Under the pieces are notes generated by a model, which saw only the letters and a program-made list of their open reading frames with translations, did no database searches and was not told the DNA's origin. Position numbers and translations under genes: made by a program. Positions 1 to 64,000 of a stretch of 64,000 nt of DNA are shown in pieces. Source of the DNA: Candidatus Bathyarchaeia archaeon (GTDB lineage Archaea > Thermoproteota > Bathyarchaeia > Bathyarchaeales > Bathycorpusculaceae). The stretch covers positions 1 to 64,000 of the forward strand of contig CP166960.1 in assembly GCA_041447175.1 (NCBI GenBank), written 5' to 3'. Each line of letters starts with the position of its first letter. Position 1 is the stretch's first letter.

Positions 1-1
1 C

Positions 2-37
2 GCAGCCGCAGCACTCGTCCTAAGAAGACGCAAATAA
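2..37 (+). CDS. C-terminal tail of a protein cut by the window start
   Basis: Frame 2 from the first base reads AAAALVLRRRK and then TAA. A hydrophobic Ala/Leu/Val run followed by Arg/Lys at the very C-terminus is how many archaeal surface proteins in this window end (membrane anchor plus cytoplasmic positive residues, as at 14170-14967). Only 11 residues are visible, so neither function nor even coding status can be established. Confidence 0.35.
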   Translation, partial: AAAALVLRRRK

Positions 38-100
38 ACCAACAACCAACCCTTTTTTTTGTTTCTTTCAAAAACCTCGGTCAAGGAGAGAGAGCTGAGT

Positions 101-170
101 GGGTTTGAAGGAGCAGAGTAACGAAGAATCATCGGGTTTCATTCTTCCTCTCCGTTTAGGGTTCAAACCC
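101..170. other. Nested inverted repeat between convergent genes
   Basis: GGGTTTGAA (101-109) is complementary to TTCAAACCC (162-170), and inside it GAAGAAT (123-129) is complementary to ATTCTTC (141-147). The structure lies between the plus-strand gene ending at 37 and hypE, which ends at 260 on the minus strand, so a bidirectional terminator or a small structured RNA is possible. The rest of 38-259 shows no gene. Confidence 0.35.
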
Positions 171-259
171 CAGCAAACCTTTTCTCCTTTAGAAACTGAA
201 AACTTTTGATACTGTGCAATAACTGTTGCAGTGTCAGTTATGTAGGCAAAGTCAGTTAG

Positions 260-1327
260 TTAGCAGATTCTGGGAACTGGGTCGCCGACAGGTCGTGCAA
301 GGATGCGTTTGCCACCCACTACAGTCTGTATCGCCACCCCGCTAAACTCTGCGGTGACCTCGCCGATTATTTGAGCATCTTTACCCTCAGGAGTGCCCTG
401 CAAGAACTTGACAATTTCTTGAGCTTTATCTGCAACGGCGCCTATGACAATTTTGCCTTCGTTGCCAACCTCCAACGGGTCCAACCCCAGCATCTCACAT
501 GCTGCACGCACATCCTCGCGTATAGGTACCTTATTTTCCTGTATGAGCATGCCCATCTGGGATTTCTCGGCGTATTCATGCAGGCAGTCTGCTAAGCCAC
601 CGCGGGTAGGGTCTTTGATGGCTACCACGCCGCCCACCTCACCAAGCATCCGCTGAATAAGGTGATTTAACGGTTTAACATCGGAAAGGATGTTGCTGCC
701 AAACTTGAGACCCTCCTGCGCGGAAAGAACCGCCAAGCCGTGGTCGCCAACCGTGCCTGACAAAATGATTTTATCGCCTAGCTGAAGATTGCTGTCGGTC
801 ATCCACCGCGCCGAAAAGCCGCCACGATACTGTTTAACTACTTCAAGGTCATGTTCCAAGGCAGCGGTTCTTTTGCCTATGCCGCTTACGTTCATGACGC
901 AGCCGCCCAACGCTCCTTTTTCGACAACCTTCGTATCGCCCGTAACGATGCCTACACCTGCTTCAATGCAGGTTGCCCGCATGCTGGCAAGAATCCGCTC
1001 TAAATCCACCATGGCTAACCCCTCTTCCAAAATGAACCCACATGCCAACGCCCGCGGCGCCGCGCCTAAACAACTGATGTCGTTAACAGTACCTGAAATG
1101 GAGAGGCGCCCGATGTCGCCGCCTGGAAAGAAGATGGGTTTTACGGCGTGGCTATCACTTTTAAGGACGATGTTGTCGACGACTGCGGCGTCGTCCATGG
1201 CTTCTATGGGGACTTCGGCGTCGCTTAACCCACCAAACGCCTTCACGATGTGGTCTTTGACGAGGTTGTGCATGACGGTTCCGCCTGCGCCATGCATCAT
1301 GGTAATTTTACCGTTAGTTTCCTTCAA
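260..1327 (-). CDS. hypE: Carbamoyl dehydratase HypE ([NiFe]-hydrogenase maturation)
   Basis: HypE (355 aa here, usual family length) dehydrates the carbamoyl group that HypF places on its C-terminal cysteine, giving the thiocyanate from which the CN ligands of the [NiFe] centre are made. The sequence has the PurM/AIR-synthase fold: glycine-rich MMHGAGG near the N-terminus, AMDDAAVV (about residues 43-50), GDTK, DPTRGG, and the diagnostic C-terminal PRIC with the acceptor Cys as last residue. No other hyp gene or hydrogenase subunit is in the window. It lies 90 bp downstream of the polymerase gene on the same strand and may share its transcript, although a functional link is not expected. Confidence 0.93.
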   Translation of the reverse strand: MKETNGKITMMHGAGGTVMHNLVKDHIVKAFGGLSDAEVPIEAMDDAAVVDNIVLKSDSHAVKPIFFPGGDIGRLSISGTVNDISCLGAAPRALACGFILEEGLAMVDLERILASMRATCIEAGVGIVTGDTKVVEKGALGGCVMNVSGIGKRTAALEHDLEVVKQYRGGFSARWMTDSNLQLGDKIILSGTVGDHGLAVLSAQEGLKFGSNILSDVKPLNHLIQRMLGEVGGVVAIKDPTRGGLADCLHEYAEKSQMGMLIQENKVPIREDVRAACEMLGLDPLEVGNEGKIVIGAVADKAQEIVKFLQGTPEGKDAQIIGEVTAEFSGVAIQTVVGGKRILARPVGDPVPRIC

Positions 1328-1417
1328 TATGACTCTGCCTTCCCGTATGGTAGGTTCAGAGCAAAAAATAAACCCACCGCCAATAAACCCCCAAACTGTC
1401 CAGCAAGAGCCGCTGAT

Positions 1418-3703
1418 TCATGTTTTGTGTTGATTGATGAATTTGTCCAGTGTTTTGCAGTTTTGACCACGCACCGCGTCATGAACCGTTTTTGGAGTGT
1501 AACCCGCAAAGCTAAGCAGACTGGCAGCCGCGTCGTAGAGTAACATCAGGTATTTTCTGGTGTCAGGATGGGTTCCTTTTTCAATCAGCGGCTGCGCTTT
1601 AACTCTGCGACTGCACCGTTTATTTTGGGCATCGGTTATGAGAAAGCTCACGTTGGTGCCTGCATGAATTTCCTCTCCTTCGGCGCTTAGCTGTTCTGCA
1701 GCTATGACCTGAGCGACCTGTTGCTTGTACTCTGACGGCTGCTTTGACATACGTTTCTTAATAACCAACTCCCAAACTGGGACCTCCCCCTCCAGCAGCC
1801 TACGCCGATACTCCTTAACTACCTCAAGCGCTTTGGGTATGAGGGCGTAAAACTCCTGCCCGTTACGGGCAGGCGACAAAGCCGCAATCATGTCTATTTG
1901 GGCGTCGTAAACAAACTGGGGCGTGTCCGCGCGGCGCACTTCTATCCCCCTCACCTTCACTTTTCCATCATCCATGACGCCATAGTAACGGTTCAACACG
2001 CCAATGTTTGGGTGCATCTTGCTGGGCAAAAACACAATCCACCGATAATGCCCCTCAAAATGAAGCGGCACCCCCGTTTTCCGCGAAACCTCCCCACAAA
2101 GCGCTGTGCAGTCATGGGCGGTGGCTTTGTCTTTTTTTAGCCACAGCGAATCGACGATGCCGTGGATGACGGTGAACCCCCTTTTCTCTGCCATCCGAGC
2201 CGCCTTCAAGAAGGTGTCCCTGCTAAACGCGCAGACCGCAATGTGGCCGTCTATGGTTCCGAACTTGGCGTTTCGGTAGCCTAAGTAGCCAAAGCAGCAC
2301 ACGGAAATCCATTTGAGCCCTGACTTGCGGCTGTCAAACGCCTCCTTGAGCGCGGCGTCCTGGGTTTGCTCGATTAGTTTCTGGTACTGCAGCTTCTTTT
2401 CAACAATGATTTTGAGCGATTTGGGGACGATGCCTAAGCGTTTTTCGCATATGTGGTAGTTGAGTTCTGGAACCCGCAGCTTGGAGTTTGGGCAGCATTT
2501 GCATAGGACGTTTTCGGCGGAGATGTTGTTTTTCAGCATAAGACTGGGGTACATGGAGGAATAATCCACTTCATAGGCATCTTCATGAATTCCCACAATG
2601 GGTTCGTATACGAATCCGCCTCGGTCGGCGATGAGCAGTTCATAGGCGGACTTGAAGTTCTCAGGTATGAACTTGTTTCGGGGAACCAAAACGTCGTCTT
2701 TTAGGGCTTGGTAAAGCTGCAGCGAGGACATGCTGGAGCCTATGGATGACCGCGCGGCAGTGTGCAGGGGTATGCGGCAGGTTCGGGAAACTTCAAAAAG
2801 CCCCTGCAGGTTGCTTTCGTTCATGATGAACGTGTTTTTGCAGTCTATGTGTATGCGTCCAAACAGGCGGCTAGTCGGCGCCTTAAAGAACGTGCGTCCA
2901 TACGAAAAAAAGGTCCTGCCCTGCTTAGAGTGCACCGCAAGCTGCATGGGGTCGCGGCTAAGCAGAAGCTTCCCCAAAACACCGTTAACATTTGCCCTCT
3001 GCGCCAAGTACGTGAACAGAAAGCTGTCTCCGCCTTGCGTCAAGACAAGGTCAGGGTCAAGCCTCTCCACCGCATCAACCAGCCCCATCAACTTGTCTTC
3101 TTCGTCACCGCCGTCTATGCAAAATTTTTCTTGGTTCTGCGTAACAGTTATGCTGCCGAGGGGGTCCTCAGTTTTTGCTAGTTTGCCCTGTTTTTCTATC
3201 TGAACCGCCAACTCCATGGTTCTAAACGGCGGCAACCTGTAATCGGTGCTCTCAGTGGAATCCAAAACCCTGTACTTTAACCCTGCTTTTCCTGCTGCAA
3301 CCTCCACATACGCCAGCGGAAACAAGTCATGGACATACAGGTAAGTGCGGTCGCCGTGTATGTCACAGTTGTGCACCTCATATCGCAAATAATCCCCCAA
3401 CCTGAGCACTTCCTGCGTGAACCCAAAAACTCGTCGGCAGTCTTTGAGAGTAACTTCCAGCACTCGGGACTTTTGTGTATCCGTAGGGTAGGCATACTTG
3501 TAGGCAAAGTTCCATGTGGATATGTCAGGGTTAGAGAAGAAACGGCTTGCCAACTGCTCAAGGGCTTCTTGTTTAGCTGAAACGTAAACTTTTGGCTGAA
3601 AAAGGTCGGTTAATCTGATTCTTTGATTGTTATCGGTGATTATCCAAACTGCCATTTCGCCAAAGCCCGAAGGGTAAACATCCAGCAGCCAACCCCGCCG
3701 CAT
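1418..3703 (-). CDS. B-family DNA polymerase without proofreading residues (PolB2-like, probable translesion type)
   Basis: A 761-aa protein with N-terminal, exonuclease-like and polymerase domains. Polymerase motif A reads VDYSSMYPS (Asp about 380) and motif C HGIVDSLW (Asp about 518), so both metal-binding aspartates remain although the usual first Asp of DTDS is Ile. Motif B is KWISVCCFGYLG (Lys about 464), unlike the common KxxxNSxYG. Exo I is LAVQIEKQ (168-170) instead of FDIET, Exo II is GGDSFLFTYL instead of NGDSFDFPYL, and no YxxxD Exo III is visible: the exonuclease should be dead. A Cys/His cluster sits at about 401-419. It starts 2 bp after the preceding small gene and is the last member of a three-gene operon with a RecA-like gene. 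From memory, archaeal PolB2 polymerases also have degenerate motifs and RecA-like neighbours. Confidence 0.88.
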   Translation of the reverse strand: MRRGWLLDVYPSGFGEMAVWIITDNNQRIRLTDLFQPKVYVSAKQEALEQLASRFFSNPDISTWNFAYKYAYPTDTQKSRVLEVTLKDCRRVFGFTQEVLRLGDYLRYEVHNCDIHGDRTYLYVHDLFPLAYVEVAAGKAGLKYRVLDSTESTDYRLPPFRTMELAVQIEKQGKLAKTEDPLGSITVTQNQEKFCIDGGDEEDKLMGLVDAVERLDPDLVLTQGGDSFLFTYLAQRANVNGVLGKLLLSRDPMQLAVHSKQGRTFFSYGRTFFKAPTSRLFGRIHIDCKNTFIMNESNLQGLFEVSRTCRIPLHTAARSSIGSSMSSLQLYQALKDDVLVPRNKFIPENFKSAYELLIADRGGFVYEPIVGIHEDAYEVDYSSMYPSLMLKNNISAENVLCKCCPNSKLRVPELNYHICEKRLGIVPKSLKIIVEKKLQYQKLIEQTQDAALKEAFDSRKSGLKWISVCCFGYLGYRNAKFGTIDGHIAVCAFSRDTFLKAARMAEKRGFTVIHGIVDSLWLKKDKATAHDCTALCGEVSRKTGVPLHFEGHYRWIVFLPSKMHPNIGVLNRYYGVMDDGKVKVRGIEVRRADTPQFVYDAQIDMIAALSPARNGQEFYALIPKALEVVKEYRRRLLEGEVPVWELVIKKRMSKQPSEYKQQVAQVIAAEQLSAEGEEIHAGTNVSFLITDAQNKRCSRRVKAQPLIEKGTHPDTRKYLMLLYDAAASLLSFAGYTPKTVHDAVRGQNCKTLDKFINQHKT

Positions 3704-3704
3704 G

Positions 3705-3995
3705 TTACAACTGACCTATCTGATGCTTAAGCGCCTGCAGGTCCTCTGTGAGGACTCGGATTTGTTTCCTGAGTTTCTGCACCTCTTTCTGCTGCGAAAG
3801 CGCTATGCACATCAGCATGGGCTCAAAAACTATGGGGCGCGTGGCGTTGCTTGCTGCGGACGCGTGGCTGCGGCAGGCATCCATTAGGGCATCGAAAGCT
3901 TCTTTATCGTCTATTCGCAATGCTTTGGCAAAGCCTCTCCACGTGTTTATTTCATCCTCCAACGCCATACGGTAAGACTCAACGGTTCTCCCCAT
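3705..3995 (-). CDS. Small conserved protein of the polymerase cassette, C-terminal coiled coil
   Basis: A 96-aa protein between the RecA-like and polymerase genes. I start it at the ATG at 3995 because this overlaps the upstream TGA stop as TGATG; an ATG at 4034 would give 109 aa and a 40-bp overlap. The N-terminal half is helical and charged (EDEINTWRGFAKALR), followed by DKEAFDALMDACRSHA and a conserved-looking RPIVFEPMLMCIAL, then QQKEVQKLRKQIRVLTEDL, a clear heptad coiled coil. I do not recognise a named domain. Its position suggests an adaptor between the other two proteins, which is inference. Confidence 0.75.
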   Translation of the reverse strand: MGRTVESYRMALEDEINTWRGFAKALRIDDKEAFDALMDACRSHASAASNATRPIVFEPMLMCIALSQQKEVQKLRKQIRVLTEDLQALKHQIGQL

Positions 3996-4819
3996 CAGTT
4001 TGTGCCTCCGAAAAACTCGGGCAACGTGGGACACGCAGAAGGGAACTCTGCTGAACCTAAACCGTACCGCGGATGCTTTTGCAACACAAAATATCGGCGA
4101 TGTTCTGAGGACATGATTGAGGCTGCAACGTTCGCTTTCTCATAGGTGGCTGCTTGAAGAGCGGTGTTCCGTTTTGTCTGGTTATGCGGCAGGTACGTGG
4201 CGACCATTATGAGCTGTTTCTTTTTAGCCAACGCCGCCAAAAACGTGACCACTTGCTGGTAAATTGCTTGAGCTTCTTCGTCGGCGATTTCTTCATCCAA
4301 AAACAACCCTGCACTGTCTGATAAGATGGCAAGTTTAGCGCCCGTTGCCCCTGCTGCCTTTGCCAATTTCTCCATTATCAGCGCGGTCATTTGGTAGGCA
4401 GTGAAGGCGCGTGCAATGTGGATTTGCTTAAGAACCTGCTTGGGGTTTAAGCCCCGTTGTTGGGATAGCTTGGCGATTTGGTAGAGCCTAAAAGAGTTTG
4501 CGCCGTCAACAAAAACTACCTTGCTGGATAAGCCTCCGAGCTGACGGGGCAACTGCGCGTTTATGCAGAGAACCGAAGTTAGGTAGGAAACTGCTCTGGA
4601 CCCAGAGAGGACGGCGAAGTCCCCCAACTCCAGACTTGGCAGCACCTGCATGACTGTGGGGATGTTGAGGGCAAGTTTGTTTGCGGCAGATTTGGGGGTT
4701 GTGATGGTTATGGTTTGAGACAAACGCTTAGCCTCCAATTGTGCAAGGGAATTCAAGGCGCAAAAGACAGCTTTAAAACTATACCCGAAACAACCCGCCC
4801 ACACAGCAGAGAGACCCAC
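3995..4819 (-). CDS. RecA/RadA-superfamily protein with degenerate Walker A (ImuA-like role proposed)
   Basis: A 274-aa protein aligning by eye with the core of RadA. IHIARAFTAYQM matches the RadA IYVARAFNSNHQM helix, KLAILSDSAGLF is the Walker B strand with its Asp, and IMVATYLPHNQ followed by ASIMSSEHRRYFVLQKHP corresponds to the L2 and C-terminal strands. The P-loop position reads AVLSGSRAVSYL, with no GKT/GKS, so ATP hydrolysis is doubtful. The N-terminal HhH domain of RadA is absent. The start is uncertain: GTG at 4819 is used, and the frame stays open upstream to a TAG near 4906. First gene of the operon that continues with the small protein and the exonuclease-dead PolB. Confidence 0.8.
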   Translation of the reverse strand: MGLSAVWAGCFGYSFKAVFCALNSLAQLEAKRLSQTITITTPKSAANKLALNIPTVMQVLPSLELGDFAVLSGSRAVSYLTSVLCINAQLPRQLGGLSSKVVFVDGANSFRLYQIAKLSQQRGLNPKQVLKQIHIARAFTAYQMTALIMEKLAKAAGATGAKLAILSDSAGLFLDEEIADEEAQAIYQQVVTFLAALAKKKQLIMVATYLPHNQTKRNTALQAATYEKANVAASIMSSEHRRYFVLQKHPRYGLGSAEFPSACPTLPEFFGGTN

Positions 4820-4918
4820 GTTAAAATCGTTAAAATAAAGCCGAACCAGTCCGAGAACAGGCGCATTTGTAGCAAACCAGTAAAACCCGCCGCCGCAAAA
4901 ACACTAACCTCCTTTAAG

Positions 4919-5003
4919 GTGCTCCTGCGACTGGTAAACTGCGAACCTATTTGGAGCCTATTTGGATGCCATTAACAATTGTATGCAGAACCTATAGAGG
5001 GGA
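4919..5003 (+). repeat. Dispersed repeat, copy 1 (inverted copy at 45412-45496)
   Basis: This stretch is repeated in reverse complement at 45412-45496 with two mismatches that I can count in about 84 bp. It contains the imperfect tandem CCTATTTGGAG/CCTATTTGGAT and ends in CCTATAGAGGGGA. Similarity stops sharply on both sides. Both copies lie outside genes. It could be a small non-autonomous mobile element or a conserved RNA/regulatory sequence; no terminal inverted repeats or target duplications are obvious. Confidence 0.88.
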
Positions 5004-5033
5004 TAGGGCAGGTCAAAACGTAGCTAACCTATC
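4995..5033 (+). repeat. 3' module of the dispersed repeat (inverted copy at 15101-15141)
   Basis: TAGAGGGGATAGGG, a spacer of 11-12 nt, and GTAGCTAACCTAT occur here and, reverse-complemented, at 15101-15141. The module directly follows and slightly overlaps the 84-bp repeat, so the complete element may be about 115 bp with the other two copies each holding one part. Confidence 0.65.
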
Positions 5034-5244
5034 TGACTGCCTCAGAATAAGAAAAGTGACTAGAATAGGTGGTGGGAGCCGAAATCGCATGTCGGAGAGG
5101 CACCCGTAGGCATTCGGTCATGGAAAACCCTTAAAAGTGCCCTTGGCATCACTGTTTGCTACACCTCACAGCATCGAATTCGCGGTTTCCCATAGGCAAC
5201 TTACCTAGCTCACTTAGTCTAAAAACTACTTGTGTTATGGAAAG

Positions 5245-5252
5245 CCATATAA
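5245..5252 (+). promoter_or_regulatory. TATA box of the ribosomal protein operon
   Basis: CATATAAA lies about 45 bp upstream of the L22 ATG at 5296. An archaeal start site about 25 bp downstream would give a leader of some 20-25 nt that includes TTGGAG before the ATG. This decides the L22 start, because the open frame extends back to 5230, upstream of the TATA box. Confidence 0.6.
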
Positions 5253-5295
5253 ATCGCGTTTACGCTGTTGTGTTGCGCAGTTGGAGAAATACAAG

Positions 5296-5784
5296 ATGCC
5301 AAAATGGGGATACTCCGTAATAACCGAAGAATTGGACCCTGAGACAACCGTCAAAGCAAGTGGACGTGAAGTTAGGGTATCCCATAAACACACACGTGAA
5401 GTGTGCCGAACCATTAAAGGAATGATGCTTACCAAAGCCAAAGAGTACCTGCTTGACGTCACTGAGAAAAAACGTGCCGTCCCCTTCCGCAGGTACCAGA
5501 AAAAGGCAGGTCACCGTCACGGACTTGACCATGCATTTGCAGGCCGCTACCCCGTTAACGCCGCCACCAAAGTTCTCAAAGTCCTCCAAAACGCCCAAGC
5601 CAACGCTGAAAACAAGAGCCTTGATGTTGACCGCCTTCAAATCATCCATGCAGCCGCATACCCTGGCATGAAAATTAAACGCTACACTCCAAGAGCCCAC
5701 GGCCGAGCATCACCAAAATATGACACCCTATCCCACATCGAAATTGTCCTAGCCGAAAAACCAGAACAAGGAGAACAAGCTTAA
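5296..5784 (+). CDS. rpl22: Ribosomal protein uL22
   Basis: Protein of the large subunit that lines the exit tunnel, 162 aa from the ATG at 5296 (MPKWGYSV). Archaeal features are RRYQKKAGHRHG and the C-terminal PRAHGRASPKY, which is the conserved tunnel hairpin region. The stop overlaps the S3 start as TAATG. In most archaea L22 follows S19; here it is the first gene after the promoter, so the S10-type cluster is split at this point. Confidence 0.95.
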   Translation: MPKWGYSVITEELDPETTVKASGREVRVSHKHTREVCRTIKGMMLTKAKEYLLDVTEKKRAVPFRRYQKKAGHRHGLDHAFAGRYPVNAATKVLKVLQNAQANAENKSLDVDRLQIIHAAAYPGMKIKRYTPRAHGRASPKYDTLSHIEIVLAEKPEQGEQA

Positions 5785-6716
5785 TGTCCATAGTTAAACG
5801 CTTCATCTCAGAAGCCATAAAAAACGCGGAAATCGACGAATTCCTCCAAAAGAAACTTGAACGCGCAGGATACGGCGGTGTAAACATCTCCAAAACCCCT
5901 CTGGGCACACATGTTGTCGTCTACGCTATGCGTCCAGGAATCGTTATTGGTCGTGGAGGAGAAACCATCCGTGAACTTGCAGCTATTCTTGAGCAAAGCT
6001 TCAAAGTTGCAAATCCTCAAATTTCTGTTTCTGAAATAGAAGTGCCTGAGCTCAACGCTTATGTTGTTGCTGGGCGTGTCACTTCTGCCTTGCAAAAAGG
6101 CATCCACTTCAGACGCGCAGGCTTCTGGGCAGTTAACCAAGTTATGGAAGCAGGCGCATTGGGCGTTGAAATCGTCATCAGCGGCAAACTCCGCACTGAA
6201 CGCGCCCGTTTTGAAAAATTCCGCGCGGGCTATTTCCCACGATGTGGTGACCCCGCTTTGAAATTCACCCGTAAAACAGAGGCTCATGTTCAGCTAAAGG
6301 CTGGCATGTTTGGCGTCCGCGTAAAAATCATGCCTCCAGACGCAGACTTTCCTGATAAAATAAAAATCCTCAAAGAACTTCCACCTTCACTGGTTGAAAA
6401 AGAGCCCGAACCAAAGGCACCCGAAACCCAAGTTCAGCCTAAAAAAGAGCCAGTTCGCGAGCAAATTGTGGTTGTTGAAAACGAACCCGCACCCGAACCA
6501 GCTCCTGAACCTGCCCCTGAGCCTCAAGAGGCACCAGTTGAAGCCCAAGCCGAGACTGCTGAAACCCCAAAAACTGAAGCTCCAGAAACCACTGCTGAAC
6601 CCGAAGAAACTAACCCTGAACCTGAAGAAAACTCCGCCCCAGAAACCACCGAAAACTCTGAGCCTCAAGCAGCTCCAAGTTCTGCCGAGCCAAAAACTGA
6701 GGAGGTAAAAGAGTAA
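5784..6716 (+). CDS. rps3: Ribosomal protein uS3 with long acidic Pro/Glu tail
   Basis: Small-subunit protein at the mRNA entry. Residues 1 to about 205 are the normal archaeal S3 with the KH domain (RPGIVIGRGGETIREL). The total is 310 aa, because about 100 residues of Glu/Pro/Ala-rich low-complexity sequence follow (repeats of the type EPAPEPAPEP). The tail is strongly acidic and is far longer than in most archaeal S3. It overlaps L22 by one base and L29 by one base. Confidence 0.95.
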   Translation: MSIVKRFISEAIKNAEIDEFLQKKLERAGYGGVNISKTPLGTHVVVYAMRPGIVIGRGGETIRELAAILEQSFKVANPQISVSEIEVPELNAYVVAGRVTSALQKGIHFRRAGFWAVNQVMEAGALGVEIVISGKLRTERARFEKFRAGYFPRCGDPALKFTRKTEAHVQLKAGMFGVRVKIMPPDADFPDKIKILKELPPSLVEKEPEPKAPETQVQPKKEPVREQIVVVENEPAPEPAPEPAPEPQEAPVEAQAETAETPKTEAPETTAEPEETNPEPEENSAPETTENSEPQAAPSSAEPKTEEVKE

Positions 6717-7003
6717 TGCCAATTTTACGCATGAAAGAAATAACCGCAATGTCCTCCCAAGACCGAGCCAAGAAACTTGATGAATTGAGGGCAGAATTGT
6801 CTCACCTCCGAACGATGATTAGCGCTGGTGGCGCTATTGAAAATCCCATGAGAGCTAGAGAACTTCGCAAAACCATCGCTCAAGTGCTGACGGTGGAAAA
6901 CGAATACAAACTCGGAATCCGCAGTAGCGACAACTCAGGAAAAGCCACTCCAAAGAAGCCCAAAACTGCAGGGGCTAAAAAACCTAAGGAGCGAAAGGCA
7001 TAA
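6716..7003 (+). CDS. rpl29: Ribosomal protein uL29
   Basis: A 95-aa large-subunit protein near the tunnel exit. The helical hairpin LDELRAELSHLRTMIS and the following NPMRARELRKTIAQVLTV are typical. The C-terminus is extended by a basic Lys/Pro/Ala tail. Its stop overlaps the Rpp29 start as TAATG. Confidence 0.93.
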   Translation: MPILRMKEITAMSSQDRAKKLDELRAELSHLRTMISAGGAIENPMRARELRKTIAQVLTVENEYKLGIRSSDNSGKATPKKPKTAGAKKPKERKA

Positions 7004-7284
7004 TGAAGATAACCCCTGATATAATCCGAGAAGAATTCGTCGGCACAATGGGCGCAGTAACCCGCAGCAATCATGCTGGTTACTTGGGCATCCAAGGGCA
7101 AGTTCTCGGAGAAACACGAAACATCTTAACTCTCCAGCAAGAAGGAAAACCTAAAAACATAGTTAAAGACCAAGCAGTTTTCCAATTCCAATTTTCCGAC
7201 GGAACAGTTGTTGAAATAGACGGCAAACTTCTCGTAGGAAAACCTGAAGATCGCCTCAAAAAAACAGTAAAGAGGTTATGGTAA
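7003..7284 (+). CDS. rnp1: RNase P protein component 1 (Rpp29/Pop4)
   Basis: A 93-aa Sm-like beta-barrel subunit of archaeal RNase P, which processes tRNA 5' ends. Visible features are [27 protein letters not shown] and the C-terminal [10 protein letters not shown]. The position between L29 and S17 is the usual archaeal one. The stop overlaps the S17 ATG as TAATG. Confidence 0.93.
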
Positions 7285-7601
7285 TGTCGTTTACATACAA
7301 GCAACCCAAGAAAACCTGCGACGACAAAAACTGCCCCTTCCACGGAACTCTTCCAGTTCGAGGACGCGTGTTGGATGGCATAGTTGCTAGTTCAAAAATG
7401 GATAAAACAGTGGTGGTTGAACGCGAATACATGCAGTTCAGCACCAAATACGTTCGATACGAAAAAAGACGTGGTCACATTCCCTCCCACAATCCGCCCT
7501 GCATTGACGCCAAAGAAGGCGACCGCGTAAGAATTGCTGAGTGTCGTCCAATCAGCAAGACGGTTTCCTTTGTAGTTGTCGAGAAAGTGGAGGAGAAGTA
7601 A
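7284..7601 (+). CDS. rps17: Ribosomal protein uS17
   Basis: A 105-aa OB-fold 16S rRNA-binding protein. The archaeal type has an N-terminal [10 protein letters not shown] segment, then [15 protein letters not shown] and [19 protein letters not shown] start at the ATG at 7284 because it overlaps the Rpp29 stop; an in-frame start at 7278 would add two residues. Confidence 0.94.
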
Positions 7602-7602
7602 A

Positions 7603-8043
7603 ATGGCGGCGAAAGCGAAAGGAAGAGGTTTAGTCGCAAAAGGTATGCTCGCTCACGGGCAAAAACTTTCCCGCGGGCTACTAGCTGGCTCAATTCTCCG
7701 CTGTGCAGACAATACCGGCGCCAGAAAACTTCGCTTGGTGCAAGCTAACAGCTACAAAGGTCGCCTACGACGTTACCCCTCCGCCACAGTGGGCGACAAA
7801 GTGACTGTTTCTGTTAGGCAAGGTGCTCCTGACATGCGGAAAAAAATCTTCCAAGCAGTTATAGTGCGTCAACGAAGACCTTTCCGACGCATTGACGGTG
7901 TTTGGGTGCAATTTGAAGATAACGCCGCAGTTATCATTACTCCTGAAGGTGAAATGAAGGGCTCCGAAATTCGTGGTCCAGTAGCGCGTGAAGCAGCTGA
8001 AAGATGGCCAAGAATTGCAAGCGCCTCAAGTACAATAGTGTAG
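7603..8043 (+). CDS. rpl14: Ribosomal protein uL14
   Basis: A 146-aa protein from the ATG at 7603 (MAAKAKGRG), directly after the S17 stop. The conserved core includes RCADNTGARKLRLV, VGDKVTVSVRQG and the C-terminal KGSEIRGPVAREAAERWP. The frame is open upstream to 7576, but that would overlap S17 and is not expected. It ends in TAG, immediately followed by the L24 start, so TAG acts as a normal stop in this genome. Confidence 0.95.
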   Translation: MAAKAKGRGLVAKGMLAHGQKLSRGLLAGSILRCADNTGARKLRLVQANSYKGRLRRYPSATVGDKVTVSVRQGAPDMRKKIFQAVIVRQRRPFRRIDGVWVQFEDNAAVIITPEGEMKGSEIRGPVAREAAERWPRIASASSTIV

Positions 8044-8553
8044 GTGAAAATTATGCAAAGAACAAAGAATCCAAGAAAACAGCGCAAGATGCTCTTCAAC
8101 GCGTCTGCTCATGTACGCCACAAGCTGATGTCTGCTCCTCTTTCTCCCGCGCTTCTTGCTCAACGTGGCATCAAAGCGTTACCTGTTAAGAAAGGTGACA
8201 CTGTTCGTGTAACCCGCGGAGACCACAAAGGCTTCGAAGGAAAAGTTTCAAAAGTAGATTTGGAGCATTACCGCGTTAACCTCGAAGGGTTAACAAGAGA
8301 AAAAGTTGATGGGTCAACCGTGTTTGTCGCGGTACATCCTTCAAAAATCATGATAAAGAACCTTAATCTTGATGATAAAGTGCGAAAAGCAGTACTTGAA
8401 CGAAAGAAGCCCATAATCAAGAAGAAAGGCGAAAAAGCTGCAAAGAAACCTGCTGCACCCAAAACAGCGGTTGAAGTCAAGACAACCGTTGAAGAGCCAG
8501 CGGAAGATGCAGCTTCACAAGAAATGACTCCTCAATCTGAAGGAGGAACATAA
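8044..8553 (+). CDS. rpl24: Ribosomal protein uL24 with extended acidic C-terminus
   Basis: A 169-aa large-subunit assembly-initiator protein. N-terminal RTKNPRKQRKMLFNAS, a KOW motif (KKGDTVRVTRGDHKGFEGKV) and VHPSKIMIKNLNLDD are archaeal L24 features. GTG at 8044 or ATG at 8053 could start it. About 45 extra C-terminal residues are Lys/Ala-rich, then Glu-rich, beyond the usual archaeal length of about 120. Confidence 0.94.
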   Translation: MKIMQRTKNPRKQRKMLFNASAHVRHKLMSAPLSPALLAQRGIKALPVKKGDTVRVTRGDHKGFEGKVSKVDLEHYRVNLEGLTREKVDGSTVFVAVHPSKIMIKNLNLDDKVRKAVLERKKPIIKKKGEKAAKKPAAPKTAVEVKTTVEEPAEDAASQEMTPQSEGGT

Positions 8554-8554
8554 T

Positions 8555-9316
8555 TTGGGTCGAAAAGGAAAAACAGCAAGATTAAAACCTAAACCAGCGC
8601 CAAAATTCTGGCCAATTCACAGGAAAGAAAACCCTTGGGTTTTGAAGCCCTCTGCAGGTCCTCATAGTTTTCATAATTGCCTGCCTGTATCACTTGTCCT
8701 ACGTGACATGCTATTTGTTGCAGAAAACCGACGCGAAGCTCAGATTGAACTCCATCAACGTCAGGTTTTGGTGGATGGGAAAGCCCGCAAGGACGATTTC
8801 CCTGTAGGTCTGATGGATATAATTTCTATGCCTACAGCCGGCAAATACTACCAAGTTTTGCCCAGCCACAAAGGCTTAGTCGTTAGTCCAATAAGCAAAG
8901 ACGATGCAGACTTCAAACTTTGCCGTATTGACGGCAAAACCTCCGTTCCAGGTGGTATCCAACTTAACCTGCATGACGGATCAAACCTGCTGGTTAAAGT
9001 AGCCGACCCCAAAAACCCTCATGAAGACCCATACGACTCCTTTGATGTTCTAAAACTGAACCTAAAGTCTAAAGAAATCGTCGGCTGCATGAAATTCAAA
9101 GTAGGCAACACCGTCGCAATTACCGGAGGCAAAAACATCGGCGTGAAAGGTAAAATCGTCGAGATTGAAAAAACCGAAGCCAAAAAACGCAAAAACGCGC
9201 TCGTCATCGTTGAAGACGAAAAAGGCGCCCGTTACCAGACCATTTTGGACTTCGTTTTCACGTTAAGTGCTAGTCAACCCTTAACATCACCTGTGGAGGC
9301 TGAGGCAGTTGTCTGA
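8555..9316 (+). CDS. rps4e: Ribosomal protein eS4
   Basis: A 253-aa archaeal/eukaryal S4e with a TTG start. S4-like RNA-binding (REAQIELHQRQVLVDGK), central and KOW (GNTVAITGGKNIGVKGKI) regions are present. The end overlaps L5 by 8 bp, indicating translational coupling. Confidence 0.94.
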   Translation: MGRKGKTARLKPKPAPKFWPIHRKENPWVLKPSAGPHSFHNCLPVSLVLRDMLFVAENRREAQIELHQRQVLVDGKARKDDFPVGLMDIISMPTAGKYYQVLPSHKGLVVSPISKDDADFKLCRIDGKTSVPGGIQLNLHDGSNLLVKVADPKNPHEDPYDSFDVLKLNLKSKEIVGCMKFKVGNTVAITGGKNIGVKGKIVEIEKTEAKKRKNALVIVEDEKGARYQTILDFVFTLSASQPLTSPVEAEAVV

Positions 9317-9848
9317 AGAAGCCATGGTTAAAAAGTGGGAAGAGCAACCGATGCTTCGACCCCGCATCGAAAAAGTTGTCGTCAACTTAAACGTGGGCAA
9401 GTCAGGTGAACCTTTGGAAAAAGCCTTCAAGGTTCTCAAAGAAATCGCTGGGCAAACCCCCGTCAAGAAAAACGCGAAGACTTCCATACGCGACTTTGGA
9501 ATACGTAAAGGTGAACCCATCGCTTGTGTTGTTACCTTACGCAGGCAACCCGCTATCGATTTCCTAAAGAAAGTTCTGCCTGTTGTGGATAACAAGGTTT
9601 CTCACAAATCTTTCGATGACCGCGGCAACTTTGCTTTTGGTCTTAAAGAGCACATTGAAATTCCAGGCGTGAAATATGACCCTGACGTGGGAATTTTCGG
9701 CATGGATATCTGTGTTACAATTAATCGACCAGGCGACCGCGTTAGTGACCGTCGCAAACGTAAAGCAAGTGTTGGTCACAAACATGTCTTAACCCCCGAG
9801 GAATCAATCTTGTTTACAAAACAAACCTTAGGAGTGGAAATCGTCTAA
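9309..9848 (+). CDS. rpl5: Ribosomal protein uL5
   Basis: A 179-aa protein binding 5S rRNA. PRIEKVVVNLNVGKSG, KTSIRDFGIRKGEPIACVVTLR and GIFGMDICVTINRPGDRVS are typical of archaeal L5. The start is TTG at 9309 inside the eS4 reading frame. Confidence 0.94.
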   Translation: MSEEAMVKKWEEQPMLRPRIEKVVVNLNVGKSGEPLEKAFKVLKEIAGQTPVKKNAKTSIRDFGIRKGEPIACVVTLRRQPAIDFLKKVLPVVDNKVSHKSFDDRGNFAFGLKEHIEIPGVKYDPDVGIFGMDICVTINRPGDRVSDRRKRKASVGHKHVLTPEESILFTKQTLGVEIV

Positions 9849-9861
9849 CTGAGGAAGCAGC

Positions 9862-10026
9862 ATGGGAAAACAACAACTTAAAAAAGAACGAAAATTCGGC
9901 AAAGGCTCACGCCCCTGCCAACGATGTGGCGCTTATGGGCCCGTGATTCGACGTTACAATTTATATTTGTGTAGGCACTGCTTTAGAGAAGCTGCGCCGA
10001 AACTTGGTTTCAAAAAATATGAGTAA
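9862..10026 (+). CDS. rps14: Ribosomal protein uS14 (zinc-binding)
   Basis: A 54-aa gene starting at ATG 9862 after GAGGAAGCAGC, a good ribosome-binding site. The zinc ribbon is [19 protein letters not shown] with a second CRHC, and [14 protein letters not shown] ends the protein. Position between L5 and S8 is the standard archaeal one. Confidence 0.95.
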
Positions 10027-10040
10027 AAGGAAGGAACACA

Positions 10041-10424
10041 ATGGACACCCTAACAAATGGATTGACAACAATCATCAACAACGAAATGCGGAACAAACGC
10101 GAATGCATCATCAGTCCTGCATCCAAACTATTAGGCCATGTCCTGCGCATCATGCAGCTTAACGGCTACATAGGTGAATTTGAATTCATCGACGATGGGC
10201 GGCAAGGCAAATTTAAGGTTCAGCTGATGGGCAGAATTAACAAGTGTGGTTCCGTTAAACCCAGATTCCCAGTAAAAGTGAACGACTTTGAAAACTGGGA
10301 GAAAAAGTTCCTGCCCTCCCGAAACGTAGGCATCCTCGTGGTTTCCACCCCCAAAGGTGTGCTTGCCCACAAAGAAGCTATCGATAAAAACGTCGGCGGC
10401 AGACTGCTTAGCTTCGTATATTGA
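10041..10424 (+). CDS. rps8: Ribosomal protein uS8
   Basis: A 127-aa 16S rRNA-binding protein of usual length. Conserved stretches are LTTIINNEMRNKRECIISPA, GYIGEFEFIDDGR and the C-terminal VLAHKEAIDKNVGGRLLSFVY. It follows S14 by 14 bp. Confidence 0.95.
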   Translation: MDTLTNGLTTIINNEMRNKRECIISPASKLLGHVLRIMQLNGYIGEFEFIDDGRQGKFKVQLMGRINKCGSVKPRFPVKVNDFENWEKKFLPSRNVGILVVSTPKGVLAHKEAIDKNVGGRLLSFVY

Positions 10425-10437
10425 CAAGGTGTAAGTT

Positions 10438-10983
10438 ATGCGACTACCAGAAATTTCCCGAATAGTCAAGGTCCCTAATGGTGTAGTGGTGAACATCGAG
10501 GGACGCCAAGTTACTGTTCAAGGCGAGAAAGCTACCTTGACGCGAGATTTCTCCCACGCTGGGGTCTTTATGGAAGCCAACGGTCAAACCGTGAAGGTTT
10601 GGGCAAATTGGCCCCGCAAAAAAGAAGCCTCCCTAGTTGGAACAATTGAATCCCACATCAAGAACATGATTACGGGAGTAACCAAAGGTTACACGTACAA
10701 GATGAAAATCGTGTTTTCTCACTTTCCAATCACCGTTAAGCTTGAGGGGCGCTCTGTTTCAGTTGAGAACTTCACAGGGGAACGTAGACCTCGACGCGCA
10801 AATATTCTTGGTGACGTGAAGGTAACCTTGGAAACTGACGACATAATCATTCAGGGCTCCAATTTGGAAGATGTCAGTCAAACCGCAGCTAACATTGAGA
10901 ACATGACTAGAGTCACCAATAAGGACCCGCGTGTATTCCTTGATGGTATATACGTGTATGAACGAAACGTAGGAATGGATTAA
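10438..10983 (+). CDS. rpl6: Ribosomal protein uL6
   Basis: A 181-aa protein with two L6 repeats, at the base of the factor-binding stalk. It shows MRLPEISRIVKVPNGVVV, the repeat junction GYTYKMKIVFSHFPI and IIIQGSNLEDVSQTAANIE with a C-terminal RVFLDGIYVYERN. L32e follows after one base. Confidence 0.94.
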   Translation: MRLPEISRIVKVPNGVVVNIEGRQVTVQGEKATLTRDFSHAGVFMEANGQTVKVWANWPRKKEASLVGTIESHIKNMITGVTKGYTYKMKIVFSHFPITVKLEGRSVSVENFTGERRPRRANILGDVKVTLETDDIIIQGSNLEDVSQTAANIENMTRVTNKDPRVFLDGIYVYERNVGMD

Positions 10984-10984
10984 G

Positions 10985-11557
10985 ATGACTGAGAAAAAAG
11001 AACCCGCATCTGCAATGCAGTCTGCACTTAGAACCAGAGCGCGTGCTCAACGTAAGAAGCCCGCTTTTGTGCGTCCTGAAAGTTGGCGGTACGACAAATT
11101 CAGTTTAAGCTGGCGTAGAGCCCGCGGCCTTGACAACAAAGTTCGCCGCAAAATTAAGGGTTGGCCCGAAAGCCCCAGCATAGGCTATAAGGGTCCAAAA
11201 CTGGTTCGAGGCTTACATTCATCTGGCTTTGAAGATGTCTTAGTCCATAACGTTGCTGAATTGGCAACCCTTAACCCCGTTACCCAGGTCGCACGGGTTG
11301 CGCATACTGTGGGTAAGAAGAAACGGGTGGACATCCTTGCTGAAGCTAAGAAACTTAACTTGAAAATTGTGAATGTGAAAGAAGTTAAGGAACCAACTGC
11401 GGAAGAGTTGGCTGCTACTGAAGAAGCGGAAGCGAAAGCTGCAAAAGCTGCAGAAAAGGAGAAAGCAAAGCGAGCCAAAGAAGCCAAAGAACGAAAGAAG
11501 CAAAAGAAGAAAGCTAAGTCTGAAAAGAAAAACAAGAAAGGAGCTAAGAAACAATGA
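10985..11557 (+). CDS. rpl32e: Ribosomal protein eL32 with Lys-rich tail
   Basis: A 190-aa archaeal/eukaryal large-subunit protein. The core contains RPESWRYDKFSLSWRR, RRKIKGWPESPSIGYKGPK and VHNVAELATLNP. The C-terminal 60 residues are first Glu/Ala-rich and then a Lys-rich run (KKQKKKAKSEKKNKKGAKK), longer than typical. It overlaps L19e by 4 bp (ATGA). Confidence 0.93.
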   Translation: MTEKKEPASAMQSALRTRARAQRKKPAFVRPESWRYDKFSLSWRRARGLDNKVRRKIKGWPESPSIGYKGPKLVRGLHSSGFEDVLVHNVAELATLNPVTQVARVAHTVGKKKRVDILAEAKKLNLKIVNVKEVKEPTAEELAATEEAEAKAAKAAEKEKAKRAKEAKERKKQKKKAKSEKKNKKGAKKQ

Positions 11558-12009
11558 CCAATCTTACTAATCAACGCCGTTTGGCATCCAGCATCCTGAA
11601 AGTCGGCGAGAACCGCGTTAAGATTAACCCTCAGAGAATCGACGACGTAGAATCAGCCATCACCCGCGAAGAAATACGCAAGTTAGTTCATGACAAAGCA
11701 ATTTCCGCTGCTCCCATCAAGGGCGTCAGCCGGGGACGTGCCAAAGTTATCCAGTCAAAGAAACGCCGTGGTCGCAGAAATGGTCCCGGCAGCAAAACTG
11801 GCTCTCCTGGCGCTACCATCACCAAGAAAGAAGCTTGGATGACAAAAATCCGTTCCCTACGACGCAAACTCCGCGAATTGAAAGCTAACCGCACCATAAC
11901 TGAAAGTCACTATCGAGAGCTTTACATGATTGCTGGCAGTGGCAGATTTACCTCTATCGCGGATATGCAACGCTACGCAAAAGCTCATGACATGTGGAGG
12001 AAACGCTAA
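11554..12009 (+). CDS. rpl19e: Ribosomal protein eL19
   Basis: A 151-aa archaeal/eukaryal L19e of usual length. RRLASSILKVGENRVKI, the basic SRGRAKVIQSKKRRGRRNGPG and the long C-terminal helix with ITESHYRELYMIAGSG are characteristic. One base separates it from L18. Confidence 0.95.
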   Translation: MTNLTNQRRLASSILKVGENRVKINPQRIDDVESAITREEIRKLVHDKAISAAPIKGVSRGRAKVIQSKKRRGRRNGPGSKTGSPGATITKKEAWMTKIRSLRRKLRELKANRTITESHYRELYMIAGSGRFTSIADMQRYAKAHDMWRKR

Positions 12010-12010
12010 G

Positions 12011-12874
12011 ATGTCTCCTTATGGTTCGCGTTACCGCGTTCCTTTGCGTCGACGCAGAGAGAAAAAGACCGATTACCAAGCTCGTAAAGGCTTTGTCGTT
12101 TCAGGGAAACCCCGGCTCGTTGCGCGCAGCAGCCTAAAAAACACGGTTGCCCAGATTATCGTGGCTAAACCCCACGGTGACGAAGTTTTAGCTTCAGCCC
12201 ACACTAAAGAGTTGGTGAACAAATACGGCTGGAAAGCTGCCACCGGCAATGTCCCCGCCGCGTACCTCACCGGGTTGCTTTGTGGTTTGAAAGCTAAAAA
12301 GAACGGCGTGTCAGAAGCAATTTTGGACTTAGGGTTGGTTTCGCCAACAAAAGGCTCCAAAGTGTTTTCCACGATGAGCGGCGTTGTTGACGCAGGCGTT
12401 GAGATTCCTCACGACAAGAAGAAAATCATAAAAGGCCGCACCCGAGGCGAGCACATTCAGGAATATGCTGAAAGCTTAGGGGCACCTGAAGAGTACACCC
12501 CCCAGTTTTCAACTTACTTAGCTAAAGGTTTGCCTCCTGAGAAGATAAGTGAACACTTCGTGGAAGTCCGTAACGCCATATTAACGGCCTACGGCGCACC
12601 TATCCCTCAAGTGGAAGCCAAACCCGCCAAAGCTAAGAAGCCTGAAGCTAAAGCTCCAAAAGCTGCAAAAGCCGAGGCTGAATCTAAGCCGAAAGCAGCA
12701 GCTAAACCTAAGCCCGAAGCTAAAGCTGAAACTAAAAAAGCAGCACCTGCGAACGTAAAAGCTGAAACTGTTGAGGCAAAGCCTGAAGCTGAGCCGAAAA
12801 GTGAAGCCAAAAAACCTGAAGCCCAAGAAGCTGAGGCGCAGCCTGCTCAAAACGCTGGCGAGGCGAAAGAATGA
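12011..12874 (+). CDS. rpl18: Ribosomal protein uL18 with long Ala/Lys/Glu tail
   Basis: 5S rRNA-binding protein, 287 aa from ATG 12011 (MSPYGSRYRVPLRRRREKKTDY). The normal archaeal L18 ends at about residue 200 (VEVRNAILTAYGAP); the last 85-90 residues are Ala/Lys/Pro/Glu low complexity similar to a histone H1-like tail. The open frame extends upstream into L19e, but the ATG right after the L19e stop is the plausible start. It overlaps S5 by 4 bp. Confidence 0.93.
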   Translation: MSPYGSRYRVPLRRRREKKTDYQARKGFVVSGKPRLVARSSLKNTVAQIIVAKPHGDEVLASAHTKELVNKYGWKAATGNVPAAYLTGLLCGLKAKKNGVSEAILDLGLVSPTKGSKVFSTMSGVVDAGVEIPHDKKKIIKGRTRGEHIQEYAESLGAPEEYTPQFSTYLAKGLPPEKISEHFVEVRNAILTAYGAPIPQVEAKPAKAKKPEAKAPKAAKAEAESKPKAAAKPKPEAKAETKKAAPANVKAETVEAKPEAEPKSEAKKPEAQEAEAQPAQNAGEAKE

Positions 12875-13524
12875 TGTCACAAAGACGAAATAGAGAACGT
12901 CCAAAAGTAAACTTGGAAGAATGGGTTCCAAAAACCCGTTTGGGTAAGATGATTCAAGAAGGCAAAATCACCTCTATCGACGAGGTTTTCCTGACCGGCT
13001 TAAAGATTGTGGAGCCCCAAATTGTGGATGCACTGCTTCCTGACTTGCAAGAGGAAGTCATTAACATTAACTTGGTTCAGAAACAAACTGACGCAGGCGA
13101 GAAAAGCCGCTTTAAAGCCATCGTTTGTGTGGGTAACCGTGACGGCTACCTCGGCTTAGGTTCTGGAAAAGCAGGTCAAGTGCGAAACGCAATCGAGAAA
13201 GCTGCTGCTGACGCTCGCCTCAACATCGTGCCTGTTAAACGGGGCTGCGGTAGTTGGGAATGCGGCTGTGGCAGAGGTCACAGTGTTCCCTTCCAGGTTG
13301 AAGGTAAATGTGGCAGCGTGCGCGTTGTCATGGTTCCTGGCCCAAGAGGTTTAGGTTTGGTTGCTAGTGAGGTCGCCAAGATTATCTTGGGTTTGGCTGG
13401 CGTGAAGGACCTTTGGAGCAGAACTTACGGTTCCACTCGAACTGTTCCGTCTTTCGCGTGTGCTACCTTTGACGCTTTGAAGAAAACGTATAACTTGATT
13501 ACTCCAATGGATTGGGTGAAGTAG
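12871..13524 (+). CDS. rps5: Ribosomal protein uS5
   Basis: A 217-aa decoding-accuracy protein. The S5 double-stranded RNA-binding fold is seen in SRFKAIVCVGNRDGYLGLG and the C-terminal lobe in GPRGLGLVASEVAKIILGLAGV. CGSWECGC is the usual archaeal Cys-rich loop. One base separates it from L30. Confidence 0.95.
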   Translation: MMSQRRNRERPKVNLEEWVPKTRLGKMIQEGKITSIDEVFLTGLKIVEPQIVDALLPDLQEEVININLVQKQTDAGEKSRFKAIVCVGNRDGYLGLGSGKAGQVRNAIEKAAADARLNIVPVKRGCGSWECGCGRGHSVPFQVEGKCGSVRVVMVPGPRGLGLVASEVAKIILGLAGVKDLWSRTYGSTRTVPSFACATFDALKKTYNLITPMDWVK

Positions 13525-13525
13525 A

Positions 13526-14014
13526 ATGTCTCAGCAAGAAACACAAGCCCTAAAATGCATCGTCGTCGTCAAAGTTCGCGGAACAATCAGCGCCCAACGT
13601 GAAACCACCGAAACCCTTACAATGCTCCACTTGTCCCACACTAACCACGCTGTAATCTTGGACAGCCGACCTGAATTTCGAGGCATGCTGATTCGTGCCC
13701 AAAGCTACATCACTTGGGGCGAAGCATCAAAAGAAACTGTTGCCTTGATGATTAAACAACGCGGCAAAGCAGGCAGTAGCAAAATCACAGATGAATACGC
13801 CCAGAAAGTCGGTTACGAAAACGTTGACGCCCTTGCCGACGCCGTTTTTAACTGCAAAGCGCAATACTGGAAACTTGAAGGTATCACTCCTGTTTTCAAG
13901 TTGCGTCCGCCAAAGAAAGGCTACAAGGGTACAACCAAGAAAAGTTTCCGTGCAGGCGGCGAAGCGGGTTACCGCGGCGAAGCCATCAACGACTTAGTCA
14001 AACGCATGGTCTAA
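13526..14014 (+). CDS. rpl30: Ribosomal protein uL30
   Basis: A 162-aa archaeal L30, the long form shared with eukaryotic L7. CIVVVKVRGTISAQRETTETL, LDSRPEFRGMLIRAQSYITWG and FKLRPPKKGYKGTTKKSF are typical. It is the last gene before the operon is interrupted; L15, its normal neighbour, is 1.9 kb away at 15927. The 155 bp after the stop are AT-rich with T runs and probably hold a terminator. Confidence 0.94.
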   Translation: MSQQETQALKCIVVVKVRGTISAQRETTETLTMLHLSHTNHAVILDSRPEFRGMLIRAQSYITWGEASKETVALMIKQRGKAGSSKITDEYAQKVGYENVDALADAVFNCKAQYWKLEGITPVFKLRPPKKGYKGTTKKSFRAGGEAGYRGEAINDLVKRMV

Positions 14015-14169
14015 ACAGCCAGCGTCAACCCTGTTTTCTTTATTTATTGAAAATTTTTTGTTAACTATCCATTTGCTCTTAGACGTGCCTTTAAGGATGA
14101 GTTTTTCTAACTTCAGTTAATTGTCTTCTAAAAAAAGAAAAGCTTGTTTAGATGCTTTTCGGTGGTCGT

Positions 14170-14967
14170 CTACTTCTTTCGTGCTCTCATAACCGCTGCG
14201 ACGGCAATGACTACTGCAGCCACACCCACCGCAACTATAATGTACGTTGCTGTCTGATCAGCGTTTTCGATGTTTTCGGGGGTTGCGGTTGGGTTTGTTG
14301 AGGGCGAAGTTGTTGCCTGTTCGGTGGGTGGCGGTGTTGGGGTGGCTGTTTGCATGGGTGATGGGGTAGCCGTGGCTGAAGGTGTGTTGGTGATGGTTAC
14401 TTGTGTTATGCCTCTTCCCCCCGAGCCTTCCCCGAGTAATCCTTCGGGACCAACCATAATGAGTCGGGGTGCTGGCTGGTAGCTGTCGGGTAGTTCGGTG
14501 CCGTTAACCCTGTATGCTAAGATGACTGTGATGGGTTCTGTTTGGTCTTGTAGTTCATTGGTGAGGTTGTTGTATGTTTTGTATTCGCTGTTAATGTCGG
14601 TGCCGCTGTATATCATTTCGTAGGTGAAGGTGTTTGTGCCTTGACCCGTAACGGTTATGGTGCTGTCAGGTGTGATGCCTCCAACTTCTTTGCAGAGGGA
14701 CAACACAGAGACGCCTGTCCACAGACCATTGTTGCCTATTTTCTGGTTTTGCTGATAGAATCCGCCATACATTGAAGTGCTGGGCAGAGCTTCCAGTTCG
14801 GTAAGGGTGAAGCTTTTGCTGGTTCCATCTGCGCCTGTGACAAGTACGGTTGCGGTGGGGTCGTTGGCTGCGTAGGCTTGAGGTACTTCAAACAGTTGAA
14901 TTGTGGCAGAACTGAAAGCAATTAAAGCGAAGGTGATTAAGATACTAAGTAACTTTTTGTTAATCAT
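14170..14967 (-). CDS. Secreted, membrane-anchored protein with a molybdopterin-oxidoreductase-like fold lacking the cofactor cysteine
   Basis: A 265-aa protein on the opposite strand to the ribosomal operon. Residues 1-34 are a signal peptide ending near AYAAND. The body (TVLVTGADGTSKSFTLTELE, GLWTGVSVLSLCKEVGG, ILAYRVNGTELP, PRLIMVGPEG) follows the pattern of sulfite-oxidase-like molybdopterin-binding domains, but the strand that would carry the Mo-coordinating Cys reads STSMYGGF. A Thr/Pro/Ser linker of about 45 residues, one membrane helix and RARKK end the protein. Probable role: a surface protein using this fold as a binding or structural module. The domain assignment is by eye. Confidence 0.65.
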   Translation of the reverse strand: MINKKLLSILITFALIAFSSATIQLFEVPQAYAANDPTATVLVTGADGTSKSFTLTELEALPSTSMYGGFYQQNQKIGNNGLWTGVSVLSLCKEVGGITPDSTITVTGQGTNTFTYEMIYSGTDINSEYKTYNNLTNELQDQTEPITVILAYRVNGTELPDSYQPAPRLIMVGPEGLLGEGSGGRGITQVTITNTPSATATPSPMQTATPTPPPTEQATTSPSTNPTATPENIENADQTATYIIVAVGVAAVVIAVAAVMRARKK

Positions 14968-15418
14968 GGTACCGTCTTCTTTCTTTTGGCTATTGTCTTG
15001 AAGTGAACATAAGAATATTTCGTAACCCTACCACAACAGACGGAAACTTGGCTGCGAACATAAAAATAGCTCTTCTGTTTCCCGCTTCTTCGTGGTCTTC
15101 ATAGGTTAGCTACTTTTCAGATAGCCCCTATCCCCTCTACGTTTTTTCTTTTCTGGTGCTTTTTGGCTTATTTAGTTATGATAGTTCCTCTTAAGGTTCT
15201 GCACTGGGGGGGTGATGAATCCATTTATGGCTACTTATGGAGCGGCTATAGTATTGTCTTTTGCAAAAGCTGTAGGTTTTCAGTCAAAACAGTCAAGATA
15301 ACCCTTGATGTGAATCCCTTTTTTGTTATAAACCAGCTTAAATCATATTTCGAGAACATTTTTTACAGAAATCCCGTGCTTTCTTGTATGCATGTTTTCT
15401 AGGTTTTTTTATGCGATA
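14968..15418. other. Intergenic region inside the split ribosomal operon
   Basis: About 450 bp between the leftward surface-protein gene and the rightward Hsp20-L15 transcript. It contains the inverted copy of the repeat module (15101-15141). An open frame at 15163-15402 has atypical composition and no recognisable domain, so I do not call it a gene. Confidence 0.55.
15101..15141 (-). repeat. Inverted copy of the 3' module of the dispersed repeat
   Basis: Reverse complement reads CGTAGAGGGGATAGGG, a spacer, and GTAGCTAACCTAT, matching 4995-5033 in two perfect blocks of 13-14 bp with similar spacing. Confidence 0.65.
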
Positions 15419-15427
15419 TCTTTTATA
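15419..15427 (+). promoter_or_regulatory. Candidate TATA box for the Hsp20-L15-SecY transcript
   Basis: CTTTTATAG lies about 45 bp before the ATG at 15470, the same spacing as the TATA box of L22. The second half of the ribosomal/secretion operon therefore appears to have its own promoter. Confidence 0.5.
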
Positions 15428-15469
15428 GTTGCGGATTAGACATCCTCTGGTAATATCTGGGGTGACTAC

Positions 15470-15937
15470 ATGAGTGCAAAATGGCGAAGAAGCAGAAAAA
15501 AAATCAATTGGTTAAGCATCAAGAGCATCCGAATACTCCCCCAAAAGAAAAACAGCAAAAAACCCAACATTGAGAACTTTAAAAATTCTCGTGTGCACCC
15601 AACGAAATACCGCTTACCTAAACGATTCTACAAAGGCAGCTACAAAGACCCCAAACCCTTAATCGACATGTTCCAAGACAAAACGTGGGTTACTGTGGTT
15701 GCCCAAATCACTGGCTTTAATCAGGACACATTCAAAATATCCGTCAAGGAACAGAAACTAACATTATCTGCAAAGGCAAAAGACCGCCGATATTATAAAA
15801 GTTTAAATCTGCCGAAGGTAGTCATACCCAAGGTCGCACAATCAACCTTCAAGAATGGCGTGCTGGAAATAAAACTTAAAAAAGCCGCAAAAGAAGGAAC
15901 AATAAAACAACAAGCAGGAATAAACGATGCCCCATAA
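15470..15937 (+). CDS. Hsp20/CS-domain-like protein
   Basis: A 155-aa protein. The N-terminal 60 residues are very basic (KWRRSRKKINWLSIKS), and residues about 65-145 look like an alpha-crystallin/CS beta-sandwich: PLIDMFQDKTWVTVVAQITGF, FKISVKEQKLTLSAKA, YYKSLNLPKVV and STFKNGVLEIKLKKA, the last being the typical GVLEI/V strand. The catalytic role would be ATP-independent chaperoning. It overlaps L15 by 11 bp, so it is translated with it; the basic N-terminus could bind RNA, which is inference. Confidence 0.75.
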   Translation: MSAKWRRSRKKINWLSIKSIRILPQKKNSKKPNIENFKNSRVHPTKYRLPKRFYKGSYKDPKPLIDMFQDKTWVTVVAQITGFNQDTFKISVKEQKLTLSAKAKDRRYYKSLNLPKVVIPKVAQSTFKNGVLEIKLKKAAKEGTIKQQAGINDAP

Positions 15938-16358
15938 ACTGAGAAAACACCGCAAAATGCGTGGATCCCGAACACAAGGCTACGGAAGAATAGGCCAACA
16001 CAGGGATGCAGGTTCAAAAGGCTACCGAAAAGTCGGCATGCACAAACACCGTTGGAGCATAGTCGCTAACATGGGCGAAAACTACTTTGGCAAAAACGGC
16101 TTCACATCGCCCCAAAGCCTACACCGCAAAGAAAACACCATAAACCTAACCAAACTCGCCGACATGACCACAACAAACAACACAGTCGACCTAACAAGCT
16201 CAGGCTACACCAAACTTTTAGGCAAAGGAAAAATCACTCAAGCATTAACAATCACCGTTCCAGCCTGCTCAGCTTCAGCAGCCGAAAAAGTTGCAGCCGC
16301 AGGCGGAAAAGTGATAACCGAAGAAGCAGAAGAAGAATTCGTGGAATCTGAACCTTAA
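15927..16358 (+). CDS. rpl15: Ribosomal protein uL15
   Basis: A 143-aa archaeal L15. MPHKLRKHRKMRGSRTQGYG and IGQHRDAGSKGYRKVGMHKH are the conserved basic N-terminus, and ITVPACSASAAEKVAAAGGK the C-terminal domain. It is normally directly after L30, but here it follows an Hsp20-like gene and precedes SecY by 13 bp. Confidence 0.94.
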   Translation: MPHKLRKHRKMRGSRTQGYGRIGQHRDAGSKGYRKVGMHKHRWSIVANMGENYFGKNGFTSPQSLHRKENTINLTKLADMTTTNNTVDLTSSGYTKLLGKGKITQALTITVPACSASAAEKVAAAGGKVITEEAEEEFVESEP

Positions 16359-16371
16359 GGGTTAGTTTAAC

Positions 16372-17802
16372 ATGGCTGGCAGATTCCTAAACCTTTTCAA
16401 ACCGCTTGGGCGAATTCTGCTTGAAATCAAGTCTCCAGAGCGCAAAGTTAAATTTAATGAGAAAATTTTCTGGACTGCCCTTGTTTTAATTGTTTTTCTT
16501 GTTATGTCGGAGGTTCCCCTTTACGGTATCTCTGCAGGTATGGGTGACCAGTTTGCGTCTTTACGCGTCATCTTTGCCTCAAACCGTGGAACCCTCATGG
16601 AACTCGGTATCGGACCCATAGTCACTGCAGGTCTGATTCTCCAACTTCTCTCAGGATCCTCACTTATTAAATGCGACATGAGCAACCCTGAAGACAGAGG
16701 ACTCTTCACCGTCGCCAGCAAAGTCTTCTCCATTATCCTCACAGGCGTCCAAGCAGGCGCATACATCATCAGCGGCATGTACGGACCAATAAACGACCTT
16801 GGAGTCGCCGCGATCATAATATTTATCCAATTAATAGCCGCAGGCATAGTCGTTATGCTGCTTGACGAACTCGTCCAGAAAGGTTGGGGTCTTGGCAGCG
16901 GCATCAGCCTCTTCATCATGGCTGGCGTAGCCCAGAATATATTCTGGTCTGCCTTCTCGCCGTCAAACGGCTTATTCGTAGGTGCCTTAGGACAACTATT
17001 TGCTGCACCCGCAGCAAACGGCGCAGCATACACACTCTTTGACTGGGTGGTCGGAACACAATCAGGCATCTACCCCTCACTCATCGGCTTAATCGCCACA
17101 GTAGCAACCTTCCTAATCATCATCTACCTCAACGGCGTCCGCATCGAACTCCCCATGTCATACGCAGGCTACAAAGGCTTCCGCAGCAAATACCCCATCA
17201 AACTCCTCTACGTCTCAAACCTGCCCGTAATCTTCGCTGCAGCACTGTTTGCCAACGTCTACTTCTTTAGCCAACTTATATGGAGCACCAACAACCCCAA
17301 CAACAGCAACATGTGGCTCAACTGGCTAGGCACATACGCCGTACCCGAAGGCGGCTCCGCAACGCCCATAGGCGGTCTTGCGTACTATGTTACTGCACCA
17401 CATAACATTCAAAGTGTAGCAGCTGACCCCATTCGGGCGCTTGTTTACTTGGGTATACTGGTGGTCTTCTGTGCCGTGTTCTCGCTAGTATGGCTCGAAG
17501 TCGGCGGCTTAGGTCCCTCAACGGTAGCCAAGCAACTCATGGACAGCGGCATGCAGATTCCTGGATACCGCCGTTCAGGAAGACCCATAGAAGCTATCCT
17601 GAAACGCTACATCCCGGTGGTGGCAGTTTTAGGTGGTATAATCGTGGCGTTAATAGCTGGTCTGGGCGACTTCCTTGGCGTATTCGGTTCAGGCACCGGT
17701 ATCCTGCTTGCCGTAGGTATCGTCTACCAATACTATGAGCTGCTGATGCGGGAACGTGCCGCAGAAATGTACCCAGCGTTCAGACGAATCATAGGCGAGT
17801 AA
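16372..17802 (+). CDS. secY: Protein translocase subunit SecY
   Basis: A 476-aa integral membrane protein forming the Sec channel. About ten membrane segments are visible, with the plug region EVPLYGISAGMGDQFASLR, LELGIGPIVTAGLILQLL-type helix 2 and a C-terminal GTGILLAVGIVYQYYELL. Length and order are those of archaeal SecY. The downstream DUF106 insertase gene acts in the same membrane-insertion process. Confidence 0.95.
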   Translation: MAGRFLNLFKPLGRILLEIKSPERKVKFNEKIFWTALVLIVFLVMSEVPLYGISAGMGDQFASLRVIFASNRGTLMELGIGPIVTAGLILQLLSGSSLIKCDMSNPEDRGLFTVASKVFSIILTGVQAGAYIISGMYGPINDLGVAAIIIFIQLIAAGIVVMLLDELVQKGWGLGSGISLFIMAGVAQNIFWSAFSPSNGLFVGALGQLFAAPAANGAAYTLFDWVVGTQSGIYPSLIGLIATVATFLIIIYLNGVRIELPMSYAGYKGFRSKYPIKLLYVSNLPVIFAAALFANVYFFSQLIWSTNNPNNSNMWLNWLGTYAVPEGGSATPIGGLAYYVTAPHNIQSVAADPIRALVYLGILVVFCAVFSLVWLEVGGLGPSTVAKQLMDSGMQIPGYRRSGRPIEAILKRYIPVVAVLGGIIVALIAGLGDFLGVFGSGTGILLAVGIVYQYYELLMRERAAEMYPAFRRIIGE

Positions 17803-17927
17803 CCGCCGCTTTGAACGCTTTTTGCCCCTTTCTTTTCCCCATCTTTGGGTGGATTTTTGTTTTACGTTTACTTATGCACTGTGCGTGGTTATCTTTATGC
17901 AGGGCAAAGGTTGTTTAAAAGGAGAAG

Positions 17928-17937
17928 GTTTAAAACG
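17928..17937 (+). promoter_or_regulatory. Candidate TATA element for the DUF106 gene
   Basis: GGTTTAAAAC lies about 60 bp before the TTG start at 17994. An AGGAGAG ribosome-binding site is at 17981-17987. Confidence 0.35.
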
Positions 17938-17993
17938 TTCACTTAACGTATTCTGTTCACTTGCAAGAAGTTAAGGTAATAGGAGAGTTTGAC

Positions 17994-18806
17994 TTGAAAA
18001 CGAAAATGTTGATGCTTGCCCTTCTCGTTTTGATGAGCGCAGCATTTCTATACTTGCCAGTCTCAATGGTTCAGGGACAACCAACAGACACTACTGCTAT
18101 AACCGCGTTTAGTCCACAATCTGTTGCTGCTGCAACAGACTTTACGATGTCCGTTCAAGGTACCCTTGAAACCGCTGATGGGGAGTATCAGATTTTCTTA
18201 AGCGACTTATCCGTTTTCAACGGAACCTCCAATGGACACACAGTGAATGCAACGTTCGAGGTTTCTGGCGTGGCGCCTGGTGACTTTAACCTCACTTTGA
18301 AAGATGTAGCCTCTAACACAGTGGCTACCGCTGATGAATCCTTTGATGTCTTTGCAGAAGGCTTCGCCGCTATTCCCACGGCTACTTTACTGATTTTAGG
18401 CGTTGCTGTCACCATATCTTTTGCAAACATTGGCCTTAACCGCTTCTTAATCACAAAAATGATTGGATGGCACGAATACCGTTCAATGCAAAAAGAAATC
18501 TCCGAATTCAACAATCAACGCATGGCGGCTGTTCGGGCAAATAACACGAAAGCTCTCGAGAAACTCAAAAAGAAAGAGTCACAAATCCAAGCCATGCAGA
18601 CAAAAATGTTTAAGCCTCAAATGCTTTTGTTGCTCATTACGGCGATTTACTTCATTATCTGGCCAATTTTGATAGGGTTCTTCCCGTTCCCAGTGGCTTA
18701 CATTCCAGGATTTGGGGCAGTTCCATTCTTATACTGGTACATGATTTGCTCGTTCTTCTGGGGAACAATCGCCTCACGTGTGGTTGGCGTCACACCCATA
18801 CAGTAA
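17994..18806 (+). CDS. DUF106 (EMC3/TMCO1/YidC-superfamily) insertase with an added extracytoplasmic domain
   Basis: The C-terminal half (about 135-270) is the archaeal DUF106 insertase: a membrane helix, a charged coiled-coil loop (EISEFNNQRMAAVRANN, LEKLKKKESQIQAMQTK), MFKPQMLLLLITAIYF and two further helices. I start at TTG 17994, 7 nt after AGGAGAG. This gives a signal peptide and an exported domain of about 85 residues (TAITAFSPQSVAAATDF, FEVSGVAPGDFNLTLKD) with several NxS/T sites and an Ig-like pattern. DUF106 proteins usually lack such a domain. Role: insertion of membrane proteins next to SecY. Confidence 0.85.
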   Translation: MKTKMLMLALLVLMSAAFLYLPVSMVQGQPTDTTAITAFSPQSVAAATDFTMSVQGTLETADGEYQIFLSDLSVFNGTSNGHTVNATFEVSGVAPGDFNLTLKDVASNTVATADESFDVFAEGFAAIPTATLLILGVAVTISFANIGLNRFLITKMIGWHEYRSMQKEISEFNNQRMAAVRANNTKALEKLKKKESQIQAMQTKMFKPQMLLLLITAIYFIIWPILIGFFPFPVAYIPGFGAVPFLYWYMICSFFWGTIASRVVGVTPIQ

Positions 18807-18821
18807 ACTCGGAGAAACTGT

Positions 18822-19457
18822 ATGATGGACACCAAACCCCCCCCCAACCCGCAAACAAAAAGTATTGTATTATGCATTTCTGGCATGGCAGGGACTGGTA
18901 AAAGCACTCTCGCAAAACGGCTTGCTCAAAAATACAACTTGAAGTACTGTTCGGGTGGGGATGCACTTCGCGCGTTAGCTGCCGAGAAAGGCTTCAATTC
19001 CACCAAAAACGGGTGGTGGGAAAGCCCTGAAGGTCTGTGTTTTCTCGAACAAAGAACCACTGACGTAAGCTTTGATAGAGCCGTTGACCAAAAGCTTTTG
19101 GAGTTTGCCGCAGAAGGAAACGTGCTTTTAGACAGTTGGACAATGCCTTGGCTTGTTGAGGGCGGGTTTAAAATCTGGTTGGCTGCTTCGGTTGAAAAAC
19201 AGGCAGAAAGAATCTCCAACAGAGACCACATGACCGTTGAGGAGTCTTTGCGGGCGCTTAAAGAAAAAGAGGCGCGAACCAAAGCCATTTACAAGAAGCT
19301 TTATGGTTTTGCGTTAAGTGAGGATTTTACGCCTTTTGATTTAATTTTGGACACAGATAATTTGTCGGCGGAGCAAGTTTTCCAAGTTTTATGCAACGTT
19401 GTTGATAACATTCTTTTGAAAGAACCCAACCATCTTTCCAGCTGTACTCCTTGTTGA
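18822..19457 (+). CDS. cmk: Archaeal-type cytidylate kinase
   Basis: A 211-aa P-loop kinase phosphorylating CMP/dCMP. Walker A is GMAGTGKST, followed by KYCSGGDALRALA in place of the usual SAG motif, LLDSWTMPWL, and a C-terminal EARTKAIYKKLYG and DFTPFDLILDT. This gene follows DUF106 in many archaeal ribosomal clusters. L34e, L14e and Cbf5, often nearby, are missing. The N-terminal Pro-rich leader may be non-essential; a later start is possible. Confidence 0.85.
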   Translation: MMDTKPPPNPQTKSIVLCISGMAGTGKSTLAKRLAQKYNLKYCSGGDALRALAAEKGFNSTKNGWWESPEGLCFLEQRTTDVSFDRAVDQKLLEFAAEGNVLLDSWTMPWLVEGGFKIWLAASVEKQAERISNRDHMTVEESLRALKEKEARTKAIYKKLYGFALSEDFTPFDLILDTDNLSAEQVFQVLCNVVDNILLKEPNHLSSCTPC

Positions 19458-19645
19458 ATTCAATGGTTCAGGTAAAAATTTAAAGGTAAACCCAACTTTT
19501 TACGCCTGTTTTTGGTTTTTACCTATTCGCATAGTGGTTTTTTTAAAGTCAATAAAAGCTTTTCGTAAGTCTTAAAACTGTTTGCGTCCGATTTAGAGTT
19601 GGCTTCGGAATTCAAATGTTGGGGGAAGGGAGGAACACCTGATAA

Positions 19646-20035
19646 ATGAGTTTGATGGTTAATCGTCTGGTTATTTTATTTTTGGGTGAGTACTTGATTT
19701 TATGCTTAGTTGCCTCTTTTCGATTTCTAGACGTGCAATCCACAATAACTCTTCTTCTTTTCAGCTTTCTTTTCAGCTCATTGACTTTTCAACTCAACGG
19801 CTCCTTCACCCTTAAATTATGCCTGTTAACAGGTGGAAACTTCATCGGCTTATTCTGGAACCTCATATTCTACCACTTCGCCAATGCCGGAACAGAATTG
19901 TTTGGTGAATCGTTCAAAACATTCTATGTGCTCATCTATCCTTTCCTAAACTTGATGTGGATTGTGCCTTTCTGGTCTTTCAGCCTCGGGCTTCTCCCCA
20001 AAATGCCAAACTCTGCGCGGAGGAACACTCTTTGA
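19646..20035 (+). CDS. Membrane protein of unknown function upstream of a glycosyltransferase
   Basis: A 129-aa protein with about four hydrophobic helices and a short cytoplasmic tail, no recognisable domain. A GGGAGG ribosome-binding site precedes the ATG. Its stop overlaps the first possible start (TTG 20032) of the glycosyltransferase, so it is probably a partner membrane subunit of the polysaccharide synthase. Confidence 0.65.
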   Translation: MSLMVNRLVILFLGEYLILCLVASFRFLDVQSTITLLLFSFLFSSLTFQLNGSFTLKLCLLTGGNFIGLFWNLIFYHFANAGTELFGESFKTFYVLIYPFLNLMWIVPFWSFSLGLLPKMPNSARRNTL

Positions 20036-21343
20036 TTGTGCTGCTCTTGCAACTTGTTTATGTTCTCTCCGTTTTCTTTCTGGTAGTCTATTTAGTAAGG
20101 CATTACGTTTTCACTTTTGCAGTTATCCGGCAATCAAAAAAGGTACCCGTTTCTGATGAGGCTTTTTCCGAAATAACTTTTGAACCCACAGTTACCATCC
20201 TCATACCCGCGCAAAACGAAGGTCAAGTAATTGGGTTATTACTCCAACGTATGACTGAATTAACTTACCCACAGGATAAACTGCAAGTTATCGTAATCGA
20301 TGATGCGTCTTCAGACAACACTGGAAAAGTAGCAGACACATACTCAGAAAAATATCCCTTTATCGAGGTATTGCACCGAAGCTTAGAAATCGGCGGGAAA
20401 GGAAAAGCCGCCGCCATGAATGCCGGTTTAGCTCGTTCGACGGGCGAAATTGTGCTCTGCTTTGATGCAGATTACTCCCCCCCAAAAAGACATAGTGGAA
20501 AAACTGGTTAAACCCTTTGTTGACCCCTCTGTGGGCGCCGTTCAAGGTAGACCCGTCGTTCTGAATGAGCCAACAAATATGGTGACTCGTCTAATTGCTA
20601 TGGAGCGGATGGGTGGGTATCGTGTAGACCAAGAGGCACGTAACACTTTAGGGCTTATTCCACAGTTTGGCGGAACCGTGGGCGGTTTTCGAAACAGTAT
20701 CATGCAGCGTTTAGGAGGGTTTGACGAAAAAATGCTCACTGAAGACACCGACTTGACCTTTCACATTGTTCTTTTAGGCTACAAAATCCGCTACGTAGGC
20801 GAAGCCGAGTGCTACGAGGAAGCTGTCGAGTCTTGGCAAGCTTACTGGAAGCAAAGGCATAGGTGGGCACGAGGGCACATACAAGTCTGCATGAAACATG
20901 TTTTCAACGTCCTAAAAAGCAAAAACCTTAACCACAGAGAGAAAATTGACGGTGTGCTTCTTCTTAACGTGTATTTTGTGCCTGTGGTGACGTTTTTCTC
21001 CTTTTTTGTCAGCATTTGCCTTATGATGCTTGGCGCTCCACAACTCGTCACTTCTACGTGGTTTTTTGTGCCTATTACCTTCTACAGTTTCGTCGGTAAC
21101 TTTGCCCCTTTCTTTGAAATCTCCATTGGCGCTTATCTGGATAACCGAAGCCGAACTCAATGGTTGACTCCCTTTCTGTTCTTTGCCTTCGTTTACAATT
21201 TGCTTATCTGTACAAAGGCTTCCTTTGATATTCTCGTGGGGAACCTGTTAGGGAGAAAGCAAGATTGGGCGAAAACTTCTCATTCTGGCAGTGGAAGCCC
21301 CTCGTTTGTCAAACCTTCTGTTACACTGGAGAGATCGTCGTGA
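20032..21343 (+). pseudogene. Processive family 2 glycosyltransferase, frameshifted in a run of seven C
   Basis: Two frames together form one GT2 synthase of about 436 aa. Frame one (20032-20513) has the N-terminal membrane helix, TVTILIPAQNEGQVIG, IVIDDASSDNTGK and LCFDADYS (DxD). At 20475-20481 a CCCCCCC run shifts the frame; removing one C continues KDIVEKLVKPFVDPSVGAVQG in the second frame. That part has TEDTDLTF and QRHRWARG, the (Q/R)xxRW motif of processive synthases, plus three or four C-terminal helices. It would make a surface polysaccharide from UDP-sugars. Whether the shift is genuine, programmed or a base-calling error cannot be told here. Confidence 0.85.
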
Positions 21344-21612
21344 TTGTAGCTGCTTCTCCCCTATTTGACCTAACCCTTCTAGCGGCGCCACTGCTTTTAC
21401 TCGTTATGCTAGTGCCTGCTGTCTTTGAGTGGCGAAAACCTTCCGATTCTGGACCACGATTAATAATGCCAAAATCTCCCAATGAGACATTTTCTTTGAT
21501 TCCCGCTGCTGCTTGTCCTTTGCTGGATCTCGAGGAACCTCACTTTTTAGATGCCCGACTTAAACCGTTTATAGGTCAAATTTTAGGTTCCCTGCCCAAT
21601 ATCGACATTTAA
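21340..21612 (+). CDS. Small membrane protein coupled to the glycosyltransferase
   Basis: A 90-aa protein from GTG 21340, overlapping the glycosyltransferase stop as GTGA. One strongly hydrophobic helix (LLAAPLLLLVMLVPAVF) is followed by a hydrophilic tail. No domain recognised; probably part of the same operon. Confidence 0.5.
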   Translation: MIVAASPLFDLTLLAAPLLLLVMLVPAVFEWRKPSDSGPRLIMPKSPNETFSLIPAAACPLLDLEEPHFLDARLKPFIGQILGSLPNIDI

Positions 21613-21629
21613 AAAATATGAGCGGTTAG

Positions 21630-22655
21630 TTAAAGCAGTAAGTTCGCGTTTTTCCACTGCTCTTTAGCTAAGGCTAAGTTACCGTATGGGCCGCTATGGA
21701 GCGAATAGAAAATGTAGCAGAGGTACGTGCACTGTTTACATTCACGATAGGTTTTGCGTAGATTGTCAAATTCTTCGCTTTCCCACTTTTCGGGCAAATC
21801 AAAAATTGAACCGACAAAGTTGTGTCCGTGGCATCCTCCGATTCTGCCTAGGTGGTCAATTATGAAGAAATCTTGGAGGGCACTGCAACGCCATGTTCTT
21901 TTGTTCTCTGCGTAGAGACTGCGCATTGCTTTGAAGAGTTTGTTTGTCATGAGGATACGTTTGTTTTTCTTTTTCATTTCAAGAAGTTCATCGCAGAGGT
22001 TAACCATTGCTTGTTTGTCTTTTATGAGGAATTCGTCTTGGGCTTTGCCGATTCGGAAAAGTTGATTTTTGTCTGTGGTGTTGTCATAGTTGTAGAGGCA
22101 ATACCAAACTGGGACACCCATTGATGTGAAGTGGTTAGTTATATCAACGATTTCATCGATGTTTAGCTGCGATATAGTTGGGGTTACAGCGACGTTTACG
22201 CCTTCTTCTTGGAGTGTTTCCACCGATTCAAGGGCTTTTTCATAAGAACCCTTTACGCCTTTGATGTAATCCATCTTGGATGGAACTAAACTGTCAAATG
22301 ATATAGCTGTAAAATCGACTGTGCGCAGGGCGTCGATTTTTTTTGCTGCCATGCTACCGTTATCGTAAACTGTGGTCACAAAAAAACGGCTTGCATACTC
22401 GATTATTTCTTGTGCGTCGCTACGCAGAAGTGGATCTCCACCTGAAAACACCATTTCCACTATGCCCATTTTTCGCAGAATGTCAATGCCTCGTTTGATT
22501 TGGTCGGTTGAAAGCTCGGTGGGGTCTTGTTCTGTCCAGACGTTGCAGCCTCTGCAGCGGTAGTTGCATTTTCTGGTGATTAACCATTGGACGTGGTGGG
22601 GTTTGTTTGGGGTGAGAGAGCGTGCTGCGATGTTTGCGGCTTTGGTCAGCTTCAA
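21630..22655 (-). CDS. Radical SAM protein with C-terminal cysteine-rich region
   Basis: A 341-aa protein. CNYRCRGC (about residues 30-37) is the CxxxCxxC motif for the SAM-cleaving [4Fe-4S] cluster, and VFSGGDPLLR is the GGEP-like SAM-binding motif. The C-terminus has RCSALQDFFIIDHLGRIGGC and ECKQCTYLCY, a SPASM/twitch-like region for a further cluster. The substrate is unknown; related radical SAM proteins modify peptides, lipids or cofactors. It is convergent with the glycosyltransferase operon. Confidence 0.8.
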   Translation of the reverse strand: MKLTKAANIAARSLTPNKPHHVQWLITRKCNYRCRGCNVWTEQDPTELSTDQIKRGIDILRKMGIVEMVFSGGDPLLRSDAQEIIEYASRFFVTTVYDNGSMAAKKIDALRTVDFTAISFDSLVPSKMDYIKGVKGSYEKALESVETLQEEGVNVAVTPTISQLNIDEIVDITNHFTSMGVPVWYCLYNYDNTTDKNQLFRIGKAQDEFLIKDKQAMVNLCDELLEMKKKNKRILMTNKLFKAMRSLYAENKRTWRCSALQDFFIIDHLGRIGGCHGHNFVGSIFDLPEKWESEEFDNLRKTYRECKQCTYLCYIFYSLHSGPYGNLALAKEQWKNANLLL

Positions 22656-22703
22656 ATAAATCTTCTCTTCGCGTTTATTGCTACTTGAATATTTATGGGA
22701 GAA

Positions 22704-22712
22704 CTATAAAAA
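22704..22712 (-). promoter_or_regulatory. TATA box of the radical SAM gene
   Basis: On the minus strand TTTTTATAG lies about 50 bp upstream of the ATG at 22655, fitting an archaeal promoter with a short leader. Confidence 0.5.
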
Positions 22713-23280
22713 CCATAAGGCGGTGAGCTTGTTTTTTAGGTTCGAGTTCTGCTGTGAATGTTTCTGTCTGGGCGTGTACTGCTGTTTTTCTTCCATTCCT
22801 TCAATTGAAACTTGAGTTTACATGAAGCTATTGTCTGTTTGGTACGTTGCTGTTTTGAAAACCGTTGTCCAAAAAGCCAGCGTAGTTAAGAAGGAGAACG
22901 ATAAATTTTTTGTGGCTTTTCAGATTAATGCTTTTACTTCTGCAGGCCACTCCTCTTTAGACGTTCCCGCAAGGGGTAAACCGTTTGGCATCATGTTTAG
23001 AGGAACTTTGTCTGGTCCTCCCAGTGCCTTGCTGACCTTTTTCCGTCCTCATTCATCTTGTTTGTCACCTTTGCAAAATGTCTGACAAATCCCCGTAATG
23101 CGAGTTTCTTATTTTCTAAGTTTTCATATTGCTTAAAGAAAGCGCATTTACTCAAATTTGCGCAGTCACTCATACTCTGTAACCCACCAAATTGACCAAT
23201 TCTTGATGCGTTTTAAAGCTATTTTCTCACAAATTCCTTTTGAAAAAATGGTTTTTCAGTTCTTCTTTTGAATCCCTATC
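22713..23280. other. Intergenic region with one doubtful open frame
   Basis: About 570 bp. An open frame at 22822-23085 (87 aa, ATG, no good ribosome-binding site) ends in a Ser/Pro-rich stretch and resembles no family I know; I regard it as probably non-coding. The rest is AT-rich and featureless. Confidence 0.5.
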
Positions 23281-23919
23281 TCAACCTTGACCGTTCAGTT
23301 CAGGAATTATAGTCCAGTTGGACAAAGCTTCCCCCGTGTAAAGAATGTTCGAAGCCACATACGCGTAGGAACCTGCGGCAATTCTGCCCAACTCGATGTA
23401 GGTATTGTTTGCTACGGCATCCGCCTGATAAAGGGTCACATGTAACCGCACATTTTCCGCGTCCGTTGTTCCTACATTCCAAATTGTGCCTTCCAGATAA
23501 AACCGAATCTGATTTGACCATGGGTGTCCTTCGGCAGGAGACTGCCGCACATCCTTAGCGCCCAGTCTAGTAACAAGTTTGGGCTCTCTTGCGCTACTCT
23601 GAGTTACCTGGGTTTGCAGTTTTGCATTTTCTTCTTCAAGGCTTACGTTTTCTTTTTGCAGGCTGTCTGTTAGGTTGTGCAACTCATTCGTTTGATTTCT
23701 CAAGGCGTCTACGTGGATTTTCAGTTGTTCTTCTTCCTCTTGCAGCTTCTTTTCTTGCATGTTGAAGTTTAGCAGTTGGTTTTCAAGGTTTGAGGCTTGA
23801 TTGCGCAGTGCAGTGTTGCTTTGAGTTAACCCTGTCCGTTGAGTGTAAAGGGCAGTGCTGACTAAGATGCTTCCTGAAAGCAGTATTGCGACGATAACGA
23901 GTGCATGGTTTGTTTTCAT
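23281..23919 (-). CDS. Membrane-anchored coiled-coil protein, paralogue 2
   Basis: A 212-aa protein from the ATG at 23919 (the frame is open to 23958). A signal-anchor helix (ALVIVAILLSGSILVSTAL) is followed by about 95 residues of coiled coil rich in Asn, Gln, Leu and Glu, then a globular domain of about 80 residues (KLVTRLGAKDV, FYLEGTIWNVGTTDAENVRLHVTL, WTIIPE) with a beta-sandwich pattern like the FxLYD type. It is a tandem copy of the gene at 23931-24572. Probably a surface or periplasm-facing protein. Confidence 0.7.
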   Translation of the reverse strand: MKTNHALVIVAILLSGSILVSTALYTQRTGLTQSNTALRNQASNLENQLLNFNMQEKKLQEEEEQLKIHVDALRNQTNELHNLTDSLQKENVSLEEENAKLQTQVTQSSAREPKLVTRLGAKDVRQSPAEGHPWSNQIRFYLEGTIWNVGTTDAENVRLHVTLYQADAVANNTYIELGRIAAGSYAYVASNILYTGEALSNWTIIPELNGQG

Positions 23920-23930
23920 GCTTCCTCCTC

Positions 23931-24572
23931 CTAATCGTGTTCGGGAATAATAGTCCAACCCGTCAATGCTTCTCCACTGTAGTAAATGTTCTTTGCAACA
24001 TCAACATAAGACCATGCGTTAATCCTCCCCAACTGAATATACACTTCTTTGGCTACTGTTTCCCCATGAAACAAGGTTACATGAAGCCTACAGTTTTGCG
24101 CTGCAACCGTGCCAACATTCCAAACTTCACCCGAAATGTATAAACGCAAATCTTGTCCCGAATAGTTGTAGTGAATATCTCTGGCTCCAAGCCTTGTGAC
24201 TAGCGTGGGCGGTTTTTCTTGGGTCACGTTTGGCTGGTTCAGCTGGTTTTGAAGCGTGGCATGTTTATTCTGAAGGTTAACGTTTTGGCTTTTTAGAAAA
24301 CTTGTTTGATTCTGGAGTGCTACCGCTTCCTGCTTAAGTGTTGCCTCTTGATTTTGGAGAATGCGTTTCTCGTTTTCTAAGCTGGCTGTTTGGTTTTGCA
24401 TGTCAGCAAGCTGGTTCTGAATCTCGAATGTTTGCTGCTTAAGCCTTCGATTTTCTTGAACAAAACCAAGTTGATGTACGTACAAACAAATACTCACTGC
24501 AAGGCTCCCCACTAAGGCAAGGCTCAAGACCGCAAGGATAGCCTTCTGTTTTTGCAGCTTGCTTTTTTCCAC
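23931..24572 (-). CDS. Membrane-anchored coiled-coil protein, paralogue 1
   Basis: A 213-aa protein with the same architecture as its downstream neighbour: N-terminal anchor helix, coiled coil with repeated LQNQ/LENE heptads, and a C-terminal domain sharing LVTRLGARDI, GEVWNVGTVAAQNCRLHVTL, YIQLGRI and GEALTGWTIIPE. Similarity is strong in the C-terminal domain and weaker in the coil. The 11-bp gap suggests one transcript. A hetero-oligomer is a plausible inference. Confidence 0.7.
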   Translation of the reverse strand: MEKSKLQKQKAILAVLSLALVGSLAVSICLYVHQLGFVQENRRLKQQTFEIQNQLADMQNQTASLENEKRILQNQEATLKQEAVALQNQTSFLKSQNVNLQNKHATLQNQLNQPNVTQEKPPTLVTRLGARDIHYNYSGQDLRLYISGEVWNVGTVAAQNCRLHVTLFHGETVAKEVYIQLGRINAWSYVDVAKNIYYSGEALTGWTIIPEHD

Positions 24573-24733
24573 TCTGCCTCACCTTAAGAGATGTTGCCTC
24601 TCATTTTTTATGGAGCCTTTTGTTCCATTTAGCTCTCCCTACAGAACCATAATGTTCTGCTCTGAGAACAGCTTTACCGTGAAGGTTTTTAGGGTTGAAC
24701 TGCCAAGCCAATAAGCAACGTGAGGCGCTGCAA

Positions 24734-25465
24734 GTGGAACCTGTAGACGTAGTTCTGTTGACGATGAATAGCGACAGAAAACTTATCGACTGCATTGAAT
24801 CAGTCTACAGGAACGTACCCGTCAACCAACTAATCGCCATCGACGGCGGCTCCACCGACCAAACCCTGCAGATTCTGGCAGACTTCAACAGCAAATACGG
24901 CAACGTTAAAGTTGTAATGGACAAAAACGGAACCCGCGCCTCCGCTAGGCAGAAAGGAATCGAAAACGTGACGGCAGACTGGTTCATCTTTGTTGACAGC
25001 GATGTGGTACTTTGTAATGATTGGCATCGGAAGGCACTTGCCTATGTGAACGACGATGTGGGGGCGGTTTGGGGCATTGAGGTTTGGTCAACCATAAAAA
25101 GCATGAAAACCCTCAAGATGTTTTTGTTGGTTACCCGAAAAATTTTTGATATCCGAGGCGGAACCCATGACACCTTGATTCGCACCTGCGCCGTAAAAGG
25201 CATAAAGATTCCTTGGAGCCTGCATGTTTTTGAAGACGCCTACATCAAAGACTATGTTGAAAAACGTGGTTTCCGCGTGGTTGCCTGCTACAGCCCCTTC
25301 TGCATACACTTTAGGCCCAAGACGGTGTGGACAATTCAGGGTAGCTTGGGGATTGTTGCAGACGCTTTTCGGTTTGGTAGCCCCAAGTTGATTGTTCAGT
25401 TGATTTTTGCGTACGGTTTCTACACGGTGTACACTGTTTCCCAGATGCTGGGCGGCAAAAAGTAG
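24734..25465 (+). CDS. Family 2 glycosyltransferase (non-processive)
   Basis: A 243-aa GT-A protein from GTG 24734 (MEPVDVVLLTMNSDRKL after start-Met), chosen because it then aligns with the next gene; ATG 24695 is the alternative. IAIDGGSTDQTLQ and FVDSDVVL (DxD) are the nucleotide-sugar motifs and GGTHDTLIRTCAVK lies in the acceptor region. No membrane domain. Probably adds a sugar to a dolichol-linked glycan or a surface protein. Confidence 0.8.
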   Translation: MEPVDVVLLTMNSDRKLIDCIESVYRNVPVNQLIAIDGGSTDQTLQILADFNSKYGNVKVVMDKNGTRASARQKGIENVTADWFIFVDSDVVLCNDWHRKALAYVNDDVGAVWGIEVWSTIKSMKTLKMFLLVTRKIFDIRGGTHDTLIRTCAVKGIKIPWSLHVFEDAYIKDYVEKRGFRVVACYSPFCIHFRPKTVWTIQGSLGIVADAFRFGSPKLIVQLIFAYGFYTVYTVSQMLGGKK

Positions 25466-25583
25466 CCGTTTAACCTTGGGATGTCACGGTTTTGTTGATG
25501 CCCCTTTAAATAGTAATTGTGCATAATGAATTCTACCAGATGTCTGTTCAAGTACGGCTTTCCACAATGACTGAGGCACAAGG

Positions 25584-26339
25584 ATGCAGGCAATTGATGT
25601 TGTCGTTTTAACCAAAAATAGCGAACACCTACTTGACAAATGCTTAGCTAGCATCTACGAAACCGTGCCCGTGAACAAGCTAATTATTGTTGATGGCTTC
25701 AGCACCGACAGCACCCTCAAAATCGTCGAGGACTTTAACCGCCGATACGGCAATGTCGTCATCATAAAAGTCAACGGTTCCCGTGCCCGCGCCCGAGAAA
25801 AAGGCATCCTGCAGGTCTCCACCGAGTGGTTTTTGTTTGCTGACAGCGACATCATCCTCAGCAAAGACTGGTACCAAAAAGCCCAAAAAAGCATGCAGCC
25901 TGACGTGGGCGCCATTTGGGGCATAAACATCGATGTGATTCCCAGCCTAAAACACAAAAGCATTCTGCGGATGCAGACGTTAATTGCCCACGAATGCTTC
26001 CGGCTCCGCGGAGGCACTCACGACACGCTTTTGCGAAGAGACATTGTGAAGGATATAAAAATTCCTGAGCGGCTGCACACATACGAAGACTCCTTTATCA
26101 TAAACTGGATTAAAAATAAAGGCTACAAAGTGGTCGTGGGCAAGGACATTTGCTGTCTACATTACAAGCCGCCCACAAACTGGAACTTCAGCAACGCAGC
26201 CGACGGTGCCCTGCTGGAGCTCAAATGCGGCTTGGTTTACTCCAAAAACTTCCGCTACGCCATCTACTATCCGTTTTTCATGTTCTACTGGTTCCTGCAA
26301 ATAGGCATCCAAAACATGAAACAGCTATTCTCTACTTAG
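25584..26339 (+). CDS. Family 2 glycosyltransferase, paralogue
   Basis: A 251-aa close paralogue of the preceding gene: IIVDGFSTDSTLK, FADSDIIL (DxD), RLRGGTHDTLLRRDIVKDIKIPERLH. An AAGG ribosome-binding site lies right before the ATG. The pair probably came from a tandem duplication. Its 3' end overlaps the convergent PurM-like gene by 15 bp. Confidence 0.8.
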   Translation: MQAIDVVVLTKNSEHLLDKCLASIYETVPVNKLIIVDGFSTDSTLKIVEDFNRRYGNVVIIKVNGSRARAREKGILQVSTEWFLFADSDIILSKDWYQKAQKSMQPDVGAIWGINIDVIPSLKHKSILRMQTLIAHECFRLRGGTHDTLLRRDIVKDIKIPERLHTYEDSFIINWIKNKGYKVVVGKDICCLHYKPPTNWNFSNAADGALLELKCGLVYSKNFRYAIYYPFFMFYWFLQIGIQNMKQLFST

Positions 26340-27335
26340 CGCCCGCCAAAGATGGTCTGAAGCAGGACGCGGCAAAATCTGGCGCTCACCGTTCTCAAGC
26401 GTTATCCACCGTTGCGTTTTGTCTGCCACAAATTCGCCTATAGCCGCTGCGGGAATCTGCCTCTGCCCCAAGTTACAAATGATTTCCGCGGCTTTACCTT
26501 TTTCCGCCGCGATAAGCAGTGCCCCTGAACCGATAAGCTGCATCGGGTCCAAAGTGAAGTGGCTGCAGATTTTGGTGGTTTCTGTTTCAACCGTGATTTT
26601 GTCCCGAAAAATCTGCACCCCTAATCCTGCGGCGTCTGCCATTTCGTGGATGCCTCCTGCGATGCCGCCTTCGGTGGGGTCGTGCATGGCGTGTACTCCG
26701 CCTGTTCGGTAGGCGGTTAAGGCGTCTTTGACCACGCTTATGCGGTTGTAAAAGTTTTTGGCGCGGCTTATTTCCTCTGAGCTGAGGGCGTCTTTGAGTT
26801 CTGTTTCCCTATCCGAAGCTAAGATGGCGGTGCCCTCGATGCCTGCCGTCTTGGTCATAATGACTGTGTCGCCTGCCTTGGCGTTTGCAGCTGTGACGTA
26901 GTTTCCTTTCGGGGTTAAACCCAATGCGCAGCCGACAACGATGGGGTGTGTCAACTCCAGCGTGGATTCTGCGTGTCCCCCCACTATAGCCATGCCTAGC
27001 GCGGAGGCGGCTTCCCCCATTTGGCTGCTGATGGTTTCCACCAAGCTTTGGTCTGCGCCTTCAGGCAGCATCAAGCAAGAGAACAGGAATGCTGGTTCCA
27101 CTCCGCACGTTGCGACGTCGTTGGCGTTTACGTTGACGGCTAGCCATCCGATGCGTTCTTGGGCGCCCGTGATGGGGTCCATGGAGACTATGAGCGATTT
27201 TTCGCCCGCATCGATTACTGCGCTGTCTACGCCTGCTTTGGGTCCCAAGATGACTTCTTTGCGGTTGGCGCCAAGGTTCTTGAAAACCACTTCTCTTAAG
27301 ATGTCTACAGGGATTTTACCGAAAGGCAACTTCAT
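26325..27335 (-). CDS. PurM/AIR-synthase-superfamily protein, HypE/ThiL-like
   Basis: A 336-aa ATP-binding protein of the PurM fold. GVDSAVIDAGEKSLIVSMDPITG is the N-terminal nucleotide/metal region, NVNANDVATCGVEPAFLF, IVGGHAEST and HDPTEGGIAGGIHEMA are family motifs. It ends LSRE without the PRIC cysteine, so it is not a HypE. It is followed upstream on the same strand by an ECF S component, which could point to vitamin (thiamine-like) metabolism, a guess. ATG 27335 is preferred to GTG 27344. Confidence 0.7.
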   Translation of the reverse strand: MKLPFGKIPVDILREVVFKNLGANRKEVILGPKAGVDSAVIDAGEKSLIVSMDPITGAQERIGWLAVNVNANDVATCGVEPAFLFSCLMLPEGADQSLVETISSQMGEAASALGMAIVGGHAESTLELTHPIVVGCALGLTPKGNYVTAANAKAGDTVIMTKTAGIEGTAILASDRETELKDALSSEEISRAKNFYNRISVVKDALTAYRTGGVHAMHDPTEGGIAGGIHEMADAAGLGVQIFRDKITVETETTKICSHFTLDPMQLIGSGALLIAAEKGKAAEIICNLGQRQIPAAAIGEFVADKTQRWITLENGERQILPRPASDHLWRALSRE

Positions 27336-27353
27336 GTTTTGCACATCTTTAGC

Positions 27354-27899
27354 TTAGTATGCGTTGCTTTTAAGCTGTGGGAAAACTCGCTGAACCGCAT
27401 GCATAACCGGCACTGCAATAACTAACCCGATTGACATCTGCACCAAATTGAAGGGCACCTCGACAAGTGCAACGGCAAAGGGGTAGCCCAAAACGAATTG
27501 CTCATAAAGGAAATACCCTGTCACCATTTCTAACCCGCCACACACTACCGCTATGCAGGCGCAAACGGTGGCGTTGTGGATTCTTTTTTGGAGCTTAACG
27601 TTTAGGAACCCAACGATGATGCCTTCAAAGCCTTTGATGATGAGGGTTCCAGGCGCGAAGTAGGCAAACCCCAAGTATGCGTCGGCCAGTGATGCGCCTA
27701 TACCACCTGCTACTCCTCCAACTATGGGGCCAAACACTAAGGCGGCTATGTAGATGATGGGTTCGCCCAAGTTGAAGTAGCCTGAGGTGGCGGGTATTGT
27801 TATTGGGGGAATTAAGCCAGTAACCACAAAGACAAGGGAGGCAAACACCGCGGCGGTTGTAATGATAACTGTTGTTTTTTGGGTTTGCTTTTGAACCAT
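27354..27899 (-). CDS. ECF transporter S component (substrate-binding membrane subunit)
   Basis: A 181-aa protein with five or six membrane helices. The N-terminal IPPITIPATSGYFNLGEP and IYIAALVFGPIVGGVAGGIG are typical of the family that includes vitamin and vitamin-precursor S components (PF07155-like). The EcfA/EcfT energising genes are not here, as is common. The substrate is unknown. It probably forms an operon with the PurM-like gene 18 bp downstream. Confidence 0.75.
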   Translation of the reverse strand: MVQKQTQKTTVIITTAAVFASLVFVVTGLIPPITIPATSGYFNLGEPIIYIAALVFGPIVGGVAGGIGASLADAYLGFAYFAPGTLIIKGFEGIIVGFLNVKLQKRIHNATVCACIAVVCGGLEMVTGYFLYEQFVLGYPFAVALVEVPFNLVQMSIGLVIAVPVMHAVQRVFPQLKSNAY

Positions 27900-28038
27900 C
27901 CGCGTATCACCGTGTTATACGGCTATATTTTGCAGGGGTTACATTTAACTTTATTTCGCGTCTCCTTCCCCTTTTGGGTGGAGGGGAAAATCTAAATGGG
28001 AGTTCCCCTCAAAATACCTTGGTTGCGAGTGACAAGTT

Positions 28039-28449
28039 ATGAGCGCAAAACCCGTAAAAGAAGACCCAATTAAAATGCACAAAGATGCCAGCGCCCTGAT
28101 GGAAAACGGCAAACATGAAGAAGCCCGCGACATGTTCATCAAAACAGCCGAGCTTTACTATAAAGGGCAAAACTACTTTGGCGCATCCGAAATGTACTAC
28201 AAAGCAGGAGAATGCTCTTCTGCACTTAAAGAATATGAGAAAGCCGTTGAGCTTTTCACAAAAGCCTCCGAGGTTGCCTTAGACAAGGGTTTTGACCGAT
28301 ATGGCCTAAGTGCCCTTGAGCAAGCCCGAGACTGCCAAAACGCCTTAGGCAACACCAAAGAAGTGGAAGAAATCAACAAGAAACTTGCTGAACTCAAAAA
28401 GAAAAGCGAAGAGCCCGAAGAAGAATCATCATTCTCGGTGTTCTCTTAA
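28039..28449 (+). CDS. Tetratricopeptide/SNAP-like helical-repeat protein
   Basis: A 136-aa soluble protein of helical pairs: ASALMENGKHEEARDMFIKTAELYY, NYFGASEMYYKAGECSSALKEYEKA, and similar units, followed by a Glu-rich tail ending SSFSVFS. The pattern resembles TPR/alpha-SNAP repeats for protein binding. ATG at 28039 directly follows AGTGACAAGTT. Stands alone between an ECF gene and a surface protein. Confidence 0.7.
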   Translation: MSAKPVKEDPIKMHKDASALMENGKHEEARDMFIKTAELYYKGQNYFGASEMYYKAGECSSALKEYEKAVELFTKASEVALDKGFDRYGLSALEQARDCQNALGNTKEVEEINKKLAELKKKSEEPEEESSFSVFS

Positions 28450-28501
28450 CTCTGCACAACTGAATATCTTCCATATCTTTTTTTGTTAAAAAGAAGGAAA
28501 G

Positions 28502-29092
28502 TTAGAGTTTTGTTTTCTGCTGTTTAATTTTTGTGTAACCAACAAATGCTACAATGCACGCCGCAAGGCTAACTAACGCTCCCATTACTCCATATTCAGG
28601 CAGTACGAACGGTGATTGCGTTTCCCAGTTCAAGGTGAACTCATACCAGTCTGGTCCACCCAATAGGTCATCATTAACCAGAATTTTCGCTGTGTAGTCG
28701 TTGCTGGCTGATGGATACTCTTCGATGGCGACTGCGCCTCTGCCGTCATTTACAACGAGAGACGTTATTGACCACTCTGCTGTCGGATGAGGCAGTGGGC
28801 TATCGTATTTATCAGAAAGCGGATCTGTAGACCAATCAGGATACCAAGAATCTCCATCAATGTAGGTGGGTTCATTTGCGCCGTTCCATTTCCCTGGGAG
28901 AGCAAAATTGCGATGTTCATACCAGACAGTAGCGCCTCCGCCCTGAATGTACACGTAGTCGCTTCCATCTACGTATGCTCTAAAATTGACTGCCCCTGAG
29001 TAGGCAGCATTTGCCATTCCCACAGTTGAAATGGTCAAAGCAAGCACAATAACAAGCATCGTTATGGCTTCTATTTTTTTAATTTTGTTCAT
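28502..29092 (-). CDS. Secreted surface protein with C-terminal LPEYG-type anchor signal
   Basis: A 196-aa protein from ATG 29092 (the frame is open to 29170). A signal peptide (TMLVIVLALTISTVGMANA) is followed by a beta-rich exported domain (VDGSDYVYIQGGGATVWYE). The end is FVLPEYGVMGALV, a membrane helix and KIKQQKTKL: a short motif, helix and basic tail, as in archaeosortase-type sorting signals. A similar end is encoded at 62365-62481. Function unknown. Confidence 0.65.
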   Translation of the reverse strand: MNKIKKIEAITMLVIVLALTISTVGMANAAYSGAVNFRAYVDGSDYVYIQGGGATVWYEHRNFALPGKWNGANEPTYIDGDSWYPDWSTDPLSDKYDSPLPHPTAEWSITSLVVNDGRGAVAIEEYPSASNDYTAKILVNDDLLGGPDWYEFTLNWETQSPFVLPEYGVMGALVSLAACIVAFVGYTKIKQQKTKL

Positions 29093-29231
29093 TTTTCCGT
29101 TTCTCCCATTTTCAAGCCCAATTATCTGAGTCAGATATTTTTTATGTAGATATAAAGATTTGTAAATCATGAATCAAAAGAGATGAATAAGTTGTAAAGT
29201 ACCTAATAATCATCTGATAAGTGTTAAGCTT

Positions 29232-30944
29232 ATGACCACCCTTTTTCGGTCCATTTCAGAGCTTCTTGAAGAAATCTCTGCAACAAAAAGCCGTCTGCGA
29301 GCAATCGCTGCCGTAGCGGAGTTTTTGAAAAATCTTGGACCCAGCGAGGTGGAACCCGCTGTCTCGTTCATGCTGGGTCGTGCTTTCCCAAAATGGCGCC
29401 CAAAAACGTTGGAGGTAAGCTGGTCAACCCTAAGCAGCATACTGCAACGGGTCACAGGTGCCGACTGGGGCATCTTTAGCCAAGCTTTCAGCAAAACAGG
29501 CGACATCGGATCCGCAACCAAGACCGTTTATGAGCGAACCAAAATGCAACGCCAAACCGTCCTTTTTCAGCAACCCCTGACCTTAACGGAAATTTGCCGC
29601 AGCCTAGTAGCCATAGCCGACGCTGAAGGTTCAGGCTCCCGCGAAAAAAAGGAACGCATACTCACTACGCTCCTAAGCCAAGCCTCCCCTTTAGAAGCAA
29701 AATATCTTGTGCGAATTTTTGTGGGGGAAATGCGTACGGGTTTTAGTGAGGGGTTGATGGAGCAGGCAGTTGCGAAGGCGTTTGAGGTTCCTTTGGCGGC
29801 GGTGCAGAGGGCAAGCATGGCTTTGGGCGATGTGGGCGAAGTGGCAGCCCTCGCCAAAACAGAGGGCAACGCAGGTTTAGCTAAGGTTTCTTTGAAGGTT
29901 TTTCGCCCCGTGCAGCTGATGCTGGCGCAAGTTGCCGACAACGTAGCCGACGCATTAAAGGAGCACGGCGGAGAGGCAGCCTTTGAGTATAAGTACGATG
30001 GGGCAAGAATCCAAATTCATAAACGCGGCGATGAAGTGCGGGTTTTCAGCAGGCGCCTCACCGACGTAACCCACAGCCTCCCAGAAATCGTGAAAGCCGT
30101 GAAAAGCAACGTCACAGCCAAAGAGGCAATTTTGGAGGGCGAAGTTATCGCTGTTGACAGTGCTGGGGTACCGATTCCTTTTCAGCATTTGATGCGCCGC
30201 TTCAAACGTGTCCACAGCATCGAAGATATAGCTAAACGCATTCCGCTACGACTGTACCTGTTTGACATACTCTACCTCGACGAAACCAACCTCCTTACCG
30301 TACCTTACGTTCAGCGCCGAGAAAAACTCTCTGAAACTGCTGGCGACATACCACTTACAACACAAACAGTCACAGCCACCCCGCAGACAGCTGAAGCTTT
30401 CCTCAAAGACGCCTTGGACGCGGGGCACGAAGGGGTAATGGTGAAAAAACTTGACAGCCCCTATACGCCAGGCACCCGCGGCAAACGGTGGCTTAAAGTA
30501 AAGCCCGTGCTGGAGCCTTTGGACCTTGTGATTACCGCGGCGGAGTGAGGTTATGGGCGTAGGCACAAGTGGCTCTCAGACTATTATTTGGCGGCGCGGG
30601 ACGCAAAGTCAGGCGAGTTTTTGGAGATAGGCAAAACTTTCAAGGGCTTAACGGACGCCGAAATGGAAGACTTGACCAAACGACTTCAAGCCTTAGCCGT
30701 ATCCCACGGCGGACACCGCGTGGTGGTGCTTCCCCAAATCGTGGTGGAGGTCGCCTACAATGAAATCCAGCGTAGCCCCAAATACCCGAGCCAGATGGCT
30801 TTGCGGTTTGCGCGTATAACCCGCATCCGAGACGACAAATCCGCCACGGACGCAGACACAATTCGGCGGGTCAGGGCGATTTATGAGCGGCAGTTTGCCA
30901 AAAAAGGCAGATATAAAACCGCGGAAAACCACAGTGCACTGTGA
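29232..30944 (+). pseudogene. lig: ATP-dependent DNA ligase interrupted by an in-frame TGA
   Basis: The reading frame gives a normal archaeal DNA ligase of about 570 codons: N-terminal DNA-binding domain, nucleotidyl-transfer motif I EYKYDGARIQIH (Lys about 253), motif III LFDILYLD, motif IV EGVMVKK, motif V RWLKVKP. At 30546-30548, right after LDLVITAAE, there is TGA where family members have Trp (AEWGxGRR); the same frame continues GYGRRHKWLSDYYLAARD and the rest of the OB-fold domain to 30944. A G-to-A change of TGG explains it. If real, the protein would lose the OB fold and probably activity. ThiF-like gene follows after 10 bp. Confidence 0.88.
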
Positions 30945-30954
30945 GGCTTAATTT

Positions 30955-32016
30955 ATGAGTGGGCAGCCCGCAAAACCAACCGCCACCGCGACCGAGAAGT
31001 TTGCCAAAGATTTCTACAGTCGCCAAGTTGCACTTCGAGAACTCGGACAAACTGGGCAAGATAAATTGGCTGCGGCCAAAGTTGCCGTGGTTGGCGTTGG
31101 CGGCTTAGGCACTGTTTCCTCGCTTTACCTTGCGTTAGCAGGCGTGGGTTACCTTCGCCTCATCGACATGGATGTGGTGGAAACCAAGAACCTGCACCGC
31201 CAAATCCTCTACACCCCCGAGGACGTGAATTATCCTAAAGCGGAAATGGCGGCAAAGCGGCTGCAGCAGCTCAATCCTCTCATAAAAGTTGAAGCCTTCC
31301 CCGAAAACGTAAACACAGGCAACGTTGAACGTTTATTGTCGGGTGTGGACCTTGTTGTGGACGGGTTAGATAACATGGCAACCCGTTTCCTCGTTAACCG
31401 TGTCTGCGTAAAAAAGAACATTCCCTACGTGTTTGGCGCCGCCATAGGCATGGAAGGCAATCTCTCCGTTTTTGTTCCCTCCGAAACCCCTTGCCTTGAA
31501 TGCGTAATGCCTAACCTCTCCGACAACGACCTGCTCAAATGCAACACCCGAGGCGTCATAGGTGCAACGCCCGGCATAATCGGCGCCATGCAGGCGTTTG
31601 AAGCCATCAAAGTCCTCGCAGGCGTAGGCACACCGTTGAAGGGTAAGTTGATGATTTGCGACTTCACCGACATGTACTTCACCACCATCGACATTGTTAA
31701 ACGCGCCAAATGCCCCGCATGCCAAGGCACCCTGCCTAGAGCGTTGAAGATGAAGCTGGTTTGGCTTTGTGGGCAAGACACCGCCAACATCAACCCTGAA
31801 GCCCCTTTGAACTTGGACCTTGTGCAAGTCAGCGAGCAGGTTCAGCAGCGAGGTCTTCCTGTCAGGGTGAAGTCCAGTTTGGCTTTGATGTTTGAATACA
31901 AAGGCATGGAAGTGAGCGTGTTTCGTGATGGACGTATGCTTGTCAAGAATGTGCCTAACGAGCAAGCGGCTTTAGCAGTTCACCGCGAACTTCTGCAGAT
32001 ATTGAAGTTGAGTTAG
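30955..32016 (+). CDS. ThiF/MoeB/E1-like adenylyltransferase
   Basis: A 353-aa enzyme that adenylates the C-terminal Gly of a ubiquitin-like protein (MoaD/ThiS/SAMP type) for sulfur transfer or conjugation. The Rossmann motif VAVVGVGGLGTVSS and RQILYTPEDV, GLDNMATRFLVN are standard. Zinc Cys pairs are CLEC and CPAC, and a possible catalytic Cys is in LLKCNTRGVIGATPG. The last 85 residues form an extra domain of ubiquitin-like pattern (VRVKSSLALMFEYKGMEVSVF). The partner ubiquitin-like protein is not in the window. Confidence 0.85.
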   Translation: MSGQPAKPTATATEKFAKDFYSRQVALRELGQTGQDKLAAAKVAVVGVGGLGTVSSLYLALAGVGYLRLIDMDVVETKNLHRQILYTPEDVNYPKAEMAAKRLQQLNPLIKVEAFPENVNTGNVERLLSGVDLVVDGLDNMATRFLVNRVCVKKNIPYVFGAAIGMEGNLSVFVPSETPCLECVMPNLSDNDLLKCNTRGVIGATPGIIGAMQAFEAIKVLAGVGTPLKGKLMICDFTDMYFTTIDIVKRAKCPACQGTLPRALKMKLVWLCGQDTANINPEAPLNLDLVQVSEQVQQRGLPVRVKSSLALMFEYKGMEVSVFRDGRMLVKNVPNEQAALAVHRELLQILKLS

Positions 32017-32106
32017 CGGCTCAAACCTTGAATACCCATTCACATTTGACGGGTCGGGCGTTTTTCTTTGAAGTGTTAAATACTAGTGGTTATCAAAACC
32101 GTAAGC

Positions 32107-32601
32107 ATGTCCCAACCCGAGTCATATCTTGACGCAGCGTACATCTTGTCCATTGTCGGCGGAGTATTCATCATGCTTGGAGGCATACTTATCGGCCTAA
32201 TTAGCACAGTCTTGACCTTTACCGCAAGCAGCTTAGGCGCCGTTGTGGGGCTTTTTGGCATTATCTTGGGCGTAACCATCGTTCTCGTAGCCTTGGGTCT
32301 ACGCTTTAAGCCTTCACAACACTCAAAATGGGGCGCAATCATCATTATCCTTTCATCACTCAGCTGGATAGGCAGCATAGGCGGCTTCTTTATCGGTTTT
32401 TTACTTTCCCTTATCGGAGGTATAATCGCAATCGTTTGGCATCCAACAACAACCCCCGCCTATAACGCAACTGTCCCCGAGGCTTCTCCCCCAGCGCAAT
32501 TTTGCCCTAACTGCGGACACCACCTTCCCGCTAACGTGGTCTGCTGCCTCAACTGCGGCAAACAAATCCAGCAAAAATTTGTCTTCTCCCCTCCAAACTG
32601 A
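32107..32601 (+). CDS. Membrane protein with C-terminal zinc ribbon
   Basis: A 164-aa protein from ATG 32107. Three hydrophobic helices with Gly-rich GGVFIMLGGILIG and GIILGVTIVLVALG are followed by CPNCGHHLPANVVCCLNCG, a zinc ribbon on the cytoplasmic side. Proteins with this layout are common in archaea and of unknown function. Confidence 0.65.
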   Translation: MSQPESYLDAAYILSIVGGVFIMLGGILIGLISTVLTFTASSLGAVVGLFGIILGVTIVLVALGLRFKPSQHSKWGAIIIILSSLSWIGSIGGFFIGFLLSLIGGIIAIVWHPTTTPAYNATVPEASPPAQFCPNCGHHLPANVVCCLNCGKQIQQKFVFSPPN

Positions 32602-32810
32602 AAAGGTTTCCTGCTCAAGGAGAGGTCTTGTCTGTGCTCAATCAAAGTTAAATATGTCCCCTCCCGTATTTACAGTGTAATCCTTGCAGTACGGCATTTA
32701 TCACTCACAGTTTTTTGCCTCAACACACTTGGCGGCTGAAAGCAGACTTCGAAAGAAGCTCTAATGATTGCGGTTTCTGAACAACTTGTAGGGAGTATCG
32801 AGGGAGGTTA

Positions 32811-34862
32811 ATGTATTCAGAGACTAACCACGCATCACCCAACCACGGCATGCACTCTAACCATTCTGGCATGAAGCATGAAATGAAGCATCATGCTTCA
32901 GGTGGTATGATGTATGCTGGGCATGTTGGCATGTTCAAAAAACGCTTCTTCATCTGCCTAGCCCTAACCATTCCCGTTTTAGCCCTCTCCCAAGCAATAC
33001 AGACATGGTTTAACTATACTCTGTCCTTGCCCTATCAACCCTACATCCTGCTGTCTTTGGCAGTAGTCATTTACGTTTACGGAGGGTGGCCATTCCTGAA
33101 AGGTTTAACCCAAGAACTCCGCCGCCATCAGCCCGGCATGATGACCCTCATCGGCACCGCCATCTCCGTAGCTTTCTTCTACTCCGCCACAACCGTCTTT
33201 TTCCCCGTAGGCAACGACTTTTTCTGGGAACTCGCAACACTCATCGACGTTATGCTTCTGGGACACTGGATTGAAGCCCGAAGCGTCATGGGCGCCTCAA
33301 AAGCACTGGAAGAACTCGTGAAAATAATCCCCACGACCGCGCATCTAATTCAAACCGGCGCGGTCAAAGATGTTCCGGTTTCAGAATTGCAATCTGGCGA
33401 TGTGGTTTTGGTTCGTCCAGGCGAAAAAATTCCCTCCGACGCCGTGGTGCTTGAAGGGGACTCATTCGTTAATGAGGCGCTTTTAACGGGAGAATCCAAA
33501 CCTGTACACAAAGGGCGAGACGACAAAGTCATTGGCGGCGCCTTGAACGGTGACGGTGCCCTAAAAGCTCGAATTGAGAAAACAGGCGAAGAAACCTATC
33601 TGGCGCAGGTTGTCAAACTTGTTAGGCAAGCTCAAGAAAGCCGTTCCCGAACACAGGATTTAGCTAACCGCGCCGCGGCGCTGCTCTTCTATGTCGCCAT
33701 TGGGGTAGGTGCAGTGACCTATACGGTTTGGGCGTTGCTTGGCAACCTCGAGTTTGCCCTAACCCGCGCCGTCACAGTCTTAGTGATTGCATGCCCCCAT
33801 GCACTTGGCTTAGCAATTCCGCTGGTGGTTGCGCTTTCCACCTCGATAACTGCCAAAAGCGGCATTCTCATACGCAACCGACGCGCCTTTGAAATGGTCC
33901 GACGCGTAGACGCGGTCGTTTTTGACAAGACAGGAACCCTAACCACAGGCGAATTCGGAGTAACTGATGTGGTCTCCTTTATTCCCGAAAACGAGTTGGT
34001 GTCCTTGACGGCTTCTGTGGAGCAAAACTCCGAGCACATCCTCGCCAAAGCCATCACACAATACGCCAACAACAAACACCTCCAAACCTCTGAAGTTGTC
34101 GCCTTCAAAGCTCTTCCCGGCAAAGGAGCAGCAGCAAAAGTGGGCGTCAAAGAAGTTTACGTGGGTAGCTCTCAACTGGTAGCGGAACTGGGAATCAATT
34201 TGACCGACCAAAAAATGGATGCATTGCATAAGGGGGGCAAAACCGTAGTTTTTACCGTGGTCGAAGGAAAACTTGCAGGCGCTTTCGTGCTGTCAGACCA
34301 AATCCGCAAAGAAGCCCAAAAAGCAGTTTCGGAACTCAAAAACAGAGGTATCCGCGTTTTCATGATGACAGGCGATTCCCAGCAAGTTGCCGCAGACGTC
34401 TCCCAAAAACTAGCAATTGACGACTTTTTTGCCCAGGTCTCCCCCAGCCAAAAAGCCGAGAAAATAAAACTGCTCAAAGAGAAAGGGTTAAGAGTAGCCA
34501 TGGTTGGGGATGGCGTGAACGATGCCCCCGCGCTGGTTACAGCTGACGTTGGCATTGCTATCGGGGCAGGCACCGACGTTGCAGTTGAAAGCGCCGACAT
34601 TATCCTTGTAAAAAATGACCCCCAAGACGTCGCAAAAGTTGCCGTGCTCTCTCAGAAGACCTATTCCAAGATGGTTCAGAATCTTTGGTGGGCTGCAGGA
34701 TACAACATTGTTGCCCTTCCACTTGCCGCAGGCGTTTTGGCTGGGTTTGGAGTGGTTATTGACCCAGCGGTCGGCGCGATTTTGATGTCGCTAAGCACCG
34801 TTATAGTCGCTGTCAACAGCCAAACACTGCGCCGCTATGACCCAACAAAAAACCCCGCTTAA
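32811..34862 (+). CDS. copB: Copper-translocating P-type ATPase, CopB type
   Basis: A 683-aa P1B ATPase exporting copper. The N-terminal 45 residues are rich in His and Met (HSNHSGMKHEMKHH) in place of a CxxC domain. The membrane motif is CPH (VIACPHALGLAIP), typical of CopB, with the phosphorylation site DKTGTLTTGE, TGES, MTGDSQQVA and GDGVNDAPAL all intact. GGAGGTTA precedes the ATG by 2-8 nt. No copper chaperone or regulator is adjacent. Its stop overlaps that of the convergent gene in a shared TTAA. Confidence 0.93.
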   Translation: MYSETNHASPNHGMHSNHSGMKHEMKHHASGGMMYAGHVGMFKKRFFICLALTIPVLALSQAIQTWFNYTLSLPYQPYILLSLAVVIYVYGGWPFLKGLTQELRRHQPGMMTLIGTAISVAFFYSATTVFFPVGNDFFWELATLIDVMLLGHWIEARSVMGASKALEELVKIIPTTAHLIQTGAVKDVPVSELQSGDVVLVRPGEKIPSDAVVLEGDSFVNEALLTGESKPVHKGRDDKVIGGALNGDGALKARIEKTGEETYLAQVVKLVRQAQESRSRTQDLANRAAALLFYVAIGVGAVTYTVWALLGNLEFALTRAVTVLVIACPHALGLAIPLVVALSTSITAKSGILIRNRRAFEMVRRVDAVVFDKTGTLTTGEFGVTDVVSFIPENELVSLTASVEQNSEHILAKAITQYANNKHLQTSEVVAFKALPGKGAAAKVGVKEVYVGSSQLVAELGINLTDQKMDALHKGGKTVVFTVVEGKLAGAFVLSDQIRKEAQKAVSELKNRGIRVFMMTGDSQQVAADVSQKLAIDDFFAQVSPSQKAEKIKLLKEKGLRVAMVGDGVNDAPALVTADVGIAIGAGTDVAVESADIILVKNDPQDVAKVAVLSQKTYSKMVQNLWWAAGYNIVALPLAAGVLAGFGVVIDPAVGAILMSLSTVIVAVNSQTLRRYDPTKNPA

Positions 34863-35791
34863 CTGCTCAATGCCTCGACCAGCGCTTTGACCTCTGCTAT
34901 CCACACCGAAATCATCTCAACGTTTTCTTCTTGTTTTTTGGAGATTTTCTTAAGCTCCTTGATCTGCTCGAGTTGATGCTCATAGAATACAGCCAACAGG
35001 TTCAGGGGTTTGATGAACTGCGAGGTGGCTAAGTGAAGTTCCAGTTTGTCGCCTAAACTGTTAATCGCTGTTGTCATTTCTTCCACAGACATTTCGGTGT
35101 TTTTTTTGAAGTCTTGGTAGACCCATTGCTTTTGTAACAGGTTCCGTTTCTTCCAGCCCTCTGATTGTTCCGTGAACGTTTTTGAAACCGCCTTGTATAA
35201 CTCAAGGACGCGGTCGTAGTCTACTGCTGTAGCCGATGAGTTGTTCGGTGTTGCAACTCTGGTGATTACTTCATTGCTGCATTTTATGGCTATGGGCGAA
35301 ACAGAGTAGCAAGCGCATGGCTTAAGTGGGGTGCCCAGAGCTGCCCAAAGGTTGCTCAAGTCCGCCAAGGAAAGCGGCTCCAACTGCATCGTAACCTTAG
35401 AATCAGGGTTGACTTGGTCAACAATGACTGGTGACTGGGCAAATGTCTGGATTACTTTTGCAAGTAATAGGTGGTCTGTTTCGGCTTTTCCCGTGCAAGG
35501 TGTTACGAGGTATCGAAGGCTTAAAAATTGTTGCACACACGACTGCCCTGAGGGACCGACTGTTGGGGGTCTGGCTTTGCCTGTTGGGTCTTCAGTGATG
35601 CTGCAGAGGAAAACGGATAGTTTCTTAGAATTGTCGCCTTCGCAGGTTTTGGGAGAACCTATTGATATCTGTTTTTCGCTGGTTATGATTGCCTGCGTTT
35701 GGGCATCATTTTTTAAACTGTTCCATATTAGCTGCGTCAAAGCTATGTCTATTTTTGATGTAAATGCGTCTTCCAAGGCTTGTACCCACAC
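34859..35791 (-). CDS. DUF4255/Pvc16-like protein (contractile injection system cap), orphan
   Basis: A 310-aa protein whose first 180 residues match the Pvc16 N-terminal pattern: SVFLCSITEDPTGKARPP, QFLSLRYLVTPCTGKAETDH, LEPLSLADLSNLWAALGTP and KPCACYSVSPIAIK. In Pvc/Afp particles this protein closes the tail tube and sheath. The remaining 130 residues are helical with a coiled coil (EQIKELKKISKKQEENVE). No sheath, tube, baseplate or ATPase gene is near, so this is a lone copy. The fold call is by pattern recognition only. Confidence 0.7.
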   Translation of the reverse strand: MWVQALEDAFTSKIDIALTQLIWNSLKNDAQTQAIITSEKQISIGSPKTCEGDNSKKLSVFLCSITEDPTGKARPPTVGPSGQSCVQQFLSLRYLVTPCTGKAETDHLLLAKVIQTFAQSPVIVDQVNPDSKVTMQLEPLSLADLSNLWAALGTPLKPCACYSVSPIAIKCSNEVITRVATPNNSSATAVDYDRVLELYKAVSKTFTEQSEGWKKRNLLQKQWVYQDFKKNTEMSVEEMTTAINSLGDKLELHLATSQFIKPLNLLAVFYEHQLEQIKELKKISKKQEENVEMISVWIAEVKALVEALSS

Positions 35792-35871
35792 TTAATTGCG
35801 GTATGCTCTTAAAAGAGTTTTAGTTTAAAACCCCTTTGCTGCCTGCTGGCGTACGTGTGCTGCTGTGCTTT

Positions 35872-37062
35872 TCATTGAAGTTCACATGGGGGTTTTTCAT
35901 GTATTATCTTTCCTGTCAGAAACGGAATCGCCAACGACATAATCAGCGTTGCCAGTATGACCAGTGAGAAGCCTGCCTCGTTAATTGTGCCTTCGCTCAA
36001 GGCAACTGTGGCAATTACAATTCCGATGGCGCCTCTTCCCCCCAAAATTCCACCTACCTGCTTGGGAACTATGTCCATTTTTGGCAGAAGGAACTTTTTC
36101 GACGCATAATAAGTTAAAGAAACACCCACACCCAACGCAATGGCCACAAGGACGGCTAAACCCACATAGTCAAAGTAACCTATACTTCCAAGCACGACCT
36201 CTATGCCTGCGAACCCGAAAAAGAGTGGTATGAAAAAGATTCTATTCATGGTGGATAATGTTTGGGCTAACCGGTCGTAGGCTTTTCGTCCTATCAAGCC
36301 GTCGTGGACAATTAACGCCGCAAAAAAAGAACCCAAAATGTAGCTTAAGCCTATATTCTGGAATATGACCGACACGGAAAGCGCTACAATGATTAGGAAA
36401 ACAAACGAGAAATCTTGCCGTTTGAAAAGTTTTGATGCACGCATCAGGAGCTGTCTGACTGCTTCTGGTCTTCGGTTTAAGGCGTAATCTAAGGATATGA
36501 ATGCGCCTGCAAAAATCAAAATCTCCAAAATTATCGTCAGGGTGCTCCTAAGCGGGCGAACCACACCTGCAAGAATTACAAAAGCCAGCACGTCGGAAAT
36601 CGTAACTGACGAAAGAATAATTTGTCCGGTAACAGTTCGAAGCAGATTGTACTCCAAAACAAGAACCGAAATTATCGAAATTGAAGGCACAGCAATTGCC
36701 AATGCAACAATAAAGTCTGCTGTAGTGCCGAAAGGAAAGAAAACCGTCGCGGCTAAAACCATGAATACGAGCGGCACCAAAAAACTCGTTATCGACAGCA
36801 GCGAGGCACCAAGGAATTTGCCCCGAACCATGTGAGTTCTCATTTCAAAGCCTATGTGGAAGATGATGAAGAACAAGGCGATGGAGGAGACGGCTTGTAT
36901 GGCGTCGTTGGTGGTCACCAACCCCAGCACGGAGGGACCAATTAGCATGCCTGCCAAGATTTCGCCTACCACGGAGGGAAGGCATATGCGTTCGAACAGT
37001 TCTCCAACAAAAAGGGCGGCCGCCAGAACAATCAGGACATCAGTTATGATGGTGTATGGCAA
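35872..37062 (-). CDS. Kef-type cation/proton antiporter (CPA2)
   Basis: A 396-aa membrane protein with 12 or so helices: LPSVVGEILAGMLIGPSVLG, FFIIFHIGFEM, SSVTISDVLAFVIL with the conserved Asp, and GGRGAIGIVIATVALS. The soluble regulatory domain (TrkA-N) of Kef proteins is absent. Role: Na+ or K+/H+ exchange for pH or ion balance. Confidence 0.85.
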   Translation of the reverse strand: MPYTIITDVLIVLAAALFVGELFERICLPSVVGEILAGMLIGPSVLGLVTTNDAIQAVSSIALFFIIFHIGFEMRTHMVRGKFLGASLLSITSFLVPLVFMVLAATVFFPFGTTADFIVALAIAVPSISIISVLVLEYNLLRTVTGQIILSSVTISDVLAFVILAGVVRPLRSTLTIILEILIFAGAFISLDYALNRRPEAVRQLLMRASKLFKRQDFSFVFLIIVALSVSVIFQNIGLSYILGSFFAALIVHDGLIGRKAYDRLAQTLSTMNRIFFIPLFFGFAGIEVVLGSIGYFDYVGLAVLVAIALGVGVSLTYYASKKFLLPKMDIVPKQVGGILGGRGAIGIVIATVALSEGTINEAGFSLVILATLIMSLAIPFLTGKIIHEKPPCELQ

Positions 37063-37233
37063 GTCTCCCCGCTCCGGATTTGATGAAAAAACTATTTATG
37101 TTCAGGCTAATAAGCATGAACTGTTTTTGGGGTTGCGCGTTTTTGGGGTGGTTACGTTATGTGCTGCTCAAAAGTGGCGGGGTGGCTAACAATGTTTTTA
37201 TTACTCTCAGTCATAGGTTTAGTGGCACTGGCT

Positions 37234-37306
37234 GCTGGGGTGGCCGAATGGTTCAGGCGGTAGCCTGCAGAGCTGCTCTATATGGGTTCAATTCCCATCC
37301 CCAGCT
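37234..37306 (+). tRNA. tRNA-Cys (GCA)
   Basis: A 73-nt cloverleaf: acceptor GCTGGGG with CCCCAGC, anticodon stem GTAGC/GCTGC around the loop CTGCAGA (anticodon GCA), T-arm ATGGG-TTCAATT-CCCAT, discriminator T. No intron; CCA is not encoded. Confidence 0.95.
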
Positions 37307-37538
37307 CTTTAGTATTCATCCCCAGCTTTTGGGAGAAACCATTTTCGTCATTTCTTCGCTTTGTGGGTGGTTTTTCGTTTGTCTTTTTCGCAGACATCAT
37401 CAAACTATGCCTATCACTGTTGTTTGCGATATATTTGGTTAACGTATAAATAACTGAAATATGCTTCACTTCAATTGACTGCACGGGCAAAAGTCCTGAG
37501 AATAAAGTGCAGTGCCATTATAAACATGGGGCGTTTAA

Positions 37539-38642
37539 ATGTCGGTAACTTCACCTGACGATATACTTGGCATAATAATGAACATTGTTTACATAGGCTT
37601 CTTTGCGGTGTTCTATTTCTTTTCAACAAAGATTCGAACCCTTCAGAGCACTTTTGCCCTCTCTAGATCATTAAAAAAACTAAGAGCTATGCGCGATAAG
37701 ACCAAAAATGAAATTATTTCAGCCATGTCCACGGAAAAAACCAACAAAGAATCAATCAACAAACGTGTTAACAATCTGATGGACCAGTTTATCATAAAAC
37801 CCTCCGATATAGACCCAGCAGGCGTAACCAAAAGGTATGAACATGTACTTGACGCCTCTGATAAAAGTGTCAAAACTGAAATAAAATCGATTGCGCCAAC
37901 AGCTAGTGAACAGCAAATACAAAATCTGCAAAACCTAATTGAAACTGGGCAAGCATTAAACAAAATGTACCGCGTAGTTCGAAACTACTATATCCTAGGC
38001 AAAAAGCAGGGTTCACAATACCAAATGGTTCAAATTGAAATGCAACTGCCCTCAATTATGGAAGAAGCCGAAGCATATGCTGCGTTTACCGATGCGTTTA
38101 GAGAGGGCAAACCAATCGGCGACGGAATAGGGCCATTGGCTACGTCAAAACTGATGGTTGAACAGGAAAAGTTTGAGGTAGCTCAAGAAGTTGTTGCAGC
38201 AAAAACAGCAATCGACAACAGGCAGGTTATTGTGGCGAAGGCTAAAGGTCCAGGCGGAACCGTTGGCAAGATAGGCGATGCAGTCCAGTATCTTATAGAA
38301 GCAAACGGCGGAAACATCTCCTTGATTATAATGGTTGATGCCGCTTTGAAACTTGAAGGCGAGGATTCTGGCAGCATCGCGGAGGGTGTCGGCGCTGCAA
38401 TTGGTGGTCCTGGAATTGACCAATACAAAATAGAAGAAATCGCGACTAAATACAAGGTTCCTGTTTACGCAATTGTCGTTAAAGAATCAATAAAAGAAGT
38501 ATTGGCGCCGATGACGTCCGCTATAACGAAAGCGGCTGACAATGTTGTCGACGTATTTAGGAGAGTCATACAGGAAAGAACCCAGAAAAACGATGTAGTG
38601 TTGATAATTGGTGTAGGCAACACTATGGGGATAGCACAGTAA
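37539..38642 (+). CDS. DUF1512 membrane-anchored archaeal protein
   Basis: A 367-aa protein. One N-terminal membrane helix (IVYIGFFAVFYFF) is followed by a helical domain (IRTLQSTFALSRSLKKLRAM) and a C-terminal Rossmann-like part with KGPGGTVGKIGDAVQYLI, GVGAAIGGPGIDQYKIEE and DVVLIIGVGNTMG. This matches the archaeal family DUF1512 as I know it. It is followed by a proteasome beta gene 23 bp on, suggesting a link to protein turnover at the membrane. A TATA-like TTATAAAC lies about 20 bp upstream of the ATG. Confidence 0.75.
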   Translation: MSVTSPDDILGIIMNIVYIGFFAVFYFFSTKIRTLQSTFALSRSLKKLRAMRDKTKNEIISAMSTEKTNKESINKRVNNLMDQFIIKPSDIDPAGVTKRYEHVLDASDKSVKTEIKSIAPTASEQQIQNLQNLIETGQALNKMYRVVRNYYILGKKQGSQYQMVQIEMQLPSIMEEAEAYAAFTDAFREGKPIGDGIGPLATSKLMVEQEKFEVAQEVVAAKTAIDNRQVIVAKAKGPGGTVGKIGDAVQYLIEANGGNISLIIMVDAALKLEGEDSGSIAEGVGAAIGGPGIDQYKIEEIATKYKVPVYAIVVKESIKEVLAPMTSAITKAADNVVDVFRRVIQERTQKNDVVLIIGVGNTMGIAQ

Positions 38643-38665
38643 CAAAATAGGAAAAGGGAAGAATC

Positions 38666-39319
38666 ATGTACCGATATGAACCATACGAACCACAAACACA
38701 TTTTCAGATGCAAGCTTCAGACCAGCAAATACCAATTTCTGGCGCCACAACAATCGGTGTAGTATGCCAAGACGGTGTCATCTTAGCCTCTGAAAAACGC
38801 GTTACCTACGGCAACTTTATCATGAGTAGCAGCGGCAAAAAAGTCTTCAAAATAACAGACAACATAGGCATAGCTTGCGCTGGATTGATTTCAGATATGC
38901 AATTCTTCGCTCGTCAGGTTGCGGCAGACTCCGCTATTTATGGTTTGGATGTTGGCAGAGAAATTAGTGTACGTGCAGCATCAAAACTTATGTCAAACAC
39001 CCTCTTTGACAAACACGCAACGCCCCTTCTCACCCAAACAATCGTTGCAGGCGTAGATGATGAAGGCCCATCTTTGTATGTTCTAGACCCAATAGGCTCG
39101 GTGTTACCTGACGACTACGCGGTTGTCGGTTCAGGCACTGAAATCGCAATCGCCGTCATAGAAGAAGGCTACCATAAAGACATAAAACTTGCCGAAGCAA
39201 AAGCCCTCCTGACTCGAGCAATCAAGTCCGCCGTAAGCAGAGATGCCATGAGCGGCAACGGTGTGGACTTCATGATAGTAACCAAGACAGGCATGACCGA
39301 AGAAACCACCCCCTTCTAA
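38666..39319 (+). CDS. psmB: Proteasome beta subunit, probably non-catalytic (Thr1 replaced by Ala)
   Basis: A 217-aa beta subunit of the 20S proteasome. The usual G|TTTVG processing site reads G|ATTIG here, so residue 1 of the mature frame is Ala (codon GCC). The register is supported without gaps by E17 (ASEKR), R19 and K33 (SSGKK), and D166/S169 are present in SRDAMSGNG. The prosegment is about 26 residues. Such a subunit could not form the nucleophile. Several TACK archaea have two beta subunits of which one is inactive; the active copy and the alpha subunit must be elsewhere. Confidence 0.9.
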   Translation: MYRYEPYEPQTHFQMQASDQQIPISGATTIGVVCQDGVILASEKRVTYGNFIMSSSGKKVFKITDNIGIACAGLISDMQFFARQVAADSAIYGLDVGREISVRAASKLMSNTLFDKHATPLLTQTIVAGVDDEGPSLYVLDPIGSVLPDDYAVVGSGTEIAIAVIEEGYHKDIKLAEAKALLTRAIKSAVSRDAMSGNGVDFMIVTKTGMTEETTPF

Positions 39320-39532
39320 AATTTTCTTTTCTTGATTTGTAACTACTTTTCCCCTCGAAAACAAAGGGCAATCTGCATTTGCCACAATCTGGCGTCAACT
39401 ACTTCCATGATGGACAGTTGCTACAGCAACTGCACACATATACGTATACGCTTACTCTGCCGCTGGGTATTATACGCATCTTTCTGTCTATGGCAGCTTA
39501 GCCAATAGCAATGGTTGGTTGAACTTAAAATT

Positions 39533-40258
39533 TTAAATAGTATATTTTGGTTCAGGGCGCTTAAAGTCTCTCTTTTTTCCAAAACGATATCCTGCTATGC
39601 CACCGATTATTGCTGGAACTGCAAGAAGAGTGATTGTTTCAAATGAGGTATTAACCATTTTTGCTATTGATGGACCGCCAAAGTGTAACGAAAGTATGCT
39701 AATTAAGAGGACGCCAAAGAAACTGACACATAAGCCTAACCAAACGCCTAAAGACACGTACATGATTTCGTTAAGAAGTACCCGAGTTTTCTTTGAAAGG
39801 ATCTCTCTTGTGATATGCTGAATCATATATGCTAAGCCGACACCGCTGAGGATTGAAATTATTCCTTGGTATACGCCAGTGAAATTTAAATTACCTAAAA
39901 AATATTCGATTGACACAATAATTGTGCTGATTGTAACAAAAACTGCTGCGCCGATCCAGAATTTTTTCCACCATTTTGGTTTTATTCCTAATTGTTGCCG
40001 ATTCTCCTCAGGAAAATCTGTTAATAGTTTTGAAACCAGTATTCCTTTCTCGGTGAGTGCGTATGCTCCATCGTCCTTTTTATACAGAAGGTCGGCAAGC
40101 GTCTTTAAGTGGTAATTTAGCTTTCCCGTGCTTGTAATTTTTAGTTCAGTCATCAACTCAGTGTATGTTAGGTTATTTTTTTCTTTCAGCAGTAGAATAA
40201 TCTTTTGTCGGGTTTTATCTTTGAGGATCTTGGGCAATGAAGCAAATGCGGTACTCAT
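39533..40258 (-). CDS. Membrane-bound winged-helix regulator
   Basis: A 241-aa protein. Residues 1-80 form an ArsR-like winged helix (TRQKIILLLKEKNNLTYTELM, GKLNYHLKTLADLLYK), then four membrane helices (GAAVFVTISTIIVSIEYFL, IISILSGVGLAYMI and others) and a basic C-terminus. Archaeal membrane-anchored transcription factors of this type are common; target and signal are unknown. The gene is monocistronic. Confidence 0.75.
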   Translation of the reverse strand: MSTAFASLPKILKDKTRQKIILLLKEKNNLTYTELMTELKITSTGKLNYHLKTLADLLYKKDDGAYALTEKGILVSKLLTDFPEENRQQLGIKPKWWKKFWIGAAVFVTISTIIVSIEYFLGNLNFTGVYQGIISILSGVGLAYMIQHITREILSKKTRVLLNEIMYVSLGVWLGLCVSFFGVLLISILSLHFGGPSIAKMVNTSFETITLLAVPAIIGGIAGYRFGKKRDFKRPEPKYTI

Positions 40259-40575
40259 AGCTTCACAATGCTGCGTTTAGTGATTTTAGGGTTTTTGACA
40301 AAAAACTTAGTCAAATAAAAAAGTGACTGCCTACCCTTCTCTATGTCTGTTTTATCATTTGGTGTATTGGGTGAGCTCCATATTGGAAGAATAGCTTATG
40401 GTTGAGTTCGATACAAGAAGCGCAGGGCACGAACGGGCTAACTCTCCCCTATCTCTTTTTTTTGACTTTTCCTTTTGTTTTGTAGCCTTTGTGGGTTGAA
40501 AGAAAATCTTGTTGACATTTTAGTCTAAGCGTTACGCTTAGAATCGTGACGGTTACACCCAAGCTGCCTGGCAGT
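40259..40575. other. Intergenic region without recognised genes
   Basis: About 317 bp between two leftward genes. It holds only a T-rich tract near 40450-40470 that may terminate the gene at 40576-40788, and no open frame with support. Confidence 0.5.
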
Positions 40576-40788
40576 TCACGCGTACCAGTCGGGATGGCGG
40601 CTTTGGCGGCACCAGTAGATGGTGTTGTTGTGACCGCATTTTTCGCATTTGTACTCAACCTTTACGCTTTGTTCACATTCTTTTTCGATTCTTGACGCTT
40701 TCCGGTGAAGGTCGTCGGGAGGGTAAATCTCAAAGGGTGTTCCGCAGTTAATACAGCAGTACTTTCTGGCTTTCAACACGGCATGCAT
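40576..40788 (-). CDS. Small double zinc-ribbon protein
   Basis: A 70-aa protein from the ATG at 40788: CCINCGTPFEIYPPDDLHRK and YKCEKCGHNNTIYW give two CxxC pairs, expected to bind one zinc. Proteins of this size may bind nucleic acid or act as adaptors. The start ATG at 40797 is an alternative. Confidence 0.6.
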   Translation of the reverse strand: MHAVLKARKYCCINCGTPFEIYPPDDLHRKASRIEKECEQSVKVEYKCEKCGHNNTIYWCRQSRHPDWYA

Positions 40789-40953
40789 ATCCTTCAAGAT
40801 CCTTCAATGTATCTAACGTTTTTAGCGTTATTATTCCTTGAGGAAAAACAATCTGTTTTCTCCAGTTTGAAGGGTTTGCATCTTTTTTCAGAGTATATTT
40901 ATTAACTGAAGCTGTCATGTTTTGGTAAACACATCGTTTACGGCTTGATGTAG

Positions 40954-41649
40954 ATGATTTACGTTGGTTTGGACGACACGGACATTTTGGGTTCTCGAGG
41001 CACTGGACGGTTAGCCAGAGACGTTGCTGCAGACCTTTCCCGCAGCTTCCCCGTTTTTGGGGTGACGCGGCATCAACTGCTGGTGCACCCCGACATCCCA
41101 TTCACGTCCCATAACAGCTGCGCCGTAATCCACGTAGAAGCATCCCAAACAGCGGCGGATGAGGTTTTTGAGGTTGCCAAAGCAGGGGTGCTTAAAGATT
41201 TTATTGTGGGCAGTGACCCTGGTTTGGCTGTAGCGGAGGGGTTGGTTTCGCCTGCTGTTGTGGCTTTTGGGCAAGACGCCAAAACCATGGTTGTTTCGCA
41301 GGAGCGTGCGTTGCAGGTTGCAAAAAGCTGCGGCGTACGGTTGGAGGGGTTAGGCGGCACCTGCGGCGGCGTAATTGGCGCTTTGGCAGGGGTTGGGTTG
41401 GCTTCGCTGGGTTGTGATGGGCGTTTTCTTTTGCGGGGCAAAAACCGTGAACTGCAGGGTACCCGTTCAGTTGCAGAGATTCTTGCGGCGGGCATCGACG
41501 AGGTTGTGACGTTACAGGGCAGCCTTCTCAAGGACGGGGATGGGCAAGTGCGTGTTTCCAAGAATGCAACACCCTCGTTTATCCGCGGTAAAGCAGTGTT
41601 GTTTGTTGAGTGGCATGATGGCGTGTTCGAGGCATTGAAGAGGGCTTAG
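40954..41649 (+). CDS. TiaS-like protein, short form
   Basis: A 231-aa protein. The N-terminus YVGLDDTDILGSRGTGRLAR is the DDTD motif of the kinase-like domain of TiaS, which conjugates agmatine to C34 of tRNA-Ile2, and FTSHNSCAVIHVE fits the next domain. TiaS is about 420 aa with an OB fold and zinc ribbon, both missing here. It is thus a paralogue, perhaps an ATP-dependent kinase with another substrate. The next gene starts with TTG one base after its stop. Confidence 0.65.
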   Translation: MIYVGLDDTDILGSRGTGRLARDVAADLSRSFPVFGVTRHQLLVHPDIPFTSHNSCAVIHVEASQTAADEVFEVAKAGVLKDFIVGSDPGLAVAEGLVSPAVVAFGQDAKTMVVSQERALQVAKSCGVRLEGLGGTCGGVIGALAGVGLASLGCDGRFLLRGKNRELQGTRSVAEILAAGIDEVVTLQGSLLKDGDGQVRVSKNATPSFIRGKAVLFVEWHDGVFEALKRA

Positions 41650-41650
41650 A

Positions 41651-42427
41651 TTGAAGTTTTGGTCAAAGTTGGTTGTGGCGTTTGCGGTTTTCGGGTTGCT
41701 TATTTTGGGGGTTTTTGCGGTGCAATGGGCTTACTTGAACCAAGATGTAGACATGGCTTCAGGTAACCATTGTTTGGATGAAACCTTTTGGGCTGACAGT
41801 TTTCTTTATGGTCCTCAAACTTGGGCGCCATATGCGTCAAAGATGCCTATCTTGCCCGGTAACAGTATTGAGGACGGTTCAGAATTCTATTTGATGTTTG
41901 TGGATTTGAACTGCACCAGCAACCTGAATTCAACGTTTCCCTGCGTACAAGTTGACTACACGTTTTCGGGGCTACACGGAACAGCAGCTTTCCACGTTTA
42001 CGGCTACATCCACGATAACAAAGGGATTTCTTGGACCAACCGTGTGGAGGGTAACGGGGCAAGCGGGTTTCTTGTAACTGGCTCTTCTGCAACGGAAACC
42101 AGCGTTCTGCCCAATGCACAGGTTCTGCCTGATTTCAACCACGTTTACGTGCAGGTTTCTAACCCTGAAGGCGCCTCGTTTGATGACTACGGCAACGACA
42201 CCTACTTCATGAAGTTTGAGAAATCTGGGGGCGGCCTAAATTCGCTGCACATAACCCCTGACTTCCGTGACCCCCAAGGGAACGTGACCCAGACCGATGC
42301 GGTTTCAGGAACTTTTTTTGTAGATTTCACGGGCAGCCGCGTGCAGGATGACTTCATTTTGCTGGTTGCTGTGAACGGAACAATCGGGGAGGATTTCGCG
42401 CTTCATCTGCGTTCCAGCGCGCCATAG
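41651..42427 (+). CDS. Secreted or membrane-anchored protein of unknown function
   Basis: A 258-aa protein with a TTG start directly behind the TiaS-like gene. An N-terminal helix (VVAFAVFGLLILGVFAVQWAYL) anchors or exports a beta-rich domain of 230 residues with many NxS/T sites (NCTSNLNST, NVTQT, NGT). No domain recognised. The following gene starts in the next base. Confidence 0.6.
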   Translation: MKFWSKLVVAFAVFGLLILGVFAVQWAYLNQDVDMASGNHCLDETFWADSFLYGPQTWAPYASKMPILPGNSIEDGSEFYLMFVDLNCTSNLNSTFPCVQVDYTFSGLHGTAAFHVYGYIHDNKGISWTNRVEGNGASGFLVTGSSATETSVLPNAQVLPDFNHVYVQVSNPEGASFDDYGNDTYFMKFEKSGGGLNSLHITPDFRDPQGNVTQTDAVSGTFFVDFTGSRVQDDFILLVAVNGTIGEDFALHLRSSAP

Positions 42428-42997
42428 GTGTTTGCCATGACAAAAAAACGTTATTTTTCGCTGTATGAGGTTTGTTTTCTGTCGCTGATGGCGGCTTTAG
42501 TGTATGTGCTTAAAACCTTCTTTAAAACGCCGATGAGTCTGCCCGGGCACAACGCGATTTTGTGGGTGATTCCGTTTATTGTCGGAATTGGGTTAACCAA
42601 AAAGTTTGGTGCAGGCACATACATCGGGGTCTTGTCGGGTATGCTTATTGGCTCCATCGGGATGGCGGATACAGGCATGCTCAAGATGTTTGAATACATC
42701 GCGATGGGCGCAACAATGGACGTGCTGGCGTTAGTTTTCAAGGGACATTTGGGGAACGTGTTTGTTGGGATTATTTTGGGGTCATTTGGCAGCTTTGACA
42801 AGTTGCTTGTCAACTGGGCCATCACCAGCGCCTTAAGCATGAACGCCAACGTTCTGCTGGCAGGTATCGGGATTGCGGGGGCTTCACACCTGATTTTTGG
42901 CGCTGCGGGCGGCTTAATTTCGGCAATTATCGTGAACAGGGTGCAGGTGCTGCATTTCCCAAACCAACAACCCACACAAAAACCCCCACAGAGATGA
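42428..42997 (+). CDS. Polytopic membrane protein, possibly an ECF S component
   Basis: A 189-aa protein with five or six membrane helices, GTG start at 42428 or ATG at 42437. YEVCFLSLMAALVYVLKTFF, SLPGHNAILWVIPFIVGIGL and GTYIGVLSGMLIGSIG have the look of an energy-coupling-factor S subunit. It is translationally coupled to the two genes before it. The substrate is unknown. Confidence 0.55.
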   Translation: MFAMTKKRYFSLYEVCFLSLMAALVYVLKTFFKTPMSLPGHNAILWVIPFIVGIGLTKKFGAGTYIGVLSGMLIGSIGMADTGMLKMFEYIAMGATMDVLALVFKGHLGNVFVGIILGSFGSFDKLLVNWAITSALSMNANVLLAGIGIAGASHLIFGAAGGLISAIIVNRVQVLHFPNQQPTQKPPQR

Positions 42998-43165
42998 TTA
43001 GGTAAGCAGTTTAGCTGTTGGGGCTAAATCGCGATTCTTGGCCTTCCTCTTTATGGGCGCCTTCGGTTTTCCTGACAACTGCAGCGCAGCGCCATTGCGA
43101 TTGTGCTCTTTGTCTGTAAACAACCCAACGCACACTGGCTAATCTGCTTTGTGCTCGACGTAATT

Positions 43166-45384
43166 TTGAGGATTAGGTTGTACCCGAAGAAAAAGGTCAT
43201 AGTCATCTTGCTGTTGACTATTTTGCTTGTAGGTTCAAGTGCATCTTTTGCCAGTTCGCTTAACAGACTGTACGGACTTACCCACCCAGATTTCGATAGA
43301 TATTACAAGTTGACGATTAAGCAAACCTATTCGGGGTATGTTTCTCTTTACACAAACACTTCCCAGTTCACCCCTGCTTCAGGCAGCCACAGCATCCCAG
43401 GAAACGAAACAGCCTCCCATCCAGTTAGGCTAGTAGCAACTCCATACCTGGGTTACGTTTTTGATTATTGGAAAATAAACGGCAACAACGTACATGCCTC
43501 AAACGCCTACACTTTAACCCTTCAAAATGACACAACTGTTGAGGTAATCTTTTCCTCACGAACCCCCTTTAACTCTACCCTTCCTTTGTACCAGAACCTA
43601 ATTGCATTAGCAAACGCGGTTAACTTCACAGAAACAGCCAACGACAACACGGACCCCCAGTTTGCTTTCATGATTGAGCATTTAGCCGGCGCGCAACTAG
43701 GCATTTACAGCACTCAGGAGCTAGCTGACTTTGCTTCTTCTCTTTTTAATCAGAACAAAAGTGATTCTGTTAAAGCGCAGGAAATCCTCTACGCTTACAC
43801 TGTTTTGATGCCCTACGGCATTGCAAACTAGACTCTAATTGAATGGGCTTTAGACAACCAACCCATGTTGAATAATGGTTTGCCCGACACTGGGGTGTCG
43901 TTTAATTTAAAATCCGCGTTTTGGCTTCATGACCGTTATGCGCTTAACGGTTACTACTGGGCGCAACTGTACAATCATGCGGTCTCCCGATGGAACCTGA
44001 CTTTGGCTTATCATAGTTTCTTGTCGGCTTTGGAAACTCGAACTGATGGTTGCCCCGCAACGCTTTATGTGACCTCTGCTGGCGAAACCTATTGCCATTG
44101 GGGTGAGGGGCACCCTCGATATTACGATGAATGCGCCGAAACAATAGACGTGTACTTGTGGTTCTATAAGTTTGGCGTAGCCGATGCCCTTCCAAACGCT
44201 GTAGCAGTGTGGAACTACCTAAACGATAACACTTGGTACGCCGACCACTACGTGTACTTTGTAGGCAAAGAATCGTTTGAATGTGAAGCTGGCGGCTTCT
44301 ATCAAATTGCCCTCAAACTCAAGTACTACGTGCCCTCCTTGCCTTACACTGAACGCTTGGCTATCGATGCATCTACCCGTTTTCTGCAAAACGGCTTTAG
44401 CAGTCAACAATGGACTGCCAATCAAGGCGGGTTCGTGGTGCATGACTCCACCATGGATGCGGCATCTGCAAGACTGGAAAACACCCTGATTTCTTGGGCT
44501 GCTCTTTATGGTTTGTTTCTCTCTTTTGATGCCTCCCAGCAAACACTTCTTCAAAACATGCTTAACGGCGTAGGAACTGATGGTGACCTCAAAGCTTGGC
44601 AGTACACGTTTTCAGTGGATGGCAGCAGGATTCTCAACTGTACAATTCCTACTTAACCCAGTTTCAGTGGCAGACAACTTCGCCGCCAACTTGGGGTCCT
44701 GATGCTACCTCGGCGGCGGAAAGCTTGTTAATTCTGCTTGGCGTCACTCCTGTCACCACAACGTTGGCGGTTCCCTTAAGCGAGAATATCTACGAAGATT
44801 TAACCTGTATTGTCAATCAAAGAGTCCTCTGCCTAAACCTAAACGTTTCCGTTCTGCAAGTTGCGGTCGCGCCGGAAGGCATGCTGAATTTCAACTATGG
44901 CGCTGAGGCGGTCAGTTACATGTTTCCACGTTCAGGCGTTTATGCAATTCAATTTAGCTCCGACTGGAACCAAATACTCGATGTCAATTGGGTGGGTGAT
45001 GTTCCTGAGGAGTGCCTGTACTTTGAGTCTGCTTTGTCTGCCAAAAGTAGCAGTCAGCCTGTTTGGGTAGTTCAGGACACGTTAACTAACGCGCCAACCG
45101 AGGCGTCGATGGTGACTGGGAACGTAACGCAACCCGTTTTCCCCGTGGCTTCTGGTATAGACAAAACGTCGCCTCTTCCTTCTGCTTCTACACAACTAGC
45201 TTCAGGACAAATTATCAACAAGGTGTACGTGAGCCTTGATGGCGTTTCCCAAGTTTGGCTGATTGCACCAATTCTCTATTCTCAAATCTTTGTCGGCGCT
45301 GCCGTAATTATTTTGGCGGTTTTTAGGCAAGCCCGAACCAGAAACCGCTCTGTTCCCCACCTTCCAATGAAGAACAAACCGTAA
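43166..45384 (+). pseudogene. Large surface protein with an InlB-like repeat, broken by a TAG and a frameshift
   Basis: One protein of about 740 codons: TTG start at 43166, signal peptide (KVIVILLLTILLVGSSASFAS), a repeat of InlB-B type (PVRLVATPYLGYVFDYWKIN), an alpha-helical, toroid-like region (HDRYALNGYYWAQLYNHAV), a beta domain and a C-terminal helix plus RQARTRNR. The frame is stopped by TAG at 43829-43831 and continues in the same frame (TLIEWALDNQP). Near 44633-44640 it shifts to another frame, which continues LYNSYLTQFQWQ. Two lesions make decay more likely than a single error. Function would have been carbohydrate or surface binding; this is a guess. Confidence 0.75.
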
Positions 45385-45791
45385 CTTTCACTCCACCCTC
45401 TTTGACTACCCTCCCCTCTATAGGTTCTGCATACAATTGTTAATGGCATCCAAATAGGCTCCAAATAGGTTCACAGTTTACCAGTCGCAGGGGCACTTTC
45501 CTAGAACAACCCCAACCAGAGCCTCTTATGCAAGACTGCGCCACTCCACGCTTTGCTGTTTCTTTCTCGGTTGGGCGCCCTTTCTCTGCTTTTTTGGGAA
45601 AGGCGTGGTGATGAAAAAGGAGCCTGCCGGTATGATTATTGCTTGGGTGTTTTTTAGTTCCATCTTTTCTGGATAGGCATTCTGTGCCTTGCCTCAATTT
45701 CCACCACGGGCATTGGAATCTCCAAATGCAAAACTAACTGTACACATTTTGAAAATATTCTTCCTTCAAATTTTACTCTCTTGACGGGGGC
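45385..45791. other. Intergenic region with the second repeat copy
   Basis: About 400 bp between convergent genes. The inverted repeat copy lies at 45412-45496. The remaining 300 bp have no supported gene; an open minus-strand frame at 45440-45697 merely runs through the repeat. Confidence 0.55.
45412..45496 (-). repeat. Dispersed repeat, copy 2 (inverted relative to 4919-5003)
   Basis: Reverse complement reads GTGCCCCTGCGACTGGTAAA at its start and ends ...CCTATAGAGGGGA, differing from copy 1 at two counted positions. It lies 27 bp after the stop of the broken surface protein. Confidence 0.88.
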
Positions 45792-46196
45792 TTATTTTTT
45801 GAGGTTTTCTTTTAGGGGTTTCCAGTAGTATTCGTTCCAGCCGTCCGTCAACTCTTCCTCCTGCTCTTTGGGCACATTGCTATGTACCAAAGTGACCTCT
45901 GTGCCTGCCGTGACCTCTTTGAACGTTAGCTCAAGCCGCGATGGTGGATACCCTTCTGCCCAGTCGATTGTTTGCCACTCCTGCACCAGCCGCTTCCCCG
46001 CCTCCAATTCGAGGAATTTCCCGTAGATGTAGCCGTCCCACGCTGTGAATTTGCCGCCGACTTTGGGTTTGCCGGTGGCTTTGCTTTCGGTGAGTTGGCT
46101 GTGTTTTTCGGGATCCGTGAAGGCTTCGTAGACTTCTGTGGGGGATGCTGGGAGAGTGACTTTCTGGGTTATGGTGGTTAGGTTTAGGTTTTTCAT
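45792..46196 (-). CDS. SRPBCC/AHSA1-type protein
   Basis: A 134-aa START-fold protein. ITQKVTLPASPTEVYEAFTD, FTAWDGYIYGKFLELEAGKRLVQEW and a C-terminal GWNEYYWKPLKENLKK are typical of the Aha1-homologue family. These bind hydrophobic ligands or assist proteins; the specific role is unknown. Monocistronic. Confidence 0.82.
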   Translation of the reverse strand: MKNLNLTTITQKVTLPASPTEVYEAFTDPEKHSQLTESKATGKPKVGGKFTAWDGYIYGKFLELEAGKRLVQEWQTIDWAEGYPPSRLELTFKEVTAGTEVTLVHSNVPKEQEEELTDGWNEYYWKPLKENLKK

Positions 46197-46312
46197 GTGG
46201 GCAACCGCCTTAAATCACGTTTCGTTGATGGTGCTTTTAACTTTGGCGGTCAAACGGTGCTTTCAATTGGGTTCTTATGTGAGGTCAAGATATTGTACCG
46301 TGGAGCCGAAAG

Positions 46313-46480
46313 ATGGTTGCTCGCAAGTTCACAGTGCTTTTAGAACCCGCGGAGGAAGGCGGCTACGTGGTCAAATGCGTAGAGTTTCCTGTGGCTTCTG
46401 AGGGCGAAACCAAAGCGGAAGCGTTACAAAACATCAAGGAATCCATCGAGGGCTACTTGGAAGTCAAAGCTGAGCTTTAG
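46313..46480 (+). CDS. HicB-like protein (solitary antitoxin-type)
   Basis: A 55-aa protein: FTVLLEPAEEGGYVVKCVEF, EGETKAEALQNIKESIEGYL. This is the partial-RNase-H fold of HicB with the conserved GG(Y/F)V and EA..NI motifs. There is no HicA gene in the 150 bp on either side. It may be a free-standing archaeal HicB family member. Confidence 0.75.
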   Translation: MVARKFTVLLEPAEEGGYVVKCVEFPVASEGETKAEALQNIKESIEGYLEVKAEL

Positions 46481-46557
46481 GGTGCAAACGTAAGGTTGAG
46501 CGGACCAAAGTAGTTGCCAAAGCTCCATCTGTTCTACTGTCTTCATAGCATCTTAGA

Positions 46558-47094
46558 CTACTGAGGTTGGCGTCGTTTTTTCATAAGTTCCTTAGCCCTT
46601 TCTGTGTACGGATTCGGGAGCGCCTCGTTTTCAAGTTTGTTGCCTTCCGAAAAAAACTCCTCTACCCCGCGCCCTCTTGCTTTACCCTCTTTAGTGTGCA
46701 TGTCCAAGGCGAAGTCGGGAATTTCCAGCCGTTTGCCCTCCGCTCTTTCGGTGTAGACCACGTTTTGCAGGTCGTCGACGATTCGGGTTTTGGGGCTGCG
46801 GCAAAGACACACGACGGCGTTGACCATGAACAGCTTGTAGGCGTCGTCGTTTAGCCTGCTTTTGGAGGCTTGGTATTCCTTAAACAGGGTCTCCACAAGG
46901 ATGGGTGCCATGGGGTTAGCGCAGCCGATGTCTTCGGAAGCGATTATCTTAAGCCTGTTCCACAGTGCGGTTGGGTTGAATTCTTCCAATTCGACAGCAA
47001 AATGTGCCGCTTCATACTCCATGCCTCGGCGTATGCATTTCTGCAAGGCACTTAGCAACTCGTAAAGGTCGTAGCCGTTTGGCGTGTTTACCAT
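46558..47094 (-). CDS. Stand-alone C-terminal domain of RarA/MgsA-type clamp-loader-like ATPase
   Basis: A 178-aa protein matching only the C-terminal part of RarA: YDLYELLSALQKCIRRGMEY, EAAHFAVELEEF, WNRLKIIASEDIGCANP and LPNPYTERAKELMKK. The AAA+ ATPase half is missing and no gene for it is adjacent. The protein is intact with a good start, so it is probably a stable separate family rather than a remnant. Confidence 0.7.
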   Translation of the reverse strand: MVNTPNGYDLYELLSALQKCIRRGMEYEAAHFAVELEEFNPTALWNRLKIIASEDIGCANPMAPILVETLFKEYQASKSRLNDDAYKLFMVNAVVCLCRSPKTRIVDDLQNVVYTERAEGKRLEIPDFALDMHTKEGKARGRGVEEFFSEGNKLENEALPNPYTERAKELMKKRRQPQ

Positions 47095-47250
47095 GGATGT
47101 TCCCTTTTTCTTCCATTGTGGCTGCGGGGTTAATAGCGTTTGTCCACTTTTTAGAAAATAAAGCCCGTTCGCTATTTTTTTTGCGTAGTTAAACGGTCAG
47201 TGAATAAAAACATATATAGAGTAGGTGAATAGTTGGCTGGGGAACTTCTA

Positions 47251-48006
47251 ATGAAAGTGGGGCTCTATGGATTTGGCAGAGCAGGAAAAGCCGTAGCGAC
47301 GGTGTTACTGCAAAACCAAGAAGCACATCTTTGCTGGGTTATCCGCAAATCAAACGTTCTACAACACCGGTCTGTTCCAGAATTTTTAGGCATAAAAAGC
47401 GGGGATGAACAAGGCTTGATCTTCCCTAAAGATGAACTGACCCCCCAGCAACTTTTCGACAAATATCCTGTAGATGTAATTATCGATTTTTCTTCACCTC
47501 AAGCCATACTATCCTACGGTGAAGAAGCAGCCAAACGAGGAATAGCCTTGGTAACTGCAATACCCGCGTACCCTGATGAAACCGTTGCTTTTCTAAAAAA
47601 AATATCACGCCAAACAAAAGTGCTCTGGTCACCCAACATCACGATTGGCATCAATTTCTTGATGTTGACCGCTAAAATCCTCAAAACCATTGCTCCCTAC
47701 ACCGACATCGAGATCATTGAAGAACATTTCAAAAACAAAAAAGAGGTCTCGGGCACAGCCAGAAAAATATCTGAGATGTTATGTTTGCGAGACATCGATA
47801 TTAAATCAGTTCGTGCAGGGGGTATTGTTGGTCGTCACGAAATCATCTTCGGGTTTCCCTTTCAGACAGTCCGCTTAATTCACGAATCGATAACACGAGA
47901 AGCCTTTGGCAATGGCGCCTTATTTGCAGCTAAGAGCATTATCGAGAAAAAAAACGGCTTCTACTCTATGGAGGACATATTAATACCCTATTTCAACCTG
48001 AAATAA
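47251..48006 (+). CDS. dapB: 4-hydroxy-tetrahydrodipicolinate reductase-like (DapB family)
   Basis: A 251-aa NAD(P)H-binding enzyme of lysine biosynthesis by the diaminopimelate route. The Rossmann motif VGLYGFGRAGKAVA, VDVIIDFSSPQAI, the SPNITIGINFLML loop, IEIIEEHFKNKKEVSGTA and AGGIVGRHEIIFG follow DapB, but the usual HHxxKxDxPSGTA is EEHFKNKKEVSGTA: the catalytic His is Glu. Start at ATG 47251. No other lysine gene is nearby, so another substrate is possible. Confidence 0.78.
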   Translation: MKVGLYGFGRAGKAVATVLLQNQEAHLCWVIRKSNVLQHRSVPEFLGIKSGDEQGLIFPKDELTPQQLFDKYPVDVIIDFSSPQAILSYGEEAAKRGIALVTAIPAYPDETVAFLKKISRQTKVLWSPNITIGINFLMLTAKILKTIAPYTDIEIIEEHFKNKKEVSGTARKISEMLCLRDIDIKSVRAGGIVGRHEIIFGFPFQTVRLIHESITREAFGNGALFAAKSIIEKKNGFYSMEDILIPYFNLK

Positions 48007-48151
48007 CCTCTCAACCTCCACCAAACACGGGCGCCTTCATCTATCTTTGTTGTTGCTTTAGGTTCCAACTTAACTTTAAATGCGGTGCCTAAACTTCTGT
48101 CTTGGTTATTTTGCGCCATTTAAACACCATCCACGATAAGGAGGTGAAAAA

Positions 48152-48784
48152 ATGAAAAGAACCGTTCTTGCATCTCTAGCGTTGGTAGCAGTGATAGCTG
48201 CTTCAGCCATGTTGTTGGTGCCGCAAGCACAGGTCGATTCGCAGTCCACAGCACAAGACTACGTGGGCTACGAGACAAGAATCATCCAGAACGAGCCAAC
48301 CATACTGAGTATCGATAACAGCAGCATGCCGCAGCTTCTAATTATTGAACAGCAAATAGACGGGCTTACGGAAGGCAATCTCACCATAAACGGGCAAGTT
48401 TACGTTTACCCTGACGACTTAAACTTCTCCAGTTACCAGTATGTAGCCTTGAACCCCATGACTGGAGAAGGATTCGTAAGAATCAACGGCAACATCACCC
48501 TCAACATGACCGAGCCATCCACCCTTTGCCACTGGGTCGTCGCGCATTTTACCGGTTTACTGTTGGATCCCAACGGAACTATGCTGGCACCTGAAAACTA
48601 CACCAGCACTAGCACCTTCAGACTAAGCGGCACAGGCATGCTCAGCGACGTTGACGGTTTTGGAGTCGGGGTATCCTCCTTTGTTCCACCCAACTATACA
48701 ACCCAGGCAATTCACCAGTTCGGCTTCATCAAAGGCTGGCCCGACATGGCTGAATCCACGGGGTCAAATTCCACAAGCTCATGA
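48152..48784 (+). CDS. Secreted protein of unknown function
   Basis: A 210-aa exported protein. GGAGGTG precedes the ATG. The signal peptide (TVLASLALVAVIAASAMLL) is followed by a beta-rich domain with several NxS/T sites (NSS, NLT, NIT, NYT), no C-terminal anchor visible. No similarity recognised. Confidence 0.6.
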   Translation: MKRTVLASLALVAVIAASAMLLVPQAQVDSQSTAQDYVGYETRIIQNEPTILSIDNSSMPQLLIIEQQIDGLTEGNLTINGQVYVYPDDLNFSSYQYVALNPMTGEGFVRINGNITLNMTEPSTLCHWVVAHFTGLLLDPNGTMLAPENYTSTSTFRLSGTGMLSDVDGFGVGVSSFVPPNYTTQAIHQFGFIKGWPDMAESTGSNSTSS

Positions 48785-48873
48785 TAATTTCCACAACAGG
48801 AATCGTACAATTATTTCCTCCCTTTTTATACTCGGAAAACCCCCGTTTCGAAGGGCATTTGCGGTTGCATTGA

Positions 48874-49389
48874 CTATTTTTTGTGTTCCGCTATGAAGCC
48901 CTTGACGTCACTGATGAATTGGAGGGTGCCTTTCTCGATTTGGTCTGCTAAAGCGTCTGGGTTGCTGAAGTCTGGGGTGTCCACTAAAACTGCTTTGGTG
49001 ATGTAGTCGGTGCCTTTGGTGGTTTCTGCAAGGGGGTGCTTGTTCCAGCCGCCTTCCACAAACCGCTTCCAGTGTTTTGCCTGCGCCGCTTTGTTGTAGC
49101 CTGATAGCCAAACCTCAAACGTGACTGTGTCATGGATGAACAGTATTACGATTTTGAGGTTTTGCTGCTTCAACGTTTTGGGGAAGAAGTAGAAATAGGA
49201 GAAGTCCATGAGTCCAAACTGGACCTCTGACACAAAGTAATCTGGGTGCCTGTTTTTTAGGTGCAGCCTCAAGTCCTGAAGGTAGCCCATCAAGCCTTCG
49301 TATGCTGCTCTCACGGCGCCCTTCCGCAGCTGCTTTCGGTATTCGTCTAAGTATTTGTAGAATGGCTCTTCTTTGGTTGGCTGCTTCAT
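48874..49389 (-). CDS. Conserved DUF7000-like protein
   Basis: A 171-aa soluble protein from the ATG at 49389. KYLDEYRKQLRKGAVRAAYE, GYLQDLRLHLKNRHPDYFVS and FGLMDFSYFYFFPKTLK are its most conserved-looking regions and resemble the bacterial/archaeal DUF7000 family as far as I recall it. No function is known. Confidence 0.6.
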   Translation of the reverse strand: MKQPTKEEPFYKYLDEYRKQLRKGAVRAAYEGLMGYLQDLRLHLKNRHPDYFVSEVQFGLMDFSYFYFFPKTLKQQNLKIVILFIHDTVTFEVWLSGYNKAAQAKHWKRFVEGGWNKHPLAETTKGTDYITKAVLVDTPDFSNPDALADQIEKGTLQFISDVKGFIAEHKK

Positions 49390-49548
49390 TTCCGTACGCC
49401 TCTGACTGCTGGTTGGCTCAGGAGTGAAAATAAACTTTTCGACACTCCCAAAACCTCTCAAACAGACGCAAACAGAGATGAATAACCTAACGAAAACGCC
49501 ATGAAGCAGTGCACTAAAACTATTAACCGTCCACCCAAATAGAAGGGT

Positions 49549-50034
49549 ATGGCTAACCCTTTAACTGCGGACCTAATCGCGCCCTGCGGCATGAACTGTG
49601 GCATCTGCAAAACCTACCTCGCCTACAGCCGCGGCGTGCCCTACAAAAAAGGTGCAGTCTCCCACTGCCCCGGCTGTCTGGTGCGCAACAAGAACTGCGC
49701 GTTTATCAAACGGGACTGCGAAAAAACCCGAAAAAAACAGGTTCGCTTCTGCTACGAATGCGCCGACATGCCCTGCCCGAATCTGGCCCGAATTGATGCG
49801 TTGTACCGTGCACGTTACGGGATGAGCATGGTGGAAAACCTAAACGCTATCCAAAAAAACGGCATGGACGCCTTCCTTAAAAGCCAAGCCGAAAAGTATC
49901 GTTGCCCAAACTGCGGCGACCTCATCTCGGTGCATGACGGGAAGTGTTATGCGTGTGGCTATCAAGGAGAAAAACCTAAAGGCAACAACCCAAAACACCG
50001 CTGGACCCCAACAAAAAAGGTGATTAAAAAATAA
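49549..50034 (+). CDS. DUF3795 cysteine-rich protein
   Basis: A 161-aa protein with the DUF3795 signature IAPCGMNCGICKTYLAY followed by CPGC, CAFIKRDC, CYEC and CPNL, suggesting metal or Fe-S binding, and a C-terminal zinc ribbon (YRCPNCGDL, KCYACGYQG). Function unknown; common in archaea and anaerobic bacteria. Confidence 0.8.
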   Translation: MANPLTADLIAPCGMNCGICKTYLAYSRGVPYKKGAVSHCPGCLVRNKNCAFIKRDCEKTRKKQVRFCYECADMPCPNLARIDALYRARYGMSMVENLNAIQKNGMDAFLKSQAEKYRCPNCGDLISVHDGKCYACGYQGEKPKGNNPKHRWTPTKKVIKK

Positions 50035-50141
50035 GCGTTTCAGAGGGTGCTTCTGTGGGAACATACATTCGCGGAGTACTTGGTTCTGCAACAAACGTAA
50101 ATTAGTCCCTGCTTGATTATACGTTAATGAGGTAGTTTTTC

Positions 50142-50510
50142 GTGAAGTATGGAATACTTTTCACCGACCAAAATGGCGACTCACACTTCAAGGACGGCGA
50201 AGTAGATTTTGAATTGGTAAATTTTGCACCTCCAGCCCCTCCCGTAGGTCTCACAAGCTACACTCCTGCCAGCCAACTTGTCTTTTTTAAACTTCCCCCA
50301 GATTGGTTTGGTGACTGGCATCCCGCACCCAAACGGCAGTTCTTTTGCTGTCTTTTAGGCGAAATTGAACTTACAGCCAGCGACGGAGAAACACGCATTT
50401 ACCGTGCAGGCGAAGTCTTTCTCCTGGAGGATACTTGGGGGAAAGGTCACAAAACAAGGGTTACCTGCAAAGAGGATTTTCTGGCTGCAATTGTACAGTT
50501 AGCACAATGA
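50142..50510 (+). CDS. Cupin-domain protein
   Basis: A 122-aa single-domain cupin with GTG start. APKRQFFCCLLGEIELTASDG and RIYRAGEVFLLEDTWGKGHKTR are the two cupin motifs with a possible metal-binding His in the second. Substrate unknown. Confidence 0.7.
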   Translation: MKYGILFTDQNGDSHFKDGEVDFELVNFAPPAPPVGLTSYTPASQLVFFKLPPDWFGDWHPAPKRQFFCCLLGEIELTASDGETRIYRAGEVFLLEDTWGKGHKTRVTCKEDFLAAIVQLAQ

Positions 50511-50676
50511 ACCCTAAGTGCGCGACTCAGCATTCCACAGTGGAACTCGCAATATTCCATTTTTTCAGCGTTTACCCTAAAGGTCGTGATATAGATGAAA
50601 TTAGGCAAGTTATCGTTCCTTAGTTGTGTTTGTGTTGATGGCTGGGTGGTTGGGATGCAGTTATTCACTTTGGGTT

Positions 50677-50877
50677 TTATTCTTCAAAGATGAACAGTTC
50701 ATCTATTGTGGTTTTTAGTGTTTCAGCTATTTGGTGCGCTAAGACTAATGATGGGTTGTACTTGCCTTTTTCTAGGTAGAGGATTGTTTCTCTTCTGACC
50801 CCAACCGTTCTTGCCAGGTCGTCTTGGGTTAGGTCGTAGCGTGCCCTGAACTCTTTGATTCGGGTTTTGAACTTCAT
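50677..50877 (-). CDS. XRE-family helix-turn-helix regulator (YozG-like)
   Basis: A 66-aa HTH protein from ATG 50877, which overlaps the preceding stop (ATGA). [21 protein letters not shown] is the helix-turn-helix, and [24 protein letters not shown] the rest of the fold. It ends a three-gene operon with two small membrane proteins and probably regulates that operon. Confidence 0.85.
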
Positions 50878-51212
50878 CAGAAATCCCCTTTTTTGGCGTA
50901 GTACCAACTTAGTAAACCAAACGAGATTCCCGCGACAAGCATTATGGCGATTACAACCCATCCCGTTTCCAGCTCTGGTAAGTTAAAAAACTCGTCCCCA
51001 AATATAATTAACATCAATGTGGAAATCATGAATGCGAGGTTTATCCAGTAGGTTCCCATCGCCGCTTTGCCTTGTATCTTTGATGTGCGTTCGTCTTTGC
51101 TTGGGTATCCTGCTTTTCTGTCTCTTTGGTTTTTCCAGATGACCAGTATTCCCAGCAGGATAATCAGCGCCGCATTTAGAGTAAGAATTATTGGCCATTC
51201 AAACCCGGCCAT
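50877..51212 (-). CDS. DUF2178-like membrane protein
   Basis: A 111-aa protein from ATG 51212 after GGAGGTGA. Three membrane helices with the cytoplasmic motif [13 protein letters not shown] are characteristic of DUF2178. Such proteins are commonly encoded next to YozG-type regulators. Function unknown. Confidence 0.75.
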
Positions 51213-51213
51213 G

Positions 51214-51450
51214 TTATTCACCTCCGCGTTTTATTGCTCTTTTTTGGGTTGCGATTAAGCCGATTCCAATTATTCCCAGCACCGTGGCTATGCCTGTTGT
51301 TGTTTCGCCCAGAACTGCTCCCTCAAACATCAGCGCCGCGCCAACTAAACAAATCACTATTCCCGAAGCGAAGAGTGCTTTTCTGATTTTGTTCGTGGTT
51401 TTCGACCTCCATTTAACTATATCTAACATTTTATTATCTTTTTCTAACAT
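51214..51450 (-). CDS. Small two-helix membrane protein of the XRE operon
   Basis: A 78-aa protein with two membrane helices (GIVICLVGAALMFEGAVL and GIATVLGIIGIGLIAT) and basic ends. It overlaps the DUF2178 gene by a few bases. ATG 51450 or 51429 could start it. Confidence 0.6.
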   Translation of the reverse strand: MLEKDNKMLDIVKWRSKTTNKIRKALFASGIVICLVGAALMFEGAVLGETTTGIATVLGIIGIGLIATQKRAIKRGGE

Positions 51451-51478
51451 AGAGTTATGTATTTCTAACTAATAAATA
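51415..51478 (-). promoter_or_regulatory. Promoter/operator region of the XRE operon
   Basis: Minus strand shows an AT-rich TATA-like AATATTTATTAG and repeated GTTAGAAATA, GTTAGAAAAA and GTTAGATATA around the first ATG. Direct repeats of this kind could bind the XRE regulator encoded downstream. Proposed from the sequence pattern only. Confidence 0.35.
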
Positions 51479-51637
51479 TTTGGCAACCCCTCCCATCATT
51501 AACCAATAAAAAAATCTGCAAACAGAATTTGCCCCCTACCCATAGAGCTACTCGAACTCATCCATGCCCGTTCTCGCTCTACACTTCATCTCTCCCTTCC
51601 ACCAAAACCCTAAAAACTGGGAGACGATGTTGATTCG

Positions 51638-51662
51638 TTGGGGGATGATGTTGCCGTCCCAG
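51638..51662 (+). repeat. Left attachment repeat (attL)
   Basis: TTGGGGGATGATGTTGCCGT followed by CCCAG; identical to 57098-57122. Preceding CTGGGAGACG (51618-51627) is an imperfect inverted match to CGTCCCAG at the right end of the repeat, giving an inverted-arm core as expected for a tyrosine recombinase site. Confidence 0.8.
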
Positions 51663-51764
51663 CCTTAGGGCAAAGTAAAATTTTCTGGAAGTTCTGATTC
51701 CTTATGCAGTTACTGTTGTCGCTAGTTATATGTTTTTTCTATCCTAACAAGAACATAGCTGGAA

Positions 51765-52376
51765 TTATGTTATCCCTTTTTTGGCTTTGAAATTTTTAAT
51801 TCTCATTGGTCTAACAAAGACTTCATCTAGAAATTCATCAGTAAATTGCAACACTTCATCAGCATCGGAAGGTGCAACTTCTTTTAGAGGATCTTTTTGT
51901 GGATGTGCGCCCCAATTGCCAATCATTCTTATTGTATGTGCCACATCTTTTAGTGTAGGATTAATTATCCTTCTATTGTATAAATCATCTATTTGGTTTA
52001 TCAGGTCAGAATTTGGAGCGCCATTTAGTGTACATGCATTTTGTAATGCCCTTCTGCATTGTGTAACTACCGCTTTAGATGCCAAAACGCCTCGGCATTT
52101 AATTGCTTCCAGATAATCATCAGCAACATCCTTGGGAATTGCTTGGTCTACATAAGGTACATTTTTGGGATAATAATCAACAATATCGTCTATCTCGATT
52201 GGGATAGTATGTTGATACTCGTCTGGAAAACACCTACTATCAGGCATCTGGAAATAAACACCTTTATCACAACCGTTACAAAATAAAACGAAGTCGTGAT
52301 TTGCGCCCTTTCCAAAAAAAGAGCATTTTGTTTTGCAATGCGGACACATAAAGGATTTAATATATAGTTTAGCCAT
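51765..52376 (-). CDS. DUF4145 protein with N-terminal zinc ribbon
   Basis: A 203-aa protein. FMCPHCKTKCSFFG and LFCNGCDKGVYFQM form a zinc ribbon; the C-terminal part (VVTQCRRALQNACTLNG, DVAHTIRMIGNWGAHPQ) has the DUF4145 pattern with RxxGNxxAH. Such domains occur in defence-associated and restriction-linked proteins. In this element it is the gene nearest attL and may be cargo. Confidence 0.75.
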   Translation of the reverse strand: MAKLYIKSFMCPHCKTKCSFFGKGANHDFVLFCNGCDKGVYFQMPDSRCFPDEYQHTIPIEIDDIVDYYPKNVPYVDQAIPKDVADDYLEAIKCRGVLASKAVVTQCRRALQNACTLNGAPNSDLINQIDDLYNRRIINPTLKDVAHTIRMIGNWGAHPQKDPLKEVAPSDADEVLQFTDEFLDEVFVRPMRIKNFKAKKGIT

Positions 52377-52587
52377 TTTTTCCCCTCATCACTGATTGCT
52401 ATCTTATATTGCGAGTTTTTATTAAATGTCTTTTTGGTAGCAGTATTACTAGCAAAAATCGGTAGGTTATTCTTCCGAAAAGTGGTCGTGAGAAAAAAGC
52501 GCTTCAAAAGTTAAACAGGTGCGGCTCTTTATTACTTCCGAAGAAGGTTTCTTATAGGCAATTAGGTATATATTGCTTTGAAGTTTA

Positions 52588-52857
52588 ATGTCAGTTGCAG
52601 AACTACTTCCCTTTGTAGGAGTCGTCTCACTTGCTATTGCATCAAGCGTTATAGTTTACCATTTTGGAAAATGGCGACAAAAGAACGACTCTGATAGAGA
52701 AGAAATGAGAAGGAAAATCGATGAACTTTGTTTAAAAGTCGATAAGATTCCAGAGGAGCTTTTGTCCAAATCAATTGACATGTATAAAATGTGGGAAAAG
52801 ATGAATGATGATTCCACGGTAAATAGTAAAAACAGGAAGCCTGTAGCAAATGAATAG
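52588..52857 (+). CDS. Small membrane protein of the element (1)
   Basis: An 89-aa protein: N-terminal helix (VGVVSLAIASSVIVYHF), then a charged helix (SDREEMRRKIDELCLKVDKI). ATG at 52588. It overlaps the next gene by 8 bp. No domain recognised; possibly a membrane-anchored coiled-coil partner. Confidence 0.55.
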   Translation: MSVAELLPFVGVVSLAIASSVIVYHFGKWRQKNDSDREEMRRKIDELCLKVDKIPEELLSKSIDMYKMWEKMNDDSTVNSKNRKPVANE

Positions 52858-53047
52858 CCGTAAGGATATGCTTCTTGAAAAAGCTAGGAGTCGGACAATA
52901 ACAGAAGCTGAAAGCAAGGAGCTTACACGTATTCTAGAAGAGGAAGCACGAATTGCTAAATCTAACGGAGACGTTTTGGGTGCAATCATAATATTGGGAC
53001 TTCTAGCCTTCTTAGGTGCGTTAGTTGCGGAACTTTTTACAGACTAA
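52850..53047 (+). CDS. Small tail-anchored protein of the element (2)
   Basis: A 65-aa protein: charged helices (ARSRTITEAESKELTRILEE) and a C-terminal membrane helix (GAIIILGLLAFLGALVAEL). Overlap with the preceding gene suggests joint translation. Confidence 0.5.
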   Translation: MNSRKDMLLEKARSRTITEAESKELTRILEEEARIAKSNGDVLGAIIILGLLAFLGALVAELFTD

Positions 53048-53228
53048 AATTTTTTCTAATTCGTTGACTAACTGAAAAAAGGTTCGTAAATAGGAAGATT
53101 TTTCCTCTTCCAAAAATAAGAAAAGTCTTTTATGTGTAATCGGCAGCAACCCTTGTGGTTGCTCGCTTCTAATATTTCCTCCTATGTACTCTCTTCTGCA
53201 TTCATGTCTACTGAGAATTTTTTAGGAG

Positions 53229-53347
53229 CCCCTCCCAAAGGAGGGGACGCCAACCCCCCGAGAGCGAAGCGAGGTGGGGAAGCTTTGGGTGCCCGAGTCT
53301 GGGAGGGTATGGGAACCTGAAGGTACACCCGAGGGGGTAGGTTGGCG
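53229..53347 (+). other. GC-rich folded region, candidate replication origin or structured RNA
   Basis: CCCCTCC (53229-53235) and GGAGGGG (53240-53246) form a 7-bp hairpin with a 4-nt loop. Next, CGCCAACC (53248-53255) is complementary to GGTTGGCG (53340-53347) and closes about 85 nt with further G/C-rich pairings (CCCC near 53256 with GGGG near 53276). It lies in an AT-rich gene-free interval (53048-53374), 0.6 kb before the Rep gene, where a double-strand origin or a small RNA could be. Confidence 0.5.
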
Positions 53348-53374
53348 CTGAATTGAAAAATTCTCCCCCATGGT

Positions 53375-53917
53375 TTATGTTTCTGACGACTGTTTATGCC
53401 CCTTCGAACCAGACCTTTTGAGACCTCTAAATACACCCTTCAGGCTAGCTTTGAGGCTATTCTGGTTTGCTTGCTCAATTAGTGCTGTCACTTTCTTTAG
53501 GTCAAGGTCATCAACGTTTTTTCCTGTTATGCGTATGGTTCTGGTTTCTTTCAGTTTATCAAGCGATATTTTGAAGATGTTGTCGGGGTCATCTATTTCT
53601 CCAAACATTCTGGCGGTGTCTTCTAAAAGCACCATCCTTTGCCAGTCGCTCTTGGGCAATGGAAGCTCGATTATGATTTCCTTCTCCAAGGGCTTAATTG
53701 TTTGTTCTCCCGTTTTTGCGAACCACTTCCCGTCATGGCTCTCGATTTTTCCCATCAGTTGCAAACTGGTAAGATATTTGTGAACGGTTGACCTGTGCTT
53801 GTCCAGTTTCTTCCCGATTTCAATGGCGCTTATTCCTCCTTTCGCGCTACTTTGTTGCACCAAACTGAAGCATTTGTCTAAGTTGTCCATTCTTTCATGG
53901 TCTTTTTTCATTGACAT
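53375..53917 (-). CDS. Winged-helix regulator divergent from Rep
   Basis: A 180-aa protein with helix-turn-helix GGISAIEIGKKLDKHRSTVH followed by KYLTSLQLMGKIESHDGKW (wing), a linker and a C-terminal helical part with TRIIRITGKN-like strand. It is divergent from rep with a 45-bp gap, the usual place of a copy-number or lysogeny-type repressor. ATG 53917 or 53911. Confidence 0.75.
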   Translation of the reverse strand: MSMKKDHERMDNLDKCFSLVQQSSAKGGISAIEIGKKLDKHRSTVHKYLTSLQLMGKIESHDGKWFAKTGEQTIKPLEKEIIIELPLPKSDWQRMVLLEDTARMFGEIDDPDNIFKISLDKLKETRTIRITGKNVDDLDLKKVTALIEQANQNSLKASLKGVFRGLKRSGSKGHKQSSET

Positions 53918-53962
53918 TGTCGCGACACAACCGCAAAATGGTGTTGTAGCTACTTATCTTTT

Positions 53963-55024
53963 GTGTTACAAATGCAAACGGTAGAAAATCAAGGCAGTTA
54001 CCGAGAAACGCTTGGAGATTATGACTTTAGTTCGGATGATGGAGTTCACGAAATTGACCTTCACAACGAGTTCTGGAGTCATGGCGAGTTTGAGCTTGTA
54101 GGGCATGGCGAGCGAACTAACAACCAATGCGGCAAGTTCAAGAAGTTTATGGGCTGCCTAAACATTGAGGGGCATAATCAAGCTAGGCATTTTCTGGGTA
54201 ACTTGCCTAAAGACTCAGTTTTCGTTAAGCCAATTTATCACTCGTGCGATAAGCCAACTTGCCCAATCTGCTTCAAATTTGGATGGGCGGTCAGAGAAGC
54301 CACGCGGATGGAGGCACGTTTACGGGAATCCTCCCATAGATACGGCTTAATCGAACATATTGTGGCGTCAGTTCCAGCGAAGCTATACGGACTGAACCTT
54401 GACCAGTTGCGGAAGGCAGCCGTCAAGGTCTTAGATAGTCGCGGAATCATCGGTGGTTCCATGATATTTCATGGCTTCAGATATGCCAACCGTAGGGAAG
54501 CTAAACGCAAAGGCGTTCCTTTCGGTTGGCGCTGGAACCCGCACTTTCACGTCTTGGGCTTTGTTGGCGGGGAAGGCTATGGTAAATGCCGAAAATGTAA
54601 AGGTGCAGATTGCTACACTTGCAAAGGTTTCGAAGGAATCACCAGAATTGAGAACAAGAAAGACGGGTGGGTCGTCAAAGTTTTAGAAAAACGCAAAACT
54701 GTGGGTGGAACATGCTGGTACCAGCTTAACCACTGCTCAATCCGTCGAGGTAAAAAGAAGTCTCATGCGGCAACTTGGTTTGGCGTTTGTAGCTACGGCA
54801 AACTCAAGCCGATTAACACTGAGGATGTTGGTATCCATACGTGTCCAATTTGCAACTCTAAGCTCGTTCAAATTCGATACTTGGGCAACTTTGCCGAGTT
54901 AGGACCAGTTTCTCGACGCGGCGAGGTGCTGAGCATGTTTGGCGCTGATGGCAAGCCCCTATGGGAGGTTGTGAAGGAAACAAAGTTTAGGAGGTATAGC
55001 GGAAGCTATGAATCGCCAATTTAG
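53963..55024 (+). CDS. rep: HUH-type rolling-circle replication initiator (Rep)
   Basis: A 353-aa protein. Motif 2 is WNPHFHVLGFV, with the HUH metal-binding histidines at HFH. Motif 3 is probably TCWYQLNHCSI with the nicking Tyr, followed by AATWFGVCSYGKLK, and motif 1 is HIVASVPAKLYG. Two zinc fingers are visible: CDKPTCPICF near the N-terminus and GKCRKCKGADCYTC in the middle, plus TCPICN near the C-terminus. These features match Rep proteins of archaeal rolling-circle plasmids. It starts rolling-circle replication by nicking the origin. Confidence 0.82.
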   Translation: MLQMQTVENQGSYRETLGDYDFSSDDGVHEIDLHNEFWSHGEFELVGHGERTNNQCGKFKKFMGCLNIEGHNQARHFLGNLPKDSVFVKPIYHSCDKPTCPICFKFGWAVREATRMEARLRESSHRYGLIEHIVASVPAKLYGLNLDQLRKAAVKVLDSRGIIGGSMIFHGFRYANRREAKRKGVPFGWRWNPHFHVLGFVGGEGYGKCRKCKGADCYTCKGFEGITRIENKKDGWVVKVLEKRKTVGGTCWYQLNHCSIRRGKKKSHAATWFGVCSYGKLKPINTEDVGIHTCPICNSKLVQIRYLGNFAELGPVSRRGEVLSMFGADGKPLWEVVKETKFRRYSGSYESPI

Positions 55025-55322
55025 ACGCAGAGTTGAGCGGGAATGGAACAAAATTAAACTGGGTGCTTCCTGTACAAAATTCATTGAGCAAAATAACCTG
55101 TTCACTATTCCCTACGTGATTTACTTTCAAGTGGTCAAAGTCAGTGACGATTTGATGTGCGTTTACAACGTGGGGTTGTTTCAGTTTAGAGACGGTTCCG
55201 GTTTTGCTAAACGTGTTACCATTTGTCACTACGTTAATAATCTCTTTAGAAGTTTGGGTTCTGTCGAACTTGGTTTTACTCCTGAAAATGAGCTTGAAGA
55301 AGGGGACGAACTTGACGCTTAG
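55008..55322 (+). CDS. Unknown protein downstream of Rep
   Basis: A 104-aa protein overlapping rep by 17 bp. It starts basic (NRQFRRRVEREWNKIKLG) and ends acidic (ENELEEGDELDA). No domain is recognised; position suggests a replication accessory. Confidence 0.55.
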   Translation: MNRQFRRRVEREWNKIKLGASCTKFIEQNNLFTIPYVIYFQVVKVSDDLMCVYNVGLFQFRDGSGFAKRVTICHYVNNLFRSLGSVELGFTPENELEEGDELDA

Positions 55323-55325
55323 TTT

Positions 55326-55475
55326 GTGCATCGTTTGGCTCTTGCGGAACATTCGGCAAACAAGGGAGCGACACGCGAGGCGGAAGCGAAGCGACGCCGA
55401 GCGTTTGCGAGGAATTACTGGGCTGAACGTTGGCTTGTGAAACTTGATAAAGCCAGCTCAAATATTATTAGGTGA
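55326..55475 (+). CDS. Possible small basic protein
   Basis: A 49-aa frame with GTG start right after the preceding stop: EAEAKRRRAFARNYWAERW is strongly basic and helical. Coding status is uncertain because it has no clear ribosome-binding site and two alternative frames are also open. Confidence 0.3.
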   Translation: MHRLALAEHSANKGATREAEAKRRRAFARNYWAERWLVKLDKASSNIIR

Positions 55476-55510
55476 AGGAGGGAAGGGTTTTCCATTCTAA
55501 AGGAGAGTCG

Positions 55511-56080
55511 ATGTACAGCAAACTGTTAAAAGAGTATGGGGTTAGCAAGCGTGTAAGTGACGTTTTGTTTTTTGTTTTTCTTGATGATGAATTAGAAAAG
55601 TACCTTCCGCTCTTCAGACAAGCTGTTAAACAACCTATTAGCTTGAAGCCGTTTATTTCCGAGTTGCAGAAAGAACTTAACACTGGTGCCTTTAGTCACA
55701 CGACAAGTGCAATGTACCATTTCCTTGCAACCGATGACAATTTTGGAATTTTTACAAGAGACTACGTGAGGCGCTGCTGTGACATGGTGGAATATATTAC
55801 TAAGCGTAAAGTTGCGCCTAAGTTACGGCTTGAGTCTGAGGTTGAAAAAAAGCCTCTTGGACGCGTCATTGGCTTATTTAATAGACAAAACGCTAGACAC
55901 TTTCCTAATGGCTTGCTTGAAGCACTGGCTCAATTCAACGAAGTGATTTACTGTCCAGCTAAGCATGAACATGTTACTAGCGAGGAGAGTCGAATGTTTA
56001 GCGTTGCCGATGCGATTGCTGTTACTTTTATAACCGTGCGTTTATGCCAACAGTTAGACGATTTTCAACGGAAGTATTGA
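55511..56080 (+). CDS. Unknown helical protein of the element
   Basis: A 189-aa protein from ATG 55511 after AAAGGAGAG. Helical throughout (YSKLLKEYGVSKRVSDVLFF, EVEKKPLGRVIGLFNRQNAR); no known domain. Convergent with the integrase gene. Confidence 0.6.
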   Translation: MYSKLLKEYGVSKRVSDVLFFVFLDDELEKYLPLFRQAVKQPISLKPFISELQKELNTGAFSHTTSAMYHFLATDDNFGIFTRDYVRRCCDMVEYITKRKVAPKLRLESEVEKKPLGRVIGLFNRQNARHFPNGLLEALAQFNEVIYCPAKHEHVTSEESRMFSVADAIAVTFITVRLCQQLDDFQRKY

Positions 56081-56115
56081 AGTTGATACCAGAAAAATCG
56101 CTGAAAGTGTGGGGG

Positions 56116-57039
56116 TTATGCTGGTTTTTTGAAGTATGTTATTCCATCTGCTTGGCACACGAGTATGCAGTCGTCTTTGATGGCTTGTTCAATTTCTTCT
56201 TTCGTTCTGCAAACAACTGGAATCCATGTGCTTGATGCTTCATCAAATAGGCTGATGTAGTGTTCGGTCTGGTTGGCATGTTTGTGCCCTAGCATTTGCT
56301 TAACAAATAGTAGGCTCTTTGTTTGGTGGTAAGCCTTAGAACCACTAAACCGTCTAAAGTCGTACAATTGAATCTGCTTCAGTTCTGGTTTATCGTACTT
56401 TTTAGCTATGAGGTTTCTGCAATGGCGATAATTATTTCCAAAGTTCTCGCTTGTTGTCTTAAAGAGGCTGTCATTAGCGCCTAGACGCTTGTTAATGATG
56501 TAGGTTTTTAAAAGCTCTAACGATTTAGTTCTAAGCTTTCCTTCACGCCCGATTGTATGTTTCGCGCCTGTGATTGATACAATTCCTGTTGCTAAATCGA
56601 TGTCTCTAAGCTTTAGCCACGTTAGCTCAATTGGTCGTGTTCCTAAATCCTTACTCATCGAAAGTTTAACACTCATTTCAATTCTTGCATGATTAATCAA
56701 AAAATCAACTAATTCTTCTTTGGGGGCTTTACGTTTCTTGCTGTAGCGTGGATAAAATGGCTGTTGCCATTTTGCGTCAACTGATTTGACAAAGCAAGTA
56801 TAAGCTTCGATAAGGTTCTGTTTGTGACCGTTGGAGACTTTGCGTTTTCCTATGTGAAGTTTTACTGCTTCGGGGTCTGAAGTGTCACAGCTTCTTTCCA
56901 AATTTCTCAGGAGCTTGGCTACTTTTCTAACTGTGGTTTCCTCGTAGCCATTTTTTGTCATCCATAACATGACGTTTGTTATGTTCATCTTTCCGAGTTG
57001 AGTAGGGCTTTTTTGGGTTTGTTCAAGTTTTTGTTTCAT
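56116..57039 (-). CDS. int: Tyrosine recombinase/integrase
   Basis: A 307-aa protein with N-terminal SAM-like helices (ITNVMLWMTKNGYEETTVR) and a C-terminal catalytic domain. The catalytic residues are Arg in DLGTRPIELTWLK, Arg in the YDFRRFSG motif (Y replaces the usual His before FRR), His in MLGHKHANQTEHY and the nucleophile Tyr in EHYISLF. The start lies 59 bp from attR. It would integrate the element at the 25-bp repeat. Confidence 0.85.
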   Translation of the reverse strand: MKQKLEQTQKSPTQLGKMNITNVMLWMTKNGYEETTVRKVAKLLRNLERSCDTSDPEAVKLHIGKRKVSNGHKQNLIEAYTCFVKSVDAKWQQPFYPRYSKKRKAPKEELVDFLINHARIEMSVKLSMSKDLGTRPIELTWLKLRDIDLATGIVSITGAKHTIGREGKLRTKSLELLKTYIINKRLGANDSLFKTTSENFGNNYRHCRNLIAKKYDKPELKQIQLYDFRRFSGSKAYHQTKSLLFVKQMLGHKHANQTEHYISLFDEASSTWIPVVCRTKEEIEQAIKDDCILVCQADGITYFKKPA

Positions 57040-57097
57040 TGTTTTATTTCCTCCTTTTTCGCAGAGCCCTTTTATTCAACTGGGACGACTGTTACCC

Positions 57098-57122
57098 TTG
57101 GGGGATGATGTTGCCGTCCCAG
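57098..57122 (+). repeat. Right attachment repeat (attR)
   Basis: Identical to 51638-51662. CTGGGACG (57080-57087) is a perfect inverted match to CGTCCCAG (57115-57122), so the core site is a 43-bp hairpin-like region. Confidence 0.8.
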
Positions 57123-57200
57123 TCTGATTGGGAAAGATGACGAACAACAGGCGCAGACCCCAAATATTAAATTTAAAACACTTCCCATTATTTGGAATTA

Positions 57201-57774
57201 ATGGGAGGACGCGTATCTGGGACCCAGTAGCGAATACCAATGTGAAAAATGCCGCAAAGTATTCTCAAGTACCGATTTGGGGTCAAACAAATTTTGTCCT
57301 ACTTGTAAAAGTAATCTTACACCGCATCTTCCATCGAAATACTGGATGTTCCAATTCAACCCTGAAACTTACGATTGGTTTGGCTGGATTCGCTCAAAGC
57401 CAGAAACCGAGCAGTGGTTAACAAGTCGGTATATTAGATTTATCTGCAAAGATGACAAGGCAGTTATTTGGTGCTCAGGTGAAAATGGGGGAATACTTGC
57501 GATGGGTCTGGTAACAACATATCCACAAAAGAGCGCTCTTGCTCCAGAACAAGCATTACATTACCGAAAAAAAGATGATGTGATGAAATTTTTGAAAAAG
57601 CCCAGTGTCATCATAAAATACACAAAATTATTCGTTGACAGACCAATTCTTCAAGATAAATGTCGAAAGGACAAAATTCTTTCATCTATGGATGTATTCA
57701 AGAATCCTGAAGGAACTAACTTTAAAATAGCAAAAAAACATTGGAATAGAATTATAGATTTAAATGATGTTTGA
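57201..57774 (+). pseudogene. EVE-domain protein with a zinc ribbon; start codon out of frame
   Basis: The frame open from 57202 reads EYQCEKCRKVFSS and FCPTCKS (zinc ribbon), then an EVE domain (YWMFQFNPETYDWFGWI, DDKAVIWCSGENGGILAMGLV). EVE domains read modified bases in DNA or RNA. The only ATG is at 57201, one frame off; dropping one G from ATGGGAGG would give MEDAYLGPSS and the whole protein. A shorter form from TTG 57277 loses the first CxxC. It lies right behind attR, so its 5' region may also have been altered by the element. Confidence 0.65.
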
Positions 57775-57828
57775 TGCCTACTTAACGTTCGTTAAAACCC
57801 TAAATACACCAGTGTGATGTAAGCCTTG

Positions 57829-58149
57829 ATGGAAAGCCAGAGCAAAAAGTTCCATTTTCAAGAACTCAACTGGGTCATCAGTTTCCCCGCCAGCGGTAAC
57901 TGCGGCAAGTACCGAGACTATGCTGTTGTGCTTTTGGAGCAGCAAAACGGCAGCCCCCAAAGCGTGCAGCGCCTTACGTTGGGTGAAGTTTTGGACCGTG
58001 TCGAACTTGACCTGCATTACCCTCACACCGTTGGCTACTACAAAACCTGCATTGGGCAAGACGCTGATTTTAAGCCCGACTACCTTGAGCTCCGCGAAAT
58101 CCGCACGGTCGAGGAGTTTTGGGCGTTTCTTAACGCCGCCAACCTCTAA
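57829..58149 (+). CDS. Unknown protein of 106 aa
   Basis: A soluble protein from ATG 57829 (or TTG 57826). LNWVISFPASGNCGKYRDYAVV and LGEVLDRVELDLHYPHTVGY are its longest ordered parts. No domain recognised. Codon usage resembles the chromosomal genes that follow it. Confidence 0.55.
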   Translation: MESQSKKFHFQELNWVISFPASGNCGKYRDYAVVLLEQQNGSPQSVQRLTLGEVLDRVELDLHYPHTVGYYKTCIGQDADFKPDYLELREIRTVEEFWAFLNAANL

Positions 58150-58226
58150 CATCTGGCTGCACGGCGGTTTTGGGGCAAAAAGAAAAATAGGCAGGAACGC
58201 ACAGTTAAACTGAAGGAATGTTGATT

Positions 58227-58595
58227 ATGAAGCAATGCAGTTTTTGTGGCTGCGACCTTACAGATGAGGAAGCCATAGAGTCCGGCGGCAAAATCCTATG
58301 CGAGGAATGCTACATGGAGGCATCCAACCCGCCCAAAGCCTGCGACCCCCTCGCTGTTGCCTCAGCAGTTTCGCTACGCAAGCAAATGGGGCAAAAAGGC
58401 GCTGAAGGGTTAACTGAGCAGCAGAAAAAAATCTACCTTCTCATCATGGAACGACGCCAAATCACCCGCGACGAAATCCAGCAAACCATCAACCTCACAC
58501 CTGACGTTCTCGAATCCGAATTTGCCACCCTACGCCACTGTGAACTCATACGCGCCCACAAAGAAGGCAGCAACGTCTATCTTACCCTCTGGTAA
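58227..58595 (+). CDS. Zinc-ribbon plus winged-helix protein
   Basis: A 122-aa protein from ATG 58227. KQCSFCGCDLTDEEAIESGG and LCEECYMEA form a zinc knuckle, and KIYLLIMERRQITRDEIQQTIN with LESEFATLRHCELIRAHKEG is a winged helix. Probably a transcription factor. It follows the unknown gene by 77 bp and precedes the hydrolase by 15 bp. Confidence 0.7.
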   Translation: MKQCSFCGCDLTDEEAIESGGKILCEECYMEASNPPKACDPLAVASAVSLRKQMGQKGAEGLTEQQKKIYLLIMERRQITRDEIQQTINLTPDVLESEFATLRHCELIRAHKEGSNVYLTLW

Positions 58596-58610
58596 ACCCG
58601 CGGAGTAGCC

Positions 58611-59495
58611 ATGAGCAGCCAAAGTCAAACTTTCACCCTGCCCGACGGCAGACAACTTGGATACGCCCAAGAAGGCACAGGTACCCCAGTCATCTACTTT
58701 CACGGCACCGCAAGCAGCCGCCTAGAAATCCAGCTCCTCAAACAACTCACAACCCACGGCAACCTACGCCTAATCGGCATCGACCGACCCGGATACGGCT
58801 TATCCACGTTCAACGACCGCACCCAACTCCGAGACTTCTGCCCCGACGTTACCGCCCTTGCAGACCACCTTGGCATAGACGAGTTTGCGGTGCTCAGCTG
58901 GTCAGGAGGCGGACCCTTCGCCCTCACCTACACAGCACTAAACCCGCAGCGGGTAACACGCCTCGTAGCCGTCGGCTGCCCCTCACTACCATTTGACCCC
59001 GCAACAGCCCACAACGGAAACCCACTGGTAAAATTCGCCATGAAAAGCCCCTTGATTGCAAAATTCGGGTTAAGCATGTTTCGGCGGTCAGTTTTTAATG
59101 CTAACCACGACCTCGAAGGCTACTTGGCTTCACGCAGTGGAAAAAACATGGTTGCCGACTGGCCGAAACCTGACGCCTGCTTTTTTTCAGACTTGGCATG
59201 GCTCAAAGTTATGTACGGTGCAATGGAGGAAGGGTTTAGGCAAGACGGCTGCAGCGTAAAAGCGGTTTACCAGGAGCATATGCTTTTCATGAAACCCTGG
59301 AATGAACCCCTCAAACAGATTCCCAACGGCAAAGTGACGCTTTGGCAGGGCGCCCAAGACAAAACCTGCCCCGTGGACAACGCCCAAAAAATCGCCGAAA
59401 TCCTCCAAGGCGCCAAAGTGGAGGTTTTCCCCGACGAAGGTCACTGCCTCATGTTTGCCAAACCCGCCCAGCTTAGCAAAGCCTTGGTTTCATAG
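58611..59495 (+). CDS. Alpha/beta-hydrolase
   Basis: A 294-aa enzyme. VIYFHGTASSRLE is the oxyanion region, RPGYGLS, and LSWSGGGPFAL the nucleophile elbow (S-x-S-x-G, so the first Gly is Ser). The acid and His are in GAQDKTCPVDNAQ and PDEGHCLMF. The substrate is unknown (esterase or related). Confidence 0.85.
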   Translation: MSSQSQTFTLPDGRQLGYAQEGTGTPVIYFHGTASSRLEIQLLKQLTTHGNLRLIGIDRPGYGLSTFNDRTQLRDFCPDVTALADHLGIDEFAVLSWSGGGPFALTYTALNPQRVTRLVAVGCPSLPFDPATAHNGNPLVKFAMKSPLIAKFGLSMFRRSVFNANHDLEGYLASRSGKNMVADWPKPDACFFSDLAWLKVMYGAMEEGFRQDGCSVKAVYQEHMLFMKPWNEPLKQIPNGKVTLWQGAQDKTCPVDNAQKIAEILQGAKVEVFPDEGHCLMFAKPAQLSKALVS

Positions 59496-59834
59496 CAAAA
59501 ATTCACGCGCACCACGCACGGTTTAATCCCCTTAATTTTTGGGTATAACTTTTTCTGTACTCTAAACTTGCTTGTTTTCAGGAAAACTTGCTCATAAAGG
59601 AACTGTTGGGGAACATTTGAGAAGAGCGGAACGGAACATCATGGCTTCTTTGATGATGTCATAGAAAATCAGCTATCAAACATGTAGTAACCTCAGAGCC
59701 CCAGTAAAAATGAACGTGCAATAGTTGTAAATAAGGGTTAACTGCATATTTTGCTGTATTTGAAATGCATTTCACGTAACCCATTAGGGTTGTTTCAGGT
59801 ATTGTGAGCTTACCGAAAAAATTGGTGAAGAAAA
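59496..59834. other. Intergenic region with a hairpin
   Basis: About 340 bp. ACATCAT (59636-59642) and ATGATGT (59653-59659) form a 7-bp hairpin. The upstream part is AT-rich, probably holding the terminator of the hydrolase gene and the promoter of the following one; no gene seen. Confidence 0.45.
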
Positions 59835-60548
59835 ATGGAAAAAACAAAAAGGTTAGCTCTGTTGGGTCTCCTGCTCTTGGTGTCCATTGGCTCTGCTGTT
59901 GTAGCGCAGGCAACACATGTTTTTCAGAGTTTTGGCGCCGTTGACGAGGCCGAAATCAGTATCCAAACTGCATCAGTTACTCTTATCCTCTCTGCCGAGG
60001 AACGTCAAGCGGCTATTAACCTTGCATTGGCAGTTCCCCAGATACAGCAACTGATAAACGCCACCACCAACTACACCGCCACCGCCTCCGAAATCTTTGA
60101 CATACACGAAGTCAACGGCGACATCACACTTACCCCCAAAGAAGGCTTTGCAGTAGTCACTATACAACTTACCACGGACTACGGCGACGAGTTTGGCGTC
60201 CAAACAGCCAAAGCCACCGTGGACCTAACCCACAACCAAGTCACCAACACCGACATCCAACCCGAGGCTCGCAAACCAAAAATCCAAACCAACACGATGC
60301 TTCCCCAAGAACTCATCCAAAACGCCTCCGAATACGACGGCGTAGTCGTAACGGTCACGGGTAAAGTAAGTGTTTTGGGCGAAGTTTTCGGCTCCCTGTT
60401 CGTGCTGGACAACACCGTAACCGTATTCTACAGCCACCAAGACGCAACCGTTGACGTATCCAACATCAGCAACGGCGACACAGTCACTGTCACAGGAAAA
60501 TTCACCGCACCTGACACCCTCTACGCCCTATCAATCGAGAAAACCTAA
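59835..60548 (+). CDS. Exported protein with a C-terminal OB-fold-like domain
   Basis: A 237-aa protein with signal peptide (RLALLGLLLLVSIGSAVVAQA), a middle domain (FAVVTIQLTTDYGDEFG) and a C-terminal repeat of strands (YDGVVVTVTGKVSVLGEVFG, VSNISNGDTVTVTGKF) like the tRNA_anti/CcmE OB fold. Function unknown. The next gene, a membrane regulator, follows on the same strand. Confidence 0.65.
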   Translation: MEKTKRLALLGLLLLVSIGSAVVAQATHVFQSFGAVDEAEISIQTASVTLILSAEERQAAINLALAVPQIQQLINATTNYTATASEIFDIHEVNGDITLTPKEGFAVVTIQLTTDYGDEFGVQTAKATVDLTHNQVTNTDIQPEARKPKIQTNTMLPQELIQNASEYDGVVVTVTGKVSVLGEVFGSLFVLDNTVTVFYSHQDATVDVSNISNGDTVTVTGKFTAPDTLYALSIEKT

Positions 60549-60617
60549 GAGGGAAAAAGACGTGAAAACCAACCGCAACCTAAACCTCCCTTTCTTTCTA
60601 AACCGGAGGCGCCGCAA

Positions 60618-61148
60618 ATGAAAACGATGCAAAAAACCGTGCTCATGGCGGTGTTGTTTGCAGTTTCAGCCTTCACTTTCGCCCTCAAAGTCCTCATGCC
60701 TACCTCCACCCGCATAATCATACCCGGAGAAGACCCCATAATCGTTGGCGAAATCCTCCGATACACCCAGCTTGACGTAGCCATAATCAGCGTCGCAACC
60801 ATAATCCTAGCCGCAAGCAGCTTCTATCTCCTGTTCGCAAACTCCTTTGACACAAAACACACCACCCTCTCATCTAACCCGAACCCCGAAGCCTCAGAAA
60901 TTGACTTAGCCTTTGCCCTCCACCTGCTAGACGGCGACCGACGCAAAGTCCTCAACGAAATAGTCCAAGCTAACGGCGAAATTCTGCAAAGCGACCTACA
61001 CATAAAAACGGGGTTCCCCAAAACGAAGATAACCCGAATCCTCGATTACCTTGAACTTAAAGGGCTGATAACCCGGAAAAGCTACGGTATGACCAACAAA
61101 ATAATCCTGAACAGGGAAAAACCTGCCACCTTAAAACAGACCCAATGA
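60618..61148 (+). CDS. Membrane-anchored winged-helix regulator
   Basis: A 176-aa protein: an N-terminal helix (LMAVLFAVSAFTFALKVL), a second helix (VAIISVATIILAASSFYLL) and a C-terminal winged helix (RKVLNEIVQANGEILQSDLH, TKITRILDYLELKGLITRKS). The exported loop between helices is about 25 residues. Probably controls the neighbouring exported protein gene, as inference. Confidence 0.75.
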   Translation: MKTMQKTVLMAVLFAVSAFTFALKVLMPTSTRIIIPGEDPIIVGEILRYTQLDVAIISVATIILAASSFYLLFANSFDTKHTTLSSNPNPEASEIDLAFALHLLDGDRRKVLNEIVQANGEILQSDLHIKTGFPKTKITRILDYLELKGLITRKSYGMTNKIILNREKPATLKQTQ

Positions 61149-61190
61149 CGACGTTGACCACAGAAACCCGTTTCCTTCTTTGATGGTGTG

Positions 61191-61267
61191 TGGTGGGCCG
61201 TACCGGATTTGAACCGGTGATCTTCGCCGCGTGAGGGCGACGTCCTAGCCAACTAGACTAACGGCCC
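61191..61267 (-). tRNA. tRNA-Val (CAC)
   Basis: Reverse complement folds as acceptor GGGCCGT/ACGGCCC, anticodon stem TCGCC/GGCGA around CTCACGC (anticodon CAC), T-arm ACCGG-TTCAAAT-CCGGT, discriminator A. The mature part is 61194-61267, and CCA is encoded at 61191-61193. Confidence 0.95.
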
Positions 61268-61358
61268 AATTGCCCAGCGGTAGATGAAAACTACATATTC
61301 GCCCTTCATAAAACCTTTCCCCTCCAACGCCCACACCAAAGGCAGGTGCAACACAGAA

Positions 61359-61472
61359 ATGAAGAAACCCAGCTTCGAATTAGCAAAAGACCATGAGCAA
61401 TTCCTGATTTTTCTCTGCTTTACCGCCAGCGGACTGGCAGGCTACATCCTAACCCACTTGGTGTACCTCTAA
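61359..61472 (+). CDS. Possible very small membrane protein
   Basis: A 37-aa frame between two tRNA genes: KKPSFELAKDHEQFLIFLCF followed by a hydrophobic stretch to the end (TASGLAGYILTHLVYL). A longer frame starts at 61284. Coding status is uncertain. Confidence 0.35.
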   Translation: MKKPSFELAKDHEQFLIFLCFTASGLAGYILTHLVYL

Positions 61473-61566
61473 AACCCACGAACATGAACACTGCAGATTC
61501 GGGGCGGGCAGAAAACTTTAAAACGGTTCTCCTCATTCTTGGATGTGGTCACTCCCAATGCTGCGT

Positions 61567-61643
61567 GCCGAGGTAGCTCAGCCTGGGAGAGCGCTCGGCT
61601 GAAGACCGAGTTGTCGCATGTTCAAACCCTGCCCTCGGCACCA
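61567..61643 (+). tRNA. tRNA-Phe (GAA)
   Basis: Acceptor GCCGAGG/CCTCGGC, anticodon stem CTCGG/CCGAG around CTGAAGA (anticodon GAA), T-arm GCATG-TTCAAAC-CCTGC with a single T-C mismatch at its fourth pair, discriminator A. The mature part is 61567-61640; CCA is encoded at 61641-61643. Confidence 0.93.
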
Positions 61644-61823
61644 ACAAATTCTCCAAAAATCTTTTTTCTCAAAATATGCGCTTGTAACTTTTGAATTAAA
61701 CCGCCCGCCAATCTGTATATTCAATCTTGGTATTCAAATCAAACACATGTTGTTTCCTGCACAAAATATGTATGGGTATTTTTCAGAAGCACTTAAACGC
61801 ATCTATAATTGAGGAGAATATGT

Positions 61824-62481
61824 ATGAGGGCTGAGAAATTTAATAAACTTTTGTTTGTTACAGCAGCTTTTGTAATACTTCTTGGAACTACAGGTTTGGC
61901 GAGTTGCCAAAGCTACCCTGTAGATGTCAGTGATGGTGAATTCACTGGATACCCTGGGGTCAATGAATGGGCTGGCTATGAATACAGCAGGGCCAACCCC
62001 ACTGATTTGGGTTCTTATGGATATTACATTTACCAAAACGACTACATTTATATGATGCATGACATCGCTATCGATGTTTCACCTAACGCGGGCGACTTCA
62101 ACTACTTTAAGATAACATTTGCAGATGGTGCCGTTATGATAATTACGGTCAATGTTGATGGAACAGCATCCCTGCTTCTTGATGGCTCTGATGTGACAAC
62201 TGACCCCGAATATGACTTCGCGGCTGGTTCCTCTTTTGGTCCTTCACCTAACTCTGATATCCCACATCGAATGTATGAAATCCGTGTACGTTACACTTCT
62301 GCACCCGTAAACCTAATTGGAGTATTTGACAAGATTGAGGACGATGGCGATGTCCTTGACTTTTTTTGAACTTCCCGAGTCGCCTTCTGGAACGTTGGCA
62401 GCTTTTTCAGCGGGCATCGTAGCGCTCGCCTCGTTGAAGATTGTGTCAAAACGAAAACAAAGCAAACCCGCCAAACTGTAA
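61824..62481 (+). pseudogene. Secreted surface protein with sorting signal, frameshifted in a run of seven T
   Basis: ATG 61824 follows GAGGAGAATATGT. A signal peptide (LLFVTAAFVILLGTTGLASC) precedes a beta-rich domain of about 160 residues. After DDGDVLD the TTTTTTT run at 62361-62367 leads to a TGA. Removing one T continues FFELPESPSGTLAAFSAGIV and ends KRKQSKPAKL: motif, helix and basic tail, the same kind of C-terminal anchor as the protein at 28502-29092. The shift therefore decides whether the protein is anchored. About 218 aa if intact. Confidence 0.75.
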
Positions 62482-62490
62482 CAGGCTAAC

Positions 62491-62526
62491 AAGCAGCTAA
62501 GAACTGCTTGCACGCATCCTTTTTTT
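62491..62526 (+). terminator. Hairpin plus T-run terminator
   Basis: AAGCAG (62491-62496) pairs with CTGCTT (62504-62509), followed by a run of T at about 62519-62526. It lies right behind the surface-protein gene. Confidence 0.55.
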
Positions 62527-63177
62527 GTTGACGCTTTTCAAATGTAGTTGTCAGTTTCTCTAATCTCCCTGCCGTTAGCACCTGCAAATCAACTTTGTGT
62601 ACTCGCTGACTTCTCTTTTCCGTTGACACGAACCGAGAACCGTGTTCATGTTGCTTTGGGGGCGTTTGGGTGTTCTGTGGGTTTTATTTGCCCTGCCCAC
62701 GTTTTAGGGAGACGGCTTTAGGCATTCGGGTTTCGTTTTTCATAAGCCATCAAAAGCGTATCTGCCTCCTCATATTGCCTTGGTAGACTTTTCCGAGGCA
62801 CCTTCACTTCAGTTAAATCAAACATTTATTTGGCTTTCTTTAAGCTACCTTTTCTTTGGAACCAAACCTCTTCAACGGATAATCAAGTAGCAGGAATTGA
62901 GAAGACCCTTTCTATGTGCACCAAACGGTGTGTACGAAATTAGCATCAACCTGTCAATCATGTAACAACGGTTCAAGGACGGCTTATGCTATCCCTTGGC
63001 ATCACACAACTTTTCAAAATCCACAATATCCCACACGCTGCCTCCCCAAACAAAAATCAGCGGTTGAACTTTTTCCCAAAAAACTCTAATTAAACGAGCA
63101 CGTAATAACGCCATTATGAACGACTGCGATGGCAAAGGCTTCGTTTGCTGGTTGGCTCTAGATATACTTCTTCGGGG
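62527..63177. other. Gene-free region of 650 bp
   Basis: No open frame with support on either strand; minus-strand frames overlapping the next gene are its shadows. A CACG/CGTG pairing lies around 62627-62645. AT-rich. It could carry promoter elements or an unrecognised RNA. Confidence 0.45.
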
Positions 63178-64000
63178 ATGCTTGTGACTCAAGTCTCTAA
63201 CGAATATATTGATGCCGCCATCGAAGAACTGACCGCTTTGCTTGGAGTTAAAGAAAGTATTTCTCCAAAAGCAATGCTGGAACCTTTGCATGCAGGAAAA
63301 ATCCAAGAATGCATAACCGCAATCGCGAATTACCTTGGGTTGCCGGTTTCAATAATTCTAACCGTGACTCCACAGAACTTGTACGGCGACAAAAATAGGG
63401 TGAACGGGGTTCCAACTTATTCCTCGCAGCCAACCCAAACTGTGGCTGCCCAAGTCTTCCTTCCCGACCGTCTCCCCCTTTATGGCTCGTCTGCCTTAAC
63501 TGGGCTCCCCATCAAAGTGCAAGTAAGTGAGGAATGCACAAAAAACCCTGACACCTTCGTGGCAGTTATGGCACATGAACTCTCCCATGTGGTTATGCAT
63601 TCACTTTGGCATCCTCAAAAACACAACGAAATTTACACTGACCTTGCTGCTATGCTCTTAGGTTTCTCTGAAATCGTCCAGATAGGACGCAAAACAACAG
63701 ACGCTACACAACACTACTCCACAACAACCACAACGACCACAACCTACGGCTATTTATCAGACGAATCATTCGCCTATGCCTTCCACAAGGTTCAACAATC
63801 CCTCACAGAAAAAAGAAATCTTGAAAATGACCTGCGAAACCAGATCATGCAACAGCTTAGCTCTTACCAGGAACAAATTCGTGATTTCAAAGAAAAAATC
63901 GTTGAACTGGAAAAGTTAGCTGACTACTTGGATAAACATCCAAACAAGAGACTCGCAGAAAAAGATGCCCAAACAATTGTAGAACTGCACCGAGTAGACC
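63178..64000 (+). CDS. HExxH metallopeptidase-like protein, cut by the window end
   Basis: From ATG 63178 at least 274 residues, no stop before the end of the window. AVMAHELSHVVMHSL (about residues 129-143) is the zinc-binding HExxH helix, and EIYTDLAAMLLGF after it supplies a third ligand of gluzincin type. Downstream there is a run of eight Thr and a coiled coil (TEKRNLENDLRNQIMQQLSS). The N-terminal 110 residues contain no visible signal peptide, so it may be cytoplasmic. Confidence 0.7.
   Translation, partial: MLVTQVSNEYIDAAIEELTALLGVKESISPKAMLEPLHAGKIQECITAIANYLGLPVSIILTVTPQNLYGDKNRVNGVPTYSSQPTQTVAAQVFLPDRLPLYGSSALTGLPIKVQVSEECTKNPDTFVAVMAHELSHVVMHSLWHPQKHNEIYTDLAAMLLGFSEIVQIGRKTTDATQHYSTTTTTTTTYGYLSDESFAYAFHKVQQSLTEKRNLENDLRNQIMQQLSSYQEQIRDFKEKIVELEKLADYLDKHPNKRLAEKDAQTIVELHRVD

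Follow-up and report, generated by a model that had tools for sequence, protein, structure and literature searches.

A probable integrated plasmid-like element at a predicted C/D box sRNA gene in a Bathyarchaeia chromosome

Classical tyrosine integrases, as carried by integrative plasmids and islands of archaea, are reported to insert at genes for tRNAs or proteins or between genes, and nowhere does that account use the terms sRNA, small RNA or non-coding (PMC8371274). tRNA genes are thought to be favored because their symmetric stems around a 7-nt loop resemble the core site of an integrase (PMC8371274). A 5.5-kb stretch of a Bathyarchaeia chromosome, bounded by direct repeats that overlap no tRNA gene, raises the question of what its integrase recognizes instead. 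It lies in the window analyzed here, i.e. the first 64,000 nucleotides of contig CP166960.1 (assembly GCA_041447175.1). The stretch is very likely an integrated rolling-circle plasmid-like element, whose integrase would recombine a circular attP with an attB formed by the 5' portion of a C/D box sRNA gene of the host. This reading was derived from sequence: besides the repeats and the genes that they enclose, it draws on the sRNA found at the site, on a same-genus genome in which the site is empty and on the use of the site by a single integrase clade.

Boundaries and occupancy of the site

The two repeats are identical at 25/25 positions, or 27/28 when extended (Table 1). Within 3 mismatches, the 2.73-Mb genome, a single contig, contains no further copy, and the same search with the reversed control pattern gave 0 matches. 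By our estimate, about 2e-6 perfect 25-bp pairs are expected per 64 kb of random sequence. The first-pass annotation had described these perfect repeats as enclosing an integrase, a HUH Rep and a divergent regulator and as being no tRNA end, all of which was confirmed.

Table 1. Coordinates of the element, its attachment sites and the adjoining sRNA gene in the 64,000-nt window.
Feature	Position	Strand	Description
Outer left flank	51585..51637		TATA-like CTAAAAA; degenerate arm CTGGGAGACG; possible leftover start codon
Left att core	51638..51662	+	Truncated sRNA 5' part (box C and guide only) at far end of element; perfect repeat of 57098-57122
Far-end arm CCTTAGGGCAAAGTAAAATTTT	51663..51684	+	Adjoins core likewise in several other elements/relics
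DUF4145 protein, 203 aa	51765..52376	-	Pfam DUF4145 4.5e-17; PADLOC PD-T7-4 6e-9
Small protein, 89 aa	52588..52857	+	ORF; hydrophobic N-terminal stretch; no significant family match
Small protein, 65 aa	52850..53047	+	ORF; hydrophobic C-terminal stretch; no family match
HTH regulator, 180 aa	53375..53917	-	Divergent from rep; HTH_11 8.1e-5
Rep, putative HUH rolling-circle initiator, 353 aa	53963..55024	+	PHFH and YQLNH motifs
104-aa protein	55008..55322	+	Overlaps rep end; homologues after rep in G139, G098, G092
189-aa protein	55512..56080	+	ORF; no family match; no relative in fetched elements
Tyrosine integrase, 307 aa	56116..57039	-	Pfam Phage_integrase 2.5e-8
Integrase-side arm	57040..57097	+	TATA-like CCTTTTATT 57068-57076; CTGGGACG 57080-57087; element-derived sRNA upstream region
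Right att core	57098..57122	+	5' part of intact sRNA gene
Intact host C/D box sRNA (predicted)	57100..57161	+	C, D', C', D boxes and terminal stem
sRNA stem GGGG	57100-57103	+	Pairs with CCCC 57158-57161
sRNA box C region	57105-57111	+	
sRNA guide UGCCGUCCCAGU	57112-57123	+	12-nt spacer
sRNA box D' CUGA	57124-57127	+	
sRNA box C'	57137-57143	+	
sRNA box D CAGA (not CUGA)	57154-57157	+	
sRNA stem CCCC	57158-57161	+	Complements GGGG

The left core continues into the element sequence CCTTAGGGCAAAG and not into the rest of the sRNA. Inverted arms had also been claimed for the repeat; they are clear at the right end (CTGGGACG at 57080 and CGTCCCAG at 57115), while the outer arm of the left end is degenerate. 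An arm resembling CTGGGAYG begins about 21 bp before the core at most integrase-adjoining sites and is absent from most sites without an integrase. The exceptions include L105, L108 and L126, which carry the arm next to no integrase and may be relics. The far arm CCTTAGGGCAAAGTAA was found again in several elements, and both arms are candidate integrase arm sites. The outer left flank together with the core resembles G130 (92.5% over 40 bp) and G098 (87.5% over 64 bp). This flank is probably the relic of an earlier occupant, to judge from its likeness to the integrase-side arm of other elements, and that likeness suggests repeated use of the site. A tblastn search of the left flank for integrase remnants gave nothing convincing.

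A search for the element in other archaeal genomes, as had been proposed, recovered relatives of its Rep in 24/257 genomes of the class Bathyarchaeia. The named records of these relatives belong to Candidatus Bathyarchaeota, and three distant relatives to Thaumarchaeota. In many relatives, the integrase is convergent with rep and the pair is bounded by a direct repeat. A second such element is present in the same genome at about 502-508 kb, in a tRNA-Leu gene and with 29-bp repeats. The repeat core of the window also bounds elements in G139, G098, G125 and G093. In G128, which belongs to the same genus, an intact sRNA lies between homologues of the genes flanking the element in the window (49549, 50677 and 50877 on the left, 58218 and 58611 on the right), with no match to the Rep or the integrase of the element. 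G131 and G132 each carry one intact sRNA without an adjoining integrase. The repeats at the two ends, together with relatives bounded in the same way and the same-genus empty site, thus uphold the earlier proposal of an integrated plasmid-like element bounded by att repeats, and the boundaries are exact enough to serve in finding such elements across Bathyarchaeia. The occurrence of the repeat in relatives without the element had been named as evidence that would speak against this proposal. Many relatives do carry it, but as a single-copy empty attB, and the test needs restating. The window and G128 also differ separately in an EVE-domain gene (57217-57774), which lies outside the repeats and is likewise absent from the G128 site.

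The element might be a decayed relic that is no longer mobile, as its free form was not found in viral, phage and plasmid collections and as relics occupy the same site elsewhere, such as a remnant in G130 and an element with an interrupted integrase in G093. We consider this unlikely, since the integrase and rep of the window are open, both att copies are perfect and occupancy differs between close relatives. The contigs of G125, G145 and G056 end at the core or a few bases away, which would fit mixed occupancy without proving it.

Gene content and replication type

The tyrosine integrase gene is undivided, lies inside the element and adjoins one att repeat, an arrangement shared with the archaeal integrative plasmids and islands carrying classical integrases (PMC8371274). 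The Rep displays the HUH motif and the catalytic tyrosine of rolling-circle (HUH) replicons. Its PHFH and YQLNH motifs and many cysteines are invariant in 27 homologues, as are residues H194, H196 and Y253. The Rep of the window gave no family match when searched alone, and 6/27 homologues matched Pfam Rep_1 weakly (best 1.4e-4). A model built with the 27 homologues reached a pLDDT of 78.7, against 30 for the single-sequence model. It matched no solved structure in the PDB and matched predicted small viral proteins, down to 4.3e-8. Rep is likely, short of proof, a HUH rolling-circle initiator. HUH and tyrosine motifs are common to this protein, to Rep_1 and other HUH rolling-circle initiators and to Rep-Arvir (PMC13107129), a possible relative; the Rep of the window differs by its extra conserved cysteines and by the lack of a family match of its own.

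Counterparts of the HTH regulator, 51-60% identical, adjoin rep in several relatives. Several genes of the element had been taken as undescribed. This holds for the small proteins and the 189-aa ORF, which match no family, whereas the 203-aa gene codes for a DUF4145 protein that may be defense cargo, given its match to the candidate defense model PD-T7-4. The matches of the Rep fold to small viral proteins, along with two small proteins bearing hydrophobic stretches, could be those of a small provirus instead of a plasmid, but no structural or virion protein was recognized in the element by Pfam and PHROGs searches and neither relatives of the Rep and integrase nor the exact core were found in viral contigs, which makes a provirus improbable. 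The Rep had no match in phage or plasmid records either. The preferred reading as a plasmid-like element finds a parallel in the cryptic integrated elements of Thaumarchaeota, which are also small and at least one of which carries a rolling-circle Rep (PMC6563490). Those elements are reported to target tRNA genes, intergenic regions and the 3' parts of protein genes; in one case, CalSub-E1, recombination involved a tRNA gene at its 5' region (PMC6563490).

The predicted sRNA gene at the attachment site

The first-pass annotation placed the repeat in an intergenic site. This part of the annotation does not stand, as the repeat makes up the 5' portion of a C/D box sRNA gene that is conserved in other genomes. 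The predicted RNA resembles described archaeal C/D box sRNAs in its length of about 60 nt, its ordered boxes C, D', C' and D, its guides of 10-12 nt and its terminal k-turn stem (PMC7994747). The 12-nt spacer from box C to box D' agrees with the published guide length of 10-12 nt in archaea (PMC7994747), and boxes C and D could, in our reading, form a kink-turn.

The search pattern CTGGGACGGCNNCATCATCCCCC, with up to 2 mismatches allowed, was found in 107/257 genomes of the class, against 2 for the reversed pattern, and in 100/397 Thermoproteota genomes. It is single-copy in 92 of the 107 (our count from the table). The sRNA is thus conserved whether or not an element is present, and genomes that have it usually carry one copy. 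Box D is CAGA in most Bathyarchaeia and mostly CUGA or CCGA in the 20 sites fetched from outside the class. Among 83 distinct intact copies, box D' directly follows the 12-nt spacer in 68, and all four pairs of the terminal stem form in 65. Compensatory stem alternatives are GCGG/CCGC, GGCG/CGCC, CGGG/CCCG and TGGG/CCCA, although a shuffle test on the 18 non-GGGG stems was modest (570 of 20000). The guide GCCGUCCCAG is unchanged in 83/83 copies, an outcome favored by a search pattern that tolerates only up to 2 mismatches.

Against Rfam, the sRNA of the window matches snoPyro_CD weakly over 57101-57160 (18.6 bits, below the cut-off of 45). Three of the 20 outside-class sites match this family at E < 0.001, and the best homologue (37.2 bits, E 5.2e-5) also remains under the cut-off. 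The remaining Rfam matches listed for the homologues are C/D box families too. Since Rfam C/D families are built per guide, a score below the cut-off does not exclude membership of the C/D box class. On these predicted RNA features, the gene at the site is an ancient C/D box guide-RNA gene whose expression is predicted as well, belonging to a family conserved across Thermoproteota and lacking Rfam coverage. It is improbable that the site is no RNA gene but a conserved DNA element exploited by the plasmid, e.g. a dif-like site for chromosome dimer resolution. In favor of such a reading, the site mostly occurs once per genome, carries inverted arms and would be bound by a tyrosine recombinase. 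Against it, conservation runs on downstream of the core through D', C' and D boxes to the second strand of the stem, a TATA-like box lies at the expected distance and homologues match C/D sRNA models, features that a dif site would not need.

For the guide of this C/D box sRNA, no convincing rRNA target was found for the invariant sequence, and tRNA-Pro(GGG) pairs with it over only 8 bp. In many relatives, the second guide (CUCAUGACGG) is able to pair with CCGUCGUGAG of the host 23S rRNA. The sequence CTGGGACGGC, present elsewhere in the genome, lies in no tRNA found. Compared with described archaeal C/D box sRNAs (PMC7994747), no orthologous Rfam family reaches its cut-off here, box D is mostly CAGA in Bathyarchaeia, the guide has no clear target and the gene doubles as an attachment site.

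Choice of target and proposed recombination

In a tree of 44 rows, nine of nine integrases located at this sRNA form one group (support 97/96) with no other row inside. This clade keeps Arg, Lys, the motifs YDFRR and LGHK and the C-terminal Tyr. Outside this group, an RNase P RNA gene was recognized by Rfam at eight integrase loci, and in L073 and L074 the repeats match the 3' end of that RNA. The integrases of further relatives sit at tRNA genes. In L063, the tRNA case examined in detail, and in L045 and other RNase P cases, the integrase lies on the side of the RNA's 3' end; here it lies on the 5' side of the sRNA. In the literature covered, chiefly outside subscription journals, neither C/D box sRNA genes nor RNase P RNA genes were found described as targets of integrases. 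The C/D box sRNA gene is therefore proposed, provisionally, as an attachment site of a new class, used by elements of a known kind. With its comparable symmetric layout and its use by one integrase clade, it extends the idea developed for tRNA sites to another archaeal RNA class. It also offers a testable case of target-class switching (tRNA, RNase P RNA, sRNA) within one integrase family.

As in the elements described previously (PMC8371274), the proposed core has an overlap flanked by inverted half-sites, a layout shared with tRNA anticodon stem-loops, and the target gene is left intact at one end; the difference lies in the target, a C/D box sRNA gene, and in its entry from the 5' side. The integrase would recombine the attP of the circular element with the attB in the sRNA 5' part. 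Two imperfect inverted half-sites, GGGGGATG from the terminal stem and box C of the sRNA and CGTCCCAG from its guide, would flank the 7-bp overlap (ATGNNGC) in which strands are exchanged. Excision would yield a circle with the predicted junction CTGGGACGACTGTTACCC-core-CCTTAGGGCAAAG, which would then be replicated by a Rep-driven rolling-circle process. Hosts vary at two positions of the overlap, and these agree between both ends in most copy pairs inspected. The exception is G130, whose two copies differ in the overlap and count against the proposed mechanism.

Because insertion takes place at the 5' end of the sRNA, the element supplies the region upstream of it. The promoter of the sRNA would be replaced by one in the integrase-side arm, so that the intact sRNA stays expressed, and the displaced host promoter would read into the truncated sRNA copy at the far end. 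In this way, expression of the sRNA from an element-borne promoter probably continues after integration. Work cited in PMC7994747 indicates that maturation of a C/D box sRNA can remain unaffected when the sequence upstream of its gene is changed; as far as that citation goes, this insensitivity fits tolerance of such an insertion. More tentatively, 5' entry might amount to a promoter takeover, in which integration and excision may switch the level or timing of the sRNA and the arm shared by sRNA and integrase may couple mobility to the RNA-modification machinery of the host. Most sites, occupied as well as empty, have a TATA-like box near -28. In site lists that we chose ourselves, it was present between -36 and -24 in 14/16 occupied and 27/33 empty sites, against 0.19 of random window positions, and its presence in occupied sites suggests that the element brings its own sRNA promoter.

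RNA genes as integration sites

Integrases of a neighbouring group in Bathyarchaeia occupy the RNase P RNA gene at its 3' end, and the direct repeats of two loci, L073 and L074, match this same gene end. No report of it as an integrase target was found in the literature searched. The genome containing the window also harbors a second element with a Rep and an integrase (L063), which has 29-bp repeats and is located in a tRNA-Leu(CAA) gene; the two Rep proteins share 43-44% identity.

Features discussed in this section
Feature	Position or loci
DUF4145 protein	51765-52376
C/D box sRNA (+)	57100-57161
EVE-domain gene	57217-57774
L063 element	about 502144-507760 (same genome)
RNase P RNA (Rfam RF00373) at integrase loci	L045, L046, L047, L050, L051, L053, L056, L061

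The C/D box sRNA family

The C/D box sRNA and its homologues (e.g. at loci L248 and L263) form a family kept across Thermoproteota, for which Rfam gave no above-cut-off match. The guide GCCGUCCCAG is invariant in this family and no clear target was found for it. In many of the relatives, 23S rRNA CCGUCGUGAG can pair with the second guide.

Possible cargo and surroundings of the element

The DUF4145 protein has a match (6e-9) to PD-T7-4, a candidate anti-phage model, and is a possible defence cargo of the element. Directly outside the right repeat lies the EVE-domain gene, which is missing from the empty site of the same-genus genome G128; this difference is a second insertion or deletion at the locus. 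In relatives, the att core was observed at, or a few bases from, a contig start or end (L096 on G125:C5, G145:C18 and L113 on G056:C2). Such breaks would fit mixed site occupancy in the sampled population, under which they are expected.
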